64,000 nt of DNA from Clostridiaceae bacterium (GTDB lineage Bacteria > Bacillota > Clostridia > Peptostreptococcales > Tindalliaceae). The first letter of the stretch is position 1, and every line of letters starts with the position of its first letter. The DNA lies in assembly GCA_011390155.1 (NCBI GenBank), contig JAABSW010000002.1, positions 1 through 64,000 on the forward strand, in the 5' to 3' direction. Of the stretch, positions 1 to 64,000 are shown piece by piece. The position numbers were made by a program, and so were the translations under genes. The notes beneath the pieces are model-generated. The model searched no databases. It was not told the origin of the DNA and saw only the letters and a program-made list of their open reading frames with translations.

Positions 1-117
1 ATTGGGCCCTACAATCCCCCAGAAATCCCCCTGCTGAATGGAGAGGTTTACACCTCTCAGCAGTGGGATCTGATCATATTGAAAACTGACATTTTCCAGT
101 TTCACCATTTCCATCAT
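1..117 (-). CDS. znuC: Metal ABC transporter ATP-binding protein, N-terminal part (window edge)
   Basis: The first 39 codons of an ABC ATPase read leftward off the window. The translation includes KLENVSFQYDQIPLLRGV and then GDFWGIVGPN, which leads into a Walker A P-loop that lies outside the window. The start ATG overlaps the stop of the upstream substrate-binding protein gene as TAATG, so the two are translationally coupled; ATGs at 114 and 108 are alternatives. In this family (ZnuC/AdcC/MntB type) the protein powers uptake of zinc or manganese from the cytoplasmic face, with a membrane permease normally encoded next. The metal is inferred from the partner, not from this fragment. Confidence 0.85.
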   Translation of the reverse strand, partial: MMEMVKLENVSFQYDQIPLLRGVNLSIQQGDFWGIVGPN

Positions 118-1142
118 TACTTCACCAACGCTTTCCGCAGTGTTTTAACGTTCTCCTCCATAAGGGTAATATAGCCTTCACCACTTTGTTTTTGTTCTTT
201 TGTTAACCCTTCCACGTTGTAGAGCATGAGGGGAGTCAACCCTGCTTCTGCCGCTAAAATTTCTGCTGTTCTTGGATTTGCAAGGGTTTCAAAAAAAATA
301 TATTCCAGTTCATGACTTCTCGCCAAATCTGTTAACTCGGCAAGGCGACCAGGGTTTGGCTCACCATGGGGCGAAATACCGGTGACGGCAATTTCCTGAA
401 ACCCATACCTGTGTGCCAAGTATCCAAAGGCTGAATGAGAAACCAGCAGTTCATGGTGACCCGCTTCCTCTGACACCTCTTTGAAGGAAATATCCAGCTC
501 ATCCAGGGCAGCTGCGTAAGCAGCATAATTGTCTTCGAAAATCTCTTTGCTGGAAGGATCCATTTGAACCAGGGCTGCCATCACCTGCCCCGCAACTTTT
601 TTCATGTTGACGGGATCAGTCCAAAGGTGTGGATCATAGGCCCCATGAAGGTGTTCATCCTCTTCTTCTGTATCTTCATCATGAGTTTCTTCGTGATCAT
701 CATCTGCCAACATCGGCAGCAACGTTACATAATCTTCAGCCTTCATCACCAGTGTGTCAGTACCGCTTAACAATGAAATGGCTCCCTCTATCCAATTTTC
801 AAATCCCACACCATTATAAATGAACAGATTAGAAGCCTCCAACTGAATGAGATCCCGGGGAGTGGGCTCATAACTGTGGGGATCCGCACCATCGGGTACC
901 ATTTGGTATACTTCCACGCCTTCTCCTCCCAGCTGTTTGACCATGTCATAATAAGGGAAAAAACTGGTCGTAACTACCAATCCTGGGTCATCGGATTCAT
1001 CCCTTTCCAATTCACCTTCAGTGATTGCTTCTGTTTCCGTTCCTGCTTCTTCCTCCACCGTGACGTCGGATTGGCAGCCTGTCATCACAACCATTACAAT
1101 CAATACCATCAGCAACAATCCCGGCAATTTATAATTTCTCAT
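117..1142 (-). CDS. znuA: Zinc/manganese ABC transporter substrate-binding lipoprotein (ZnuA/AdcA type)
   Basis: A 341-residue lipoprotein that captures a divalent metal outside the membrane for the ABC importer encoded just downstream. A hydrophobic signal peptide ends in the lipobox VMTGC, with the lipidated Cys near residue 23. Cluster A-1 metal-binding marks are visible: DPHSYEPTP, DPHLWTDP, HSAFGYLAHRYG and a late ETLANPRTAE. Between the first two lies an acidic His-rich loop (DDDHEETHDED and following), which in zinc-binding members chelates Zn and favours zinc over manganese. Start ATG follows AGGAGGG. The upstream region carries a TGCAA-N5-TTGCA dyad that may be a Zur-like operator. 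Zinc as the substrate is inferred from the His-rich loop. Confidence 0.9.
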   Translation of the reverse strand: MRNYKLPGLLLMVLIVMVVMTGCQSDVTVEEEAGTETEAITEGELERDESDDPGLVVTTSFFPYYDMVKQLGGEGVEVYQMVPDGADPHSYEPTPRDLIQLEASNLFIYNGVGFENWIEGAISLLSGTDTLVMKAEDYVTLLPMLADDDHEETHDEDTEEEDEHLHGAYDPHLWTDPVNMKKVAGQVMAALVQMDPSSKEIFEDNYAAYAAALDELDISFKEVSEEAGHHELLVSHSAFGYLAHRYGFQEIAVTGISPHGEPNPGRLAELTDLARSHELEYIFFETLANPRTAEILAAEAGLTPLMLYNVEGLTKEQKQSGEGYITLMEENVKTLRKALVK

Positions 1143-1160
1143 TGAAGAACCCTCCTTTGT

Positions 1161-1175
1161 TGCAATTCATTTGCA
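1161..1175. promoter_or_regulatory. Candidate metal-repressor operator upstream of znuA
   Basis: Perfect inverted repeat TGCAA-N5-TTGCA between a weak minus-strand promoter (TTGAAA at 1206-1211, TAGAAT at 1181-1186, 19-base spacer) and the znuA ribosome binding site. It sits about where transcription would start, a position suited to repression. A Fur/Zur-family repressor is the expected reader for such an operon, but the sequence does not match a consensus I can name with certainty. Confidence 0.35.
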
Positions 1176-1262
1176 TCTACATTCTATTTTCCCTTAAAAG
1201 ACCCCTTTCAAACAAGTATGATGCAGAAAGATGAGCTCACATTTAATTGTCAAAATTTATTG

Positions 1263-1301
1263 TTGACATTTCGATATTTTAATACTAGAATTAAAGTAAT
1301 T
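1263..1301 (+). promoter_or_regulatory. Promoter of the Rrf2 regulator with overlapping dyad
   Basis: TTGACA (1263-1268), 17-base spacer, TAGAAT (1286-1291): a strong sigma-A promoter reading into the Rrf2 gene. An imperfect inverted repeat, AATACT (1281-1286) facing AGTAATT (1295-1301), covers the -10 box. Rrf2 regulators often repress their own promoter through such AT-rich dyads, so autoregulation is plausible. Confidence 0.6.
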
Positions 1302-1314
1302 TGGAGGGATGATC

Positions 1315-1752
1315 ATGGCAGGCACTTTTCACCTATCAGAAATGCTTTCTCTTGCACTACATAGTATGGTTTACATCTCGACCTATGAGGGGGAATATGT
1401 AAATGTCAGGCAGATTGCCCAGGCAACCGGCGCATCGGAAGCCCACCTGTCAAAAGTGCTGCAGCGATTGGTAAAGGGACGCATTCTTCGTTCTGTCAGG
1501 GGACCAAAAGGTGGTTTTACCCTTGAAAAAAAACCTGAGGACATCAACTTTCTTCAGATCTACGAAATGATTGAAGGACCCATTGACAGCGAAGGCTGTC
1601 CTACTCATCGCAGGGAGTGCCCCTTCTCTTACTGTATTTTTCGTGGGATGCCGGAAAAACTGAACAGACAGTTTATTGATTATCTCACAAATACCCGGTT
1701 AAGTGAGTTCATGGGCAACCGACGCGCTCCAGGTGAACCACATCACCATTAA
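1315..1752 (+). CDS. Rrf2/NsrR-family Fe-S transcriptional regulator
   Basis: A 145-residue winged-helix regulator of the Rrf2 family (IscR, NsrR, CymR relatives). The N-terminal helix-turn-helix includes VRQIAQATGASEAHLSKVLQ followed by the wing RSVRGPKGGFTL. Three cysteines at about 95, 102 and 107 (C-x6-C-x4-C) match the place where NsrR and IscR hold an Fe-S cluster. The ATG at 1315 is chosen over 1309 because GGAGGG at 1303-1308 abuts the earlier ATG but is well spaced from the later one. It lies directly upstream of hcp, a common NsrR target, so a nitric-oxide-responsive repressor of hcp is the leading inference; an IscR-type role is the alternative. Confidence 0.85.
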   Translation: MAGTFHLSEMLSLALHSMVYISTYEGEYVNVRQIAQATGASEAHLSKVLQRLVKGRILRSVRGPKGGFTLEKKPEDINFLQIYEMIEGPIDSEGCPTHRRECPFSYCIFRGMPEKLNRQFIDYLTNTRLSEFMGNRRAPGEPHHH

Positions 1753-1848
1753 GGTGCCTGACACAGGTATGGTACCATGGGTTTATTGGTGGGTGAACAA
1801 ATAAATTTTGCCTTATTTAAGTATTCAAGTTCCTTTATACCGTTATTT

Positions 1849-1879
1849 TTAAGAACGACGGTTTTTGTCTGTTCTTTAA
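1849..1879. promoter_or_regulatory. Inverted repeat upstream of hcp
   Basis: TTAAGAAC (1849-1856) faces GTTCTTTAA (1871-1879) about 50 bases before the hcp start and upstream of its GGAGGA site (1911-1916). It may be an operator or a hairpin in the leader. No regulator can be assigned from sequence alone; the adjacent Rrf2 protein is the obvious candidate. Confidence 0.4.
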
Positions 1880-1924
1880 GAATAGAGCATCAAGATTTAA
1901 CCAATAATAAGGAGGAATATCATT

Positions 1925-3571
1925 ATGAGTATGTTTTGTTATCAATGTCAGGAAACAGCAAGGAACACTGGTTGTACAAAAGTCGGCATCTGTGGCAAAC
2001 CTGCTGATGTGGCAAATTTGCAGGATTTATTAATCTTCATCAACAAAGGCATAGCCTTGTACAACACCCAGTTACTTAAACGGGGAATTCAATCGCCAGA
2101 GGCTGATCATTATATGTTAAGCAGCCTGTTCTCCACCATCACCAATGCAAATTTTGACAGGGATGTTTTTGTGGCAAAAATTCAGGAAGGTTTGGCATTA
2201 CGGGATTCCCTTAAAAAGCAACTGGCATCAATGGCACCTGAAGCTGCCGAAATTTCTCACGATGCCGCCAGCTGGTTTGCTGATACCCCGGAAGATTTTC
2301 AGGAGAAAGCCCTCACCGTTGGCGTACTTTCCACTGAAAATGAAGATGTGCGATCATTACGGGAACTGATTACTTATGGTTTGAAAGGCATAGCTGCCTA
2401 CGTCCACCACGCCAACAACCTTGGGTATGATAACGTCGAAATCACATCATTCATGCACGACACACTTGCCAAACTGACGGATGATGCTTTGAGCGTTGAA
2501 GAACTGGTTGCCTTAACCCTGGAAACCGGCAAAGTTGGCGTTGATGGTATGACACTGCTTGACAAAGCCAACACATCCACCTATGGCAACCCGGAAATAA
2601 CCAGTGTCAATATTGGTGTGCGCCATCAACCTGGTATTCTTATCAGCGGTCATGATTTGAAAGACATGGAAGAATTATTAAAACAAACTGCTGGAACCGG
2701 CGTGGATGTGTACACTCACAGCGAAATGCTGCCCGCCAATTATTACCCCGCCTTTAAAAAGTATGACCATTTTGTGGGGAACTACGGTGGTGCCTGGTGG
2801 ATGCAAGATAAAGAATTTGACTCCTTCAACGGCCCTGTGTTGCTAACATCCAATTGCCTGGTACCTCCCAAAGAAAGTTATAAACACCGGGTCTACACCA
2901 CCAATGCTGCCGGCTTCAGCGGTGTGCCTCACATTGAAGATCGAACCCAGGGTGGTACGAAAGATTTCTCCATGATCATTGAACACGCTAAAACCTGCAC
3001 CCCTCCAACAGAAATCGAGACAGGTGAAATTGTGGGCGGTTTCGCACATCACCAAGTATTGGCCCTGGCTGACAAGGTTGTAGAAGCGGTTAAATCCGGT
3101 GCTATCAAACAATTTTTCGTCATGGCGGGTTGTGATGCCAGGATGAAATCCCGTTCCTACTACACGGATTTTGCCCAGGCCCTTCCCCAGGACACAGTAA
3201 TATTAACAGCTGGTTGTGCAAAGTACCGTTACAACAAACTGCCTTTAGGTGACATCGGCGGCATTCCCCGGGTTCTTGATGCAGGACAATGCAACGACTC
3301 ATACTCTCTGGCTGTGATTGCACTGAAACTGAAAGAGGTCTTTGAACTGGAAGACATTAATGAATTGCCAATATCATACAACATTGCCTGGTATGAGCAA
3401 AAAGCGGTGATTGTATTGTTGGCGCTCCTGTACCTGGGCGTGAAAAACATACATCTTGGACCGACGCTTCCTGCCTTCCTGTCACCCAATGTTGTTAATG
3501 TATTGGTTGAAAACTTTGGTATTGCAGGCATCAAGTCTGTTGAAGAAGACATTCAGTTGTTTCTCTCCTAG
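1925..3571 (+). CDS. hcp: Hydroxylamine reductase / hybrid cluster protein
   Basis: A 548-residue hybrid cluster protein. The N-terminal cysteine motif C-x2-C-x8-C-x5-C ([13 protein letters not shown] then GIC) is the strict-anaerobe type that binds a [4Fe-4S] cluster. Hybrid-cluster ligands lie in [25 protein letters not shown] and GQCNDSYS. The family reduces hydroxylamine to ammonia in vitro and acts as a high-affinity nitric oxide reductase or S-nitrosylase in vivo; the protein is cytoplasmic. Start ATG follows GGAGGA by eight bases. The preceding Rrf2 gene reads in the same direction and is the probable regulator. No HCP-reductase gene (hcr) is adjacent, so the electron donor is unknown. 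A terminator follows directly. Confidence 0.97.
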
Positions 3572-3604
3572 ACCAGCTTTGACCAAGTGCTTCGAGAAAT
3601 GATG

Positions 3605-3648
3605 GAAGGCCCCTGAACAGAACTATCTGCTCAGAGGCCTTCCTTTTT
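3605..3648 (+). terminator. Intrinsic terminator of hcp
   Basis: GAAGGCC (3605-3611) pairs with GGCCTTC (3636-3642), extended inward by CTGA/TCAG, followed by CTTTTTG. The minus-strand reading lacks a good U-run, so it mainly serves hcp. Confidence 0.85.
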
Positions 3649-3655
3649 GTCAAGT

Positions 3656-4666
3656 TTACCAACATTTACCGGTTGCATCCTTCAGGGTGTGACAACCGGT
3701 CATGATCATGGCTTCCTTTAATTCTTGTCCAATTTTCTCTGCATACTGGCGCACACCTTCTGCACCGCCGCCGTATGCCGCCACGGCAAAAGGTCTTCCA
3801 ATGAGCACCCCATCGGCACCAAGTGCCAGCGCCTTTAACACGTCTTCTCCGCTGCGAAATCCACCGTCTATAAAAATGGTCATTCGACCACCCACAGCTT
3901 CTGCAATTTCCGGCAACATTTCAATAGTGGATAAAGCGTCATCCATCACCCTGCCCCCATGATTTGACACAACAATACCGGCGGCACCAGCTTCATAAGC
4001 TTTAAGAGCACCTGCAGGCGTCATAATTCCCTTCAGAATCAGGGGCAAATCAGTACTGTCTGTGATTTCCTTAAGCTCTGTGACCGGCTTGGTATACACA
4101 GGTGTTCCAGCCATGGCCAGCAAGATCAACCCTGCAGCATCGACGTCCATGGATAAAGCCGTTACACCATGGTCTTCTGCCATTCTGATTTTCTTTATGA
4201 CAGTTTCATTGTCCCAGGGTTTAATGGTGGGAATTCCCAGCCCCTCATGGGCTTTTATGATTTTAAGCGGTCCTTCATAGTATTCCATTTTCGCGCCATC
4301 GCCGGTGAAGGCCATGATCCCTGCATCGACACATCCCTGCACAATTCTTTCGTTATAAGTGAGGTCATTGAGTGAAGGATGATAGTTCAACTCCAGTGCC
4401 CCGATGGGTGCGGCAAAAATGGGATACTTAAATGCTTTCCCAAAAAGATGCAGGCTGGTGTCAATTTCTTCAGCAGGCACCAGTGTATCCAGGTGCAACT
4501 TTCTTTCCAATACCATGGCCCGGTTACGTACAAAGGAATTTCCCAGCCCTTTTCCACCAACTCCTGGCACCTGTCCTCTGCAAGCTAATCCATTACAGTC
4601 CGGACACACTTTACATTTATCTCCGATGATACTTCTTGCCCGGTCTCTGATTTCCTGATGGGTCAT
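3656..4666 (-). CDS. FMN-dependent alpha-hydroxy-acid oxidase/dehydrogenase family protein
   Basis: A 336-residue TIM-barrel flavoprotein related to lactate/glycolate oxidases. Family marks are visible: SNHGGR, holding the catalytic His and substrate-binding Arg, then IFIDGGFRSGEDVLKALALGADGVLIGRPF, quoted here only by its ends IFIDGGFRSG and GADGVLIGRP, which forms the FMN phosphate site. An unusual N-terminal segment carries four cysteines (C18, C21, C24, C29), typical of clostridial members and suggesting a metal or Fe-S site absent from classical oxidases. In an anaerobe a dehydrogenase or isomerase role is likelier than an oxidase; the substrate is unknown. AAGGAGG precedes the ATG. It follows the chemoreceptor gene by 20 bases on the same strand, so they may be cotranscribed. 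Confidence 0.85.
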   Translation of the reverse strand: MTHQEIRDRARSIIGDKCKVCPDCNGLACRGQVPGVGGKGLGNSFVRNRAMVLERKLHLDTLVPAEEIDTSLHLFGKAFKYPIFAAPIGALELNYHPSLNDLTYNERIVQGCVDAGIMAFTGDGAKMEYYEGPLKIIKAHEGLGIPTIKPWDNETVIKKIRMAEDHGVTALSMDVDAAGLILLAMAGTPVYTKPVTELKEITDSTDLPLILKGIMTPAGALKAYEAGAAGIVVSNHGGRVMDDALSTIEMLPEIAEAVGGRMTIFIDGGFRSGEDVLKALALGADGVLIGRPFAVAAYGGGAEGVRQYAEKIGQELKEAMIMTGCHTLKDATGKCW

Positions 4667-4686
4667 ATCAACCGCCTCCTTAACGC

Positions 4687-6684
4687 CTATATTCTAAACT
4701 GGTTTACCAATTTTTCCAAAACAGCTGTGATGTTAGACATCTCTCTGGCCGCCTGGTTGGTTTCTGTGGCGCCGTTGGCAGTATCCCCAGCGATGGTGTT
4801 CACATCCACTACATTTTCAGCAATTTCATTGGAGCCATACGCGATTTCTTCTGAGGAGCGAGCCACCTGGTCCACTTTCTGAACCACCACATCCACGCTG
4901 CTGGAAACTTCATTTGAAGCATCTGATATTTCACTGGCAGAGCGGGCCAGTTCATTGACCCCTTCTGAGATTTCTGCCACACTTCGCGCAACATTTTCAG
5001 CGTTTTCAGCAACATCAGCCATTTCCCTGTTTACTTCTTCCACTTCCCGGGAAGCGCTAATGGCTGCTTCAGAGATATCCCCTGTTGTGGCAGTTTGCTG
5101 TGTAACGGCTGCTGCAATGGAATTGGTGATTTCAGTGATCTCGTTAATAACGTCAGTAATGTCTTTCACTGAATCAACTGCATGAACGGTGCTTCTTTGC
5201 ATATTTTCAATCTGTTTACGGATTTCTTCTGTGGCTTCACCGGTTTGTTTGGCAAGTTCCTTCACCTCATTGGCAACCACAGCAAATCCTTTTCCGGCCT
5301 CTCCGGCACCAGCAGCCTCTATGGCTGCGTTCAAAGCCAGCATGTTGGTTTGATCTGCAATGTCGTTAATGACTTTAACGATTTTACCAATTTCATCTGA
5401 TAAACTGTTAAGCTGCGTTATGGCGGAATTAGTCTCTTTCGCTTTCACCTCAGCGTTGGCTGTTATTTGCATAGAACGTTCACAACTGTGGCTTACTTCA
5501 TTGAGAGACAGGTTAATTTCTTTAATCGCTGTTACGACACTGTTTACGGCAGTTGATACTTCGTTGGTTGACTGGGACGAATTATGGATCTTTGTTGATA
5601 TTTCATTAACCATTTTCGACACTGATTGAGCTCCGGCTGAACTCTGTTCTGAAGCGGAGGCCATGGTTCGAAGGGTAGCGTTCATTTCTTCAATGGCTGC
5701 ACCCACAACACCCAAACTGTTTTTAGCCTCATCAGAGGCGTTGGCTGTTCCGGTTATACTGGCAGATATTTCCTCCACCGCAGTGCTGACAGTCTCCATC
5801 TTTGAGCTTAACTCCTCACTATTGGAAGCCATGACCTCTGCCACATTGCCAAGATTTTTGGAGGACTTGCCCAGGCTGTCTGTGGTTTCAGCAATATCTC
5901 TTACAGTTGCCTGAATTTTTTCAACAAAACGGTTGAAATATTTTGCCATCTGCCCCATTTCGTCCTCTGATTCAATGGTCAGTCGAGTGGTTAGATCCCC
6001 TTCACCTTCAGATATATCCTTCAACATGCTTGTGACTTTTTGTATGGGTTGAATGGCGTTCCGGTTCAGGAATATTCCCACCACAACTGCAATGATCACT
6101 GCAACACCCAGCAGAAGGAGGGTTATGATTGACACAGTGTTTCTGGCTTCTTCGGACTGTGCCATTAAGGCTGTTGACATGGCCTCATAATCTTCATTGA
6201 CCTCTGTCATGATCGTCCTGATTTCAGATAAGTGTTGCTGAGTGACCGTGTCATAATGGCTGACTGCTTCCTCCTGGTTTCCCTGAGATATTTGTTGAAG
6301 AATGGTTTCTGCACTTTTGTGCAGATCGATGTGGGGCTGTTCCATGTCAATAAATCGCTGTCGCAAGGAACCTGGCAACAACTGAAAGGTTTCTGTTTCA
6401 ATGAAATCATAGTACCAGGACCCCAGTCCACAAGCCGTATGATCCAGCGATCCGGAAAAGGCATCTCCCGTAAACACGGTATTACTCAGGTCAGCACTCC
6501 AGTCCAGGTGATCAATTTCCCGTTCACGAATGAAACGGGTGGTAAGAAGGTTCTCCTGCACTTCATCGCTGATTTCCGCCACATTTCTGTTGCCCAGATA
6601 GGCAGTGGCTCCCATGATAACAGCCACTATGCCCAACACAAGCAGCGAAATGAATATTTTTGTTTTTATTGTGACATTCTTCAT
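4687..6684 (-). CDS. Methyl-accepting chemotaxis protein with CZB-like extracytoplasmic sensor
   Basis: A 665-residue membrane chemoreceptor. TM1 spans about residues 10-30, the outside domain 31-183, TM2 184-206, HAMP about 207-260, and the coiled-coil signalling domain from about 300 to 655 with the tip [20 protein letters not shown] and [15 protein letters not shown]. The outside domain has HLDW (H59), ACGLGSWYY (C85) and PHIDLH (H118, H122), the ligand pattern of chemoreceptor zinc-binding (CZB) domains, which are more often cytoplasmic. ATG 6684 is chosen over the GTG at 6690 because GGAGGG at 6694-6699 is nine bases away. A TATAAT box lies at 6729-6734 on this strand. Zinc, redox or hypochlorous sensing is inferred from CZB relatives. 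No che genes are in the window. Confidence 0.93.
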
Positions 6685-6758
6685 ATGCACATTCCCTCCG
6701 GCATCATAGTGTGGTCCTGCTTTATTCGATTATAAGAATCAACGATGTTTTAATGTAC

Positions 6759-7493
6759 CTACTTAAGTGCAAAACCTTTGTCGTTCAAATAGTCTTTCAT
6801 ATGTGGCCGTAACTCGTTTTTCAGTTTTCGTGCCACAGTACCCGACCAGGATTCTTCTCTGGCGTTACTTTTTCTCTCTTTTACATACTTTTTGAAGGAT
6901 TCATCATATTCATCCAGGAGCTGTTCATCATATGAATATTCTTCCTCCATCAACACCATGGACAAAGGCAGTCGTGGTTTACACTGAGGCTCTTCTGCCG
7001 GATACCCCAGGGACATACCGAAAATGGGAAAGACATGTTTAGGTAATTTTAATAGTTCAGACACGCCCTGGGGGTTGTTTCGTATGGCGCCGACATAAAC
7101 ACCACCAATGCCCATGGATTCGGCGGCAGTTAACACATTTTGAGCCATGATGGCTGCGTCAACAGAGGCTATTACCAGCTGTTCCGTCATACCTTGCACC
7201 ATGGTGACATCATGTTTTTCACAAGCATGCTGCAGGCGATACATATCTCCGCAAAAAACCAAAAAAACAGGTGCTTTTATAATATGTTCCTGGTCACCAC
7301 ACCAAGCGGCCAATGTTTCTCTTTTGATGGGATCCCGTATCTGTATCACACTGTATGCCTGAAGAAAGCTGGAAGAAGGGGCGTGTTGCCCACTTTTTAT
7401 GAGTGTTTTTAACAAACCATCTTCTATGGGCTGTTGAGAAAAATTCCTAATGGATCGATGGGCTTGCAATAAACCGATTACTTCATTCATCAT
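6759..7493 (-). CDS. nfsA: NfsA/Frp-type nitroreductase (FMN oxidoreductase)
   Basis: A 244-residue nitroreductase superfamily protein. N-terminal HRSIRNFSQQPIEDGLL, the mid segment IASVDAAIMAQNVLTAAESM, GIGGVYVGAIRNNP and the basic C-terminal tail (KPRLPLSMV then a charged helical extension) match the NfsA/FRase I branch, which binds FMN as a dimer and reduces nitro compounds, quinones or flavins with NAD(P)H in the cytosol. The start follows AGGAGAGG. It lies 20 bases after the ArsA-like ATPase gene on the same strand, suggesting an operon; why these two are paired is not evident. The physiological substrate is unknown, and reductase activity toward chromate, quinones or flavin is equally possible. 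Confidence 0.85.
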   Translation of the reverse strand: MMNEVIGLLQAHRSIRNFSQQPIEDGLLKTLIKSGQHAPSSSFLQAYSVIQIRDPIKRETLAAWCGDQEHIIKAPVFLVFCGDMYRLQHACEKHDVTMVQGMTEQLVIASVDAAIMAQNVLTAAESMGIGGVYVGAIRNNPQGVSELLKLPKHVFPIFGMSLGYPAEEPQCKPRLPLSMVLMEEEYSYDEQLLDEYDESFKKYVKERKSNAREESWSGTVARKLKNELRPHMKDYLNDKGFALK

Positions 7494-7513
7494 TAATCAC
7501 CTCTCCTGTCATT

Positions 7514-8467
7514 TTAAAGGTTTTCGTCAGCTTCCATAAGCGGTTTTAACCAATTCGCCATCTGATCAAGGGTTTTTTCATCAATTTCCACCTCCATCAA
7601 TGGTATCTTAATCAAACGTTGTTTCTTAAATCGTTCAGCAATCTCATTCAGATAAAATATTTCAATTTCCTTTCTTTTTTTCCAAAAGGAAACCTGTACA
7701 TTTTCTGGTAGTATGCGGTTAATAATCAGGTCATTAACCGGAATGCCGTATCTTCCTAATACCTCAATGGCTTTGGCCGTTTCTTCCACCGGTAATCGCT
7801 CCGGGTTAAGCACAAAGACAAAACGGAGTCGTTTTTCATCCAGTAGAATATTTCGGGCTTTCTCCAGGTTTTCTTTCCTTGTTTTTAACAAGTTCAACAC
7901 CGGGTCTTTGTCCATGATTTCCTTTTGTTCATGGCCTTTTCTCATGGCCATACCGGATAATTTCAAGGCATGCTGTCGTTTTTCCATTAATCGGTCAAGC
8001 CAGGCACCAAGTAGTTCCGGTAAAGTCATCAAGCGCAGGGTGTGTCCCGTCGGCGCTGTGTCAAAGACAATCTGGCTGAAATCCTTACTATAATCATTAA
8101 TGATCTCCACCATTTTATCAAAAAGTGCTGCCTCTTCAGATCCGGGAGACACCGAGGCGGCATCCAACTGTTTTTCAATTTCTTCAAGAATTACCGGACT
8201 GACAACCTGCACCAGATTATTCTTTACCCGGTTTATATATTTTGAACTCTCTTCGGCAGGATTTATTTCAAGTCCGTATAAATTCTCCTCAATGTTCCTG
8301 ATTTCACTGCCAATGTTAACATGAAAAAGATCCGCCAGTGAATGGGCTGGATCCGTTGAGACTAAAAGTGTTTTATGATGGTTTCGGGCACACAACAAGG
8401 CATAGGCTGCCGCACAGCTTGTTTTGCCCACACCCCCTTTTCCGCCAAAAAAGACAAATCGGCTCAC
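7514..8467 (-). CDS. arsA: ArsA/Get3-family ATPase
   Basis: A 317-residue single-domain P-loop ATPase. It shows the deviant Walker A GGKGGVGKTS, STDPAHSLADLF (switch region) and the ArsA signature DTAPTGHTLRL. The GTG at 8467 is chosen because AGGAGGAG lies just upstream; the longer frame from 8530 has no ribosome binding site. Classical ArsA is duplicated and uses paired metal-binding Cys residues; here there is one copy and no such pattern, and no arsB, arsC or arsR nearby. Single-domain bacterial members are often of unknown role, with Get3 (membrane-protein targeting) and CooC-like maturation factors as relatives. Cotranscribed with the nitroreductase downstream. Arsenite transport is not supported by context. 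Confidence 0.85.
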   Translation of the reverse strand: MSRFVFFGGKGGVGKTSCAAAYALLCARNHHKTLLVSTDPAHSLADLFHVNIGSEIRNIEENLYGLEINPAEESSKYINRVKNNLVQVVSPVILEEIEKQLDAASVSPGSEEAALFDKMVEIINDYSKDFSQIVFDTAPTGHTLRLMTLPELLGAWLDRLMEKRQHALKLSGMAMRKGHEQKEIMDKDPVLNLLKTRKENLEKARNILLDEKRLRFVFVLNPERLPVEETAKAIEVLGRYGIPVNDLIINRILPENVQVSFWKKRKEIEIFYLNEIAERFKKQRLIKIPLMEVEIDEKTLDQMANWLKPLMEADENL

Positions 8468-8898
8468 ATAAACTCCTCCTAGCTTTTGATTGTTTTCTGA
8501 TATTTTATTAGGCAGCCTGGTTGTCCCCAATGGTCGTCACGCTGCCTTCTTGTTCAGTTTTATTTCACAACAGTGATTCCCCTTCTCTTTCATATCACTA
8601 TACCATAAAACCAGTCATGTAGAAGAACGAGGTATCGTGTTTTTTTGTCAATTTTTCCTCTATTTACCCGATGACTACCACCGCTAAGACTCCCTCTTCT
8701 ACTCTGCATAATTGACCGGGATGACAGTTGAATTATTTCTTAGCTCCGCTTACTGCAGCCTTCATGTTTAAGTGTTAAAGCCCGTGGTAATCAATTAATA
8801 TTCTGTTGTCAATCTTTACTAGCGTTACTTATTATTTCTTATGGTTTCATTTCAGGTAATATAATGCACATACTCCCAGACAAAACCAGGAGGTTCTT
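8468..8898. other. 431-base divergent intergenic region with nested inverted repeats
   Basis: Between the divergent ArsA-like and antiporter genes. Two nested perfect repeats occur: GCTAAGA (8683-8689) with TCTTAGC (8738-8744), and inside them ATAATT (8708-8713) with AATTAT (8731-8736). CCCG at 8667-8670 could also meet CGGG at 8717-8720. No conserved ORF was recognised. The structure could be an RNA element or a set of operators; I cannot match it to a known riboswitch by eye. Confidence 0.45.
8806..8835 (+). promoter_or_regulatory. Probable promoter of the antiporter gene
   Basis: TTGTCA (8806-8811), 18-base spacer, TATTAT (8830-8835), about 60 bases before the start codon and followed by AGGAGG. 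Each box differs from consensus by one base. If this is the promoter in use, the nested repeats lie upstream of the transcript. Confidence 0.5.
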
Positions 8899-10068
8899 AT
8901 GAATCTTTATACTCAAGTATCAATTGCATTTGCCGGTATAGCATCAGCTGCCATCATCTCCAGTAAAACAAAAAGTTTTCCCAGGCCATTTTATATTCTG
9001 TCAGGCATTCTGCTTGGGCCTTCTGTTCTTAATCTGGTCAGCGATGAAGAGGTCATTAGGCTTTTTGCAGAAATTGGCGAAGTGTTTATGTTCTATTATC
9101 TTGGTTCTCGGTTTTCTTTGAAAGAAATTGCAGAAAAGAAAAAAGAAATGTTTTTTGCAGGGTCCATTGATTTTGTGATAAATTTCGGAATTGGATTTTT
9201 TGCGGCCATTTTACTTGGTTTAGGTTTTTTTGCCTCTTTCGTCCTGGCTGGAATCATCTATATGAGCAGCTCCGCAGCCATAAGAAACAGCTTGATTCAA
9301 CTGCATTCCAATAAAGATCCAATCAGTTTGCTTGTGAATGAAATCGTTGTCTATGAAGATTTAGTCATGGTGGTCTTTCTGGCAGTCATTTCCACCATTA
9401 CTCGTAGTGATATCGGGATCAGTTACAGCATACTGGATGACCTTGGTGTTGTGATCCTCTTCTGTGTTGCTATTCTTCTGATGGGCCGATGGGGTCATCA
9501 TTTTCTGGAAGTGTTATTGGGCTTTGAATCAAGGGAAATAGTCCCATTGGTTTTTCTGGCGTTTATTCTGCTAATGACCGCCATGGGTTTACAGATGGGA
9601 ATATCAACGGCACTTTCTGCTTTTTTCCTTGGACTGGCATTTTCAGGTATAAAAAACGCAAAAAAAATTGGAGAAACCATGACCAAATTTAGAGATATAT
9701 TTGGTAGTGTGTTCTTTTTTTCTTTCGGAATTAGATTTCACCCAGAAGCTCTGTCTCTTTCTGTGTTTGTTTTAGGATTTGTTGTACTGGCTGCCTATGC
9801 AGGAAAACTGGTTTCAGCTCAACTAATCACTTATAAACTATCCCTGGGTTGGAAAAAGGGGTGGCTCTTGGGTGTTGCCAGCGCTTCCAGAGGTGAGTTT
9901 ACCCTGTTGATCGCCAGCATCGCTGCCACTGAAACACTGGACCTGACTGCCCTTGCAATTATAATTGTTTTATCAACCACAATGACAAGCACTTTTATAT
10001 TGCGTTTATCCAATTATCTCTGCAAAAATTATGGTCTGTGTCTGCTGGCAGATTCCTATGAAGAGTAA
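8899..10068 (+). CDS. CPA2-family cation:proton antiporter
   Basis: A 389-residue membrane protein with about 12 hydrophobic segments, matching the membrane domain of CPA2 Na+/H+ or K+/H+ antiporters (KefB, GerN, NapA relatives). Family features include the N-terminal PFYILSGILLGPSVL, a helix carrying IVVYEDLVMVV (acidic residues in the transport core) and the late SASRGEFTLLIAS. It lacks the C-terminal RCK/TrkA-N domain of Kef proteins, so it is ungated or relies on a separate subunit not seen nearby. The likely role is sodium or potassium extrusion and pH balance. AGGAGG precedes the ATG. It converges with the small Cys-Cys protein gene without an obvious terminator. Ion specificity cannot be read from sequence. 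Confidence 0.88.
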   Translation: MNLYTQVSIAFAGIASAAIISSKTKSFPRPFYILSGILLGPSVLNLVSDEEVIRLFAEIGEVFMFYYLGSRFSLKEIAEKKKEMFFAGSIDFVINFGIGFFAAILLGLGFFASFVLAGIIYMSSSAAIRNSLIQLHSNKDPISLLVNEIVVYEDLVMVVFLAVISTITRSDIGISYSILDDLGVVILFCVAILLMGRWGHHFLEVLLGFESREIVPLVFLAFILLMTAMGLQMGISTALSAFFLGLAFSGIKNAKKIGETMTKFRDIFGSVFFFSFGIRFHPEALSLSVFVLGFVVLAAYAGKLVSAQLITYKLSLGWKKGWLLGVASASRGEFTLLIASIAATETLDLTALAIIIVLSTTMTSTFILRLSNYLCKNYGLCLLADSYEE

Positions 10069-10081
10069 GCATAGACAATCT

Positions 10082-10378
10082 TCAACAACACCAGTCGTAA
10101 GTGCTCCAGCGTTCCGTTAATATGCTCTTTCGTTCCATGATCCTTTTTTCCCAACCTTCCAGATCGTCTGCCAGATAAGGCAGCAATTCGATGCTGTAGT
10201 ATGAAAGGGGAAGAGGTATACCCAGCAAATCCGCGTAACACAGTAACATAAAGTTATCCATTTCATCCAAGGCTTCTTTCTTTAAAAAAGCAGTGGATTT
10301 ACCGTCCATATCAAAAGCGGCAGAAAAAAATTCTTTTATGTTTTTCTCCAGTGCCTTGATTTGATCATTTTTTTTCAT
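10082..10378 (-). CDS. Small uncharacterised protein ending in Cys-Cys
   Basis: A 98-residue, mostly helical, charged protein with no signal peptide or membrane segment. The middle reads MLLCYADLLGIPLPLSYYSI then ELLPYLADDLEGWEKR, and the chain ends TYDWCC. The terminal Cys pair is the notable feature: it recalls a small family named in some annotation schemes cory-CC-star, which I recall only loosely, so the assignment is tentative. It is third in an apparent operon with a CYTH-CHAD protein (18-base gap) and a cytochrome b5-like lipoprotein, and an ArsA-family ATPase lies about 2 kb away. A metal- or thiol-handling role is a guess. Confidence 0.7.
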   Translation of the reverse strand: MKKNDQIKALEKNIKEFFSAAFDMDGKSTAFLKKEALDEMDNFMLLCYADLLGIPLPLSYYSIELLPYLADDLEGWEKRIMERKSILTERWSTYDWCC

Positions 10379-10396
10379 ACCTTTTTCACCCTTTCA

Positions 10397-11902
10397 TCAG
10401 TTCAATAAACCTTCCCACAAATTATGTTTTTGCTTTTCCTGCCAGCCTTCATAAAGACCCAACTGATACATTATGTCCACGGATGATTGTCTTTGAGCAA
10501 TCCATTCCCTTAATTTGATTTTTTCGCAATGAATGTCATGCAGTTCACCCATGAGCTCCTGTTGTTCTTTCAGCGTTTTAATATTTTTTAACACTTTTTT
10601 GGGTAACACAGGACGAAGCCAAGCTGCCGCATACCGTATGCGTTTAACCCTGATTCGCTGTCGGTGAAGGTTCTTCATGTCCATGGACGAAAGTTTAACA
10701 TGGCTTAAGTGATACTCTTTCAACCAGACAACCAGCTTTTCTTCTGTAAAGCGGCTTACCGACTGGTCTCTATAAGACTCTTTCACTTTAACGGTCATCA
10801 CCATTCGCCACAGCCGTAACAAAAGTGGCGTCAGTTTTCCTCGTTTTATGATTTTATTCATGATCTGCAATTCTTTGCTTAATTCCTCATTGATGATTTC
10901 TTCAAGCTGTCCACAGGTACCTGTACATGGCGACTGGTGAAAATGATATTGTACTACCTGAACTTCCCTCAACATTTCGAAATCTTTGGCCAGTGACTGA
11001 AGTTTTCTGACGAGAGGTGTGTAGGATGCCTTGGTAAGTGCTGGTTTAAAAAGGAGTAAAAGAGACCTCAGCTGTCTGATTGAAACCCTGATTTGATGCA
11101 CATCTTCCCCCAATATTTCCTGCTGACAAAGACGCCCATAGCAGGCCAGTACCTGATAGAATACCTCTTGCAACAGGCTGGGCAAAACTGTTTCCAGGCT
11201 GTTGTCTTTTATCAGAAGCTGATTGAAATCATTTTTATCCTTTGAAGCCACCTTCTCATTGTCAATGTTCAACATTTGAAGGCCACGGAAAAACTTACTC
11301 TCATTGCCGGGAATCATTGGCATCGATGCAGCCAACTGTTCTCCCATCATCAACAGGGCAATTGTCTGACCTCTTTTTAACTCCATTTCCACTTCCCGAA
11401 TGTTTTCTTTTCCTTTTTTAGTTTCAATAAACCCTTCATCAAGGGCTACTTCCAAAAGGTTTCCATCTTCATCCTGCCAGTTGGATTGCGTTCTTCTGAA
11501 ATCCGTGATCATTAGTTCTTCCAATGTCTGTTCTCCCAGAATTTTATTCAGACACTCCTGCAAATCCTGGTCTTCAACAACATCCACCGAAGGCTTCTCT
11601 GACGGTGAAGGGTAATTCCATTCTGCACGTTGATGCAATCCTCCCGCCACATTGCCCATTTTTTTTATTGTTAGCGTATGGCTCCTGTTGTCTTTTCTCA
11701 CCCGCAGGGTATAGCCCTGCTTCAGTAAGCGATGATCACTGGTATCATAGTAAACACTGCGAAGGTTTTTTTCCTCCGGTGTGCGCATCAAACCATTTTT
11801 TACATAAAGGTTTTTCCAAAGAGATTCTCCTGCCATTCCATTTAGCAACTGGAGTTTAAGTTCAACTTCCTGGTTTAACTCATCTTGGCTTGTGGTCACC
11901 AC
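10397..11902 (-). CDS. CYTH-CHAD domain protein (probable inorganic triphosphatase / polyphosphate binding)
   Basis: A 501-residue two-domain protein. The N-terminal CYTH domain (about residues 8-210) starts with EVELKLQL, the ExExK metal-phosphate motif, and continues with YYDTSDHRLLKQGYTLRVRK, typical of the triphosphate tunnel fold. The C-terminal CHAD domain (about 230-495) is helical and rich in His, Arg and Lys, with VHQIRVSIRQLRSLL and HRQRIRVKRIRYAAAWLRP marking the paired basic helices. CYTH enzymes hydrolyse inorganic triphosphate, and CHAD domains bind polyphosphate, so a role at polyphosphate bodies is likely. Start is a GTG after GGAGGTGA. Second gene of a three-gene operon (b5 lipoprotein upstream, Cys-Cys protein downstream). 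Confidence 0.9.
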   Translation of the reverse strand: MVTTSQDELNQEVELKLQLLNGMAGESLWKNLYVKNGLMRTPEEKNLRSVYYDTSDHRLLKQGYTLRVRKDNRSHTLTIKKMGNVAGGLHQRAEWNYPSPSEKPSVDVVEDQDLQECLNKILGEQTLEELMITDFRRTQSNWQDEDGNLLEVALDEGFIETKKGKENIREVEMELKRGQTIALLMMGEQLAASMPMIPGNESKFFRGLQMLNIDNEKVASKDKNDFNQLLIKDNSLETVLPSLLQEVFYQVLACYGRLCQQEILGEDVHQIRVSIRQLRSLLLLFKPALTKASYTPLVRKLQSLAKDFEMLREVQVVQYHFHQSPCTGTCGQLEEIINEELSKELQIMNKIIKRGKLTPLLLRLWRMVMTVKVKESYRDQSVSRFTEEKLVVWLKEYHLSHVKLSSMDMKNLHRQRIRVKRIRYAAAWLRPVLPKKVLKNIKTLKEQQELMGELHDIHCEKIKLREWIAQRQSSVDIMYQLGLYEGWQEKQKHNLWEGLLN

Positions 11903-11920
11903 TGACTCACCTCCACAGGT

Positions 11921-12301
11921 TTATTCTTGTAATGTACCGACAACAGGTGCCCTGCTAAGCACACTTTCCCCATGAGGAGACACTTCTTGGAGGGGTTCGG
12001 TCAAATCCTGTCCAGCTTCAAAACCATTATGGGTTCCTCCCTGCCACCTTCCCAATTCAGTGAAATCATATACCATACCATCAACAGCAACATAAGCTGG
12101 TCTTCCTTCTTTGCCGTCATACTCTGCCAAATCTTCCAGGGTAAAGACGGGCAGTTCCTCCACTTCCACTTCCACTTCTTCCACAGTATCGGCTGGTGGT
12201 GTTTCTTCTGTCTGGTCAGGTGAACCGCATGCAAAAACAACGAATCCCAACAAAAAAATTACCATGATAACCATTATTTTCTGACGATACGCCTTGTTCA
12301 T
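11921..12301 (-). CDS. Cytochrome b5-like heme/steroid-binding domain lipoprotein
   Basis: A 126-residue exported lipoprotein. The signal peptide VIFLLGFVVFAC ends in a lipobox, followed by an acidic linker rich in Glu and Val. Then comes a short cytochrome b5-like domain of about 75 residues: FTLEDLAEYDGKEGRPAYVA, VDGMVYDFTELGRWQGG, THNGFEAGQDLT and SPHGESVL. The two histidines in THNG and SPHG are at the places where b5 domains hold heme, although the classical HPGG loop is altered. It would sit on the outer face of the membrane and could be a redox carrier. ATG 12301 is chosen because GGAGGA precedes it; the longer frame adds seven residues without support. First gene of the CYTH-CHAD operon. 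Confidence 0.85.
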   Translation of the reverse strand: MNKAYRQKIMVIMVIFLLGFVVFACGSPDQTEETPPADTVEEVEVEVEELPVFTLEDLAEYDGKEGRPAYVAVDGMVYDFTELGRWQGGTHNGFEAGQDLTEPLQEVSPHGESVLSRAPVVGTLQE

Positions 12302-12397
12302 TGATATCCTCCATTCTATCACATTACATCTGCCTCAACATCCTTACAGTGTATTAATACCTTTGCCAGTGAGCTGCAAACACTTCTCAATAAATTC

Positions 12398-12429
12398 AAA
12401 AAGCCAGCCCCCAAGGGAGACCGGCTGGC
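12398..12429 (-). terminator. Intrinsic terminator after the receiver-domain gene
   Basis: On the minus strand GCCAGCC pairs with GGCTGGC (plus-strand arms 12403-12409 and 12423-12429), followed by TTTTT. It closes the receiver gene that ends at 12442. Confidence 0.88.
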
Positions 12430-12441
12430 ACTGCAGACTGC

Positions 12442-12891
12442 CTAAAATTTTTCTTCAATCACCTGTAGTAAATGATCCACTGATACCGGCTTAGACAAAT
12501 AATCATCCATTCCAGCCTTGAGACATTTTTCCCGATCCTCTTCCAACGCATACGCTGTGATGGCAATGATGGGCGTGTAAACATCCGTCAGTTTTTCCTG
12601 CTCCCTAATAAGCCGGGTGGTTTCATAACCATTCATCACCGGCATTTGAATGTCCATAAAGATCAAATCATATGTGTTTTTGTTATAAAGACGCATGGCT
12701 TCAAGACCGTCAACAGCAAGGTCTGCTTCGATACCAATTCGATTCATCATTTTTAGCATAAAGGTTCTGCTCATGGGATCGTCTTCAACAACAAGTACTG
12801 TCAACTGTTTTTCCTGGTTCTGTTTCTTAATTGACTCCAGTCGCGCACCTGTCATTTCATGCCTTTTTGTCGACAACTCTGGCTGCAACAT
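12442..12891 (-). CDS. Stand-alone response regulator receiver protein
   Basis: A 149-residue protein with a single CheY-like receiver domain (about residues 30-149) after a charged N-terminal tail. The phosphoacceptor is D80 in LIFMDIQMPVMNG; the acidic pair is VVEDD, the switch Thr is in IIAITAYA and the Lys in YLSKPV. The sequence style (IFMDIQMPVMNGYETTRLIR) is that of receivers joined to hybrid histidine kinases, here detached. There is no DNA-binding or enzymatic output, and no kinase next to it, so partner and output are unknown. The start is uncertain: the ATG at 12891 has only a weak upstream GGTTGGA, and an internal ATG twelve codons later is possible. Confidence 0.85.
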   Translation of the reverse strand: MLQPELSTKRHEMTGARLESIKKQNQEKQLTVLVVEDDPMSRTFMLKMMNRIGIEADLAVDGLEAMRLYNKNTYDLIFMDIQMPVMNGYETTRLIREQEKLTDVYTPIIAITAYALEEDREKCLKAGMDDYLSKPVSVDHLLQVIEEKF

Positions 12892-12975
12892 CTCTATCCA
12901 ACCTTTCCATCAGGGGTCAATGTGATAACCATTTGTTACTTCCCCTTTGTGCTTGATTTATGGCTTTCACACCAA

Positions 12976-14646
12976 TTATTTTTTCTGCATTTTTGCCCAG
13001 GTATCTCGCAATGATACAATACGGTTGAAAACGATTTTATCTCCCTGTTGTGTATCAGGATCAACGCTGAAATACCCATGGCGCATAAACTGGTATTTAT
13101 TGCCCACTGCTGACGACTGAAGGCATGGTTCCACAATGGCATTCATGATGATGCGGGAGTCCGGGTTCAGGGTTTGTTCGCCACTGTCTTCCTCTTCCAG
13201 GTACAGGTGATCGTACAATCTCACTTCTGCAGGTATCCCGTGTTCTGCCGAAACCCAGTGAAGTGTTCCTTTCACCTTTTTACCGCTTGTGTCCTCTCCA
13301 CTCCTGGTGTTAGGGTCATAGGTACAGTGAAGTTCAATCACTTCGCCAGTTTTATCGTCTCTGATCACATCATTGCACTGAATGATATAGGCGTATTTCA
13401 AACGCACTTCCTTGCCGGGGGAGAGTCTGAAATATTTTTTTGGCGGATTATCCATGTAATCTTCCTGCTCAATGTATATTTCACGGCTAAATTGCAATGG
13501 GCGTACTCCCATTTCCGGGTTTTCAGGATTGTTTTCAGCACTTAATTCCGCTATTCCTTCTTCTGGGTAGTTGGTGATTACCACTTTTAGCGGATTCAGC
13601 ACACCCATCACCCGAGGGGCTTTCATTTTCAGGTCTTCACGAATACAATATTCCAAGAACGCGATGTCAACAACACTGTTGCTTTTCGCCACGCCAATGC
13701 GATCACAAAAATCACGAATGGCTTCCGGCGTATAACCTCTTCTTCTTAAACCAGAAATCGTCGGCATGCGGGGGTCATCCCAACCATCCACCACTTCGGT
13801 TTCAACCAGTTCCCTTAATAGACGCTTACTCATCACCGTATTGGTCAGGTTTAACCTGGCAAATTCAATCTGCTGGGGATGAGGTTGATAATTCAGCGCG
13901 TCCAGTGTCCAGTCATACAAGGGTCTATGATCCTCAAACTCAAGGGTGCAGACGGAGTGGGTGATGCCTTCGTAAGCATCAGAAAGAGGATGGGCATAAT
14001 CATACATGGGGTAAAGACACCACTCAGTACCCGTTCTATGATGAGCTGCATAACTGATGCGGTAGAGGACAGGATCTCTCATGTTCATGTTGGGAGATGA
14101 CATGTCAATTTTTGCCCGGAGTACCCTTTCGCCTTCTTCAAACTCTCCTGCTTTCATACGCCGGAAAAGGTCCAGACTTTCTTCCACGGGCCTGTTTCGA
14201 TAAGGGCTTTCTTTTCCAGGTTCCGTCAACGTGCCACGGGTACGCCGAATTTCTTCCGCGTTCAGGTCACAGACATACGCCTTGCCCGCCTTAATCAGGT
14301 CTTCCGCATAGTCGTACATCCTTTGGAAATAGTCTGAAGCATAAAACAGGCGGTCATCCCAATCGAAGCCCAGCCATCGTACATCTTCCTGGATTGAATC
14401 CACGTATTCCACGTCTTCTTTGATGGGGTTTGTGTCGTCATAACGCAGGTTACACAGTCCGCTGTATTCTGCAGCAAGACCAAAATTGAGACAAATGGAT
14501 TTTGCATGCCCTATATGTAGGTATCCATTGGGCTCCGGCGGAAATCGTGTATGCACACGACCGTCATTTTTATTGTTTTTTAGGTCTTCATTTATGATGT
14601 TTTTAATAAAGTGAGATGGAGCTGGTTTCGTAAGATCATTGGACAT
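12976..14646 (-). CDS. glnS: Glutaminyl-tRNA synthetase
   Basis: A 556-residue class I synthetase that charges tRNA-Gln with glutamine. The catalytic fold shows [15 protein letters not shown] (HIGH motif), NLRYDDTNP and TVMSKRLL, the family form of KMSKS. The C-terminal beta-barrel anticodon-binding region (about residues 340-550) includes [12 protein letters not shown] and [20 protein letters not shown], found in GlnRS rather than non-discriminating GluRS. ATG 14646 follows GGGAGG by nine bases; the longer frame adds 15 unsupported residues. An extended -10 promoter lies at 14708-14716. Most Firmicutes lack GlnRS and make Gln-tRNA through GatCAB, so its presence implies ancestral acquisition seen in some Clostridia; whether gatCAB is also present cannot be seen. 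Confidence 0.96.
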
Positions 14647-14707
14647 CTTTTTGAACCTCCCGAAGAGTGAATTAGTTGGATGATTTTTCAACTATCGTAA
14701 TAGGAAC

Positions 14708-14716
14708 ATTATAACA
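14708..14716 (-). promoter_or_regulatory. Extended -10 promoter element for glnS
   Basis: Minus strand reads TGT-TATAAT (TATAAT at 14713-14708), about 60 bases before the glnS start and just after the end of the upstream gene. No clear -35 box is visible, as is usual for extended -10 promoters. Confidence 0.5.
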
Positions 14717-14728
14717 CATGTCAGTCAT

Positions 14729-15406
14729 TTATGCATCGACTGCAACAGGTCTGGATGGGGTTTTTCTGCTTTTACGCAGCCCATAAAGAAAGATCCCAAG
14801 GGCCAGGTTGATGCCCGGACCCAACAGTAATAAAACTTTTCGGTGTTCCGGCATGGCATGCCAGAATCCGTCCACAAAATTTTGTCTTATTTGACGTTGG
14901 TCTTCTCGGGGCACCTGCAGCTTCAAAGATCCATCATCTTCCCTGAGCAGAAACGCATTTTTCCCTGTTTCCCAGCTGTTTTCTTCTTTTCCTTCATAAT
15001 TTACCCAAAAATGACTCAGGGAAAAGCTTAACTGATACGGAATTTCCTTTGCTTCAAAAATGGAAGCCAATACAACAAAACGGGTTTTACAGTCACCGGT
15101 TCCTTTTTCCAGAGCTTCCTCCAATGTGGGAAAATACCAGGGCATGCCATAGGTTTGCCAGTCATATTGGTAGGGAAATGTTTCCAGTACATATTCTTCT
15201 ATAGCCCGGGGGTGTTCAGGTGCTTTTTCCACCAACACCGCAACCATGGCAGGGTTAACAGGCGGTTGGAGTATTCGTTGAATACTCTTACCCAGCTGAA
15301 AGGGATTGGGGTACAACACCAACAGCACCCATAGAAGTGTCATAAAAAGCAAATGGTAGTTTTTCACCTGACCCAGAAAACGGATATTGCCTTCATGTTT
15401 TTTCAT
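14729..15406 (-). CDS. Membrane-anchored transglutaminase-like cysteine protein
   Basis: A 225-residue protein with hydrophobic segments at about 19-36 and 196-215 flanking an extracytoplasmic domain. KGTGDCKTRFVVLASIFEA places a Cys at 106, and LSHFWVNY places a His at 132: the Cys-His pair of the transglutaminase-like fold. The third catalytic residue is not obvious. Family members are peptidases, transglutaminases or inactive binding proteins. ATG 15406 follows GGAAGGG; the longer frame starts at a TTG inside that site. It is followed by glnS and preceded by the gamma-glutamyltransferase gene, all on the same strand. Function is not known; action on wall peptides or exported proteins is an inference. 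Confidence 0.7.
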   Translation of the reverse strand: MKKHEGNIRFLGQVKNYHLLFMTLLWVLLVLYPNPFQLGKSIQRILQPPVNPAMVAVLVEKAPEHPRAIEEYVLETFPYQYDWQTYGMPWYFPTLEEALEKGTGDCKTRFVVLASIFEAKEIPYQLSFSLSHFWVNYEGKEENSWETGKNAFLLREDDGSLKLQVPREDQRQIRQNFVDGFWHAMPEHRKVLLLLGPGINLALGIFLYGLRKSRKTPSRPVAVDA

Positions 15407-15442
15407 GTTTCTGGTCCCTTCCAAAAATATTTATGTTTATGA

Positions 15443-17050
15443 TCACCACACTGCTATTGTACCATCTGTTCTTGGTTCTGTGGCACCACACAGCGTTCCG
15501 GATTCATCACGGATGATCATTTGCCCACGTCCAAAACTACCTTGGTCCTGCTGGTATGTGATTTCATGCCCTCTCTTACGAAGCTCCTCCACAATCAGTT
15601 CAGACATTCCCATTTCCACTTCGAAGCGCTTTCCACCTATCCATTGCCACCTGGGTGCATCCAATGCTGCCTGGGGGTTCATCCCCTGGTCAATGATGCG
15701 GGTTAACAACTGGATATGTCCCTGGGGTTGCATAAAACCTCCCATTACCCCGAAGGGGCCTACAGGGGCACCATTCCTGGTAATAAACCCTGGAATGATG
15801 GTGTGGTACGATCGTTTCCCTGGTCCGAGACAATTGGGATGAGTGTTGTCTAAACAGAAATTATGCCCCCTGTTCTGAAGATTAATGCCGGTACCCGGCA
15901 CCACCAACCCCGACCCAAAGTCCATGTAATTGCTCTGAATAAATGACACCATGTTTCCCTCTCCATCCGCAGTTGCCAGGTAGACTGTCCCTGAGGATAC
16001 CGGCTTTCCTGCCACTGGTTCCATGGCCGTTTCTCCAATTAAGCGACTTCGCTGTCGCGCATAGATTTCTGACAGAAGGGCTTCCGGTGTCACCGACATG
16101 TGATGAGGGTCAGCGATCCAGGCTTTTCCGTCGGTATAAGCCAGCTTCATGGCTTCCATGGTCATGTGAAGGTTCTGGCTGTTCTCTTTATCCCCCATGG
16201 GCAACTGTTTCATGATGTTTAGGGCCATTAGTGCCACCAATCCATGTCCATTAGGTGGTAATTCCCAGATGTCATACCCACGGTAATGTGCCGTGAGTGG
16301 TTGGTCCCAGACAACCTGGTGGGCTTTCAAATCTTCTTTTGACAAATAACCTTCACAATCCACCATAAAATCATGTATTCGCTGGGCAATACTGCCTTCA
16401 TAAAAATCTTTTGCCTTTGTTTCTGCAATGATTTCCAGGGTTTTTGCATGATCTTCAGAAGACCAGATTTCTCCTGCTTTTGGGGCCCTGCCCTTAGGGG
16501 CAAAAACCCGAAACCATTCATTGAAGATGGGATCACCGAAATCAGTTTTTGCCTTTTCAAAGGCACGTTGCCAATTTTTCGCCGTCACTGGTGAAACCGG
16601 GTAACCATTTCTGGCATACTCTATGGCCGGCTGCAGGGTTCTTGAAAGAGACAACCTTCCAAATCTTTCCGACAGGGACGCCCAGGCAGAAGGTGCCCCT
16701 GGGACAGTTATGGGGACAGGTCCCCTGGCTGGGATCTCATTGATTCCCCGGCGGTGCAGTTCATCAACACTGAGTGACCGAGGGGCCGTGCCACTGGCAT
16801 TGAGGCCGTATAATCCATGGTTCATCCAGACTATGGCAAAGGCGTCACCACCTATGCCATTGGAAGTCGGTTCAGTAACAGTCAAACAGGCAGCTGTGGC
16901 AATGGCTGCATCAACAGCGTTGCCACCCATTTTCAAGATGTCCAGCCCTGCCTGGGCTGCCTGAGGCTGCGAAGTGGCTACCATGCCCTTGTTGCCATAC
17001 ACCAGAGTTCTTTTAGAAGGATAAGGATATTTGTGTGGAGAAAAGTTCAT
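15443..17050 (-). CDS. Gamma-glutamyltransferase family protein (cytosolic, YwrD-like)
   Basis: A 535-residue Ntn-hydrolase precursor. The autocleavage site and nucleophile fit T355 in SSGTVYLATADGEGN, and downstream marks include SNYMDFGSG and PGTGINLQNRG. The N-terminal half has GMVATSQPQAAQAGLDIL and GGNAVDAAIA, typical of the family. Processing would give subunits of about 354 and 181 residues that cleave gamma-glutamyl bonds. No signal peptide is present, unlike secreted GGT, which suggests the cytosolic YwrD branch. ATG 17050 follows AGGAGTGATGAA; the stop of the upstream GH18 gene lies in that same segment, four bases before the start, so translation is probably coupled. The substrate is unknown. 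Confidence 0.9.
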   Translation of the reverse strand: MNFSPHKYPYPSKRTLVYGNKGMVATSQPQAAQAGLDILKMGGNAVDAAIATAACLTVTEPTSNGIGGDAFAIVWMNHGLYGLNASGTAPRSLSVDELHRRGINEIPARGPVPITVPGAPSAWASLSERFGRLSLSRTLQPAIEYARNGYPVSPVTAKNWQRAFEKAKTDFGDPIFNEWFRVFAPKGRAPKAGEIWSSEDHAKTLEIIAETKAKDFYEGSIAQRIHDFMVDCEGYLSKEDLKAHQVVWDQPLTAHYRGYDIWELPPNGHGLVALMALNIMKQLPMGDKENSQNLHMTMEAMKLAYTDGKAWIADPHHMSVTPEALLSEIYARQRSRLIGETAMEPVAGKPVSSGTVYLATADGEGNMVSFIQSNYMDFGSGLVVPGTGINLQNRGHNFCLDNTHPNCLGPGKRSYHTIIPGFITRNGAPVGPFGVMGGFMQPQGHIQLLTRIIDQGMNPQAALDAPRWQWIGGKRFEVEMGMSELIVEELRKRGHEITYQQDQGSFGRGQMIIRDESGTLCGATEPRTDGTIAVW

Positions 17051-17054
17051 TTCA

Positions 17055-18776
17055 TCACTCCTGTTCAAAGTTGCGCAGCGTTTCCCAGACTTCAGGAATT
17101 TCAAAATCCTTCCGCCAGGCAGCAAAACCGGCCAATCCGTACTGATCAATCAGCGATGCCTTCAGTGCCAGTGAGCGTTCATCTTCCAGCCATACCCGGT
17201 ACCGTTTGCCGTCAGTTTCATATTCGGCATAATACTGACCCACGCCTTCCAGCCATTGCCACTCATCCTGCGTAACACCATTTTCTTCCAGTGTCCTACG
17301 TATAAACTGCATGCCCATGGCCCTTGAAGTGACTGATATGCCACCGTCAGCACGAGAAGTTTCTTCCCACAACCGGGTATACAGAGGTAAACCCAACAGC
17401 ACTTTCCCTGGTGGTACTTCTTCCAGGGTGGCTGCAATTCCCCTTTCTACCCAACCAATGGATGCCACAGAACCTGCCACGGGACTAGATCCCCAATGCT
17501 CATCGTATGTCATGACGGCAAAATAATCAACATGAGGTTCGATGGCCTTACGGTCATATACCTGGGACCAGTTAAGGCTGCCGCCGGGAATGGTCACGTC
17601 AATGGATACTGTTAGCTGGTTGGCCCTTAGCGCTTCTGAAAGTTCTCTCACAAAATCAGTAAACAAATCCTGGTTTCGATAATGCATGTTTTCAAAATCG
17701 ATGTTGATGCCGTCCAGTTCATAGAGTGCTGCGTACACCAACAATTGATTGATGAATCGTTTCCGCCCGTCATCATTTTGCATAAAGCCTTCAGTCAAAT
17801 CTGGATCAAAGGCATTTGTCACCAATCCCCACAGTTGATACCCTTTTTCTTTCATGTTGGAAGCATATTGAAACTGGCCTTTGTTTTCCAGGTCCCCTTC
17901 TGGATTTTTTAGTTCAAACCAGGTGGGGGAAAAAACCTGCAATGCCTGGATTGGTTCTTCATCATACCGATCAGGATGAGCCCCTGCCACGTAATCCCAC
18001 ACCATGCCTATGGGTTTAGTAAGTTCTTGTTGCTGGCCTGCAGGCAAAACATTCTCATGCACCTCATGTAAACTCCGCCTGATACCACCCACGGCTGACT
18101 GGGGCAGGTAGCCGATATAGCCTTCCTCTGTCAAAATACGGTAATGCTTCTCATATATTTCCAGGACCCTCACTTCATCGCCTTTTTCCAGCATGGTCAC
18201 CTGGGTGTCATTCTTTTTCCTTCCATTTTTCAGCGGCGTGTTTTCTTCCATGCGGCTATGCTGCAGTGAAACACCTCCTTCATCAATGACCAGCAGGGCC
18301 TGCTCTTTAAACCAGGTGGCTTTGATGTTTAGCAAAGGTTGTAATGACAGCAGGGGAAAAAATAAATTTTCATCCACTGACAGCAGATTAAATTCCACTG
18401 GAAAATCTTTTTGTGCAACTCTTTCAGTCACTTCAGGATTTGAAAACACAAGAGACGAAGGGTCCGGCGTCCAACGGACTTTTTGTCGGTCTTCCATCAC
18501 CACCGCTTCCTGCAACAAATGCTCCTTAACCCAATTCATTGAAACAAAAGGGATTCCCTGCGCTTCTACCACCTGTATATTTCCGGGTATTCCGTTAAAA
18601 ACCAGCGATACTTTCTCCGGTCCCTGCTCTGGCGTCATTAACCTGCTTAATAAGTCGGCTCCAAAAAAATAAAAGAGCAGGGTTGACGATACGAAAACCA
18701 ATAGCAACAGCCACTTCACCCGCGCCTTTTTTTGATTGGATTCAAATTCCTTTCGTCGATCCATTCGTGTCAACAT
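17055..18776 (-). CDS. Membrane-anchored GH18 glycosidase with SH3-like domain
   Basis: A 573-residue protein. A cytoplasmic basic tail precedes one hydrophobic anchor (about residues 21-40). Residues 55-165 resemble the copper-amine-oxidase-N-like domain common in clostridial wall proteins, and 190-230 form an SH3b-like domain (LEKGDEVRVLEIYEKHYRIL). A GH18 catalytic barrel fills 255-570: LDGINIDFEN holds the DxxDxDxE-like motif with D360 and E362. Relatives such as YaaH, YdhD and CotE act on spore or wall glycans. GGGAG precedes the ATG. Its stop is four bases before the GGT gene, so the two may act together. A role in peptidoglycan or cortex turnover is inferred. Confidence 0.87.
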   Translation of the reverse strand: MLTRMDRRKEFESNQKKARVKWLLLLVFVSSTLLFYFFGADLLSRLMTPEQGPEKVSLVFNGIPGNIQVVEAQGIPFVSMNWVKEHLLQEAVVMEDRQKVRWTPDPSSLVFSNPEVTERVAQKDFPVEFNLLSVDENLFFPLLSLQPLLNIKATWFKEQALLVIDEGGVSLQHSRMEENTPLKNGRKKNDTQVTMLEKGDEVRVLEIYEKHYRILTEEGYIGYLPQSAVGGIRRSLHEVHENVLPAGQQQELTKPIGMVWDYVAGAHPDRYDEEPIQALQVFSPTWFELKNPEGDLENKGQFQYASNMKEKGYQLWGLVTNAFDPDLTEGFMQNDDGRKRFINQLLVYAALYELDGINIDFENMHYRNQDLFTDFVRELSEALRANQLTVSIDVTIPGGSLNWSQVYDRKAIEPHVDYFAVMTYDEHWGSSPVAGSVASIGWVERGIAATLEEVPPGKVLLGLPLYTRLWEETSRADGGISVTSRAMGMQFIRRTLEENGVTQDEWQWLEGVGQYYAEYETDGKRYRVWLEDERSLALKASLIDQYGLAGFAAWRKDFEIPEVWETLRNFEQE

Positions 18777-18805
18777 GATCAGCTCCCAGTTTGCTGTGCT
18801 GCAGT

Positions 18806-20191
18806 TTATTTATTTTTCACCGAGGCTCCTGTCATTTTCGCAATGTCAATTTCTTGATCATAGGCGGTTTCATCCATCAACCCCAGGGAGATAACTGCTT
18901 CCTTCAACGAAGTATTGTCCTGATGTGCTCTCAGGGCAGCCTTTGCAGCAGCGTCATACCCCACCAAGGGCACAAGGGCTGTCACAAGCATCAGTGATCT
19001 TTCCACGCCTTCTCTAATCCTGTTTTCATTGGCTGTAATTCCTGTTGCACAGCGCAATGTGAAGGACCTTATGGCATCAGACAACAGCTGTACAGACTGA
19101 AGAAAATTATAAATCATCACAGGCATGTACACATTTAATTGGAAATTTCCCTGGCTGGCAGCAAAACCAACGGCCGCATCATTTCCCATCACCTGGCAGG
19201 CTACCATGGTCAGGGCCTCACATTGGGTGGGGTTCACCTTACCCGGCATAATTGAGCTTCCCGGTTCGTTGGCCGGCAGGTTCAACTCACCAATACCAGA
19301 CCTGGGCCCACTTCCCAGCCAGCGAATGTCATTGGCCATTTTCATCGTGTTGGCTGCCAGGGCTTTTAACGCTCCGTGGCAAAAAACCAAGTGATCATGA
19401 CTGGTTAAACCATGGAATTTGTTTGGGTTTTCCACAAAAACCTTGCCCGTTTCTTCACTAATGGCTTCCACCATTTCTTTGCCGAATCCTACAGGCGCGT
19501 TCAAACCCGTACCCACTGCCGTTCCACCTATAGGCAGGGATTTTAATTCATCGACACCACTCTGAACCATTATCAGGTTGTTGTCCAGCATAGCTTTCCA
19601 TCCGCTGAACTCCTGCCCCAAAGAAATGGGGGTGGCATCCTGTAAATGAGTTCTGCCGATCTTTACTAAATCTTTGTATTCTTCTTCCTTTGCACGCAAC
19701 ACTTCTCGGAGAGATCGCATTGAAGGAATCAGTTCTTCTTCCACCATGAGAACGGCAGCGATTGACATGGCAGTGGGAAATACGTCATTTGAACTTTGGC
19801 TTTTATTCACATGATCATTGGGATGAATTGTCACAGTCTGGTTCAATTGACGGCATCGGTTAGCAATGACTTCATTCACATTCATGTTGGTTTGGGTTCC
19901 ACTGCCTGTCTGCCACACACTCAAGGGAAATTCTGCATCATGCTGCCCTCTGACAATTTCCTCAGCAACCTGTTGAATCAGCTTTGTTTCATGGGGTTGC
20001 AGCAGCCCTTTTTGCTGATTAACGCCTGCTGCCGCTTTCTTGATCAATGCAATGGCCTTGACCACTGCCAGAGGCATTTTTTCATCCCCGATTGGAAAAT
20101 TTTCCAAACTTCGCTGGGTCTGCGCACCCCATCGTCTCTCCTCTGGTACCAGTACCTCTCCCAGTGAATCTCGTTCTATCCGATGTTTCAT
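18806..20191 (-). CDS. fumC: Fumarate hydratase class II
   Basis: A 461-residue homotetrameric, metal-independent fumarase interconverting fumarate and malate. The fumarase/aspartase signature GSSIMPGKVNPTQCE is intact, as are SGTQTNMNVNEVIANR, the NKSQSSNDVFPTA segment and GRTHLQDATPISLGQEF. The length is typical. GGGAGGG precedes the ATG. The oddity is upstream: a strong terminator hairpin ends only about 20 bases before the start codon, leaving no room for a promoter in between. The gene must be read from the extended -10 element at 20279-20287 through the hairpin, or by readthrough from the SLH gene. Aspartase is an alternative family member, but the sequence is closer to FumC. Confidence 0.95.
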   Translation of the reverse strand: MKHRIERDSLGEVLVPEERRWGAQTQRSLENFPIGDEKMPLAVVKAIALIKKAAAGVNQQKGLLQPHETKLIQQVAEEIVRGQHDAEFPLSVWQTGSGTQTNMNVNEVIANRCRQLNQTVTIHPNDHVNKSQSSNDVFPTAMSIAAVLMVEEELIPSMRSLREVLRAKEEEYKDLVKIGRTHLQDATPISLGQEFSGWKAMLDNNLIMVQSGVDELKSLPIGGTAVGTGLNAPVGFGKEMVEAISEETGKVFVENPNKFHGLTSHDHLVFCHGALKALAANTMKMANDIRWLGSGPRSGIGELNLPANEPGSSIMPGKVNPTQCEALTMVACQVMGNDAAVGFAASQGNFQLNVYMPVMIYNFLQSVQLLSDAIRSFTLRCATGITANENRIREGVERSLMLVTALVPLVGYDAAAKAALRAHQDNTSLKEAVISLGLMDETAYDQEIDIAKMTGASVKNK

Positions 20192-20210
20192 GCATCATCC
20201 CTCCCCGTTC

Positions 20211-20247
20211 AAAAAAGCCAGGCACGCCTGCGTTACAGGGGCCTGGC
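20211..20247 (-). terminator. Strong terminator hairpin between the SLH gene and fumC
   Basis: Minus strand GCCAGGC pairs with GCCTGGC (plus-strand arms 20217-20223 and 20241-20247), with an inner CCTG/CAGG pairing, then TTTTTT. It ends the SLH gene but also lies in the only possible leader of fumC, so it may double as an attenuator. Confidence 0.88.
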
Positions 20248-20278
20248 CTTATTCGGTCAGCCTACAGTTAACATTAAT

Positions 20279-20287
20279 AGTATATCA
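20279..20287 (-). promoter_or_regulatory. Extended -10 element upstream of the fumC hairpin
   Basis: Minus strand reads TGA-TATACT directly after the stop region of the SLH gene and about 30 bases before the hairpin. No good -35 box is visible. It is the only promoter-like sequence between the two genes. Confidence 0.4.
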
Positions 20288-22699
20288 TTATCTTCTTTGT
20301 TGGGCTACCGCCGTAAAGAGCATTTGGGCCGCTTCAGCCATGGTCAGGGAGTCTTTTGGTCTGAAAGACCCTCCTTCACTGATCACTTCCAGTCCCTGGT
20401 TGATGGCAACTGCACCTACTGCATCCAGGGAAATTTGAGCTGCATCATCATACTGCAGCCGGAAGATTCCCTGCACTTCAGCCAGTTTTTGGTATCCCAT
20501 GAACCTGGCCATCATAACAGCTGCTTCTTCCCGTGCAACCAATGCGTTTCGTTGAAAATTTTCAGGAAGGGTGTCAATGTATCCATACCGGATGGCCCAT
20601 TGAATGTAACGCAGGTCTTCATCTGTTTCAGACACGTCTGTAAACTCCACTTTGTCGCCACCCATCCCTTCCATAACGGGGCCGTAAAAATCAGTGCCTC
20701 TTGCTTTCACCATCATTTTGACCCAGCCCATATTGGTAATGGGTTCATTGGGGTTAAAAATTGTTGTGTCAATGATACCCTGTTGCGCCATCAACCGGGC
20801 AGTCCTTTCCACCCAGTGCCCTTGGATGCGTTCTTCAAATCCAGTCGCATCCCGGTCCGGCATGGTCCTTCCATTGTAATCGATGAATTGTCCACTGACC
20901 GCATCAACATATGGATAGCTGGTTGTAGACTCATTGGGCATCCATCGGTAAACCAGTTTGGTCTCATAGGTGGGGTTCATGTAGTCTTGGCTGGCGTTGT
21001 ATCGAAAATATGCCAATTCCATGCGGTAGTTTGACAAGAGTTTTTCCAACGCCTGTTCCTGGTTCATTACATTTGATTTCCTAGGCAGTACAAGGTCCTC
21101 ACTCCACCGGTCAGTATAATTGGTTATTTTACCAGTTTGTGCATTGACGCCAATGGAGATCTGGTTTTCGTCGAAAAGCACGCCATCAATCAGCCGCGGG
21201 AAATTATAGTAGTATTCCATGGGTTGTGACATTTGGCCATCCATGACTCCCTGGTTTTGCCCATTACGCTGCAATGTTCTGATGTCATTTATTTTTCCTG
21301 GGTGATACGTGGCAATGGCATCAATGGCAATATCATATCCTTCTTCCCAGTTTATGGCTGGTTCATCAACCATTTCGTATGGACCGTCAATGTAGCGCCA
21401 CCAGTTCAGCGCGATGAGTTGTCCCGTTAAAGCATTCACCATGATGCGTCCATTGCTTTGGCTGGGCATGCTGGTCATCTCCGGTTCCCCTTGCGTCTCT
21501 TCGTTGGTTGAAAAATCAATGTTCCACGTTTTTCTACCTGCTGCCTCCCAGTACTGGTCCCCTTCCATATAATTGGATGCCTGTACATGTATTTCCAGGT
21601 CAATGAGCTCTTTAGCATATTTTCTTGCCAGTTGTTCGGCGTCTTCCTGACCCATGGGTTGGTCCCGGGGTACAATGGGTTTCGCCGTGTCTGCTATACG
21701 GTTTTTATCAGTATTGGACAGGTCCTTTACACTTTGCTCAAGGGATCCGTCTTTCCCACTCCAATCAACGGGTTTACCGGTTTTTGCATTAATCATGGTA
21801 CTCATCATTGGGTCAAGCCGATAGGCCAAACGAAACTCTTTGGGGATGGCTTCGTACATAAATTCGTTTCGTATAGGCAGGTAAAACAGTTCCAGTTTGA
21901 TGTTTCCCTTAAACTGAATCTCAGCCTCTTCCACTGACATGATTCCTTGGCTGTCCGGCAGTTCCGGAGCTTCTTCCCATCGCTGGCTGAATGATTTAAT
22001 GTCCCCTGAATGTCCATCGATGTTGATGTTGACAAAATTGGCATCGTACACGATTCCATCGATTAACCTCACGTAGTTAAAGTTGTACTGAAGGGGGCCT
22101 CCATGGGAAATCACTGGGTAGGTTTCCTGGGTATCACGGAGCAACATATGATCCAGTTTGCCGGGCAGCAGTTTTTCTATAAAATCTGCGGCAATGTCTT
22201 TTGCCTCTTCCCGTGTCAGGTTCAGTTGTGTTTGCTGGGGTTCACCATAACTGCCCCGGTCCTGGTTCATATCCAGCACCTGGCCTGTCTGGGCGTCCAA
22301 TGTCACATTGGCATTGGCATAGGCCATAGGCTCGTTCAAAGACCAATATAAACTCCAAACATATTTTTCCGGATACTGCCAGTCTTTCCTGTACTCCGTG
22401 TTTAGCTGAAAATCATCCTGGGACACGTCTACATTGACATGTTTCATTAAAGCTTCCTTAGCCAGTTCAACTGCCCTGTCCCGGCTCATGACCGGGGTCA
22501 CCCCAGGCTCAATATAATCCTGACCGCCCGTCACTGGTAAATCCATCACCGGTGCCGGTTCTGACACAGCCTCCTCTGAAAGTTCCTGCTGGATGACCCT
22601 CTCTGGAACAACCTGGGTTTGTGCCCAGCCTCCAAGGGTACTGCTTACCAACATCAATACCACCAAAACCGCCACGAACCAATGTTGACGCTTTCTCAT
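20288..22699 (-). CDS. Surface protein with YcdB/YcdC (PepSY-like) repeats and C-terminal SLH domains
   Basis: An 803-residue exported protein. The signal peptide (about residues 1-26, AVLVVLMLVSSTLGGWAQ) is followed by a low-complexity linker and then repeated YcdB/YcdC-type domains at about 75-580. Each repeat has an amphipathic AVELAKEAL-like helix, a phrase like NFNYVRLIDGIVYDANFVNI or YYYNFPRLIDGVLFDENQIS, and a phrase such as DGHSGDIKSF or NAQTGKITNY. The C-terminal about 170 residues hold SLH-type repeats (for example MAQQGIIDTTIFNPNEPITN and VAINQGLEVI), which would bind wall polymers. The role is unknown; PepSY-like domains are thought to inhibit peptidases or modulate sensors. It is divergent from the AI-2E family gene. 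Confidence 0.85.
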   Translation of the reverse strand: MRKRQHWFVAVLVVLMLVSSTLGGWAQTQVVPERVIQQELSEEAVSEPAPVMDLPVTGGQDYIEPGVTPVMSRDRAVELAKEALMKHVNVDVSQDDFQLNTEYRKDWQYPEKYVWSLYWSLNEPMAYANANVTLDAQTGQVLDMNQDRGSYGEPQQTQLNLTREEAKDIAADFIEKLLPGKLDHMLLRDTQETYPVISHGGPLQYNFNYVRLIDGIVYDANFVNINIDGHSGDIKSFSQRWEEAPELPDSQGIMSVEEAEIQFKGNIKLELFYLPIRNEFMYEAIPKEFRLAYRLDPMMSTMINAKTGKPVDWSGKDGSLEQSVKDLSNTDKNRIADTAKPIVPRDQPMGQEDAEQLARKYAKELIDLEIHVQASNYMEGDQYWEAAGRKTWNIDFSTNEETQGEPEMTSMPSQSNGRIMVNALTGQLIALNWWRYIDGPYEMVDEPAINWEEGYDIAIDAIATYHPGKINDIRTLQRNGQNQGVMDGQMSQPMEYYYNFPRLIDGVLFDENQISIGVNAQTGKITNYTDRWSEDLVLPRKSNVMNQEQALEKLLSNYRMELAYFRYNASQDYMNPTYETKLVYRWMPNESTTSYPYVDAVSGQFIDYNGRTMPDRDATGFEERIQGHWVERTARLMAQQGIIDTTIFNPNEPITNMGWVKMMVKARGTDFYGPVMEGMGGDKVEFTDVSETDEDLRYIQWAIRYGYIDTLPENFQRNALVAREEAAVMMARFMGYQKLAEVQGIFRLQYDDAAQISLDAVGAVAINQGLEVISEGGSFRPKDSLTMAEAAQMLFTAVAQQRR

Positions 22700-22889
22700 A
22701 CTATTTCCTCCCTCATATTAAGTCACCAGTGAATAGGTTTATTACTCTTATACCCACTTAGACGAAGGGGTTCAACGAAAGTTGCAGTGGTACAACCAGA
22801 ATTGATAAAACCCATAGAATCTTTTGAGGTTTTATTCAAAAGTCAGAGGGTATGATAGATGTGAGAAGAATGAGGAAGGACGAAACCTA

Positions 22890-24149
22890 ATGGAGATGGA
22901 TCAGCTTAACAAAATTATGGATCGGGTTAGCGAAATCGTGGAAAACAACACGACCCTTGGCATGTTGGATAACCTTGCCATGCTGGCACTTGTGTTGCTT
23001 ATACTGGCGTCGGTGTATTATCTGATTCATATCGGTAACCGGTTTGTACCTGAAGAACGACAACTTCACCTGGGGCTTGAACAGGCCAAACTTCTCTTTT
23101 TCTTGGCACTGGCAGTTTGGCTCGTGGTATGGCTTTTTCTTAACGCCTCTATGATGCTGTCGGTGCTCACACCTTTTATCATTGCTGGTATCATTGCTTA
23201 TGCCTTCAACCCTGTTGTCAAATTTTTTACCAAGTTTCGTCTTACCCGTACCCAGGCAGTGGCAGGGTTATTTCTGACCCTCATGATCCTGCTTGTTTTG
23301 TTTACTATCAGTATCTTCCCCCGATTAGCCTACGAAGTGGGAGAGCTGAGCAAACAACTTCCTGTTTACAGCCGCCAATGGTACGAGTTTGTTTCAAATT
23401 GGTATGAGTCACAGCTGGCTTCCTATTCAATTCTTCCAGATTCATTTTCTCCTATCACAGATTATTTCAACCTTGAAATGAATGCCATCACCGACTGGTT
23501 AATGGGTTCAGGACAATGGTTGGTAACTGGCGTCAGCACAGTGGCCTCCAGTATTGTGACCCTCATCACTGTACCGGTGCTTGCCTTTTATTTTCTGAAG
23601 GACGCTGATAAAATCACTGTGTTTGCCCGTAAAACGGTGCCTCCCGACAGCAGACCCTGGGTGTTTCCTCTGGCCCGGCAAATCGACAAAGTGCTGGGGG
23701 GCTTTATCAGAGGCCAGCTGCTTGTGGCCCTGTTTGTGGTATTTCTCAGTGGAGCGGCCTTACTGATTATTGGCATTGATTATGCCATCATCCTCAGTGT
23801 TTTCGCCGGTTTTATGAATATTATTCCCTACCTGGGTCCCATCATTGGCGCCGTACCGGCGGTGTTCATTACCTTATTCACAAGTCCATCGAAAACCGTT
23901 TGGGTTATCCTGGCCTTTGTGATCATCCAACAGTTAGAAACCAATCTGATTATGCCAAAAATTGTTGGAGAACAAGTAGGCCTTCATCCCGCTCTGGTAA
24001 TTCTCGCGTTGCTTGTGGGTGGTGCAGTATGGGGCCTTTTGGGTTTGATCATTGTCGTACCCATTGCAGGTATTTTCCAAGTCATTGTAAAAGCCATCAT
24101 ACAATGGTTTAAAGTGAGGTATCCTTCCCATTTTGACCCAGAATTATAA
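22890..24149 (+). CDS. AI-2E family (PerM/TqsA-type) membrane permease
   Basis: A 419-residue protein with about eight hydrophobic segments. The family core is clear: LTPFIIAGIIAYAFNPVVKF near the N terminus, TVPVLAFYFLKD, then FIRGQLLVALFVVFLS, YAIILSVFAGFMNIIPYLGP and a final block PKIVGEQVGLHPALVILALL. Members form pentameric channels or exporters; proposed substrates include AI-2, Na+/H+ exchange and lipids, and none can be picked here. ATG 22890 is chosen because AGGAAGG precedes it; the longer frame adds 22 residues encoded by promoter-like DNA. An inverted repeat TTTTGA/TCAAAA lies upstream at 22822-22841. Confidence 0.88.
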   Translation: MEMDQLNKIMDRVSEIVENNTTLGMLDNLAMLALVLLILASVYYLIHIGNRFVPEERQLHLGLEQAKLLFFLALAVWLVVWLFLNASMMLSVLTPFIIAGIIAYAFNPVVKFFTKFRLTRTQAVAGLFLTLMILLVLFTISIFPRLAYEVGELSKQLPVYSRQWYEFVSNWYESQLASYSILPDSFSPITDYFNLEMNAITDWLMGSGQWLVTGVSTVASSIVTLITVPVLAFYFLKDADKITVFARKTVPPDSRPWVFPLARQIDKVLGGFIRGQLLVALFVVFLSGAALLIIGIDYAIILSVFAGFMNIIPYLGPIIGAVPAVFITLFTSPSKTVWVILAFVIIQQLETNLIMPKIVGEQVGLHPALVILALLVGGAVWGLLGLIIVVPIAGIFQVIVKAIIQWFKVRYPSHFDPEL

Positions 24150-24153
24150 TACA

Positions 24154-24206
24154 AAACAGCACCCTAACGAGCATATCATAAAGCTCTAAAGGTGCTGTTT
24201 CTTTTT
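24154..24206. terminator. Bidirectional terminator between convergent genes
   Basis: AAACAGCACC (24154-24163) pairs with GGTGCTGTTT (24191-24200), followed by CTTTTTG on the plus strand and TTTTGT on the minus strand. It serves both the permease gene and the HD-GYP gene. Confidence 0.88.
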
Positions 24207-24225
24207 GTTTCCTTCTTTATTTTAA

Positions 24226-25311
24226 TTACACAAAATCTTTTATATCAATTCCCTTTCCCTCCGGAGCGTTCAGGTCCAGCACCGTCTCATTTTCATCCAA
24301 TCGAATCATGGGACGGTGAATGTTCTGTCGGGGCACAAAAATAATTTCACCGGTTCTTCCGTCATTAAGGAGAATTCGCTGCCCGGTGAACAGGTTTCCG
24401 ATGCGGTTCAGGAACAGGTACAGCACCTGAGGGTCCAGTTGCTCATTACATTCCGTTTCCATAATGCGGATGGCTTCAAAGGGTGTGCGTTTGGGTCTGT
24501 AGGGACGCTTGGACGTGAGTGCGTTATACACATCTGCCACCGCCACGATACGGGCATAGAGAGGTATTTTCTCTCCCTTCAGTTTCATGGGATACCCGCT
24601 GCCGTCCATTCGTTCGTGATGGTGCAGCACCCCCATAATAACTTCGTGCTCAATACAGGAAAAATTTCTAATTGCTTCGTAGCTGTACTGTGCATGGCGA
24701 CGGGCTTCTACCATCTCTTCATCTGTTAGTGTTCCTTCTTTCTTTAAAATCCAGGCAGGCACCTTCATTTTTCCAATGTCAATGAACAACGCTGTAATGG
24801 TCAGTTCTTTCACCTGTATCTCCGGCAACTTCATCCATCGGCCAATTAAGTGGCTGGTCAAGGCCACATTATGGGCATGGACATAGGTGGCATCGTCAGA
24901 ATTCCGAACCTTTTGCATCAACTGCATTACATTGATATCTGCCTCAAAAGCGGACAGCGTTTCGGTAATCCGCTCCTCCAGTGCCTCTTCCTGCAGTTCT
25001 CCCGTCAAAAGAATCTGTTGAAATTCTTCTCTCAAACGGTCACATTTTTCATCAACACCGGCCATAAACGCCACTGCCTGGCGTTCCTGGAGAGGTATTG
25101 CTTCCGGAATCTTTTCTGGCAGTCTCACCGGCACCATGGCAATGTTATGTTGTTGCAGCAACCTGATGGTCCGCTGAACTTCCTTAAAAACCTGTCCCCG
25201 GGGCACTAATATTGTGCCAGTTTCACTGAATACATCTTTATCAACCATCATGCCGGGCTGTAACTCGCTAAGCAACACATTTTTTGTGGTGACGTACATA
25301 ATTTCCGACAT
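24226..25311 (-). CDS. HD-GYP domain protein with substituted HD motif
   Basis: A 361-residue protein. An N-terminal domain (about 10-120, DUF3391-like with VLLSELQPGMMVDKDVFSET) precedes an HD-GYP domain at about 135-310. Usual HD-GYP ligands are present: H147 in YVHAHNVAL, H206, the HHHERMDGSGYP block at 230-241 and D260 in VAVADVYNAL. The HD motif itself reads LFIDIGK rather than LLHDIGK, so Ile177 replaces the metal-binding His while Asp178 stays. HD-GYP enzymes hydrolyse c-di-GMP; this one may be inactive, altered or a binding effector. GGAGGGG precedes the ATG. It is last in an apparent operon with a nitroreductase and a PAS-GGDEF cyclase. Confidence 0.9.
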   Translation of the reverse strand: MSEIMYVTTKNVLLSELQPGMMVDKDVFSETGTILVPRGQVFKEVQRTIRLLQQHNIAMVPVRLPEKIPEAIPLQERQAVAFMAGVDEKCDRLREEFQQILLTGELQEEALEERITETLSAFEADINVMQLMQKVRNSDDATYVHAHNVALTSHLIGRWMKLPEIQVKELTITALFIDIGKMKVPAWILKKEGTLTDEEMVEARRHAQYSYEAIRNFSCIEHEVIMGVLHHHERMDGSGYPMKLKGEKIPLYARIVAVADVYNALTSKRPYRPKRTPFEAIRIMETECNEQLDPQVLYLFLNRIGNLFTGQRILLNDGRTGEIIFVPRQNIHRPMIRLDENETVLDLNAPEGKGIDIKDFV

Positions 25312-25332
25312 ACAACCCCTCCATGATCAACC

Positions 25333-25902
25333 TTATTTGACAATGATCTGGTCCAGATCCCGTTTAGGAACATGGTGCACCTGTTCCGCATCCCGGTAAT
25401 ATTTAATCTCACCATCTGCTTTCAACGGTTCAAGCACAACTTCTTCCAGTGGTTTTCCCAGTGCAATGACCATGAGTATTTCGTACTTACCTTCCAATCC
25501 CACTGCTTCAGCCAATGAAGGCCGGTCAACGGATCCAAACATGCATCCACCGTAACCCTCTTCCACAGCTCCCAGCAAGATGCTCTGGGCAGCCAGACCG
25601 TGGTCCCACCAGAAGTTATGGCTGATGTCTGTATCACCCAACACCACCAGGTATGCCGCTGGCCGTTCACCTTCAGAGGGGCCGCTCCAGTCTTTCAGGT
25701 AACCCGCCCATCGTAAATGGGGAAAAATAAGTTTATTGGTTTTTTCCTCCCAGGAAAGATAATACTTCAGAGGTTGGTTGTTCATACCACTGCTGGTGAG
25801 ACGGGCAAGGTCCACCCATTTTCGTAATTGTTCTTCTGATATTCTTTCCGATTCAACAAACCTGCGGTACGTACGATTCTTTTTTACCAAGTCAGCAATC
25901 AT
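25333..25902 (-). CDS. Nitroreductase family protein
   Basis: A 189-residue FMN-binding nitroreductase-fold protein. N-terminal KKNRTYRRFVESERISEEQL and ARLTSSGMNNQPLKYYL form the first FMN-binding part, HGLAAQSILLGAVEEGYGGC the dimer helix, and GKYEILMVIALGKPLEEV the C-terminal phosphate site. It is of the short type common in Clostridia, with an unknown electron acceptor. Its ATG overlaps the stop of the PAS-GGDEF gene (ATGA), so the two are translationally coupled, and an HD-GYP gene follows after 21 bases. A redox enzyme between c-di-GMP-making and c-di-GMP-breaking genes is unusual and hints that flavin or redox state is linked to this signalling unit. Confidence 0.87.
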   Translation of the reverse strand: MIADLVKKNRTYRRFVESERISEEQLRKWVDLARLTSSGMNNQPLKYYLSWEEKTNKLIFPHLRWAGYLKDWSGPSEGERPAAYLVVLGDTDISHNFWWDHGLAAQSILLGAVEEGYGGCMFGSVDRPSLAEAVGLEGKYEILMVIALGKPLEEVVLEPLKADGEIKYYRDAEQVHHVPKRDLDQIIVK

Positions 25903-27638
25903 CGTTGCTCCTCCCTTTTTATAGGACTCTCCAAGACGGGCAGGTCATATCTTTTTCTCAGTTGGTGATGGGTACTGTAACTGCTTTTAACCTTCTGTTT
26001 ATACATGCCTAACTCTGCTTTTCGAATTAGTGATTCCACCGTTTGCGCCTCGGTGTCTTTGGCCGCAGCTCCCCAGGATATGCTGGGTTGAACTGGCAGA
26101 TCCTGTTGTTCTTCGCAGAAACGATTGATTCGTTCTCCTACTTCCAGGGCATCTTCTTCAGTGGTACTGGGCAAGAGAATAGCAAACTCGTCGCCACCCC
26201 ATCTGGCAATGATGTCATCTTTTCGGCATGCATTGGACAGTACTTTTGCAATTCGTTGCAATAATTGGTCGCCTACGTGGTGCCCATAAAAATCGTTGGC
26301 CATCTTCAAACCATCCACATCACAGATCATAATGGCCAGAGGCCAGTTGCGCTGACAATCCAGGCGGTACATTTCCTCTTCAAAAAAAGCACGGTTGTAA
26401 AGCCCTGTGAGTTTGTCGTGGTAGCTGAGATAACGGATCTTTTCTTCTGATTGCTTCCGCTCTGTTATGTCTGTGATGGTGCCCACCATTCTCAACGCTT
26501 TTCCCGTTGCATCCCACCGCATGATCTTGCCTTTGGACAACACCCATTTCCATTGCCCATTCCGGCATTTCATACGGTATTCCGAAGCCACAATGTTCAG
26601 ATCTCCTTCAATATGCCTGTCATGGGCTTCTATAAGGGAAGGCCAGTCTTCCGGATGAACCAATTCATGAAAGTTAGAAAAATACCCGGGCAGTTCGCCT
26701 TTGTCATAACCCAGAATGGCCTGGTACTGGCCCGAGAAAAACACTTCATCTGTCTCCATGTCCCAGTCCCACACTCCATTGCCACTGCCTTCCAGTGCAA
26801 ATTGCCATCTTTCTTCACTGATGCGCAGTGCTTCCTGGGCCATTTTATCCCTGGTGATATCTGTGTAGATCCCATAACCACCTGTGATTTTTCCATCCAC
26901 TTCCACTGCAATTCCCCTGACACCCAGGTAAATTGAATGGCCATCCTTATGAAAACGAACTGCTTCTGTAAGAACGGGTGTGCCGGTCATAAGCTTATCT
27001 GTCAACTCTCCAGCTTGTTTTCTCACATCCGGTATGCTAATCACATCGTCCAGGTTTTTTCCTGCTATTTCATCCAGGGTATACCCAAAAATGTCTGTAA
27101 AGCGTTGGTTTATGTCTTTCACTAAATGGTTACTGTCAAAGAATGCAATGCCTTCTGATGAGTTGGTAAACAACACCTGCAGGTTCTTTTTCTGTTCCTC
27201 TAAGTGATATTCAATCTCCTTTTGTTCAGTAATATCCCTTGTGGAACTCAGGATCTGTTTTACCTGTCCTTCTTCAATGATGGGAGACAACTGTACCAGG
27301 GCACTTCTTCTGCTACCAGCCAGCTCCAAGGTTTCTTGGTATTGTACGGTTTTTTTAAATTGAAGACATTCTTTAAGATGTTGGGTAATGTGTTTTCCTG
27401 TTATAGGCCCATAAACCTGCTCAGGGGTTTTGCCGGCCAATATATCCTCTTTTTTTCCAGTGATGTCCCGGTACCGTTGATTTGTGGCATGATAATAGAA
27501 CGCTCCATCTTCTCCTACATTGACAATGGAAATGGCATCGTGTGTTCCTTCAAATACCACGTCCAGGTCTGTGAGTGGCTTGTTCTTTTCACCCTTCGCC
27601 TGCTCCTGACAATGGTCTGATCCTTGGTACTGTTCCAT
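25899..27638 (-). CDS. Triple-PAS diguanylate cyclase (GGDEF)
   Basis: A 579-residue cytoplasmic protein. Three PAS domains lie at about 25-140, 145-265 and 275-395; the third ends with MVGTITDITERK, the usual PAC phrase. The C-terminal GGDEF domain (about 400-560) keeps the active site WGGDEFAILLP and, five residues earlier, an RxxD inhibitory site (RKDD), so it should make c-di-GMP and be feedback-inhibited. Start ATG follows AGGAGG, and TATAAT-like DNA lies at 27680-27685 on the minus strand. No membrane segment is present, so the signal is cytoplasmic: a ligand, heme or flavin could sit in a PAS domain, but no cofactor residues are diagnostic. First gene of the operon with the nitroreductase and HD-GYP genes. 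Confidence 0.93.
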   Translation of the reverse strand: MEQYQGSDHCQEQAKGEKNKPLTDLDVVFEGTHDAISIVNVGEDGAFYYHATNQRYRDITGKKEDILAGKTPEQVYGPITGKHITQHLKECLQFKKTVQYQETLELAGSRRSALVQLSPIIEEGQVKQILSSTRDITEQKEIEYHLEEQKKNLQVLFTNSSEGIAFFDSNHLVKDINQRFTDIFGYTLDEIAGKNLDDVISIPDVRKQAGELTDKLMTGTPVLTEAVRFHKDGHSIYLGVRGIAVEVDGKITGGYGIYTDITRDKMAQEALRISEERWQFALEGSGNGVWDWDMETDEVFFSGQYQAILGYDKGELPGYFSNFHELVHPEDWPSLIEAHDRHIEGDLNIVASEYRMKCRNGQWKWVLSKGKIMRWDATGKALRMVGTITDITERKQSEEKIRYLSYHDKLTGLYNRAFFEEEMYRLDCQRNWPLAIMICDVDGLKMANDFYGHHVGDQLLQRIAKVLSNACRKDDIIARWGGDEFAILLPSTTEEDALEVGERINRFCEEQQDLPVQPSISWGAAAKDTEAQTVESLIRKAELGMYKQKVKSSYSTHHQLRKRYDLPVLESPIKREEQR

Positions 27639-27866
27639 ATGAACCTCCTATAAAAATAGGATTTCTTCCCTTAGGCGCTATTATATCGTATAAGTAGGAA
27701 ATATTCACTATTAATTCTGAATTTGATTGTTTTTTCTATGATGGTTTTTGCTATGATGAAGTTTGTAAGGACATTCTGTTTATTGTCTTATTACTTGCCT
27801 TCTTTTTGCAGGACTATTTATAGACGTGTCGAATAGGGTAGGATAAAGAAAGAGGAGGGTGTTTAA

Positions 27867-29033
27867 ATGTCAATACTCATGAAGGATTTTATTTTTACGC
27901 TGCCAACGGACATACACTACGGTCCAGGATCCATCAGTCAGCTCAAAGAACTTATGGTCAGCCATGATATTCGCAAGGCATTGGTGGTCACCGACGAAGG
28001 CATCGTCAAAGCTGGTTTAATGGATACCCTGGGTGCTTTGTTAACGGAGGCTGCTGTTTCTTACGTCGTCTACGATCATGTGTCTCCCAATCCACGGGAC
28101 GTTGAAGTGGAAGCCGGAGCTGCCATGGGTAAAGCGTCACAAGCAGATGCAGTCATCGCCCTGGGCGGTGGCAGCCCCATCGACTGTGCCAAAGCCATTA
28201 ACGTTCTTTTAAGCCTGGACGAAGAAAAGATTAAGCCATTTGAAGGGAAAGGAAAAATCAGCAAACCATTAAAACCTCTCTTTACCATTCCAACAACTTC
28301 CGGTACAGGAAGTGAGGTCACTTTTTCTTCTGTGATCAATGACACACAAGACCACTATAAAATGACCATTAAAAGTCCCCACATGGCTGCCAAAGTGGCG
28401 TTGGTGGATCCCCAACTCACCCTGGGTCTTCCCAAAGCAGTCACTGCTTCCACCGGTATGGACGCCCTAACCCATGCCATTGAAGCTTACACTGTTAAAG
28501 TGGCCAATCCCATCAGTGATGCCCTTGCACTACAGGCAGTTGAACTGATTAATGATTCACTTGAAACAGCCTACCGCCAGGGAGACAACCTTGAGGCAAG
28601 AAGCGCCATGATGCTGGGAAGCCTGTTGGCAGGACTGGCATTTAGTCATTCTGATGTTGGGTCTGTGCATTGCATGGCTGAAGCCTTGGGTGGAAAACTG
28701 GATTTGCCCCACGGCTTATGCAACGCCATCCTGCTGCCCTATGTCATGGAATTCAGTAAACCTGATTGCCAGGACCGTTATGCCCGTCTGGCGCAGGCAA
28801 TGAACCTGAACTTTTCCAATGATGCTGAAGGGGCTGACATGGCCATCAAGCGGGTGAAGGAATTATCTGCCACCGTAGAACTGCCGCCTTTTAACCATTT
28901 AGCTGTGAGTCGGTCAGATTTTGATGCAATGGCTGCATTGTCTGCAAAGAATATTTCCACTGAAAGCAACCCCCGCCCCATGACCAAAAAAGATTATCTG
29001 TCTGTCTTCCAGAAGGCCTATGATAACGAGTAA
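27867..29033 (+). CDS. Iron-containing (type III) alcohol dehydrogenase
   Basis: A 388-residue NAD(P)-dependent dehydrogenase. The nucleotide-binding GGGSPIDCAKAI, the TIPTTSGTGSE segment and the metal site GMDALTHAIEAY plus HSDVGSVHCMAEALGG and DLPHGLCNA are intact; the ligands are the Asp in the DPQLTLGLP region and three His. Such enzymes interconvert alcohols and aldehydes, for example butanol, ethanol or 1,3-propanediol. GGAGGG precedes the ATG. The aldehyde:ferredoxin oxidoreductase gene follows after 14 bases, so the pair could carry electrons between a carboxylic acid, its aldehyde and the alcohol. Substrate chain length cannot be read from sequence. Confidence 0.93.
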   Translation: MSILMKDFIFTLPTDIHYGPGSISQLKELMVSHDIRKALVVTDEGIVKAGLMDTLGALLTEAAVSYVVYDHVSPNPRDVEVEAGAAMGKASQADAVIALGGGSPIDCAKAINVLLSLDEEKIKPFEGKGKISKPLKPLFTIPTTSGTGSEVTFSSVINDTQDHYKMTIKSPHMAAKVALVDPQLTLGLPKAVTASTGMDALTHAIEAYTVKVANPISDALALQAVELINDSLETAYRQGDNLEARSAMMLGSLLAGLAFSHSDVGSVHCMAEALGGKLDLPHGLCNAILLPYVMEFSKPDCQDRYARLAQAMNLNFSNDAEGADMAIKRVKELSATVELPPFNHLAVSRSDFDAMAALSAKNISTESNPRPMTKKDYLSVFQKAYDNE

Positions 29034-29047
29034 AAGGAGGGATGATC

Positions 29048-30898
29048 ATGATGTACGGCAGTAACGGAAAACTGTTACGTATTAACCTGAGCAACGGAAA
29101 TATCACCACCGAAACGCTGCCACAGGCATTCTATCGAAAATACTTTGGCGGACGTGGCATGATCGCTGCCATTTTGTTAAAAGAACTGGCACCGGGCATT
29201 GATCCACTGGGCCCGGAAAACAAGTTGGTGTTTGCCACCGGCATTTTATCAGGCAATCCCATACCCGGCACCGGTAGACACAGCATCGGGGCCAAATCAC
29301 CCATTACCGGAGGGTACGGCGATGGTGAGGCTGGCGGGTTCTGGGGGACAGAATTAAAACGTGCCGGCTTTGACCTGGTTATTGTGGAAGGAAAATCTGA
29401 AGTGCCTGTCTATATTGCCATCAAAGATGGCGAGGCTACCATCAAGAATGCGGAACACTTATGGGGAAAACACACTGGTGAAGTACAGCAGTTGTTACAG
29501 CGTGATGAAGGTAAAGTGCGGGTAGCCCAGATTGGTCCGGCAGGTGAAAACCTGGTAAAATACGCCTGTGTCGTGCATGACCTGGAGCATTTTGTGGGAC
29601 GCTCAGGCATAGGCGCTGTCATGGGTTCCAAAAACCTTCGGGCTGTCACTGTTGCCGGTTCTAAATCTCCCCAACTTCATGACAGTGAAGCAGTAAAGGA
29701 ACTGACCCGTTATATGGGTCAGCATTACCAGACACTGGCCTCCAACATTTATGAAAACGGCACGTTAATGGTACTTCCTGCTCTTAACGCCGCTGGAGGA
29801 CTGCCCACTCGCAATTTTCAGGAAGGCCAGTTTGAGGAGGCGGAAAAGTTTTTCCCCCAAACCGTTCGGGAAGCTTATATGACAAGCCGGGCCGGCTGTT
29901 ATGCATGTCCCATCCGATGTGGCATGAACGTCAAAGGAGGCGGCCCCTTCGATGTGGACCCTCAGTACAAAGGACCGGAATACGAAACCGTCGCTTCTTT
30001 TGGGTCAAACTTGGGCGTCAGTGACATGGAGGTGATCCAGAAGGCTAATGAACTGTGTAACGCCTATGGCCTGGACACCATCGCCACGGGGATTTGTCTC
30101 AGCTTTGTCACTGAAGCCTTTGAAAAAGGCTTGATCGGAACAAAGGAAACCCATGGCAAGACCCTTGCTTTTGGAGACCCTGGTTTCTTAGAGGTGATTA
30201 CCGACATCGCCCACCGAAAGGACCTTGGCGCTGTGTTGGCTGAAGGTACTCGCAGTGCTGCCGAAGTGTGGGGCAATAATACCCTTCCCTTGGCCATGCA
30301 GGTGAAAGGCCAGGAAATGCCTCTTCATGAAGCACGGTTGAAGCAGGGACTTGGCTTGGGCTATGCCATGTCACCCACTGGTGCTGATCATACCCATAAC
30401 CTCCACGACACCCTGTATATCAAAGAAACCCCTGCTTTTAAAGACTTGCAGGCCCTTGGGTATCAGGAAGAACTATTGTCCCCGACAACATTGGATGAGA
30501 AAAAAGTACGCCTGTATCACTATGGCTCCTTCTCCAGATACCTGGCCGATTGCCTGGTAACCTGCTTCTTTGTTCCCTGGAATGTGTCTCAGCTGCAGCA
30601 ACTGATCCAGGGAGTGACGGGATGGAACACCACGACAGCTGAAATGATGGCCGTCAGTGAAAGAAGCATTGTCAACGCCCGCCGGTTCAACCTGCGGGAA
30701 GGCTTATCCCAGGAAGATGATGTGCTTTGTCCCCGGTTTCATCAACCCTTTGAAAGCGGTCCATTAAAAGGAACCGCCATTGATGAAGATGCTTTTTTCC
30801 AAAGCCGCAACACTTACTACCAACTTATGGGCTGGGACGAAGAGGGTGTTCCCACCAAAGGAAGCCTGGCGCGGCTGGGATTGATGGAAGAAGAGTGA
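29048..30898 (+). CDS. aor: Aldehyde:ferredoxin oxidoreductase (tungstopterin)
   Basis: A 616-residue member of the AOR family, which interconverts aldehydes and carboxylates with ferredoxin using a tungsten bis-pterin and one [4Fe-4S] cluster. The N-terminal domain includes YFGGRGMIAAILLKEL and GPENKLVFATGILSGNPIPG. Cluster cysteines lie in GCYACPIRC (near residue 284) and in DCLVTC (near 500). ATG 29048 is preferred over 29042 because GGAGGG at 29036-29041 abuts the earlier ATG. It follows the alcohol dehydrogenase gene by 14 bases and is overlapped or nearly touched by a MoaD-like gene. With reduced ferredoxin it can drive acid reduction, a known route to alcohols in acetogens; direction and substrate here are inferred. 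Confidence 0.93.
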   Translation: MMYGSNGKLLRINLSNGNITTETLPQAFYRKYFGGRGMIAAILLKELAPGIDPLGPENKLVFATGILSGNPIPGTGRHSIGAKSPITGGYGDGEAGGFWGTELKRAGFDLVIVEGKSEVPVYIAIKDGEATIKNAEHLWGKHTGEVQQLLQRDEGKVRVAQIGPAGENLVKYACVVHDLEHFVGRSGIGAVMGSKNLRAVTVAGSKSPQLHDSEAVKELTRYMGQHYQTLASNIYENGTLMVLPALNAAGGLPTRNFQEGQFEEAEKFFPQTVREAYMTSRAGCYACPIRCGMNVKGGGPFDVDPQYKGPEYETVASFGSNLGVSDMEVIQKANELCNAYGLDTIATGICLSFVTEAFEKGLIGTKETHGKTLAFGDPGFLEVITDIAHRKDLGAVLAEGTRSAAEVWGNNTLPLAMQVKGQEMPLHEARLKQGLGLGYAMSPTGADHTHNLHDTLYIKETPAFKDLQALGYQEELLSPTTLDEKKVRLYHYGSFSRYLADCLVTCFFVPWNVSQLQQLIQGVTGWNTTTAEMMAVSERSIVNARRFNLREGLSQEDDVLCPRFHQPFESGPLKGTAIDEDAFFQSRNTYYQLMGWDEEGVPTKGSLARLGLMEEE

Positions 30899-30903
30899 TT
30901 TAT

Positions 30904-31134
30904 ATGAACATTACGCTGTCCGTTTTTATGGCTTTGCCTGAGGGCGAAAGAATACGAAACAAACCACTGACATTAAAGAAAGGGTCCACGGTTGCAAACG
31001 CCGTGGATCTCTTTCACATATCTGATGAATGGGTCTGGATGTATGTGCTAAATCACCGGCAGGTCGTACAACGTAAAGATGTCTTGAGTGAGGGCGATCA
31101 TCTGATGGTGTTTCCGCCCATGGAGGGGGGATAA
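30904..31134 (+). CDS. MoaD/ThiS-like beta-grasp sulfur carrier
   Basis: A 76-residue ubiquitin-like protein ending in Gly-Gly (FPPMEGG), the C terminus that is thiocarboxylated in MoaD and ThiS proteins. A hydrophobic strand LSVFMALP and GSTVANAVDLF fit the beta-grasp fold. Such small proteins next to aor genes supply sulfur for the dithiolene of molybdopterin or tungstopterin. The start is either this ATG or a GTG at 30895 that overlaps the aor stop; neither has a strong ribosome binding site, which suggests translational coupling. No moaE, moeB or moeA gene is nearby, so its activating enzyme is encoded elsewhere. Confidence 0.8.
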   Translation: MNITLSVFMALPEGERIRNKPLTLKKGSTVANAVDLFHISDEWVWMYVLNHRQVVQRKDVLSEGDHLMVFPPMEGG

Positions 31135-31221
31135 CCTGACAAAAGGTGTGGTTGAGCACAGAGGTTAACGGGTACATATTTTTCAAAGGCAGTTAATGGA
31201 AATATGTAAAGGAGGATCCCT

Positions 31222-32379
31222 ATGAAACCATTCACCAAAGAAGAATTGCGGGAATTGATGGAACTGGGAGAGGAGCCAAGTGTGTCATTCTTCCTTCCCA
31301 CAGACCCGGTTGGCAGAGATCCACAGCAAAACCGGATCAAACTGAAAAACCTCCTCCGACAGGCAGAAGACCAACTGAAGCAGACCACCCTTCGTCCCGC
31401 TGAAATCGAAAAACTGATGAGTCCAGTGGAAACACTTTATAATGAAAGTATGTTTTGGAGCCATCAACAAGAAGGATTGGCTATCTTTATCAACCGCAGT
31501 CTGTTCAGATACTACCGCCTTCCCATCTCCTTTGAGGAGGTTGTGGAAGTGGGGAAGAAATTTCATTTAAAACCCCTCCTACCCTTACTTTCACAGGATT
31601 ATCATTATTACCTTCTGACTTTAAGCCAGAACCAGGTGCAGCTATACCATTGCACTCCTGATCACATTCATCCCCTTGACATGGAAGGAGTCCCTGAAAG
31701 CCTGGATGAAACGGTGCGTTATGACGAGCCTGAAAAACAATTTCAGTTCACCACCGGCACTTCCCAGGGAGGCAGCGGTGAAATGCGTGCAGGTGCTTTT
31801 CACGGCCAGGGAATTGGCATGGAAAACACTAAAAAAGACCTGTTGCAATTTTTCCATAAGGTAGATGCAGGCATTCAGCAAAAAATGACCGGTACCAGCG
31901 CGCCCCTTGTGCTGGCGGGAGTGGATTACCTTTTTCCCATCTACCGGGAAGCCAACACCTACCCTCAGCTCATTGAAAAAGGCCTGGCGGGAAGTCCTGA
32001 AGAGTTGACCGTTAAGGAACTTCACAAGCAGTCTATGGGCGTTTTGGCCCCCTTGATGAAGGAATCTCAGAAAAAGGCCATTGCCCAATATGCTGAACTG
32101 GATGGTACCGGACGCACATCAAAAGAGTTGGAAAGCATTCTTCTTGCTGCATTCCATGGCAGAATCGAAACCTTATTTGTTGCCACTGGGTACCAGCAAT
32201 GGGGTAATTATCATCAGGAAGAACAAAAGGTGGACCTGCAGGAGTCGGCCAGCTCAGAAAATGAAGACCTGGTAAATGCGGCTTCACTTCAAACTTACCT
32301 GAACGGAGGAGCAGTGTACATTGTTCCTGCAGAAGAAATGCCTGGCGACACAGGCATGGCAGCCATTTTCAGGTATTAG
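31222..32379 (+). CDS. Bacterial archaeo-eukaryotic release factor-like (baeRF) protein
   Basis: A 385-residue protein resembling the baeRF family 3 group, bacterial relatives of the eRF1/Pelota fold. The N-terminal region reads EELRELMELGEEPSVSFFLP, the middle has YYLLTLSQNQVQLYHCTPD, and a central block LVLAGVDYLFPIYREANTYP then GLAGSPEEL matches the family; the C-terminal part contains an eRF1-domain-3-like region ending in GGAVYIVPAEEMPG. The family is proposed to work at ribosomes in stress or rescue, but this is untested for most members. AGGAGG precedes the ATG. It lies 87 bases after the MoaD-like gene on the same strand, so cotranscription is possible but functional linkage is unclear. 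Confidence 0.8.
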   Translation: MKPFTKEELRELMELGEEPSVSFFLPTDPVGRDPQQNRIKLKNLLRQAEDQLKQTTLRPAEIEKLMSPVETLYNESMFWSHQQEGLAIFINRSLFRYYRLPISFEEVVEVGKKFHLKPLLPLLSQDYHYYLLTLSQNQVQLYHCTPDHIHPLDMEGVPESLDETVRYDEPEKQFQFTTGTSQGGSGEMRAGAFHGQGIGMENTKKDLLQFFHKVDAGIQQKMTGTSAPLVLAGVDYLFPIYREANTYPQLIEKGLAGSPEELTVKELHKQSMGVLAPLMKESQKKAIAQYAELDGTGRTSKELESILLAAFHGRIETLFVATGYQQWGNYHQEEQKVDLQESASSENEDLVNAASLQTYLNGGAVYIVPAEEMPGDTGMAAIFRY

Positions 32380-32402
32380 TTCTTTATTGATCCTCTAACG
32401 AT

Positions 32403-32429
32403 AAAGCACAGCCAGTTGGCTGTGCTTTT
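32403..32429. terminator. Bidirectional terminator after the baeRF gene
   Basis: AAAGCACAGCC (32403-32413) pairs with GGCTGTGCTTT (32418-32428), with a four-base loop and U-runs on both strands. It separates the convergent baeRF and Cache genes. Confidence 0.9.
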
Positions 32430-33116
32430 CTATTCATCTATTTCACACCAGGTTTGTTTTCGCTTGTTGTCGATGATTTTATAGATCACACCTGCTGCCA
32501 GCAGTAGCTGCAGTCCGGTCAGGATCACTATAAAAATAATGTTGCGCTGTGACTGTGCCGCATTTTCAACATCATCCAGGTACAGGCCGGTGCCAATAAT
32601 CCAACCCCAGGGTTCGAAGGCTTTTACGTATGACAGTTTAGGTTCCATTCTTTCCTGGTCACCATAATACTGCCACTCATATTCAACATAGCCTTCTCCT
32701 TGGCTTTCAGCTGTTTCAACAAAGGATTCAAATAGCTGAAGATACTCACCATCCTGTCCTGTACGCAGATCCATGCCTTCCAGGTCACTGCGAAAGGGAT
32801 GCACAATGATTGTTGGATCAAAATCATTAATCCAGTAATAATCTTTGCCTTCAGGCCCAAACCTCAAATCCTGGACAAGAGATCTGGCATGCATCTGTGC
32901 GTCCCGGCGCGACAATTGCCCTTCTTCTTCCATGGAATAAAAATGTTCCAATACTGAGACCCCCATGTATGTCAAGTCCTTGATTTGGCTCTCTTTTTCC
33001 TGAACAATACTTCTTCTCAGGAGTGGTACTGAATAAAAAGAATTAAACAGCATGAAAAGAATCAGTGGTAAAACTACCGGTATAATCCATTTAGTTTGTT
33101 GCCATTTTCTGTCCAT
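32430..33116 (-). CDS. Stand-alone Cache-domain membrane sensor
   Basis: A 228-residue protein with a hydrophobic segment at about 11-30, an extracytoplasmic sCache_2-like domain at about 35-185 and a second hydrophobic segment at about 193-215, then a short charged tail. The domain shows DYYWINDFDPTIIVHPFRSD, EGMDLRTGQDGEYLQLFES and LSYVKAFEPWGWIIGTGLYL, the classic Cache_2 signature. Cache sensors normally feed a HAMP, kinase or chemoreceptor module, but here the chain ends 13 residues after TM2 with no output domain. ATG 33116 follows GGAGGTGGACAT. It may signal through a separate partner or be a shortened receptor. The ligand is likely a small carboxylate, by analogy. Confidence 0.85.
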   Translation of the reverse strand: MDRKWQQTKWIIPVVLPLILFMLFNSFYSVPLLRRSIVQEKESQIKDLTYMGVSVLEHFYSMEEEGQLSRRDAQMHARSLVQDLRFGPEGKDYYWINDFDPTIIVHPFRSDLEGMDLRTGQDGEYLQLFESFVETAESQGEGYVEYEWQYYGDQERMEPKLSYVKAFEPWGWIIGTGLYLDDVENAAQSQRNIIFIVILTGLQLLLAAGVIYKIIDNKRKQTWCEIDE

Positions 33117-33191
33117 ATGTCCACCTCCAGGTATAATTCCTTTGTTGTACATGCTTTGCATATGAATACCCAGCCATAAGACAAAGTAACG

Positions 33192-33224
33192 AAAAAGAAG
33201 CGCTTTCTTCGTAACAAGCGCTTC
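33192..33224 (-). terminator. Terminator of the sigI-rsgI operon
   Basis: Minus strand GAAGCGCTT pairs with AAAGCGCTTC (plus-strand arms 33197-33206 and 33216-33224), followed by TTTTTC. It lies about 20 bases after the rsgI stop. Confidence 0.85.
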
Positions 33225-33242
33225 CTGTGTATTAGAATGCCA

Positions 33243-34247
33243 TTATCTGCTTCCATTTCCGCTTTTGTTTTCCTGGGTTTCATGCTGGTTGTTTTGATGA
33301 TCACCAGGTCCATTTCCCACATTATTTCTTGGATTAATGTCACCTGGGTGTTCTTCAAAAACCGGGTGCTCTTTCTGCTGTTCTGGTGGCTGTTCCCTGT
33401 CATCATGGCTGTTGTCCGGTGGAGAAGCATCTTCTTTTTTCACTTTATTATTTCCGGGATCAGCACCTGGATGTTCCTCAAAAACCGGGTGCTCTTTTTC
33501 TCTCAAGATACTTCTAACCATGGAATCCATTGATTCGTCAGTTTGTTCATCAACGGCTTCAGATGACTGTTCTCTCACCATTTCCTGGTACTGGTTTCTT
33601 ACCATCAAGTGATTGAGAGAAACCTCTCTGCTTTCAGCTTCTTCCACTTCATCTTCCAAGGCCGTGTAGGAAAGGACATCCAATTCAATTTCCCGCAGCT
33701 GTTTTTCCGCTAGGATGGTGTTCTCCAGACGAAGCATCATATCCCCCACCTTCGCTTCCGCAATAGATGCATCAATGGCAGAGAGCGAAAACACCATGTA
33801 GTGTTCTGTCTTGTCAGCAAAATAACCCTGCTCAAAAAGTTGTTCCATGAGACTCGCAACCGCTTCTTCAATTGCTTTTCCCGTCAGGTTCCTGGTTTTC
33901 AGGTTTTTTGCCTCTGTGTTCATCGGTTGAATCTCCACCACATGTCCCGTTTCATCAATAAACATGTTAAAACTGGGGTTAATGTCAATGCTGGCCATGT
34001 ACACCGGCATGGCACTGGTGGGCGGCATCAATAAGAAACTTCCCATAATCAGCACCATAACCATGGCAGCCACCGCCATCCATTTTTTGTGAACTGCAAA
34101 TCCTTTAGGCCTGGTTTCATAAACAATTTCCATGCCTGGAAGTACCAAACCTGTGGCGTTTTTGGGAATCTCAACGAAATCGCAGGACGCTGTCATCAAC
34201 ACCAGTGTCTTGTCACGCACTTCAACCACACATCCTTTGTACTTCAC
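33243..34247 (-). CDS. rsgI: RsgI-like anti-sigma-I factor
   Basis: A 334-residue single-pass membrane protein. The N-terminal cytoplasmic RsgI domain (about 1-55; KGCVVEVRDKTLVLMTASCD) would hold SigI, a TM segment lies at about 56-75, and the outside part begins MASIDINPSFNMFID. The Asn-Pro in DINPS is where clostridial RsgI proteins are reported to self-cleave before regulated proteolysis. The rest is acidic and coiled, with a low-complexity tail that repeats KEHPVFEEHPG twice. No carbohydrate-binding or enzymatic C-terminal domain is present, unlike the polysaccharide-sensing RsgI proteins of cellulolytic clostridia. The ATG overlaps the sigI stop by four bases. Confidence 0.92.
   Translation of the reverse strand: MKYKGCVVEVRDKTLVLMTASCDFVEIPKNATGLVLPGMEIVYETRPKGFAVHKKWMAVAAMVMVLIMGSFLLMPPTSAMPVYMASIDINPSFNMFIDETGHVVEIQPMNTEAKNLKTRNLTGKAIEEAVASLMEQLFEQGYFADKTEHYMVFSLSAIDASIAEAKVGDMMLRLENTILAEKQLREIELDVLSYTALEDEVEEAESREVSLNHLMVRNQYQEMVREQSSEAVDEQTDESMDSMVRSILREKEHPVFEEHPGADPGNNKVKKEDASPPDNSHDDREQPPEQQKEHPVFEEHPGDINPRNNVGNGPGDHQNNQHETQENKSGNGSR
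33341..33497. repeat. Direct repeat inside rsgI
   Basis: Two 34-base copies (33341-33374 and 33464-33497) differ at two positions and encode the KEHPVFEEHPG duplication in the extracytoplasmic tail of RsgI. The near identity points to recent duplication. Confidence 0.9.
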
Positions 34248-34984
34248 TCAGATCCCTCCTTTACCATGTCGTTGACATACTGTTTCATTGTGTCCATGTC
34301 ACTGTCCAGCACAATCATCACAGCGATGATCAACTTCCTGCTCCGGTCAATGACCTTTTTGGTTAGCCCGGTGTATCGTTCAATGTCTTTTAGTGGCATA
34401 CGACCACTTTCCATTATTTTACGTTTTAGCTCTGGTTGGTTACACAGCCAGTGAGCAACGGACACAGCTTTTCTTCTTGTGTCTTTGTGCTTAGGGACCT
34501 CAGCCACTAAATCATCCAGTGTGATGCCAAAATGATTTAAACGCAAGATAAAAGCTTTCATCTCCTCAGCCATAACCGCTTGTTCTTCCAGGTCCGGTTG
34601 CAAGCTTTTTCTTCCCCAAACTTCTTCTTCTGTCCCATCTTCACTCATCAATGAGCTGACAGGTATTGTATCTAGTTGTTGGCTGCTTTTTCGAATGTGA
34701 TCGATGGTTCTGTTTCTGATCACCTTCGATGCAAAAGGTAAAAAGGGGCCTCGCCTTATTTCATACCGGTCAATGGCATCATTGAAGGCAATTAATCCAA
34801 TGGACACCTCGTCATCGTTCTGCTCTTCCACATACCTGCCTAATTGTTTGCTCAGCGTCTTTTGTATAAAGGGCCGATATTCCTCAATCAGCTGATTACG
34901 GGTTTTTTCTTCGCCCTTTTGAGCCTGAAGAATTCGCTTTTCCAACTTTTTATCAGGCAACAATCTTCTGAGAAGTGCCGTCAA
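34244..34984 (-). CDS. sigI: RNA polymerase sigma factor SigI
   Basis: A 246-residue sigma-70-like factor of the SigI group. Region 2 spans about 20-100 (NQLIEEYRPFIQKTLSKQLG and FLPFASKVIRNRTIDHIRK) and the C-terminal SigI-specific region about 140-240 ends with a helix-turn-helix (PLKDIERYTGLTKKVIDRSR). SigI directs wall- and heat-stress genes in Bacillus and cellulosome genes in some Clostridia. The start is a TTG preceded by GAGGAGG with seven-base spacing. The stop overlaps the rsgI start (ATGA), so sigma and anti-sigma are made together. No SigI-type promoter was clearly recognised upstream, so autoregulation is possible but not shown. Targets are unknown. Confidence 0.94.
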   Translation of the reverse strand: MTALLRRLLPDKKLEKRILQAQKGEEKTRNQLIEEYRPFIQKTLSKQLGRYVEEQNDDEVSIGLIAFNDAIDRYEIRRGPFLPFASKVIRNRTIDHIRKSSQQLDTIPVSSLMSEDGTEEEVWGRKSLQPDLEEQAVMAEEMKAFILRLNHFGITLDDLVAEVPKHKDTRRKAVSVAHWLCNQPELKRKIMESGRMPLKDIERYTGLTKKVIDRSRKLIIAVMIVLDSDMDTMKQYVNDMVKEGSE

Positions 34985-35313
34985 TATGCCACCTCCTCGC
35001 TATAGTATACGTTATTCCACCTATTTTTCGGGTACCATTATCACATTAATCTAATGTATTATCATCTTATCATACTTAATATATTCTAAATCAAAGATTC
35101 CTGAGACATTTCTGGAAAACAAACGTCTTATATTGGTAGTCTGTTTGTTACAGTTCATCATGAGTTCACACACAATATTTATAATGAATCAGTTAATGAA
35201 TGGTCTATTTGGAATCTATGTATCATAGACAAGATTCTTATCAGTGATTCTCATCGGACAAACGAGGGACAGCAAAGTAAGAGAAGAAGATTAGAAAAGA
35301 GAGGCGGATCAGC
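34985..35313. other. 329-base divergent region between sigI and the RND operon with three inverted repeats
   Basis: Two perfect 6-3-6 palindromes occur: ACATTA-ATC-TAATGT (35043-35057) and TCTATG-TAT-CATAGA (35215-35229). AACAAAC (35118-35124) faces GTTTGTT (35143-35149), and TAATGAAT is directly repeated 12 bases apart (35182-35189, 35194-35201). A TATAAT box at 35180-35185 reads toward the efflux genes but lacks a clear -35. The palindromes are operator-like; no TetR or MarR gene is adjacent. Confidence 0.5.
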
Positions 35314-36498
35314 ATGAAGAAACATAAGGTGCCAGGTGTTATTGGATTATCCGTTATGATTGCCATGAGTTCATGGCTGGCAGGCTGCCAGCAGGCAGCC
35401 GTTGAAATACCGGAAGAAAGGGCCATCAGCGTAGCTGTTACAGAGGCCTCATACGGCGATTTAGCTGTGAACACCACGTTAACCGGCCAGGTTAAACCCA
35501 TTGAAGAAGTACGGCTCGTTCCTAAAATTCCAGGGACAGTGACCCAGGTTCACGTATCTGTTGGTGACTCAGTTACTACAGGACAAACCCTCATCACCCT
35601 TGACCAACGGGATATGCGTAACAATGCCCGTCAGGCTGAAGCTGCCTTGTCCATTGCCCAGGCAGGTCTTGAAACAGCGCGTGCCGGTCTGGCTTCTGCA
35701 GAAATGCAACATCAACAGGCTCTCAGAGATTTGGAGCGGACCCAAACCCTCTACAATCAGGGGGCTGTGACCCAGCAGCAATTGGAACAGGCTGAGATGT
35801 CAGCTTCAGAGAATGCATTGAATACCAGTCGCAGCCAGGTTTCTCAGGCTGAAGCCCAGGTTAACCAGGCCCGTGTATCTTTGGACATAGCCAAAGCTTC
35901 CCTTCAAGACACAGAAATTGTCAGTCCTTTTGCAGGTATGGTGGTTGAACTGAATGCCACAGCCGGCGAATTTCTTTCTGGTCAGGCTGCTGCAGCTATC
36001 ATCGCCCAGCTTGACACCATGACACTGACAACCCAAGTATCTGAATACCTGATTAATCGCTTTACCCCAGGCCAGGAGGTGGCACTTGGCATTCCGGCAG
36101 CATTCAGTGGTACTGTGACTGGCACCGTTAACACCATCGCACCTGCCCCTGCTACAGGTACCATGACCTATCCCATGGAGATTCACGTCGCCAACCCTGA
36201 AGGGTTGATAAAGTCAGGCATGTTTGCAGAAGTGGAAATCACAACAGAAACAAGAGAAAATGCTTTGTTGGTTCCCTCTGCATCTGTCGTGGTACGGGAA
36301 GGCCGCACTGTTGTATTTTTGGCCGAAGATGACCGGGCTGTGATGAAAGAAGTCATCGTTGGCATTGATAACGGTGATTTAACTGAAATTGCCTATGGCC
36401 TCAAAGACGGAGACTTTATTGTCTACAAGGGCCAGGACTTTCTGGAAGACGGCAGTCTGATTCAGGACACCACCAGTCAGGATGGTGATGCTTCATGA
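35314..36498 (+). CDS. RND efflux membrane fusion (adaptor) lipoprotein
   Basis: A 394-residue HlyD/AcrA-like periplasmic-adaptor-type protein. A signal peptide ends in the lipobox WLAGC (C25). Barrel-sandwich (lipoyl) halves flank a long helical hairpin: PGTVTQVHVSVGDSVTTGQT on one side and ATAGEFLSGQAAAAIIAQL on the other, with the Gln/Ala-rich coiled coil at about 100-195 between. A beta-barrel and membrane-proximal domain follow (NALLVPSASVVVREGRTVVF). It would bridge the RND pump to the outside; in a monoderm cell no TolC channel is needed or seen. AGAGGCGG precedes the ATG. Its stop overlaps the pump start (ATGA). Confidence 0.9.
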   Translation: MKKHKVPGVIGLSVMIAMSSWLAGCQQAAVEIPEERAISVAVTEASYGDLAVNTTLTGQVKPIEEVRLVPKIPGTVTQVHVSVGDSVTTGQTLITLDQRDMRNNARQAEAALSIAQAGLETARAGLASAEMQHQQALRDLERTQTLYNQGAVTQQQLEQAEMSASENALNTSRSQVSQAEAQVNQARVSLDIAKASLQDTEIVSPFAGMVVELNATAGEFLSGQAAAAIIAQLDTMTLTTQVSEYLINRFTPGQEVALGIPAAFSGTVTGTVNTIAPAPATGTMTYPMEIHVANPEGLIKSGMFAEVEITTETRENALLVPSASVVVREGRTVVFLAEDDRAVMKEVIVGIDNGDLTEIAYGLKDGDFIVYKGQDFLEDGSLIQDTTSQDGDAS

Positions 36499-39400
36499 AG
36501 CTGTCAGCATTAGCTGTGAAACGACCTGTCACCACCTTCATGCTCATGATGGTGGCAGTCATTCTTGGGGTTGTCTCCACCACACTGCTGCCCGTTGACT
36601 TGTTTCCTGAAATAGAAGTGCCGGTTTCTGCTGTGACCGTTAGTTACAGTGGTGCAGCGCCGGAAGAGGTGGAAAATCTGATCACCATCCCCTTGGAGCA
36701 AACCCTGTCAACCGTTTCAGGGTTAAGCTCTCTTCAAACCTTTTCCAGCGAAGGAGCCAGTACCATCATTGTCCTGTTTGATTATGGCATTGACATGGAT
36801 GTTGCTGCCCTTGAAATGAGGGAAAAAGTTGATTTGGTACGGGGCGCACTCCCTGATGAGGCTTCTGACCCCATGGTGTTGAAAATTGACCCCAACGCCA
36901 TGCCCATCATGCAGATTGGCGTGTCCGGACAGATGGGTTTCACCCAATTGCAGCGCATCGCTGAGGATGAAATGTTGTCCCGCCTGGAACGCCTGGAAGG
37001 GGTTGCCTCGGCTAATGTAGCAGGAGGCGTTGAACAGGAAGTCAAAATACAGTTGGACCAGTCAAAAATGACTGGTTATGGGTTGGACCTTTCCAGAATT
37101 CAGCAGCAATTGATGGCGGAAAATCTAAATTTACCTGGCGGCCAGGTGTTGCGGGGTGACCAGGAACTCACCGTGCGCACCATGGGTGAATTTTCCAGTT
37201 TAGATGACATCAAACAAATGCCCATGGTACTGGCTTCCGGTGATGTCATTCAACTCCAAGAGATTGCCGACATTTCAATTGATTACAAAGACCGTACCAG
37301 CATCAGTCGTTTGAATGGTCAACCCACCATTACACTGTCCATCACCAAACAGTCGGTTACCAACACCGTTCTAGTGGCCAACCGGGTTCACCAAGAACTG
37401 GAAAAATTACGTGCCGATTACCCTGAACTTCAAATTGTCACCGCTTATGACAGTTCAGAATTCATCACAGCTTCCATCAACAATGTGGCACGAAGTGCCC
37501 TTTTGGGCGGACTGCTGGCAATGCTGATCCTGTTCCTTTTCTTACGAAATTTACGGTCCACCATTATTGTGGGAACAGCTATCCCGGTTTCCATTATTGC
37601 CACATTTGCCTTGATGTACTTTGGCAACCTGACCATTAATATGATCTCACTGGGAGGATTGGCCCTCGGTGTTGGTATGTTGGTGGATAACTCCATTGTT
37701 GTACTGGAAAATATATACCGCTACCGGGAACTAGGCTACAAACGAATCGAATCGGCTGTAAATGGTGCCAATGAGGTTTCCATGGCCATCACCGCCTCCA
37801 CTTTAACCACCATTGCAGTTTTCCTCCCCATTGTCTTTGTGGAAGGTTTTACAGCCATCATATTCAAACAGTTATCTTTTACTGTAACATTTTCCCTATT
37901 GGCTTCCCTACTGGTGGCACTCACAGTAGTGCCCATGATGTCGTCAAAAATCCTTAAAACAGGGGAGCTAAAAGAACGTAAACGCCGGACGTTAAGTTTA
38001 GGATGGGTTTTGGGACTCTTTGATGGGTTTATTGCTTTTTTGCGTCGTTTCTTCCAGAAAGGTTTACACATTGGACTTCGTCACCGCCTTCTGTCTGTGG
38101 TGCTGGCTTTTGCTATTTTTGCCGTCTCGGTAATATTGATAGGTGTTGTGGGTGGTGAATTCTTTCCCACAATGGACGAGGGTATGATCCAGGTTTCCAT
38201 TGAAATGCCTCCTGGCACTTCCTTAAACACCTTTGATCGTCAAGTGGAAGAGGTGGAGGAACTCCTCATGGACATACCCGAAGCTGAGCTCATTCTATCC
38301 CAGGTTGGGGGCGGCAACATGATGGGTGGCGGCATGGGCGGGGGAGGTAATACTTCTTCCATTACCCTGACCCTGGTTGATCAAGACAGCAGGAACAGGT
38401 CAACCAGCCAGGTATCTGAGGAAATTCGCCAGTGGATGCAGCCCATTGCCAGCGCAGAGATCACTGTTGAAGAATTTTCCATGATGGGCGGCGGTTTTGG
38501 CGGCGGCACACCCATCAACATTCAATTACAGGGTGACGACCTTAGGATCCTGGAAGAAATGGGCTACGATCTTCAGGAAATTGTTCGCCAAATACCAGGT
38601 ACAAACAACGTTTCCACCAGTGTGGAGCAAGGTGAACCGGAAGTACGGGTGGTGGTGGAACGTAACCAGGCTTCCCGTTACGGCGTGACAGCTTCACAAA
38701 TCAACCGAAGTCTTCGTTCGGCACTGGAAGGCGTTCGGGCTTCCAGCTATAACCTGGAAGGCGACAACATTGACATTACCCTTGCCATGGACCAACGTGT
38801 AAGGGAATCCATTGAACAAATGCAACAGATATTAATTCCCACATCAATGGGAGCCATGGTGCCTCTGGGACAACTGGCCACCGTGGAATATGGGTCATCA
38901 CCGGCTCAGATTGAACGTATTAATCAGGTGCGAACCGTATCCGTCACATCACAGATTACCGGCCGGGATTTACAATCGGTCACCACGGATATCCAACAGG
39001 AACTTGACCAATTTCCCATGCCTCCGGGATACAGTTACCGGCTGACCGGTGAACAGGAAGACATGGCTGAAGCTTTCAGCAGCCTGGGACTTGCTCTTCT
39101 TCTGTCAGTGGTGCTTGTATACATGATCATGGCTGCTCAGTTTGAAAGTCTGCTTTATCCCTTTATCATCATGTTCTCCATCCCCTTCGCTTTTACAGGC
39201 GGCTTCATTGGGCTCTTTATCAGCGGACAGGCTTTATCTGTTCCGGCCCTCATCGGCATGATCATGCTGGCTGGGATTGTTGTTAACAACGCCATTGTAC
39301 TGGTGGATTATATCAACCAGCTGCGGGAACAAGAAATGGACCGTTCTGAAGCGTTGCAGGAAGCAGTTTCCGTAAGAATCAGACCAATTCTCATGACAGC

Positions 39401-39611
39401 CTTAACCACCATACTGGCACTGGTACCGCTGGCCATAGGCCTTGGTGAGGGCGCTGAAACCATGATGCCCATGGCAGTGGTTGTCATTGGCGGACTGTTG
39501 ATGTCCACCATCTTAACCCTGGTTTTTATCCCCATTTTATACTCCATCATGGATGACTTCCGCAATAAGTTGCGCAAATGGTTTAAGCGGGACACTGCTA
39601 GCTCACAATAA
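36495..39611 (+). CDS. RND-family (HAE1-like) efflux permease
   Basis: A 1038-residue proton-driven efflux pump with the RND plan of 12 TM helices and two large external loops. It starts KLSALAVKRPVTTFMLMMVA; the TM4 relay segment reads GMLVDNSIVVLENIYRYREL, with one Asp followed by Asn where AcrB has two Asp. C-terminal marks are FAFTGGFIGLFISGQALSVP and IGMIMLAGIVVNNAIVLVDY. Two Gly/Met-rich loops occur in the second half: VGGGNMMGGGMGGGGNTSS and FSMMGGGFGGGTPI. RND pumps of this type occur in Clostridia; substrates range from drugs to lipids and cannot be assigned. It is translationally coupled to the adaptor gene, and a terminator follows. Confidence 0.93.
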   Translation: MKLSALAVKRPVTTFMLMMVAVILGVVSTTLLPVDLFPEIEVPVSAVTVSYSGAAPEEVENLITIPLEQTLSTVSGLSSLQTFSSEGASTIIVLFDYGIDMDVAALEMREKVDLVRGALPDEASDPMVLKIDPNAMPIMQIGVSGQMGFTQLQRIAEDEMLSRLERLEGVASANVAGGVEQEVKIQLDQSKMTGYGLDLSRIQQQLMAENLNLPGGQVLRGDQELTVRTMGEFSSLDDIKQMPMVLASGDVIQLQEIADISIDYKDRTSISRLNGQPTITLSITKQSVTNTVLVANRVHQELEKLRADYPELQIVTAYDSSEFITASINNVARSALLGGLLAMLILFLFLRNLRSTIIVGTAIPVSIIATFALMYFGNLTINMISLGGLALGVGMLVDNSIVVLENIYRYRELGYKRIESAVNGANEVSMAITASTLTTIAVFLPIVFVEGFTAIIFKQLSFTVTFSLLASLLVALTVVPMMSSKILKTGELKERKRRTLSLGWVLGLFDGFIAFLRRFFQKGLHIGLRHRLLSVVLAFAIFAVSVILIGVVGGEFFPTMDEGMIQVSIEMPPGTSLNTFDRQVEEVEELLMDIPEAELILSQVGGGNMMGGGMGGGGNTSSITLTLVDQDSRNRSTSQVSEEIRQWMQPIASAEITVEEFSMMGGGFGGGTPINIQLQGDDLRILEEMGYDLQEIVRQIPGTNNVSTSVEQGEPEVRVVVERNQASRYGVTASQINRSLRSALEGVRASSYNLEGDNIDITLAMDQRVRESIEQMQQILIPTSMGAMVPLGQLATVEYGSSPAQIERINQVRTVSVTSQITGRDLQSVTTDIQQELDQFPMPPGYSYRLTGEQEDMAEAFSSLGLALLLSVVLVYMIMAAQFESLLYPFIIMFSIPFAFTGGFIGLFISGQALSVPALIGMIMLAGIVVNNAIVLVDYINQLREQEMDRSEALQEAVSVRIRPILMTALTTILALVPLAIGLGEGAETMMPMAVVVIGGLLMSTILTLVFIPILYSIMDDFRNKLRKWFKRDTASSQ

Positions 39612-39632
39612 ACAGAATTCGGTTAAGATACA

Positions 39633-39666
39633 GAAAGCCTGCCCAGGGAGAGGGGCAGGCTTTCTT
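39633..39666 (+). terminator. Terminator of the RND operon
   Basis: GAAAGCCTGCCC (39633-39644) pairs with GGGCAGGCTTTC (39653-39664), a 12-bp stem with short loop. The following T-run is short (TTA), but the stem is very stable. Confidence 0.8.
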
Positions 39667-39701
39667 ATGGAAAGAATTTGGATAGGCGTTGTTTGTTGCT
39701 G

Positions 39702-40499
39702 TTATACTTCGCTGGTCTTATTGAATTCTGCGTTATTCTTTATCATTTGTGTGCTGTGGCCAGCCTGATAATAGGCTGCATCCATGGTGGTATCAATGGT
39801 TTTCCATTCGCCCTCGATGAGCACTTCATTCCAGGCGTGATACTCAGCAATGCCCGGCGCATATCCTTTGGCCATTTTGGTAGGTATACCCATGCTTCTG
39901 ACCATGGCTGCAAACAAAGAAGCGTAGTCGTAGCAAATCCCCTGGTTGCTGTAAAATGTTTGATCCACATCGGGAAGGTAACTGCTTGTCAGTGTGGGAA
40001 TTTTATCATATTCGTAACTGACGTTGCTGATCACGTAGTGGTAGATTGCCTGTACTTTTTCCAAATCAGTAGCTAAACCTTCTGTTAATTCAGCGGCCTT
40101 TTTGACGGCTTCCAAGTCTTCATTCCATTTAATTTCCTGAACAGAACCCAGGTACAAGGAAGTACTGTCTTTTAGATTCACCTGCAAGGTTTCCGTTTTA
40201 ATAGAACGATATTGAGTCCCGCTCACCTGCTCAAGAATGGATATTTTATATTGACCATCCCCCATGTTCAAGGGAAAGCTTTCTTCTGTACGATCAGACA
40301 GCAGACTGTAAAAAACCCGTTCACTGCCGTTTTCAATCATAATTTTTGTGGGTTTGCTGGTGGGCACACGGTACTGCACCGAAAGTATACCCGCATTTAT
40401 GGATTGTGTTTTTAATGCTGCCACTTCCATAGCACTTGCACCAATGGTACTGAGCAGCACCATAGAGATTGTCACTAAAATACCTGCTGTTTTTTTCAT
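39702..40499 (-). CDS. Secreted transglutaminase-like protein under c-di-GMP control
   Basis: A 265-residue exported protein. Signal peptide about 1-24 (ILVTISMVLLSTIGASA), a beta-rich N-terminal part to about 125, and a transglutaminase-like domain at 125-265 with the catalytic triad C189 (NQGICYDYASLFAAMVRS), H221 (EYHAWNEV) and D236 (TIDTTMDA). Such domains crosslink or hydrolyse proteins at the surface; bacterial members are often proteases of adhesins or wall enzymes. ATG 40499 follows GGAGAGG; the longer frame runs back through the riboswitch and is rejected. Two tandem c-di-GMP-I aptamers lie in the leader, so production should depend on c-di-GMP, possibly tying it to the sessile/motile switch. 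Confidence 0.9.
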   Translation of the reverse strand: MKKTAGILVTISMVLLSTIGASAMEVAALKTQSINAGILSVQYRVPTSKPTKIMIENGSERVFYSLLSDRTEESFPLNMGDGQYKISILEQVSGTQYRSIKTETLQVNLKDSTSLYLGSVQEIKWNEDLEAVKKAAELTEGLATDLEKVQAIYHYVISNVSYEYDKIPTLTSSYLPDVDQTFYSNQGICYDYASLFAAMVRSMGIPTKMAKGYAPGIAEYHAWNEVLIEGEWKTIDTTMDAAYYQAGHSTQMIKNNAEFNKTSEV

Positions 40500-40505
40500 A
40501 AAAAA

Positions 40506-40600
40506 CCTCTCCTTTCGGTAGCTGGCTGCCATTTTACAGGCCCTGTAGCTTTGCGTCCCTGACTTTCGATCAGGTTTGCCTTTATCGGTGGAGAGCCGGA
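40506..40600 (-). ncRNA. c-di-GMP-I (GEMM-I) riboswitch, promoter-distal copy next to the gene
   Basis: The minus strand carries the conserved GEMM-I core: AAAGGCAAAC (40583-40574), a GAAA-capped hairpin with arms CCTGA/TCAGG, GGACGCAAAGC, then GGCAGCCAGCTACCG ending at 40516. The GNRA loop and its receptor are in place. A CTCTCC segment just 5' of the core (40595-40590) is exactly complementary to GGAGAG (40512-40507), which is the Shine-Dalgarno sequence of the gene. Aptamer closure would therefore hide the ribosome binding site, suggesting translational OFF control. Recognition is by consensus memory, not by covariance search. Confidence 0.9.
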
Positions 40601-40653
40601 ATGCTCTGCACTGATCACTATTATGTAAACGTATTTGTGACAACAAAAAGACC

Positions 40654-40740
40654 TTCATTTCGGAAACTGGCTGCCATTTTACAGGCCCTTTAGCTTTGCG
40701 CCCTTATCTTTCGATAAGTTTGCCTTTGTCGGTGGAAAGT
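40654..40740 (-). ncRNA. c-di-GMP-I (GEMM-I) riboswitch, upstream copy
   Basis: A second full aptamer lies about 70 bases before the first in the transcript: CAAAGGCAAACTTATC with a GAAA-capped CTTATC/GATAAG hairpin, GGCGCAAAGC, GGGCCTGTAAAATGGCAGCC and a closing TTTCCGA. The flanks GACTTTC (5') and GAAGGTC (3') pair with one G-U, and the 3' arm is followed at once by TTTTTG, so the closed form looks like a terminator. This copy could therefore act on transcription while the next acts on translation. Confidence 0.88.
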
Positions 40741-40770
40741 CGTTGCTCACACCTTTATTTACTTGACATA

Positions 40771-40798
40771 AGTATACCATATATATTTAATTTGTAAA
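40771..40798 (-). promoter_or_regulatory. Promoter of the riboswitch-controlled transcript
   Basis: Minus strand: TTTACA (40798-40793), 16-base spacer, TATACT (40776-40771), with a TGG extended -10. Transcription would start near 40763, about 25 bases before the first aptamer. Confidence 0.65.
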
Positions 40799-40882
40799 CA
40801 ACTATATTGTTACAATCTGATTTCATTGAATATTTCTATATTATTTTTCCATTTATAAGAAGATTATCTTTTCAAAATAGGG

Positions 40883-40888
40883 TATAAT
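40883..40888 (+). promoter_or_regulatory. -10 box upstream of the SARP-type regulator
   Basis: TATAAT about 110 bases before the gene, preceded by an AT-rich stretch without a clear -35 box. Plausible promoter for the plus-strand regulator gene; the rest of 40799-40994 is AT-rich and shows nothing else I can name. Confidence 0.35.
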
Positions 40889-41003
40889 AGAATAACTTGG
40901 TATATTCAACAAACCCCATAAACGACTGTTTCAAATAGTATGCTTTTCTTCTTACATCTTTTTATCATTGGGGTAGTGATGACTGAGAAAGAGGGTGACT
41001 GTT

Positions 41004-42254
41004 TTGACTCAAATTGCTCCAGATCAACCTCCAACAGAAAATCGATCCTGTGTAGAGATCCAGACGCTGGGTCTTTTCGACGTTAAAAAGAATAAGGAAT
41101 CGCTGGTTCACGCAGCCGCCGGCTCCAAGAAGCTGTGGGAACTCTACAAATTCATGGTGACTCATCGAAAAAGAAGTTTCACACCAGAGACACTGCTGGA
41201 CAGTTTATGGTCTTCAGAAGATTATTCCGACCCCCGGAGTACTCTTCGCAGGCAAATGCACCGCCTGCGCCAGGTGTTGGGTGAGCAGGATGCTGACCAG
41301 CAGACGGAGTGCAGCATACTCTACCATAACGGATATTACCGATGGAACCCCAGTATTGATGCTGCAATAGATGCTGAACAATTTGAAGCATCACTTAAAG
41401 TAGGGAATGCCCTGCAGGCAGACCTGCCATTGAAGGCTTTAAGCCATTATCGGGAGGCTCTTTCTCATTATCAGGGTGACTACCTGCCAGAATGCATCGA
41501 CCAGCAATGGGTATTTCCCATCCGCAATCATTATCGGAGACTTTACCTGAAGGCTGTGTTGTCAACCACAGGCTTGCTGTCTGACCAGGGGGAGTTTAAT
41601 GAAATCATCAAGATCTGTGAAAAAGCCATACAACTTGACGTGTATGAAGAAGAATTCCATTTGCGGATGATGGACGCCTTGTTGAGTATGGGGGATCGTA
41701 AGCAGGCCATGGAGCATTATGAATATGTAACCGGTCTATATTACCAGGAACTGGGTTTAAAACCATCACCTGCGATGAAGGCCATCTACAAACAAATACT
41801 TTCTTCCCAGCCACAATTGGATTCCATGGAAGCACTTCATGCTGACCTTGACGGAGACGGAGTTGTTGAAAATGCGTATTTATGCAGTGCAGAAATTTTC
41901 AGGTCAATTTACGAGCTGGAACGTCGAAGAAGTGAGCGCAATGGCGTGCAGGCTGTCATTGGCATGATTACCATGGAACACCCTGTCAGTGCCAGCTATG
42001 GTAAACAACAACAACGAATTCTTGCCTTGCAGCAACATCTGATGCATCATCTGCGAAAAGGCGATACCATCACCCGTTGGAACGATTCCCAATTCCTGGT
42101 GCTTTTGCCAGGGCTCAATGTTGAAACCATTGAATCCGTTCTGCACCGGGTCATACAACGCTTTCCCCGGGAAACACCAGAAGATTTAACCCGCATTCAT
42201 TCACATTGTCAACTTATCTTACCCAACCAAAACCAGACCGGAAATGCAGATTAA
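41004..42254 (+). CDS. SARP/BTAD transcriptional regulator with degenerate GGDEF domain
   Basis: About 416 residues in three parts. An N-terminal OmpR-like winged helix (about 15-105; FTPETLLDSLWSSEDYSDPR, TLRRQMHRLRQVLGE), a helical BTAD/TPR domain (about 120-270; AIQLDVYEEEFHLRMMDALL, LGLKPSPAMKAIYKQI), and a C-terminal GGDEF-like domain where GDTITRWNDSQFLVLLPG takes the place of the GGDEF loop. Cyclase activity is not expected because NDSQF replaces GGDEF; the domain may bind a nucleotide. The start is uncertain: TTG 41004 is well spaced from GAGGG (40991-40995), while GTG 40995 overlaps that site. Divergent from the c-di-GMP riboswitch gene, which makes regulation of that neighbour or of the sortase plausible but unproven. 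Confidence 0.85.
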   Translation: MTQIAPDQPPTENRSCVEIQTLGLFDVKKNKESLVHAAAGSKKLWELYKFMVTHRKRSFTPETLLDSLWSSEDYSDPRSTLRRQMHRLRQVLGEQDADQQTECSILYHNGYYRWNPSIDAAIDAEQFEASLKVGNALQADLPLKALSHYREALSHYQGDYLPECIDQQWVFPIRNHYRRLYLKAVLSTTGLLSDQGEFNEIIKICEKAIQLDVYEEEFHLRMMDALLSMGDRKQAMEHYEYVTGLYYQELGLKPSPAMKAIYKQILSSQPQLDSMEALHADLDGDGVVENAYLCSAEIFRSIYELERRRSERNGVQAVIGMITMEHPVSASYGKQQQRILALQQHLMHHLRKGDTITRWNDSQFLVLLPGLNVETIESVLHRVIQRFPRETPEDLTRIHSHCQLILPNQNQTGNAD

Positions 42255-42269
42255 CCCTACTCACTATAA

Positions 42270-42297
42270 AGGGCCCTATACAGGGCCCTGTTTTTAT
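42270..42297 (+). terminator. Terminator of the SARP-type gene
   Basis: AGGGCCCT (42270-42277) pairs with AGGGCCCT (42282-42289), followed by GTTTTTATTT. The U-run reaches the stop codon of the convergent sortase gene. Confidence 0.88.
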
Positions 42298-42951
42298 TTA
42301 CACTTTATCTTCACTGACCAACACCCCGTGAACAATGAGGCGATGTGTGGCGACATAGATGGGGTCACAGGTGATTAATGTGATGACCCTGTCTTTGCTG
42401 TTGCGGTTTAGCACAGATAAATCTGTGGGTTCCACAACCTTAATTTCATAGGCCTGGTAGGTATACACCGCTTCAGAGGTTGTCACAATGATTAGATCTC
42501 CTACTTCCACTTCGTTTAGTCGATTGAAAAAGCGACCGTAGGTATAACTTCTATGACCTGCAACGGCAGCATTCCCAATGCTTCCAATGGGAGATGTTCC
42601 ATCCAGTAATGCCGCTGCAGATTTAAGGTTGGCATCGCTGGCACCCTGTACAACAGGCATTTCTGCTTTTATTTTTGGTATTTCGAGACGACCTAATAAT
42701 TCGCCGTCTTCATGAATTATCACTTCCTCATCTTCTTCATAGCCTTGCTCTTCCTCCTCATAGGATACAAAGACCTCCTGAAGGGCTTGGTATTCTTCCA
42801 CTGTGCTTTCCTCTGCCCCCACAGGTTGATTCTGTTCCTCCAGGGTTGCCATGAGTCTGGCCTCTTCACGCTGTTCAAAATACGTATTGGCAAAGGGATA
42901 TATGGCGATTAACAGCCCGGCAATGATGAGTAATGTGGAAAACTTTTTCAT
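42298..42951 (-). CDS. Class D sortase
   Basis: A 217-residue membrane-anchored transpeptidase. An N-terminal TM at about 5-25 is followed by an acidic linker (about 30-85, many Glu) and the sortase beta-barrel (about 85-217): LGRLEIPKIKAEMPVVQGAS, catalytic H133 in AVAGHRSYTYGRFF, nucleophile C195 in ITLITCDPI and R204 in ATHRLIV. The layout fits class D sortases, which anchor LPxTG-like proteins in sporulating Firmicutes. ATG 42951 follows AGGAGG; six residues of the longer frame are dropped. No protein with an LPxTG-type tail is encoded in the window, so its substrate lies elsewhere. Divergent from the bifurcating-complex operon. Confidence 0.9.
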   Translation of the reverse strand: MKKFSTLLIIAGLLIAIYPFANTYFEQREEARLMATLEEQNQPVGAEESTVEEYQALQEVFVSYEEEEQGYEEDEEVIIHEDGELLGRLEIPKIKAEMPVVQGASDANLKSAAALLDGTSPIGSIGNAAVAGHRSYTYGRFFNRLNEVEVGDLIIVTTSEAVYTYQAYEIKVVEPTDLSVLNRNSKDRVITLITCDPIYVATHRLIVHGVLVSEDKV

Positions 42952-43094
42952 GAAAGCACCTCCTGTCATGTATTGTTAGGTTCTACCGATGATTATTTCA
43001 TTGTTAACGCCTATGTTTAATTTAATTATACCCCCTTACAGATATTAATTATCATTTAATCATTGATTATTTTTTAACATTGATTGTGTGGGTG

Positions 43095-43123
43095 GTGACT
43101 TTGTTATGGATTAATGTTATACT
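43095..43123 (+). promoter_or_regulatory. Probable promoter of the NuoE/NuoF/NuoG-Nfn operon
   Basis: GTGACT (43095-43100), 17-base spacer, TATACT (43118-43123), about 50 bases before the first gene, which has AAAGGAG. The spacer begins TTGTTA, half of a Rex-like site, but the second half is poor. Confidence 0.5.
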
Positions 43124-43178
43124 ATTCTTTAAAATGAATCAATATAAGAATCTAACTATTACAAAGGAGTGAATGTGA

Positions 43179-43724
43179 ATGCAATGTTGCAAAGGACAAG
43201 GTCCACAAGCTCCGGATCCTACTGTTTCAGGAGTTGACCTCAGTCTGCTGATTCCCGTGCTGGAAAAATATAAATCGAAGCCGGGCAGCCTGATCACTAT
43301 CTTGCAGAAAGCCCAGGATCTTTACGGATACCTGCCCATTGATGTGTTGGATTATGTGGCCAGTGAAACGGGCATCAAACCCCCCAATGTATACGGTGTC
43401 GCCACCTTTTACACCCAGTTTCGCCTGAAACCCATCGGAAAATATCTGATTATGCTGTGCATGGGTACCGCCTGTCATGTCAACGGCGCCAGTGCCATTG
43501 AAGACGCCATTTGCGATGAACTAAAAATTGTCGATGGTGAGACCACAGAAGATAATTTGTTTACCCTGAACAATGTCGCCTGTTTGGGATGTTGCAGCCT
43601 CTCTCCGGTGATGATGATTAATGGAGAAACCCACGCCAAACTGACCCCGGATAAAGCCCGGAAAATTCTCCGGGAAATCCGTAAACAGGATCAGTTGGAA
43701 ACCGGAAAGGAGGCCACATCATGA
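43179..43724 (+). CDS. NuoE-like [2Fe-2S] subunit of an electron-bifurcating complex
   Basis: A 181-residue thioredoxin-fold protein. [2Fe-2S] ligands are C94 and C99 (CMGTAC) and C135 and C139 (CLGCC), the NuoE/HydC/HndA pattern. GSLITILQKAQDLYGYLP and NVYGVATFYTQFRLKP mark the N-terminal helical part. It passes electrons between the NuoF-like flavoprotein and other clusters. AAAGGAG precedes the ATG, and its stop overlaps the next start (ATGA). Two extra N-terminal cysteines (MQCC) are unusual but of unknown meaning. First gene of a three-gene operon; by analogy with StnA of the Sporomusa-type transhydrogenase or with HydC of bifurcating hydrogenases. No hydrogenase gene is in the operon. 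Confidence 0.93.
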   Translation: MQCCKGQGPQAPDPTVSGVDLSLLIPVLEKYKSKPGSLITILQKAQDLYGYLPIDVLDYVASETGIKPPNVYGVATFYTQFRLKPIGKYLIMLCMGTACHVNGASAIEDAICDELKIVDGETTEDNLFTLNNVACLGCCSLSPVMMINGETHAKLTPDKARKILREIRKQDQLETGKEATS

Positions 43725-45472
43725 GAATCGTCGTAGGACAAGGCAGTTGTGGTATTGCCGCCGGTGCAACGAAGGTAAGTACCGCCCTGGAAAATGAAAT
43801 TACACAGCGTAATCTGCCTGTATCCCTTGAGTTAACCGGATGTTGCGGCACCTGCTATCTGGAGCCCGTTGTGGACATTTACGATGAACACAATGAAAAA
43901 ACCACCTTTGTTATGGTGACCCCAGACATGGCAGGAGAACTTATCGACATTGCACTGGAAGGTAAAACCCCTGTAGAGACCCAGATAATAAGTGCTGAAG
44001 ACATGGAAGCCCAAGCCAAACAAAAGAAAGTGGCTCTTCGAAACGCAGGGTCCATCAACCCTGAAGATATTAATGATTATTTGGCTGTTGACGGTTACAA
44101 AGCCATCGAGAAAGTGCTGACCACCATGAGCCCTACTGAGGTCATTGAAGAAATCAAAATTTCAGGTTTGCGTGGCCGTGGTGGGGCCGGTTTTCCCACC
44201 TGGTTCAAGTGGAACGCTGCTTACCAGCAAAAAGAATCTCCAAAATACATGGTATGCAACGCCGACGAAGGAGACCCTGGTGCCTTTATGGACCGCAGTG
44301 TGTTGGAAGGCGACCCTCATGGCATCATTGAAGGCATGCTCATTGGTGGTTATGCCATCGGCGCCAGTGAAGGCATTTTCTATGTGCGCGCCGAATATCC
44401 CTTAGCCATTAAACGATTGGAAATTGCCATTGAGCAAGCCCGTGAAAAAGGCTTCCTGGGTAAAAACATCCTGGGTACCGGCTTTGATTTTGATCTTTGG
44501 ATTAAAGCAGGCGCAGGCGCTTTTGTATGCGGTGAAGAAACGGCACTCATTGCTTCACTGGAAGGTGAACGGGGTATGCCCAGGTTGAAACCTCCCTTTC
44601 CTGCACAAAAAGGATACTGGCAAAAACCCACCAATATTAACAACGTGGAAACCCTGGCTAATGTGCCCTGGATTTTCCGCAACGGTGGTGCTGCCTTTGC
44701 TGCCATGGGAACTGAACTGAGTAAAGGTACCAAGGTGTTTGCCCTGACAGGCAAAATTAAAAAGGGCGGCCTGGTGGAAATCCCCATGGGGTTAAGCCTG
44801 CGGGAAGTTATTTTTGATATCGGCGGCGGGATTTTAGATGATAAAGCCTTTAAAGCTGTCCAGATGGGCGGCCCCTCAGGCGGATGTATCCCCGCTCAAC
44901 TGCTGGACACCCCCGTTGATTATGAATCCATAACCAAAACCGGTGCCATCATGGGTTCCGGAGGTATGGTTGTTATGGATGAAACTACCTGTATGGTTGA
45001 AATGGCACGGTTCTTCCTGGACTTTACAAGGAAAGAATCCTGCGGAAAATGCATTCACTGCCGCATGGGTACCAAACGTATGCTTGAAATCCTCACCCGT
45101 ATCACCGATGGAAAGGGCAAGGAAGGGGACATCGAACTTCTGGAAGAACTTTGCGAAAAGGTGAAGGAAGGTTCCCTGTGTGCCCTGGGCGGCACTGCTC
45201 CCAACCCGGTACTCACCACCCTTCAATATTTCCGGGATGAATATGAAGCCCATATCTATGAGCATAAATGTCCGTCTCATCAGTGCACACACCTGTTGAC
45301 ATACACCATCTCAGAAGAAGCCTGCAGGAAATGCGGCATCTGTGCCCGAAACTGTCCTACAGACGCGATCAGCGGCAGCAAGGACGTTGTGTATGTTATC
45401 GACCAGGATCTGTGTATTAAATGCGGCAAGTGTAAAACCGTCTGTCCCTTCAAGGCAGTCGACGTAGACTAA
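43721..45472 (+). CDS. NuoF-like FMN/NADH-binding subunit of an electron-bifurcating complex
   Basis: A 583-residue protein with three parts: an N-terminal thioredoxin-like [2Fe-2S] domain (about 1-100; GSCGIAAGA, LTGCCGTCYLEP), the NuoF core (about 110-500) and a C-terminal pair of [4Fe-4S] ferredoxin motifs (CRKCGICARNCP and CIKCGKCKTVCP). In the core, GRGGAGFPTWFKW and NADEGDPGAFMDR bind FMN and NADH, and ESCGKCIHCRMGTKRM with a later Cys holds a [4Fe-4S] cluster. This is the HydB/HndC/StnB plan, where FMN is the proposed bifurcation site exchanging electrons among NADH, ferredoxin and a third partner. Overlaps the NuoE-like gene by four bases. Confidence 0.94.
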   Translation: MRIVVGQGSCGIAAGATKVSTALENEITQRNLPVSLELTGCCGTCYLEPVVDIYDEHNEKTTFVMVTPDMAGELIDIALEGKTPVETQIISAEDMEAQAKQKKVALRNAGSINPEDINDYLAVDGYKAIEKVLTTMSPTEVIEEIKISGLRGRGGAGFPTWFKWNAAYQQKESPKYMVCNADEGDPGAFMDRSVLEGDPHGIIEGMLIGGYAIGASEGIFYVRAEYPLAIKRLEIAIEQAREKGFLGKNILGTGFDFDLWIKAGAGAFVCGEETALIASLEGERGMPRLKPPFPAQKGYWQKPTNINNVETLANVPWIFRNGGAAFAAMGTELSKGTKVFALTGKIKKGGLVEIPMGLSLREVIFDIGGGILDDKAFKAVQMGGPSGGCIPAQLLDTPVDYESITKTGAIMGSGGMVVMDETTCMVEMARFFLDFTRKESCGKCIHCRMGTKRMLEILTRITDGKGKEGDIELLEELCEKVKEGSLCALGGTAPNPVLTTLQYFRDEYEAHIYEHKCPSHQCTHLLTYTISEEACRKCGICARNCPTDAISGSKDVVYVIDQDLCIKCGKCKTVCPFKAVDVD

Positions 45473-45493
45473 GGAAAGAGGGTGAATAAAACC

Positions 45494-48400
45494 ATGTCTG
45501 AACTCAGATTGAACATAAATGGAAAAGAAGTGACAGGAAAGCGTGGCCAGACCATATTGGAAGTGGCCCGGGAAAACACCATTGACATCCCCACGCTATG
45601 TTATGACGACCGAATGAAAATATATGGCTCCTGCGGCCTGTGTATCGTTGAAGCAGAAGGCATTCCGAAACTTCTGAGGGCTTGCGCCACAGAAATCGGA
45701 CCCGATATGGTAATCAAAACCAATACAGAAAAACTGAAGGCCAATCGAAAAATGGCATTGGAATTGTTGCTGTCCGACCACACCGGCGACTGTCGCCCAC
45801 CTTGTGTGCTGGCTTGTCCGGGTAAAACTGACTGCCAGGGTTACGTGGGCCTTATTGCCAATGGCGAATTTAAAGAATCGTTAAAACTGATCAAAGAACA
45901 ACTGCCATTGCCTGCCTCCATCGGCCGTGTTTGTCCTCACCCCTGTGAAGATGAATGCCGTCGACAGTTAAAAGATGAACCTATTGCCATCGCCTGGCAC
46001 AAGGGTTTTGTGGCCGATGTAGACCTGAATGGCCCAGATGTGTTTATCCCCGAACTGAAATCTTCCACCGGCAAACACGTTGCCATTGTGGGAGGCGGCC
46101 CCGGTGGACTGTCTGCTGCCTATTTTCTCTTAACAGAAGGGCATGCTGTCACCATTTATGACATGATGCCTGAAATGGGCGGCATGTTAAAATACGGCAT
46201 CCCTCAGTACCGTCTTCCCAAAGAAGTGCTGAACCGTGAAATTGACATTATTGAAAAAATAGGTGCCAAACTGGTGAATAACGTGCGCATTGGTGAAGAC
46301 GTGACGTTGGAGCATCTGCGTGAGCACCATGACGCTGTTTACCTTTCCATCGGCTGCTGGGAAAGCTCCCCCATGAAATGCCCCGGAGAAGACCTGGAAG
46401 GTGTCATGGGAGGGATTCATTTCCTGCGCAATGTCATCGAAAACAAACCCACCTACATCGGTCAGCGAGTGGCCATTGTTGGTGGCGGTAACACTGCCAT
46501 GGATGCCTGCCGTACCGCGGTTCGTCTGGGTGCCTCTGAAGTGATTAACCTCTACCGCCGTACAAGGGAAGAAATGCCGGCAGAAGAAATTGAAATCGTC
46601 GAAGCCGAAGAAGAGGGCGTTACCTTTAAATTCCTGGTAAGCCCCCTGGAAGTCGTGGGAGAAGACGGTAAAGTGAAAGCAGTTCGCCTACAAAAAATGG
46701 AATTGGGCGAACCGGATGCCAGCGGTCGAAGACGACCAGTGCCCATTGAAGGGGCAGAGGAAACCCTGGAAGTGGACTCTGTCATCGTGGCCATCGGCCA
46801 GTACGTGAACGTGGATGGCTTTGAAGAAGTAGACAAAACCAAGTACAACACCCTGTCTGTTGACACCTCCACTTTCTCCACCAGCCTCACCGGCGTGTTT
46901 GCCGGCGGCGATGCCATCAATGACAACCTGAAGATTGCCATCCAGGCCATTGGCGATGCCAAAAATGCAGTTAAAGTGATTGACGGATACCTGAAGGGTT
47001 TGGATATTCGCTATAAAAAACCTTACCTGGTGACACGTGATGACGTGACCGCTGAAGAATTTGAAGACCGGCCGGTTCAAAAACGGCCACACATGGGTCA
47101 CCAAACTCCTGAGGTGAGACGTCAGAATTTTGAGGAAGTAGCCGACGGATTCTCTGTTGAAGCTGCCATGGAAGATGCCAAGCGCTGCCTGGAATGCGGC
47201 TGCCATGATTATTTCGAATGTAAATTGATTGATTACTCCAACCAGTACGATGTGGAACCGGAACGCCTGGCGGGAGAGGAACACCGCCGCGATGTGGTGA
47301 ACAACCATCCCTTTATTTTACGCAACCCGGACAAATGCATCCTCTGCGGACTTTGTGTCAGGGTGTGCAGCGAAGTAATGGACATGACGGCCCTTGGCCT
47401 GGTGGACAGAGGTTTTGACGCTGTGGTTAAACCATCCATGGACCGGCCTCTGAAGGAAACCGATTGTATCTCCTGCGGACAGTGTGTGTCCGTATGTCCT
47501 GTAGGCGCCCTGCAGGAAAACCTGCTCCTGGACAAATCAGTGCCTGTGGAAACAGCCACCGTGGACACCATTTGCGGTTATTGCAGCGTTGGTTGCCATA
47601 CACGCCTGGAAACCAGAGGTAATATGGTGGTGCGATCCCTGCCTGTCAGCGGTAATAAGGTGGATGGCGGCCTGCTGTGCGTGAAGGGCCGATTCGGTTA
47701 TGATATGGCACAAAAGAATAGCCGCCTGACCACTCCTTTGATCCGAAAAAATGGACAGTTGGAAGAAGCCTCCTGGGAGGAAGCATTGCTGCTCATCGCT
47801 AAGAAAGCACAGGGCCTGACCTTCCGTCATGGTTCTGAAGCAGTTGGCATCAGTGTGTCCGATCATTGGACCAATGAAGAAATCTTTGCCGTAAAACGCT
47901 TTGCTGATGATGTGATCAAGACCCCTCACCTGTTCTCACTGAACAACCCAGCCAAGGGCATCAGTGATGTGTTGGGACTGGACGCATCACCCAATACCCT
48001 GGAAGAATTGCTGCGCACACAATTAATTCTCCTTGTGGGATCCTCCATCATGCGTGACCATACCATCGCCGGTTTAAAGGTGAAGGAAGCCGTGAAAGAA
48101 CAGGGTGCCAAACTGGTGACCATTAACCCCTGCGAAACCAAGGCGGATGAATGGGCAACAATGAAAATTCAACCTGAAAACCAGGTAGGTTTCCTGAAGG
48201 AAATAGCGGCTGCCCTGCTGGAAATGGGAAAAACCCCTGGTAAAGTCATAAATTTGAAAGCCTTCAAAGAGAGCCTGGAAGGCATCACCATCAGTGATAA
48301 AGCCCGTCAGGTGGCAGATTTATATGCCAATGCCAAGACAGCCATGATTGTCTTTGACCAGTCCAACGTTTCACCGGAAGCGGCCCAGATGATGGCCAAC

Positions 48401-49075
48401 CTGGCCCTTATTTCTGGCCATATAGGCAAACCACGACGAGGTCTGATCCAGTTGAAACCCCAGAACAACAGTCAGGCGGTGAGCCTGATGAACATCAGTG
48501 GCGATTCCCTTGCTCTGGAACAATTGCTGGCACAGGAAGAGTTGAAAGCCTTACTCCTCTTTGGAGAAAATTACCCTGTGGAAACCCTGAAAAAACTGGA
48601 ATTCCTTGCGGTGATGGACACCCACCTGACACCAACTGCCCAAATGGCAGATGTGGTATTACCCGCCGCCTCCTTCGCAGAATCTCAGGGCACCTATACC
48701 AGTGGGGAACGGCGTATTCAAAAAGTGACACAAGCGCTGAAACCCCTGGCCGGCATGGAAAACTGGCAGGTAATTAATGAACTGTCTTCCATTCTCCGCC
48801 TGCCCTTTAACTACAACAACTATCTGGATTTGGCCCAGGACCTGGGTGTTACCATGGAAGGTTACCAGCAGGTGCACACCTTGGGAGATCAGAGTGGGTT
48901 CTGGCCTCTTGGCAACAACCCTGTGCTGTATGAAGATGGGTTTGGTTTTGTGGATGGCCTTGCACGCCTGGTAATCGTGGAAGAAGCACCTCTCTTTGCC
49001 GAAGTCACAAACACTCATTACGTCACCACCGCCTTCATGAAATACCTGGAAGATGAAGGATTGGATCGTTGCTAA
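45494..49075 (+). CDS. NuoG / NfnB-GltD / molybdopterin-domain fusion subunit (StnC-like)
   Basis: A 1193-residue protein. Order: NuoG-type [2Fe-2S] domain (about 1-90; IYGSCGLCIVEAEG), a cysteine-rich GltD-type domain (about 95-185; PPCVLACPGKTDCQGYV, RVCPHPCEDECRR), a two-dinucleotide oxidoreductase (AIVGGGPGGLSAAYFL near 195, AIVGGGNTAMDACRTAVRLG near 325), an Fe-S motif CLECGCHDYFEC, two [4Fe-4S] motifs near 613-670 (CILCGLCVRVC, CISCGQCVSVCP), and a molybdopterin-oxidoreductase-like end from about 690 (CGYCSVGC, LCVKGRFGYD, ADVVLPAASFAESQGTY). No Cys or Sec is seen at the usual Mo-ligand position, so that part is probably structural. Expected role: NADP(H) site of a bifurcating transhydrogenase. 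ATG 45494 is preferred; GTG 45482 is possible. Confidence 0.88.
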   Translation: MSELRLNINGKEVTGKRGQTILEVARENTIDIPTLCYDDRMKIYGSCGLCIVEAEGIPKLLRACATEIGPDMVIKTNTEKLKANRKMALELLLSDHTGDCRPPCVLACPGKTDCQGYVGLIANGEFKESLKLIKEQLPLPASIGRVCPHPCEDECRRQLKDEPIAIAWHKGFVADVDLNGPDVFIPELKSSTGKHVAIVGGGPGGLSAAYFLLTEGHAVTIYDMMPEMGGMLKYGIPQYRLPKEVLNREIDIIEKIGAKLVNNVRIGEDVTLEHLREHHDAVYLSIGCWESSPMKCPGEDLEGVMGGIHFLRNVIENKPTYIGQRVAIVGGGNTAMDACRTAVRLGASEVINLYRRTREEMPAEEIEIVEAEEEGVTFKFLVSPLEVVGEDGKVKAVRLQKMELGEPDASGRRRPVPIEGAEETLEVDSVIVAIGQYVNVDGFEEVDKTKYNTLSVDTSTFSTSLTGVFAGGDAINDNLKIAIQAIGDAKNAVKVIDGYLKGLDIRYKKPYLVTRDDVTAEEFEDRPVQKRPHMGHQTPEVRRQNFEEVADGFSVEAAMEDAKRCLECGCHDYFECKLIDYSNQYDVEPERLAGEEHRRDVVNNHPFILRNPDKCILCGLCVRVCSEVMDMTALGLVDRGFDAVVKPSMDRPLKETDCISCGQCVSVCPVGALQENLLLDKSVPVETATVDTICGYCSVGCHTRLETRGNMVVRSLPVSGNKVDGGLLCVKGRFGYDMAQKNSRLTTPLIRKNGQLEEASWEEALLLIAKKAQGLTFRHGSEAVGISVSDHWTNEEIFAVKRFADDVIKTPHLFSLNNPAKGISDVLGLDASPNTLEELLRTQLILLVGSSIMRDHTIAGLKVKEAVKEQGAKLVTINPCETKADEWATMKIQPENQVGFLKEIAAALLEMGKTPGKVINLKAFKESLEGITISDKARQVADLYANAKTAMIVFDQSNVSPEAAQMMANLALISGHIGKPRRGLIQLKPQNNSQAVSLMNISGDSLALEQLLAQEELKALLLFGENYPVETLKKLEFLAVMDTHLTPTAQMADVVLPAASFAESQGTYTSGERRIQKVTQALKPLAGMENWQVINELSSILRLPFNYNNYLDLAQDLGVTMEGYQQVHTLGDQSGFWPLGNNPVLYEDGFGFVDGLARLVIVEEAPLFAEVTNTHYVTTAFMKYLEDEGLDRC

Positions 49076-49109
49076 AAACTACTGGTTATTATGAATAGGA
49101 AATAATACA

Positions 49110-49152
49110 GAGGAGCACTACATCTCATTTTGATGTAGTGCTCCTCATTTTT
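49110..49152 (+). terminator. Terminator of the bifurcating-complex operon
   Basis: GAGGAGCACTACATC (49110-49124) pairs with GATGTAGTGCTCCTC (49132-49146), a 15-bp stem followed by ATTTTTTC. It also lies just past the end of the convergent aroB. Confidence 0.93.
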
Positions 49153-49158
49153 TCATCA

Positions 49159-50229
49159 TTAGCACTTCTTCATGATTCTCAGCAATTCCTCACCTGTCAA
49201 TCCCACCTCTTCGATGCTTCCAGATTGGTGTGGCAACAGAAAAGAGATGTTGTTTTTCCGGTTTTTTTTGTCCAAGGCCATGGCCAACACCATGTCTTCC
49301 AAAGAAAATCCGGGTATTTCCTCGATGACGGGAATCATATGTACCAGATTCGCTAGTTGGCGATACTGGCTTTCATCAATCAATTCCATTTTGAAAGCAA
49401 GTTCCAATTCAAATAACATGCCCTGGCGCAATGCCGCTCCATGGGTTACTCGGTAATCCGTCAGCTTTTCAATGGCATGACCTGCAGTGTGCCCCAGGTT
49501 CAAGATTTTTCGCAGACCAGCTTCCTTTTCGTCCTTCACCACAATATCCCTTTTGCAGGCGATGCATTTTCCAATGAGCTGTCCAATTGTTTCAGGTTCC
49601 TTCGCCACCACGGCTTCCCAATGTTCCACCAGCCACCGATGGAAACCATCACCCTGAATCAATGCATACTTCACCACTTCGCTGCATCCACCCCAAAATT
49701 CCCTGTCCGGCAGTGTATTGAGAAGCAGAGGATCAATCCACACTGCTTGCGGCGGGTAAAAGGTCCCTGCCAGGTTTTTGCCGCTTTTCAGGTTGACACC
49801 GGTTTTGCCTCCCACACTGCTGTCCACCTGGGCCAGCAGTGTGGTGGGAATTTGTATCCAGGCGATTCCCCTCATGTAGATGGAAGCACAAAACCCGGTG
49901 AAGTCACCCACTACCCCTCCACCAAAGGCCATGAGCCCGTCCCAGCGGTTGAGCTTAAGGTCGGCCAGGATTTCCAGCACCTCTTCCACCTGTCCCAGTG
50001 TTTTCGTTTCCTCTCCCGGAGGAAGGATGATGATATCCTTCTTTGAAGTAACCAGGTTTTCAATCACCTCAGGGTACAGATTTGCCAGGTTTTCGTCTGT
50101 GATTACAACCCATCTGCCCACATTGGCTGGTTTTTGTGGCACTGGTGAATTGTCATTCACCAACAGACCTTCCTGTATGATGATAGGATAGCTGCCGGTT
50201 TGCGTCTTTACCTCAAGGGTTTCCAGCAT
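49159..50229 (-). CDS. aroB: 3-dehydroquinate synthase
   Basis: A 356-residue NAD- and metal-dependent enzyme converting DAHP to 3-dehydroquinate, step two of the shikimate pathway. GGGVVGDFTGFCASIYMRGI and PTTLLAQVDSSVGGKTGVNL bind NAD and phosphate; NLGHTAGHAIEK carries zinc ligands. GGAGGAG precedes the ATG. The start lies 22 bases inside the end of aroC. Last gene of the six-gene aromatic operon; aroD, aroE and aroK are not in the window. Expression should follow the attenuator found upstream of aroF. Confidence 0.97.
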   Translation of the reverse strand: MLETLEVKTQTGSYPIIIQEGLLVNDNSPVPQKPANVGRWVVITDENLANLYPEVIENLVTSKKDIIILPPGEETKTLGQVEEVLEILADLKLNRWDGLMAFGGGVVGDFTGFCASIYMRGIAWIQIPTTLLAQVDSSVGGKTGVNLKSGKNLAGTFYPPQAVWIDPLLLNTLPDREFWGGCSEVVKYALIQGDGFHRWLVEHWEAVVAKEPETIGQLIGKCIACKRDIVVKDEKEAGLRKILNLGHTAGHAIEKLTDYRVTHGAALRQGMLFELELAFKMELIDESQYRQLANLVHMIPVIEEIPGFSLEDMVLAMALDKKNRKNNISFLLPHQSGSIEEVGLTGEELLRIMKKC

Positions 50230-51344
50230 CGTCTCATCTCCTCCAGAGAATCTTTACCAAAGACTTCCATGAATGCCTGGGCCAATGTGAACACTGTGAC
50301 CAACTCAGCCACCACAGCTGCTGCCGGCACGGCACAGGTGTCACTGCGTTCCTTAACGGCTTCATAGGACTCATGGGTATCAATGTCCACGGTGTTTAAG
50401 GGTTTCATCAAAGTGGGAATGGGTTTCATGGCACACCTTACCACCAGTTCTTCCCCATTGCTCATCCCTCCTTCAATGCCACCTGCATGATTGGTCATCC
50501 GATAATAGCCATTTTTCTCTGAATAATAGATTTCATCATGTACCTGTGATCCAGGTTTTGTTGCTGACAAAAATCCATCCCCTATTTCAACGCCCTTGAT
50601 GGCCTGGATGCTCATTAGAGCAGCCGCCAGCTGTGTGTCCAGCTTTCGATCCCACTGCACGTGGCTTCCCAGCCCCCGGGGCAACCCCTTCACCCTCACT
50701 TCCACAATACCTCCCAGTGAATCTCCGGCAGCTTTGGCCTCATCGATGACTTCTATCATTGCTTCTTCAGTTGTTTTACTGATGCACCTGACTGGAGAGA
50801 GTTCAGCCTCTGCCAGCTGGTCAAAAGATATGGACTGATTCTCCAAAGCAGCCTGGCCAATTTGTATGACATGACTGGCAGCCTGTACGCCAAAAACGTT
50901 AAGCAATTGCCGGGCAATACTGCCTGCTGCCACCCTTGCGGCCGTTTCCCTGGCACTGCTCCGCTCCAGGATGGGCCTCACATCAGACAACCCGTATTTC
51001 AGCATTCCAGTTAAATCCGCATGTCCTGGCCGGGGATGGCTTACCCGTTTGTAGTTCACATCTCCCTGGAAGGGATCCATGCCCTCCTGCCAGTTTTCAT
51101 AATCCCGGTTCATGATCAGGTAAGCCACAGGGCTGCCTGTGGTCACCCCGCCTCTGATACCGGAGAGGACTTCTATCTGGTCTTTTTCAATTTTCATTCT
51201 TCCGCCCCGTCCATACCCCTGTTGCCGCCTGGCCAGGTCATGGTCTATTCGTTGCTTGTCGATAAACACCCCTGCCGGCAATCCTTCAATGATGCCCATC
51301 AACGCTTTGCCGTGAGACTCACCTGCTGTTAAATACCGAAGCAT
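50208..51344 (-). CDS. aroC: Chorismate synthase
   Basis: A 378-residue FMN-dependent enzyme forming chorismate from EPSP, the last shared step to Phe, Tyr and Trp. LTAGESHGKALMGIIEGLPAG opens the protein, RRQQGYGRGGRMKIEKD and RSSARETAARVAAGSIARQL are signature blocks, and GGIEGGMSNG lies near the C terminus. ATG 51344 is preferred over 51353, since AGAGAGG directly abuts the earlier ATG. It overlaps aroB by 22 bases and follows pheA. FMN must be supplied reduced; as a monofunctional bacterial form, it relies on outside flavin reduction, which several nearby flavoproteins could in principle provide, though no link is shown. Confidence 0.97.
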   Translation of the reverse strand: MLRYLTAGESHGKALMGIIEGLPAGVFIDKQRIDHDLARRQQGYGRGGRMKIEKDQIEVLSGIRGGVTTGSPVAYLIMNRDYENWQEGMDPFQGDVNYKRVSHPRPGHADLTGMLKYGLSDVRPILERSSARETAARVAAGSIARQLLNVFGVQAASHVIQIGQAALENQSISFDQLAEAELSPVRCISKTTEEAMIEVIDEAKAAGDSLGGIVEVRVKGLPRGLGSHVQWDRKLDTQLAAALMSIQAIKGVEIGDGFLSATKPGSQVHDEIYYSEKNGYYRMTNHAGGIEGGMSNGEELVVRCAMKPIPTLMKPLNTVDIDTHESYEAVKERSDTCAVPAAAVVAELVTVFTLAQAFMEVFGKDSLEEMRRCWKPLR

Positions 51345-51380
51345 ACGTTTCATCCTCTCTGAAAACTCATTTAGAAGAGA

Positions 51381-52211
51381 TTACCCTCCTATGGCTTGTC
51401 TGGCCCGGGGAAAGGATCCAAACAGATAAAACCGCCTGGTCAACAGCCGTAATTTATCCAGGACATTTCGTACATGCGGCTCTTCCCGGTGACCTTCAAA
51501 ATCGATGAAAAAGACGTATTGCCCTAACTCCATTTTAGCAGGTCTTGACTCAATGCGGGACAAGTTAATTTCTGCTTCTGCAAAAAGTTGCAAGATCTGG
51601 AATAAATTCCCTGCCCTGTCATGGTGGAATGAAAAGGCAATCGCTGTTTTATCATTACCTGTGGGTGTTGAAATACCCTTCCCCAGCAGCACGAACCGCG
51701 TCTGGTTAAACTGATTATCCTGAATGTTTCCCATGATATGTTTCAACCCGTGGTGAATACCGGCCCAATGACTGGCGATGGCTGCAGAGCCGTCTCCCTG
51801 ACGCTGAGCCAGGATACAGGCAGTGGAAGTGCTTTCACAGGGGAGGAGCTGAATGTGAGGATAATGTGTTTTAAAAAAATGCCGACATTGTTCAATGGCC
51901 TGGGGATGGGAATACGCCTTTTTAACGGTTGTGATTTCGCCATCCACACTGAAAAGGTGATGGCAGACGGTGTAGATGATTTCTGCCTGTATACTGGCTT
52001 CTTCAAGTCCCAGCAGACTGTCCATCACCAGGGTCACCGCCCCCTCTGTGGAATTTTCCACCGGCAATAATCCCCGTTCCAGCTTTCCTGCTTCCACTTC
52101 TTCAATGATTTCAGAAAAAGTATGGCAGGCCACTGGGGTTAAAGAAGGAAAGGCTTCCCTGAGGGCTAAGTCACTGTAAGAGCCCTGGGGGCCTAAATAA
52201 CCACAGATCAT
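51381..52211 (-). CDS. pheA: Prephenate dehydratase
   Basis: A 276-residue monofunctional enzyme converting prephenate to phenylpyruvate for Phe synthesis. The catalytic part has GYLGPQGSYSDLALREAF, PVENSTEGAVTLVMDSLLG and NQTRFVLLGKG (the TRF motif). The C-terminal ACT domain (about 190-270) carries ESRPAKMELGQYVFFIDFEG, the ESRP motif that binds Phe for feedback inhibition. No chorismate mutase domain is fused, so a separate mutase is needed and is not in the window. Its ATG overlaps the aroA stop (ATGA). The enzyme is thus controlled both by Phe and, probably, by the operon's leader peptide. Confidence 0.96.
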   Translation of the reverse strand: MICGYLGPQGSYSDLALREAFPSLTPVACHTFSEIIEEVEAGKLERGLLPVENSTEGAVTLVMDSLLGLEEASIQAEIIYTVCHHLFSVDGEITTVKKAYSHPQAIEQCRHFFKTHYPHIQLLPCESTSTACILAQRQGDGSAAIASHWAGIHHGLKHIMGNIQDNQFNQTRFVLLGKGISTPTGNDKTAIAFSFHHDRAGNLFQILQLFAEAEINLSRIESRPAKMELGQYVFFIDFEGHREEPHVRNVLDKLRLLTRRFYLFGSFPRARQAIGG

Positions 52212-53491
52212 GAGACCACCACCAATTGTTTTAGTAAATCCTCAAAACCAGGAAAGGATACAGCAATACAGTCAGCATTTTCAACCCTGACAGGTGATTC
52301 GGCCAGCAAACCTGCCACTGCCATGGCCATGGCAATGCGGTGGTCTCCATGGCTGTTTGTGCTGCCACCCTTTATTTTTTGAGGCCCTTCAATCACCAGA
52401 CCATCTTCCAGTGTTTCCACCTGAACCCCAATCTTTTCCAACTCTTCTGCTATGGCACTGATACGGTCGGTTTCCTTGACCCGGAGTTCCCTGGCACCTG
52501 TGATGCGGGTAATGCCTTTGGCACAGCTTGCTGCCACCGCAAGAATGGGAATTTCATCAATGAGGCTGGGAACCAAGTCTTCCCCTATGTCAATCCCTTT
52601 TAATCGACTGCCACGGATACGCAGATCACCAATAGGCTCGCCACCTGTCTCCCTCTCATTGTGTATTGAAATTTCTGCGCCCATCTGTTTCAAGACGTTA
52701 ATAATGCCTGCTCTTGTGGGGTTAAGTCCCACAGCTTCAATGGTGATGTCAGAATTTGGTAAAGCGGCGGCTGCCACCATGAGAAAAGCGGCAGAGGAGA
52801 TATCCCCAGGCACTTCCACCTCTTGACCTTTTAATTCAGAGGAAACAATGGTGCGCTTCAATCCATCAACGACAAGATTCCCTCCAAAAGCTTTCAACAT
52901 TCTCTCTGTGTGGTCTCTGCTGGGCCTGATTTCTGTCACACTGGTCTCACCCTGTGCGTATAACCCGGCCAACAGTACCGCTGATTTAACCTGGGCACTG
53001 GCCACGGGCATCTGGTAATGGATCCCCGTCAAACCATCACCCTGGATAACCAGAGGAGCCTTTTTTCCGCCTTCTCTGCCTTCAATCCGTGCACCCATTT
53101 TTCTCAGTGGTACTGTGATTCTGTCCATGGGCCTGTTTCGCAAGGAATTATCACCTGTCACAATGCTCATAAAAGACTGGCCGCTGAGAATACCAGACAT
53201 AAGCCTCATGGTTGTACCGGAATTCCCCGCGTTCATCACGTCATCAGGTTCTTTCAATCCATGAAGTCCCCGTCCTTTAATGGTGATCACGTCCATGGTT
53301 TCTTCCACTTCAACACCCATTTGCTGAAAACAGCGAAGGGTGGAAAGGCAATCCTCACCCGTCAAAAATCCTTTTATCTTCGTTGTTCCCTGGCTGATCC
53401 CGCCTAGCATGACTGCCCTGTGACTGATGGATTTATCGCCGGGCACCCGGCAGGTACCCGCTACTTTAATGCCTGGTGTTATTGTCAACAT
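52208..53491 (-). CDS. aroA: 3-phosphoshikimate 1-carboxyvinyltransferase (EPSP synthase)
   Basis: A 427-residue enzyme joining phosphoenolpyruvate to shikimate-3-phosphate. Visible marks: GTCRVPGDKSISHRAVMLGG (PEP and S3P binding), NAGNSGTTMRLMSG, RPMDRITVPLRKMGA, the late ARELRVKETDRI and HGDHRIAMAMAVAGLL. ATG 53491 follows GGGGGAG; the longer frame adds nine residues. It overlaps tyrA by 26 bases, and its stop overlaps the pheA start. GNSGTT instead of the GNAGTA of enteric enzymes is common in Firmicutes. Confidence 0.97.
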   Translation of the reverse strand: MLTITPGIKVAGTCRVPGDKSISHRAVMLGGISQGTTKIKGFLTGEDCLSTLRCFQQMGVEVEETMDVITIKGRGLHGLKEPDDVMNAGNSGTTMRLMSGILSGQSFMSIVTGDNSLRNRPMDRITVPLRKMGARIEGREGGKKAPLVIQGDGLTGIHYQMPVASAQVKSAVLLAGLYAQGETSVTEIRPSRDHTERMLKAFGGNLVVDGLKRTIVSSELKGQEVEVPGDISSAAFLMVAAAALPNSDITIEAVGLNPTRAGIINVLKQMGAEISIHNERETGGEPIGDLRIRGSRLKGIDIGEDLVPSLIDEIPILAVAASCAKGITRITGARELRVKETDRISAIAEELEKIGVQVETLEDGLVIEGPQKIKGGSTNSHGDHRIAMAMAVAGLLAESPVRVENADCIAVSFPGFEDLLKQLVVVS

Positions 53492-54596
53492 GATTGTTCT
53501 CCCCCTTACTACGGGCAAAAGAATGTCCTTTGCCGCTTAATGCCTTCATGGCTGTCTGTTCCTCTTTTGCTGTTAAAAAAGCCAACCTGATCGCTCCCTG
53601 CTCACCTTCCCTGGCGTGCAGTATTTCAATTTCACGAATGTTAACGCCTGCTTCAGCCACCACTGTTGTGATGGCGGCCAGGGCACCTGGCTGGTCTTTA
53701 ATGTCCACATAGAGTTGATACCATTCAGGCAGATAATCTTTTCCTGTTTTGGGCAGCTGATCCCGAAAGGTTTTTCCTTTTGTCAGAAATTCATGGATCC
53801 ACTGTCTCTGTTCCTGTTCCAACGCCAACCTTACTTCTCTTACTTTTTCTTCTGTTTGCAATAAACACAGGGATAACTCCCTCCGGTTAAGGTGCAATAT
53901 TTCCTCCCACAAGGAAGGGTTGCCGGCAGCAATTCGGGTGGTATCTCTAAATCCACTGCCGGTAAAGGATGCAATGGTTTCATCTGCTTCTTCCCCCACA
54001 ATGTTGGCGAGAAGCGAAGCCATTACATGGGGAAAGTGACTGGTGCGTGCCAGAATTCTGTCATGTCCTTCTGCCGAAACAATGACAGGGAAAGCGCCTA
54101 AGGTGGAGACCCATGTTTTTAAACGATTGACTGTGGACTCCTGGCTTTCTTCATCAGGCGTCAAAAAGTAGTAGGCATTCTCAAAAAGTGTCGCCGTGGC
54201 AGCCTCCAGACCTCCTTTCTCCGAACCCGCCAAAGGATGTCCTCCAATAAAGTACACATTCTCCGGGAGTGCTTTGGCCGCTTCCATGGCCGGTCTTTTT
54301 ACACTGCCTAAGTCTGTCACAATGGTTCCAGGCGCCAAAACACTGGTGATGACGCGGCAGATCCCAGGATAGCTGCCTACCGGAGTAGCCAGTACAACCA
54401 GTTCAGCCTCATTGACAGCTTCTTCCAGGGAAATTGCCTTTCTTTGAATGAGTCCCCGTCCATAGGCTTTTTCCATACTTTCTGGTGATAAATCAAACCC
54501 CGTGATGACACAATTGCCTTGTTCTCCCAGGGCCATGGCCAGGGAACCGCCCATTAATCCCAGCCCTATGATGGTAATCCGTCGAAAGTCATTCAT
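53466..54596 (-). CDS. tyrA: Prephenate dehydrogenase with ACT domain
   Basis: A 376-residue NAD-dependent enzyme converting prephenate to 4-hydroxyphenylpyruvate for Tyr. RITIIGLGLMGGSLAMALGE is the nucleotide-binding turn; GGHPLAGSEKGGLEAA and the RTSHFPHVMASLLAN block hold catalytic and substrate residues. A C-terminal ACT domain (about 295-365; LYVDIKDQPGALAAITTVVA) implies Tyr feedback control. ATG 54596 is preferred to 54602 because AAGGAG lies at proper distance from the inner one. Second gene of the operon, 26 bases after aroF. Its overlap with aroA implies coupled translation. Confidence 0.96.
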   Translation of the reverse strand: MNDFRRITIIGLGLMGGSLAMALGEQGNCVITGFDLSPESMEKAYGRGLIQRKAISLEEAVNEAELVVLATPVGSYPGICRVITSVLAPGTIVTDLGSVKRPAMEAAKALPENVYFIGGHPLAGSEKGGLEAATATLFENAYYFLTPDEESQESTVNRLKTWVSTLGAFPVIVSAEGHDRILARTSHFPHVMASLLANIVGEEADETIASFTGSGFRDTTRIAAGNPSLWEEILHLNRRELSLCLLQTEEKVREVRLALEQEQRQWIHEFLTKGKTFRDQLPKTGKDYLPEWYQLYVDIKDQPGALAAITTVVAEAGVNIREIEILHAREGEQGAIRLAFLTAKEEQTAMKALSGKGHSFARSKGENNHVDNNTRH

Positions 54597-54622
54597 GGTC
54601 ATTTCTCCTTGTATGGAATCCT

Positions 54623-55624
54623 TTATCGTACGGCGTAAATTTTTTGAACTGTGTCCATCATTCGCTGAAAGTTATCATATTTTAGTGACTGTGCGCCATC
54701 AGAAAAAGCTTCTTCAGGCTGGTTGTGCACTTCGATCATTAGTCCGTCAGCGCCCACCGCCACAGCCGCTTTGGCCATGGGTTCCACCAGTGTCCATTTA
54801 CCTGTACCGTGACTGGGATCCACCATGATAGGCAGATGGCTTAATTCCTTGATCACCGGCACAGCGCTCAAGTCCAGTGTATTGCGTGTGTACGTTTCAT
54901 AGGTTCTGATACCTCTTTCACACAACACCACATTAGGGTTACCATGGGCTAAAATGTATTCTGCAGACATGAGAAATTCTTCAATGGTGGCACTCATGCC
55001 CCGTTTCAGCAAAATGGGTTTTTTGCTCTTTCCTGCCTGCTTTAGCAGGGCAAAGTTTTGCATGTTCCGGGCACCAATCTGGATCATGTCAACATATTCT
55101 TCAACCATGTCAAACATGGTTTGGTCCATGGCTTCACTGACAACCGGCATTCCTGTGGCTTCTTTTGCTTTTTTCAGGTACTTTAACCCATCTTCTCCCA
55201 GTCCCTGGAAGCTGTAGGGCGAGGTGCGGGGTTTAAAGGCACCGCCTCGAATCATGCTGGCCCCTGATTTTCGAATTTCCGATGCCACTTCCATGAGATG
55301 ATCTTCGCTTTCCACTGCACATGGGCCTGCTGCGACAATCAAGCTGCCATTGCCAATGGACACTCCGTTGATTTTCACCACTGTATCCTCCGGGTGAAAG
55401 GTTCGTGACGCAAGTTTGAAAGGATGCGAAACCCTCAGTAGTTTTTCCACGTAAACGTTGGCTTCAATCTGGCTGGGATTGATGAGCCGGGTATCACCTA
55501 CCAGCCCTAAAATTGTCTGGCCCTTTCCAACAGATTCGTGTACGTCACAACCCAAACTCACCATTTTCCGCTTAATTTTATCCACCATTTCTCTTGGGGC
55601 GGATGGCTTCATAACAATAACCAT
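54623..55624 (-). CDS. aroF: 3-deoxy-7-phosphoheptulonate (DAHP) synthase, type I beta
   Basis: A 333-residue enzyme making DAHP from PEP and erythrose-4-phosphate, the first step of the aromatic pathway. An N-terminal ferredoxin-like regulatory domain (about 1-70; [20 protein letters not shown]) precedes the barrel, as in the Thermotoga-type enzyme. Metal ligands are the Cys in [10 protein letters not shown], the His in [10 protein letters not shown], the Glu in LMIEVHNQP and the Asp in [13 protein letters not shown] 55624 follows AAGGAGG; the longer frame begins inside that site. It is the first structural gene after an aromatic-rich leader peptide and terminator, so both allosteric control and attenuation probably act here. 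Confidence 0.97.
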
Positions 55625-55681
55625 TACAGTAACCTCCTTCAATTTTTTTGTTGTTGGACTTCATCATTTCAACCCTTTATT

Positions 55682-55702
55682 TCATCAGGCGAAGCCTGGT
55701 GA
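55682..55702 (-). other. Hairpin in the aroF 5' leader
   Basis: TCATCAGGC (55682-55690) and GCCTGGTGA (55694-55702) form a compact stem with a three-base loop and one mismatch, between the attenuator and the aroF ribosome binding site. There is no U-run, so it is not a terminator. It may protect the mRNA or space the two control points. Confidence 0.5.
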
Positions 55703-55715
55703 TCCCCTAAATACT

Positions 55716-55745
55716 AAAAAGGGAGACCCTCTAAGAGTCTCCCTT
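55716..55745 (-). terminator. Attenuator-type terminator upstream of aroF
   Basis: Minus strand AAGGGAGAC pairs with GTCTCCCTT (plus-strand arms 55719-55727 and 55737-55745), then TTTAG. It lies about 45 bases past the stop of the leader ORF and about 90 bases before aroF, on the only transcript that can reach the operon from the promoter at 55970-55998. It must be passed for the operon to be expressed. Confidence 0.8.
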
Positions 55746-55790
55746 GTTTCCCGATATACTTATTAAAATTTCCGGGTATGAAAGATGTAT

Positions 55791-55922
55791 TTAGAACGGA
55801 CAAGACCTTCTATGAAGTTTTGGCCACGCAAAAGTACCGGCGCTAAAATAATAATAGTCCCCGGTAAAAAAGAAATAGCCAAACACTTCATTCAGTTGAC
55901 GAGAATTCATAACATGTTCCAT
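55791..55922 (-). CDS. Aromatic-rich leader peptide of the aro operon (43 aa)
   Basis: A short ORF running from ATG 55922 to TAA 55791, between a consensus promoter and a terminator. The peptide opens MEHVMNSRQLNEV, then has the run FGYFFFTGDYYYFSAGTFAW at residues 14-33, in which 11 of 20 residues are Phe, Tyr or Trp, and ends PKLHRRSCPF. This is the mark of a ribosome-stalling leader: shortage of charged tRNA-Phe, -Tyr or -Trp would stall a ribosome in the run and change the downstream RNA fold. An AAGGA lies eleven bases upstream. The operon encodes synthesis of the same amino acids. Translation is not proven, and the start spacing is longer than ideal. Confidence 0.78.
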   Translation of the reverse strand: MEHVMNSRQLNEVFGYFFFTGDYYYFSAGTFAWPKLHRRSCPF

Positions 55923-55969
55923 TTTCGTCACAGTCCTTTTCGATACAATGATTTCAACAAGTTATTGAC

Positions 55970-55998
55970 ATTATAATTGCTCATTCGCCATCTGTCAA
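55970..55998 (-). promoter_or_regulatory. Consensus promoter of the aro operon
   Basis: Minus strand: TTGACA (55998-55993), exactly 17 bases, TATAAT (55975-55970): a perfect sigma-A consensus. Predicted transcription start near 55963 gives a leader of about 340 bases before aroF. A promoter this strong fits an operon controlled downstream by attenuation. Confidence 0.88.
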
Positions 55999-56040
55999 TG
56001 ATATTTTTCCAAAAATCGTAAACTTTCTGTAAATAATCCT

Positions 56041-56766
56041 TTATCCCATGGCATCGACTATCCCCAAGTAAGCTTTTAGCTTTGAGGCACTGGTGCTTAA
56101 GATCAATTCCTCCGGCAAGGCTGCCTCTGCCGCCAATGTTTCTGCTTGCTGGTAATCACCTACGTCACAGGCAATATGTGCGTCACTGCCGATAACCACA
56201 GGCACCTGCAAATCCCTGCATATTTCCAACAGGTGCAGACAATTTTCCCAGCTTCCGCGACGAAAACTGTTGGGTTTCAGGGAGCTGTTATTGATTTCGA
56301 TAAGCTTGTGGTGTTTTTTAACCGCTTTGATTACGGCTGTCCCATCGATGGGGTATAATGGGTTGCCAATGTGACCTAAAATATGCACAGAAGGATGTTC
56401 CACAGCTCTTATGAGTGCTTCTGTGTTTTCCTGCTGGCTGCCTGGTTTTATGCATGGATAATGCAGGCTGGCAATGACCAGGTCCAAAGCTGCCAAAACA
56501 CTGTCTGACAAATCCATCTGGCCCTGAGAGTTCATGATATTGACTTCTGCCCCTTTCAGTATCTGAACGCCATACAACTGATCAGGTATGACCCTCAGGT
56601 TTCTGAAAAATGTCACCCCTGGCGCATCAGGCATGGCTGGACCATGATCAGTCATAGCGATTAATTTCAGGCCTTTTTTCAACGCGCTCTGAGCCATTTC
56701 ACCAATGGTGCTATAGGCATGACCGCTTGACAAAGTATGACAATGGGTATCCGTCTGTAAGATCAT
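56041..56766 (-). CDS. PHP-domain phosphoesterase (YcdX-like)
   Basis: A 241-residue metal-dependent PHP-fold protein. Metal ligands are visible in TDTHCHTLSSGHAYST, AMTDHGPAMP, KGAEVNIM, ASLHYP, LGHIGNP, and the late GSDAHIACDVGDY. This is the YcdX group of zinc phosphatases. The substrate is unknown; relatives include histidinol phosphatase, but no his genes are here. GAAGGTGAAAG precedes the ATG. It ends just before the aro promoter and diverges from aspartate kinase. Confidence 0.9.
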   Translation of the reverse strand: MILQTDTHCHTLSSGHAYSTIGEMAQSALKKGLKLIAMTDHGPAMPDAPGVTFFRNLRVIPDQLYGVQILKGAEVNIMNSQGQMDLSDSVLAALDLVIASLHYPCIKPGSQQENTEALIRAVEHPSVHILGHIGNPLYPIDGTAVIKAVKKHHKLIEINNSSLKPNSFRRGSWENCLHLLEICRDLQVPVVIGSDAHIACDVGDYQQAETLAAEAALPEELILSTSASKLKAYLGIVDAMG

Positions 56767-56854
56767 TCTTTCACCTTCAATCTTCTTTTTTCACTTTTTC
56801 CTTGTCGTTTCCCTTGTCTCTGTAGTAGGATAGGAAAGGAAAGGAGTGGCCTTC

Positions 56855-58087
56855 ATGAAAACAATTGTTCAAAAATTTGGCGGAACATCTTTGGAAAATG
56901 GCGAAATTCGTCAAATGGCCCTGGAAAAAATCATCGATGCCATTAAAGAGGGCTATTCACCTGTGGTAGTGGTTTCGGCCATGGGAAGAAATGGGTCTCC
57001 TTATGCCACTGATACCTTAAAAAGTTTAATTGCCCTTAACCATAAACCTGAAAACAATAAAAACCTTGATTTACTGTTATCTTGTGGCGAGATTATCTCT
57101 GCAGTGGTGTTGTCTGACCTGTTGGATAATGCCGGCTACCCGGCATGTGCCTTGACTGGATGGCAAGCGGGAATCCTGACTGATGACCACTTTGGTGAAG
57201 CAGATATCATCAGCATCGATAAAGACTTATTGATGTCATACCTGGAACAGGGAATCATTCCTGTTGTCACTGGTTTCCAGGGCATAACACTTCACAGGGA
57301 AATCACTACCCTTGGCAGAGGCGGCAGCGACACCACCGCTGTTGCCCTGGCCGTTGCTTTAAAAGCTGCAACTGCAGAAATATTTACCGATGTTGACGGT
57401 ATCATGACCGCTGATCCCAGGGTTGTACCCCAGGCTTCCATGTTGTCAGAAATCCATTACGACGAGGTCTTTCAATTGGCTGACCAGGGCGCAAAGGTCA
57501 TCCATCCACGAGCTGTGGAAATTGCACGACAGAACGGTATGCCCCTTCGAATACGAAACACCCGAAGCAACCATCCTGGTACGTTAATCAGCAGTCAACG
57601 GCAACAGTTTGAAACCCTTTATCGAAGAAACAGTCCACAGGAACTCTTAACCGCCATCACTCATAAAGACAACCTGGTACAGTTTATACTTCATTCCCAT
57701 GGCGACCCGGTGGCTGAAAGCAACCTTTTCGATGAGATGGCATCATCCGGCATCAGCATTGACATGATCAACTTTTCTGTTGAACAAAAAGCCTTTGTGG
57801 TAGACGCTTATACATCAGAGAAGCTGCAGGACCTGCTCATTGAAAGAGGCTTTACTCATGACATTCATCCCAACGTAAGCAAAGTCACCATCATCGGCAA
57901 CAGGATCAATGGCATTCCCGGTGTTATGGCTACTGTGGTACGCACCCTGACAAAGGAAAGCATTCCCTTGTTGCAGAGTTCAGATTCCCACGCCACCATC
58001 TCATGCCTTGTGTCTTCCGAAAAAGCTGTCAAGGCTGTCAAAGCCCTTCACCGGGAATTTGGTCTCGATCATTCCTCACACCGTTGA
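56855..58087 (+). CDS. lysC: Aspartate kinase
   Basis: A 410-residue monofunctional kinase phosphorylating aspartate, the entry to Lys, Thr, Met and diaminopimelate. KFGGTSLENGEIRQMA is the ATP-site signature; GRGGSDTTAVALAVAL and FTDVDGIMTADPRVVPQA complete the catalytic domain. Two ACT domains fill about 265-405 (FSVEQKAFVVDAYTSEKLQD, VTIIGNRINGIPGVMATVVR), so feedback by Lys, Thr or DAP is likely. ATG 56855 follows AAGGAG; the longer frame starts at a GTG within that site. No lysine riboswitch is seen in the short leader. The 3' end overlaps the convergent YerC-like gene by 12 bases. Confidence 0.95.
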   Translation: MKTIVQKFGGTSLENGEIRQMALEKIIDAIKEGYSPVVVVSAMGRNGSPYATDTLKSLIALNHKPENNKNLDLLLSCGEIISAVVLSDLLDNAGYPACALTGWQAGILTDDHFGEADIISIDKDLLMSYLEQGIIPVVTGFQGITLHREITTLGRGGSDTTAVALAVALKAATAEIFTDVDGIMTADPRVVPQASMLSEIHYDEVFQLADQGAKVIHPRAVEIARQNGMPLRIRNTRSNHPGTLISSQRQQFETLYRRNSPQELLTAITHKDNLVQFILHSHGDPVAESNLFDEMASSGISIDMINFSVEQKAFVVDAYTSEKLQDLLIERGFTHDIHPNVSKVTIIGNRINGIPGVMATVVRTLTKESIPLLQSSDSHATISCLVSSEKAVKAVKALHREFGLDHSSHR

Positions 58088-58387
58088 TTCATCTTTTTCT
58101 GCGAGACGTTTCAGAATCAACTGGTAACCATCCGCTCCATATTGCAAACATCGGTTAACCCGGCTGATGGTGGCCGTACTGGCACCAGACATTTTTTCTA
58201 TTTCTGTGTAGGTTTTTCCTTCTTTCAGCATCCTTGCCACCGCCAGCCGCTGGGAGATGGACTGCACTTCTTTAATGGTGCACACATCTTCAAAAAATCG
58301 ATAGCATTCTTCCAAATCATTCAATTGAAGTACTGCTTCGAAGAAAGCATCTGCGAACGGGTCCTTTAGTTTCGATTCATATGCCAC
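58076..58387 (-). CDS. YerC/YecD TrpR-like regulator
   Basis: A 103-residue protein of the YerC/YecD family, related in fold to TrpR. KLKDPFADAFFEAVLQLNDL opens the chain, EECYRFFEDVCTIKEVQSIS follows, and the helix-turn-helix is TYTEIEKMSGASTATISRVN. The family is widespread in Firmicutes with poorly known targets; control of tryptophan genes has been suggested by fold only. The GTG at 58387 is chosen because AAGGGGTG lies six bases upstream; longer frames have no site. It overlaps the 3' end of lysC on the other strand. Confidence 0.9.
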   Translation of the reverse strand: MAYESKLKDPFADAFFEAVLQLNDLEECYRFFEDVCTIKEVQSISQRLAVARMLKEGKTYTEIEKMSGASTATISRVNRCLQYGADGYQLILKRLAEKDESTV

Positions 58388-58444
58388 TGTATCACCCCTT
58401 TTCATCATAGTATGATTATACACCAGTTGGCATTTATCCGATCA

Positions 58445-60385
58445 TTACTTCTCTCCAATTTTTGATGTCAAAATCCTTATGGATAGAGGTGGCAATTCCA
58501 TTCTCAACATGTCATTTTCCACAGTAATATCTGTTTCTGTGACCAGTTCATGAAAGACATTGATGCAAGGTTGATCCATTTTTTCCGTAAAGACAACACC
58601 CTTCTTTGGGTTCCGATTAACCACAACAATGGCCATTTCAATATCATTCAACATTCTTTTGTAAGCCAGGTGATCACAACCTGCTTGTAGTATTTCCCAG
58701 TCACCCTTTGTAAATGCCTTGTGTTGCAAACGCACATGGGTCATTTTTTTTGTCCAGGCCAGCAAGTCCTGGTCCTCTGATCCCCAGGGGTAGGTTTTTC
58801 GGTTTGACGGGTCGGTAAAGCCTTCCACACCAACTTCGTCTCCGTAGTAAATGCTGGGTACTCCTGGAAATGTCATTTGAATACCGATGAGGGCTTTCAG
58901 TCTGTTTTTGCCCAGTTGCCACTGTTTTCTCGTCAATACATAATCTGTTTTTTCCTGTAAAGTTATTGTTTTTTCATCCGGTGCTTCTCCCAACAGGGTG
59001 AGTATTCTTGCTCTGTCGTGACTGCCAATCAGGTTCATGCAACTGTAAAAATAAATTTTTGGGTAGTTTTCATACAGGTTCATCAAATGGTCTGCAGCGG
59101 CTTCTCCTGTCATGCTTCCCAGAAAAAAGGCCAACATAATCTGCCGGAAAGGGTAGTTCATCACAGAATCCAGTTCCTCTCCCAGCAAATAACTTCTGCG
59201 TTCACCATAGCTTACTTTGTTAGAGGCGTCTTCCCAGACTTCTCCTATGAGTACCGCATCCGGGTCTGTTGATTTCATGGCACTTCGTATCTCACGGATA
59301 AAAGGGGTTGGCAGTTCATCTGCCACATCCAGCCGCCATCCTTTTGCACCTTTGTTCATCCAGCGTTTAATGACGCTGTCCTCATCTTCAATGATAAAGT
59401 TTCGGTACGAATGTTCCATTTCATCCACATTTGGCATGTTATCAATGCCCCACCAACTGTCGTATTCATCAGGATAGTTTTTGAAGGTGTACCAGGGGTA
59501 ATAGGGTGAGTTTTTGCTGTGGTATGCTCCCTGGGTGTCATAATTTTCCTCTCGGTTGAAGTACCGGCTGTCACTGCCGGTATGGCTGAAAACACCGTCC
59601 AGAATAACTTGAATGCCTCTTTCTGCTGCCAGTTGACATAGTTGTTGGAATGTTTTGTCTGATCCCAGCATGGGCTCTATTTTTTTGTAATCACCTGTGT
59701 CATACCGATGGTTGCTGGCCGCTTCAAATATTGGGTTTAGGTACAGTATGGAGACACCCAGGTCTTTCAGGTAGTCAAGTTTTACAATGATGCCTTCCAG
59801 GTTTCCGCCATAAAAATCCCAGCGCAAAATACTGTTGGTGGCTGGATCCCGAATATAGAGGGGTTTATCTGACCAGTGCCCATAGATAAAGCTGTTTTTC
59901 TTTGGAGCCCTCACCCTTTGACCCGTCAATCCATTATAAAACCTATCTGGAAAAATCTGGTAAATGATCCCTTGCAAGTACCATTCCGGTACCTGAAGTT
60001 CTTTGCGGTGCACCGTGATTTGCCAGGAATTGGGAATGTCCCACATCATCCTGCCTTCCCCTCCCAGTCGTTTGCTGTTGTTACCATAATATACCACTGA
60101 GTTTTCCAGGGTAACGATGAAATAATACCATACCAAACCGGGAGAATTGTCGGGAATAAACGCTACTTCCCAGGCATCTTCCTCCCAGCTCTGCGTAACC
60201 ACGGGTTTCATGAGAACCACTTCTTCACCGGTATTGTCACGCCACAGGCGAAGCTGAACGGCAAGGGCCTCAGAGAGAAGGGCTCCGGAAAGGCGCAGGG
60301 TGACTGTCTCAGATACAGGAACAGCCCCAAAGGGGCTGCGGTAAAAATGTTGGTGTGAGTGATGATAAAGTATGTGTTTATCCAT
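58445..60385 (-). CDS. GH13 alpha-amylase / neopullulanase-like glycosidase
   Basis: A 646-residue cytosolic enzyme, no signal peptide. An N-terminal beta domain (about 1-125, CBM34-like) precedes the GH13 barrel: QIFPDRFYNG, the domain-B region, DGVFSHTGSDSRYF, nucleophile Asp in GWRLDVADELP, acid/base Glu in LIGEVWEDASN and the third acid in LIGSHDRAR. C-terminal beta domain from about 560. Members hydrolyse maltodextrins, pullulan or cyclodextrins. It begins two bases after the glycogen phosphorylase stop, in the same operon, so it probably trims glycogen limit dextrins. A CBM34-bearing neopullulanase or cyclomaltodextrinase is the best guess. Confidence 0.92.
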   Translation of the reverse strand: MDKHILYHHSHQHFYRSPFGAVPVSETVTLRLSGALLSEALAVQLRLWRDNTGEEVVLMKPVVTQSWEEDAWEVAFIPDNSPGLVWYYFIVTLENSVVYYGNNSKRLGGEGRMMWDIPNSWQITVHRKELQVPEWYLQGIIYQIFPDRFYNGLTGQRVRAPKKNSFIYGHWSDKPLYIRDPATNSILRWDFYGGNLEGIIVKLDYLKDLGVSILYLNPIFEAASNHRYDTGDYKKIEPMLGSDKTFQQLCQLAAERGIQVILDGVFSHTGSDSRYFNREENYDTQGAYHSKNSPYYPWYTFKNYPDEYDSWWGIDNMPNVDEMEHSYRNFIIEDEDSVIKRWMNKGAKGWRLDVADELPTPFIREIRSAMKSTDPDAVLIGEVWEDASNKVSYGERRSYLLGEELDSVMNYPFRQIMLAFFLGSMTGEAAADHLMNLYENYPKIYFYSCMNLIGSHDRARILTLLGEAPDEKTITLQEKTDYVLTRKQWQLGKNRLKALIGIQMTFPGVPSIYYGDEVGVEGFTDPSNRKTYPWGSEDQDLLAWTKKMTHVRLQHKAFTKGDWEILQAGCDHLAYKRMLNDIEMAIVVVNRNPKKGVVFTEKMDQPCINVFHELVTETDITVENDMLRMELPPLSIRILTSKIGEK

Positions 60386-60387
60386 GG

Positions 60388-62898
60388 CTATTTCCCTTTC
60401 TTACGGCCATTGTAGACTGGTAAATGCCAAATTTTTTCATTGTAGTCCCTGATGGTTCGATCGCTGGAAAATTCTCCTGCATGGGAAATGTTGATAATGG
60501 ATTTTTTCCACCACAGTTCAGGTTTACCATACTCTTTCCCTAATCGGGTGTGACGCAGGCAATAGGGTTCAAAATCCTTCAAGAGAAAATAGGGATCTGC
60601 CATACCGTAATGTCCATACAAAAGACTGTTGAAGAGACCCTGGAACATATCCGGGTGCTCCGGTTCCAGAAAACCATTCACCAGCTGATCCAGTATCTTT
60701 TTAAGTTCCGGATTGCGCTGGTAAAGTTCGAAAGGTTTGTAATGTCCTGTTTTATAATAATCACTGACTTCCTCTGCTGTCAGGCCAAAAATATACATAT
60801 TATCAATGCCCACGGCTTCCATCATTTCAACATTAGCCCCATCCAGGGTGCCAATGGTGAGGGCTCCGTTAAGCATAAATTTCATGTTACCCGTACCTGA
60901 AGCTTCTTTTCCAGCCGTTGAAATCTGTTCACTTACGTCAGATGCAGGGATAATCCTCTCTGCAAGGGATACCCGGTAGTTCTCCATAAAAATGACCTTG
61001 ATCAGGTTTTTGACCCGTGGGTCATTGTTTACCTTTTTGGCCAGCGTATGAATCAGTTTTATAATCAGCTTTGCGTTATGATAACCGGGTGCGGCCTTTG
61101 CACCAAAAATAAACACCCTTGGATGCATGGTAAAGCCCGGTTCGTCCAGGATTTTGTTATAGAGGTACATGATGTGCATGACATTTAACAACTGCCGCTT
61201 GTACTCATGAAGTCGTTTCACCTGGACGTCGAAAATGGCCGTGGGGTCCACTTCAATCTTATACTTTCGGGAAATGCGGTCTGTCAGGGATTTTTTGTTT
61301 TCAAGACGGATGTCTGCCAGTTGTTGATGCACTTTTTTATCTTCTGCGTATTCCTTGAAGTGAATTAAATCCGAGGGATGTTTCACCCAGCTGTTGCCAA
61401 TTTTATCTGTGATCAACTGTGCCAGCTCAGGGTTGGCTTTCAATAGAAACCTGCGGTGGGTGACACCGTTGGTAATGGCGTGAAATTTTTTAGGTTCAAG
61501 TTTATAAAAGTCATTAAACACATCATTCTTTAAAATTTCTGTGTGCAGCTTCGCCACACCGTTCACAGAGAATGACCCGGTAATGGCCAACCTTGCCATG
61601 TGAATTTCACCATGGGAGATAATGGCCATGCTCCCAATACGATCCCACTGTCCCGGATAGATCTTCCAGAGACCTTTACAAAATTCCTCATTGATCTCAT
61701 AAATGATTTCATGGATGCGGGGCAGCAATGTCTTCATAAGTTCAGTTGGCCATTTTTCCAGTGCTTCTTCCAAGATGGTGTGGTTGGTATAGGCAAATGT
61801 CTGCCGTGTGATTTTCCAGGAATCATCCCAATCCAGTCCTTCCTTGTCCATAAGAATGCGCATTAACTCTGGAATGGCAAGGGCTGGGTGGGTATCGTTA
61901 ATATGAATCATTACTTTTTTGTGAAAATCGAATATATTATTACCGGCTTCTTTAAACTTTCGGTAAATACTCTGTATGGAAGCTGAGACAAAAAAGTACT
62001 GTTGTTTCAACCGCAGTGATTTACCTTCTGTGTGGTTGTCCTCTGGATACAGCACCTTGGAAATCACTTCTGCCAGTTCTTTTTCCGCCAGTGAATCCAC
62101 GTACCTGCCCTGCCCAAACAAGCCCATGTCCATGGGTTTCAGTGCTCTTGCACCCCATAAACGAAGGGTATTGACCACTTCTGAATCATATCCCAACACA
62201 GGCATATCATAGGGAATGGCTTTGACGCATTGTGCGCCCGGTAGTAAGACATATTCCTTGCCATCCTTTATATATCTTTCAACGGTCCCACCAAAGCAGA
62301 CAATTTCCGGTTCTTCCGGTTTTGCCACTTCCCAGACATTTCCGTCTTCAAGCCAGGGATCTGGCACCTCTACCTGAAACCCATTAACAATTTTTTGTTT
62401 AAACAGTCCATATTCATACCGTATACCGTTACCGTGACCTTCCATACCCAACGTGGCCAGAGAATCCAAAAAACAAGCGGCCAACCTTCCAAGCCCTCCG
62501 TTGCCAAGTCCCGCGTCCGGTTCACTGTTACGCACTTTGTTCAAGTCAATTCCCAGTTCTTCACAAGCCTGTGTCACCGGGGCTTCCAGACCCAGGTTCA
62601 TCAGGTTGTTACCAAACAACCGGCCCATGAGAAATTCCATGGATAAATAATAAAGTTGACGACCGTTGGTTTCCATCTCCCTTTCTTTGGAATAAGCCCA
62701 TTTTTCCATCACCCTGTCACGCAGTGCCATGGCCATGGCTTTGTATATTTGGCTGTCAGACGCATTTTTAAGGGTCCGGGCGTACAAAGTCTGCAACTTC
62801 ATCTCAATGTCTTCTTTAATACGGTCCACAACGACCCTGTTTTCTGTTTCCTGGGCATCACCTTCGTTAGTGCTTGTTACATTATTGCGTTCATCCAT
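60388..62898 (-). CDS. glgP: Glycogen/starch phosphorylase
   Basis: An 836-residue PLP enzyme releasing glucose-1-phosphate from alpha-1,4-glucans. The PLP-lysine segment EASGTGNMKFMLNGALTIGT is intact, as are YLSMEFLMGRLFGNNLMNLG, GNGGLGRLAACFLDSLATLG and KRLHEYKRQLLNVMHIMYLY. The length is typical of the large GlgP type. AAGGAG precedes the ATG. It follows glgA by 55 bases and is nearly joined to the amylase gene. The operon pairs synthesis (GlgA) with breakdown, as in many clostridia that store glycogen before sporulation. Confidence 0.97.
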   Translation of the reverse strand: MDERNNVTSTNEGDAQETENRVVVDRIKEDIEMKLQTLYARTLKNASDSQIYKAMAMALRDRVMEKWAYSKEREMETNGRQLYYLSMEFLMGRLFGNNLMNLGLEAPVTQACEELGIDLNKVRNSEPDAGLGNGGLGRLAACFLDSLATLGMEGHGNGIRYEYGLFKQKIVNGFQVEVPDPWLEDGNVWEVAKPEEPEIVCFGGTVERYIKDGKEYVLLPGAQCVKAIPYDMPVLGYDSEVVNTLRLWGARALKPMDMGLFGQGRYVDSLAEKELAEVISKVLYPEDNHTEGKSLRLKQQYFFVSASIQSIYRKFKEAGNNIFDFHKKVMIHINDTHPALAIPELMRILMDKEGLDWDDSWKITRQTFAYTNHTILEEALEKWPTELMKTLLPRIHEIIYEINEEFCKGLWKIYPGQWDRIGSMAIISHGEIHMARLAITGSFSVNGVAKLHTEILKNDVFNDFYKLEPKKFHAITNGVTHRRFLLKANPELAQLITDKIGNSWVKHPSDLIHFKEYAEDKKVHQQLADIRLENKKSLTDRISRKYKIEVDPTAIFDVQVKRLHEYKRQLLNVMHIMYLYNKILDEPGFTMHPRVFIFGAKAAPGYHNAKLIIKLIHTLAKKVNNDPRVKNLIKVIFMENYRVSLAERIIPASDVSEQISTAGKEASGTGNMKFMLNGALTIGTLDGANVEMMEAVGIDNMYIFGLTAEEVSDYYKTGHYKPFELYQRNPELKKILDQLVNGFLEPEHPDMFQGLFNSLLYGHYGMADPYFLLKDFEPYCLRHTRLGKEYGKPELWWKKSIINISHAGEFSSDRTIRDYNEKIWHLPVYNGRKKGK

Positions 62899-62953
62899 CC
62901 TAAAAACTCCTTTTATCGCTGCGTTCCAGCTGGTCTTTATCGCTCTTATGCGG

Positions 62954-64000
62954 CTATTTTTTCATTGTCAATGATTCATACAAAGATTTATACATGAGCG
63001 CTGAATGATCCCAGCTGTAATCTTTCCCCATAGCTGTTTTCACCAAGTGCTGCCATTCCTCCGGATCCTGTTGATAAAGTGTGACAGCCTCCTTCAGTGC
63101 ATACAACATTTCATGAGCATTATAGTTTTCAAAGGTAAATCCACAGCCATCACCGGAAGGGTTTCGGTAGTGAATCACGGTGTCTTTCAAACCTCCAGTT
63201 TCACGTACCACAGGCACACTTCCGTAACGCATGGAAATCAATTGTCCCAGCCCGCATGGTTCAAACTGGGAGGGCATCAGAAAAATATCCGATGCTGCGT
63301 ACAACTGACGCGCCAGTTTATTATCAAATTTTAACTGAACGTTGCATTTGCCGGGGTGGCGTTGTGCTGCCTGCTGCAACATTTGTTCATACTGGTGGTC
63401 TCCCGTGCCGATGATGACCAACTGTACGTCCAATGCCATAATTTCATCAATGACATGTTGTACCAGATCAAGCCCCTTTTGAGGAACCAGGCGTGTGATC
63501 ATGGCAATCAGCGGAACATCCTTGTCCGGCAACCCAAGTTCATTTTGCAGCCAGGCTTTATTAAGGGCTTTTTTATCAAGTTTTGTAACGGAAAATGGAT
63601 ATTTTAAATGAGGGTCTTTTTCAGGATTGTACTCATCATAATCCAAGCCATTTAAAATACCTCGTATTTTGTGGCCCTGGCTCTTCAGTAACCCCTCCAT
63701 CTGCTCGCCAAAATAAGGTGTTTGAATTTCTTCTGCGTAGGTGGGACTCACAGTGGTAACAATGTCTGCATAGTTTATGCCACCCTTTAGATAACTGACA
63801 TTGTTATGAAATTCCAGTCCTTCTCTGGTCAGGTGTTCATTTCCCAGATTGAACAATTCCCGAAGTGTCTCGGGTGGAAAGATCCCCTGGTATTTCAGGT
63901 TATGGATGGTAAACACTGTTTTGATATTTCGATAGTACGGTTTTTGCTGGTACATTATTTTATGAAGGGCGGGAATCATGCCTGCCTGCCAGTCATGGGA
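62954..64000 (-). CDS. glgA: Glycogen synthase, C-terminal part (window edge)
   Basis: At least 348 codons reading in from the right edge; the frame is open to base 64000, where it reads SHDWQAGMIPALHKIM, matching the HDWQTGLIP block of bacterial ADP-glucose glycogen synthases. Visible parts include FTIHNLKYQGIFPPETLREL, KGGINYADIVTTVSPTYAEE, LNGLDYDEYNPEKDP, AMITRLVPQKGLDL (the GT-B second domain), MPSQFEPCGLGQLISMRYG and the C-terminal YSWDHSALMYKSLYESL. It transfers glucose from ADP-glucose to a growing alpha-1,4 chain. The N terminus with the KTGGL motif lies outside the window. Upstream gene of the glgA-glgP-amylase operon. Confidence 0.96.
   Translation of the reverse strand, partial: SHDWQAGMIPALHKIMYQQKPYYRNIKTVFTIHNLKYQGIFPPETLRELFNLGNEHLTREGLEFHNNVSYLKGGINYADIVTTVSPTYAEEIQTPYFGEQMEGLLKSQGHKIRGILNGLDYDEYNPEKDPHLKYPFSVTKLDKKALNKAWLQNELGLPDKDVPLIAMITRLVPQKGLDLVQHVIDEIMALDVQLVIIGTGDHQYEQMLQQAAQRHPGKCNVQLKFDNKLARQLYAASDIFLMPSQFEPCGLGQLISMRYGSVPVVRETGGLKDTVIHYRNPSGDGCGFTFENYNAHEMLYALKEAVTLYQQDPEEWQHLVKTAMGKDYSWDHSALMYKSLYESLTMKK

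Follow-up and report, generated by a model that had tools for sequence, protein, structure and literature searches.

Widespread clostridial leader peptides with aromatic codons as probable ribosome-mediated attenuators of the aro operon

In the attenuators of the enteric trp (Trp) and pheA/pheST (Phe) operons, a leader ORF carries codons for the product of the pathway, the RNA offers four mutually exclusive segments, and a terminator stands before the structural genes. In Clostridia, control of amino acid genes is usually ascribed to T-boxes and DNA-binding repressors. Ribosome-mediated attenuation is also represented in Firmicutes, including Peptostreptococcaceae, by His-leaders described for small groups of genomes in some Clostridia (PMC9413887) and in Bacillus cereus (PMC2965389). 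The closest published case to the present one is uORFC-13-1 of Acholeplasma, which stands upstream of aroF and is reported from 24 representatives, in Acholeplasma and environmental sequences only (PMC8632094); compared by description only, it likewise combines a uORF that has Phe codons, a further base-paired element and an intrinsic terminator before aroF.

The leader analysed here precedes the aro operon within a clostridial stretch of 64,000 nucleotides (the window), and belongs to a family that shares leader ORF codons, the terminator and, in about half of its loci, the full four-segment layout with enteric trp and pheA/pheST. Unlike these, clostridial leaders mix Phe and Tyr (and Trp) codons, would control the shared pathway from aroF on, and place their sensor codons in a hairpin that is conserved and contains a purine-purine mismatch. 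Compared with the His-leaders, which concern histidine, the aromatic family is far more widespread and precedes several aro genes. The codon-bearing hairpin and the occurrence of tandem copies are the distinctive points of this family. No published description of it was found in the literature searched, the coverage of which is incomplete for subscription papers, and the text of the genome paper of Eubacterium limosum ATCC 8486 (PMC5651825) does not use the terms leader, attenuat- or aroF. The attenuator principle is already known, but the clostridial aromatic family is widespread and apparently undescribed.

The initial annotation had read in the window a perfect TTGACA-N17-TATAAT promoter, a 43-codon ORF with the runs YFFF, YYYF and TFAW, and the gene order aroF-tyrA-aroA-pheA-aroC-aroB, and all three readings were confirmed, the last by Pfam (Table 1). 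Thus, a short ORF in which the codons of the regulated amino acids are clustered lies between the promoter and the first gene, and the genes 3′ of it make, according to Pfam, the amino acids that would be sensed. The AroF protein is a DAHP synthase with a ferredoxin-like domain. Promoters of the same type also precede leaders of relatives (for example L162 and L256). The Shine-Dalgarno sequence of the window leader is modest (AAAGGA, about 11 nt 5′ of the ATG), and translation would start at the ATG at 55922 or at that at 55910. Folding of the window leader RNA is more stable than that of shuffled sequence (z −4.1). At the 3′ end of the operon there is a strong 15-bp hairpin (window 49110-49146), which scans as a terminator on either strand.

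Table 1. Positions of leader, operon and RNA elements in the window
Feature	Position	Strand	Basis or remark
aro operon promoter, sigma-70-type TTGACA-N17-TATAAT	55970..55998	-	12/12 consensus match
Leader peptide ORF, 43 codons, MEHVMNSRQLNEVFGYFFFTGDYYYFSAGTFAWPKLHRRSCPF	55791..55922	-	homologous ORFs before aro genes, 120 fetched loci
Outer stem, 5′ arm, UGAAGUGUUUGGCUA, flanking aromatic codons	55876..55890	-	MFE fold
Sensor codons, cluster 1, Tyr-Phe-Phe-Phe (YFFF)	55866..55877	-	in-register aromatic across leaders, alignment columns 25-31
Inner codon-bearing hairpin, 5′ arm, UACCGG	55861..55866	-	MFE fold; family helix paired 92.7% and 94.8%
Sensor codons, cluster 2, hairpin loop, Tyr-Tyr-Tyr-Phe (YYYF)	55845..55856	-	family loop codons 434/436 Phe, Tyr or Trp
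Inner hairpin, 3′ arm, CCGGUA	55835..55840	-	MFE fold and family helix
Cluster 3, Thr-Phe-Ala-Trp (TFAW)	55824..55835	-	sole Trp codon in window leader; Trp at this place unconserved
Outer stem, 3′ arm, UGGCCAAAACUUCA	55813..55826	-	MFE fold
Candidate local anti-antiterminator hairpin, UAGAAGGucuuguCCgUUCUA	55792..55812	-	predicted fold; would sequester antiterminator arm
Antiterminator 5′ arm, part a, UUCUAA, includes leader stop codon	55791..55796	-	pairs with 55734-55729; equivalent in position to family arm
Antiterminator 5′ arm, part b, UCUUUC	55780..55785	-	pairs with GGGAGA 55743-55738, predicted antiterminator-stage fold
Antiterminator 3′ arm, part b, GGGAGA, within terminator 5′ arm	55738..55743	-	predicted antiterminator-stage fold
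Antiterminator 3′ arm, part a, UUAGAG, in terminator loop and at 3′ arm start	55729..55734	-	family consensus here CUCUUAGA or CUCAUUAGA
Intrinsic terminator, 12 pairs, then U-run	55719..55745	-	terminator scan
aroF, DAHP synthase, operon gene 1	54623..55624	-	Pfam PF00793 and PF18152
tyrA, aroA, pheA, aroC, aroB, operon remainder	49159..54602	-	Pfam

A peptide search found homologous leaders in all seven family genomes searched; six of them have aroF next to the leader, and the seventh has a gene for a chorismate mutase-shikimate kinase there. With a profile built from 17 leaders, which was used for the searches of order, class and phylum, the leader was found in 82 of the 394 sampled genomes of the order and in 31 of 391 of the class; four more genomes came from the phylum sample, again with the leader before aroF. 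A search of genome contigs with AroF gave 80 loci, all of them from distant phyla, and the leader was absent from each. The downstream gene was aroF in 91 of 120 fetched loci. Seven loci lead instead into a chorismate mutase-shikimate kinase fusion and four into a sodium:solute symporter; LarA-like and Iso_dh-like proteins follow in three loci each, shikimate kinase and shikimate dehydrogenase in two each, and the remaining contexts were type II dehydroquinase, TyrA, tandem leaders, a masked stretch and contig ends.

In G241 (L226/L223) and G194 (L227/L207), aroF is preceded by two successive leaders, both of them complete in ORF, hairpin, arm and terminator, and G139 (L221) likewise has two leader-terminator units in series before aroF. 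These tandem copies prompt the question how two attenuators that both depend on translation would work one after the other. Behind the tandem leaders of G194, at L207, the aroF frame ends early and an aroA-like frame comes next, and this aroF looks broken. In the place of an aro gene, tRNA-like sequences and a masked stretch lie behind an orphan leader and its terminator (L178, G057). In L165, L166 and L167 the leader stands 5′ of a short protein similar to the C-terminal part of isocitrate/isopropylmalate dehydrogenase (PF00180), and in one of these cases (L166/L156) a second leader then precedes aroF. An aromatic leader also lies 5′ of the gene for a LarA-like protein of the lactate racemase family (L233, L239, L240), which suggests a link of this enzyme to aromatic metabolism, and 5′ of a sodium:solute symporter of the SSF type (L181, L208, L211, L216), a candidate transporter of an aromatic amino acid or a pathway intermediate.

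Three or four codons usually make up the hairpin loop of the aligned leaders, and 434 of the 436 loop codons counted encode an aromatic amino acid (224 F, 205 Y and 5 W). Although the one-base neighbours of these codons would encode Leu, Ser or Cys, F and Y exchange freely, Leu and Ser never substitute and Cys does so once; hence, selection acts on aromatic codons in frame and not on a U-rich loop. The suggestion that the leader covers all three aromatic amino acids is firm for Phe and Tyr, but sensing of Trp is doubtful, given the single Trp codon in the window leader and the restriction of Trp codons outside the hairpin-arm position to 28 of 120 leaders. A role of the conserved W of SWG in Trp sensing was also considered and rejected: this codon belongs to the stem as well, where Trp is required for base pairing, and it is replaced in the window.

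The codons that flank the loop pair with each other in the family, NNC-UGG-GGC with AGC-GCY-GGN, leaving one purine-purine mismatch. In ungapped alignments this inner helix was paired to 92.7% (61 distinct sequences) and 94.8% (33 sequences), and sliding it by 1-3 columns as a control gave a pairing of 20-50%. Two-sided changes occurred at 4 of 7 and 5 of 7 pairs, exceeding nearly all shuffles; kinship inflates these shuffle statistics, and weight was put on the slid controls and on independent sequence classes. The window helix is displaced by one nucleotide in register, as in its MFE fold. An outer stem around the aromatic codons is visible in the family as a pairing of upstream with downstream sequence (score 23.0 against 16.5 in swapped controls), and at the window locus it scores 18.0, short of the 21 that marks the 95% shuffle level.

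The peptide encoded by these codons is strongly conserved as well, in the motif S-A-G-x-F-A (of 120 leaders, 102 have the A and 97 the G), and this motif is what speaks for nascent-peptide arrest of the TnaC type, in which an aromatic amino acid or a pathway product would cause the peptide ...FYYFSAGxFA..., while in the exit tunnel, to stall the ribosome. However, the Ser of SAG is written AGC in 101 of about 102 instances, a C ends the codon before W whichever amino acid it encodes, and where UUG replaces UGG, GCY of the Ala mostly turns to GCA. Moreover, a rewritten helix goes along with a changed peptide: L262 has TQS...SFG in place of SWG...SAG and retains pairing through a new helix CCAAAGU/AGCUUUGG, and in the window SWG has become TGD together with the shifted helix. 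The free exchange of F and Y in the loop also stands against arrest. Codon choice and compensatory changes thus explain the conserved peptide motif by base pairing, and comparison of these sequences indicates that the motif is largely a shadow of the RNA stem. As the conserved residues track the paired codons and are not independent of RNA pairing, the arrest peptide was rejected, and we consider it improbable.

Near-invariant letters of the inner hairpin go beyond those explained by pairing. This feature would fit a metabolite- or protein-binding RNA, either a riboswitch or TRAP-like, in which the mismatch hairpin binds the ligand and the ORF is secondary, and T-boxes and riboswitches are indeed the usual solution in Firmicutes. 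Such an RNA would leave unexplained the aromatic codons in one frame, which are conserved as much as the stem; in addition, the hairpin is smaller than known aptamers allow and not in Rfam, and its RNA varies in L262 and in the window. We regard a ligand-binding RNA as very improbable. Within an attenuator that reads aromatic codons, it is conceivable, and we offer it tentatively, that the codon-bearing hairpin is an independent sensor module, such as a programmed pause of RNA polymerase by which the ribosome is positioned as well. It would then represent a distinct and ancient attenuator design, which was disseminated as one unit across the clostridial shikimate regulon and, as in the tandem leaders, allows copies to be placed one after another.

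Of the 120 loci, 119 have a terminator between leader and gene, and its usual place is about 105 nt 3′ of the SAG codons. The family antiterminator arm lies 15-40 nt past SAG, usually inside the ORF, and complements the 5′ arm and loop of the terminator. Arm and terminator sequences vary among lineages and match within each locus (UCUUUCUAAGA/UCUUAGAAAGA, UCUAAUGAG/CUCAUUAGA, AAAUCCCUCC/GGAGGGAUUU, CGGGAAACU/AGUUUCCCG and GUGAUACCAUG/CGUGGUAUCAC). Among 27 loci with dissimilar terminators, terminators paired better with their own arm than with those of others, and none of 10,000 permutations matched this result. In the family, the mean score of the antiterminator (segments 2:3) was 19.2 against 14.3 after swapping, and that of the anti-antiterminator (1:2) was 21.1 against 16.1. 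Segment 1 is located near the leader start, for example CUUAUUAGAAAGG (read as LIRKG), and pairs with the antiterminator arm; the control pair of segment 1 with the terminator (1:3) was at background (12.6 against 12.8). Both helices scored high in 42 loci, and in 37 of these they use the same nucleotides. Taken individually, about half of the loci for 1:2 and 40% for 2:3 fall below the 95% shuffle level, and a segment 1 that could sequester the antiterminator arm was seen in about half of the family loci. Thus, at the level of the family the antiterminator and the terminator are mutually exclusive, and the 1:2, 2:3 and 3:4 pairings predicted from the alignments correspond to the classical attenuator layout.

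These relations also bear on a further explanation, a small functional membrane peptide or a chance hydrophobic ORF followed by an ordinary 5′-UTR terminator. The window leader peptide is indeed short and hydrophobic. However, such an ORF does not account for the synonymous constraint, the near-constant presence of the terminator or the complementarity of leader and terminator within each locus, and it is disfavoured by the permutation tests. Among the explanations weighed we hold this one to be extremely unlikely.

At the window locus itself the pairing is weaker than in the family. The initial annotation had described a 9-bp hairpin with a U-run; the terminator is present, and its stem has 12 pairs by the scan. 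It had also proposed an antiterminator of GGTCTTGTCC (55807-55798) with GGAAACAAG (55751-55743). The letters exist, but this pairing is absent in the sister species L149, where a different pairing takes its place, and it was discarded. The antiterminator now predicted is bipartite, with two 6-bp pieces, and its main helix scores 11.5 against a family mean of 18; its UCUUUC motif is found in L149 as well. Before the 3′ arm of the terminator is complete, the predicted antiterminator fold (−14.0 kcal/mol) and its competitor (−14.8 kcal/mol) are about equal, and the fold with the whole terminator reaches −29.2 kcal/mol, all these energies leaving out kinetics and the ribosome. From its normal footprint, a ribosome at the leader stop codon would cover both antiterminator pieces. 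The window locus has no clear segment 1 pairing with segment 2, and the local hairpin at 55792-55812 is a candidate for the anti-antiterminator there. The family-level case for an attenuator is much stronger than that of the window locus alone.

Comparison with known RNA families points in the same direction as the initial proposal of ribosome-mediated attenuation. Rfam covariance models gave no family match in the aro leader, the only sub-threshold hit being a chance match to a miRNA model; in particular, neither Phe_leader nor Trp_leader was matched there, and the T-box model (RF00230) had no match in the leader or in the rest of the window. The genome has 14 T-boxes elsewhere, and those with a readable first gene precede asnS, pheS, ilvH, ilvB, valS and leuS (genes recognised by eye). 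T-boxes likewise sense tRNA charging in Firmicutes by termination and antitermination, whereas the aro leader would sense it by codon translation. The absence of a T-box from the leader and the conservation of both ORF and hairpin in aligned leaders of relatives agree with the proposal, and it is strongly supported by the in-frame aromatic codons, the terminators and the pairings with compensatory change. The compared sequences establish a leader ORF that has aromatic codons and is linked to aro genes, together with the hairpins and the pairings that compete. Judged from them, the aro leader very probably attenuates transcription by way of the ribosome and in this manner senses how far tRNA-Phe and tRNA-Tyr, and perhaps tRNA-Trp, are charged.

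We infer the following course of stalling, termination and readthrough in vivo. Upon shortage of aromatic amino acids, the ribosome would stall at the Phe/Tyr codons, melt the codon-bearing hairpin and, where segment 1 is present upstream, block it. Segment 2 near the 3′ end of the leader would then be free to pair with segment 3 (5′ arm and loop of the terminator), and with this 2:3 pairing formed, transcription would continue into aroF. With good supply, the ribosome would reach the stop codon and cover or pass segment 2, and the terminator would form. If the leader is not translated, segment 1 or the local hairpin would sequester segment 2, and the terminator would again form.

Our results suggest that leader peptides govern a large regulon of aromatic biosynthesis, one that is missing from Rfam. 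The family predicts which genes would respond to aromatic starvation, including the SSF transporter and the LarA-like gene, and its more than 100 natural sequences allow four-segment attenuation to be studied through covariation. Tractable species carry the leader as well, and these very probably include Eubacterium limosum and Acetobacterium woodii. Elsewhere in the window, a tandem pair of c-di-GMP-I-GGC riboswitch aptamers was observed on the minus strand (40513-40589 and 40658-40733).
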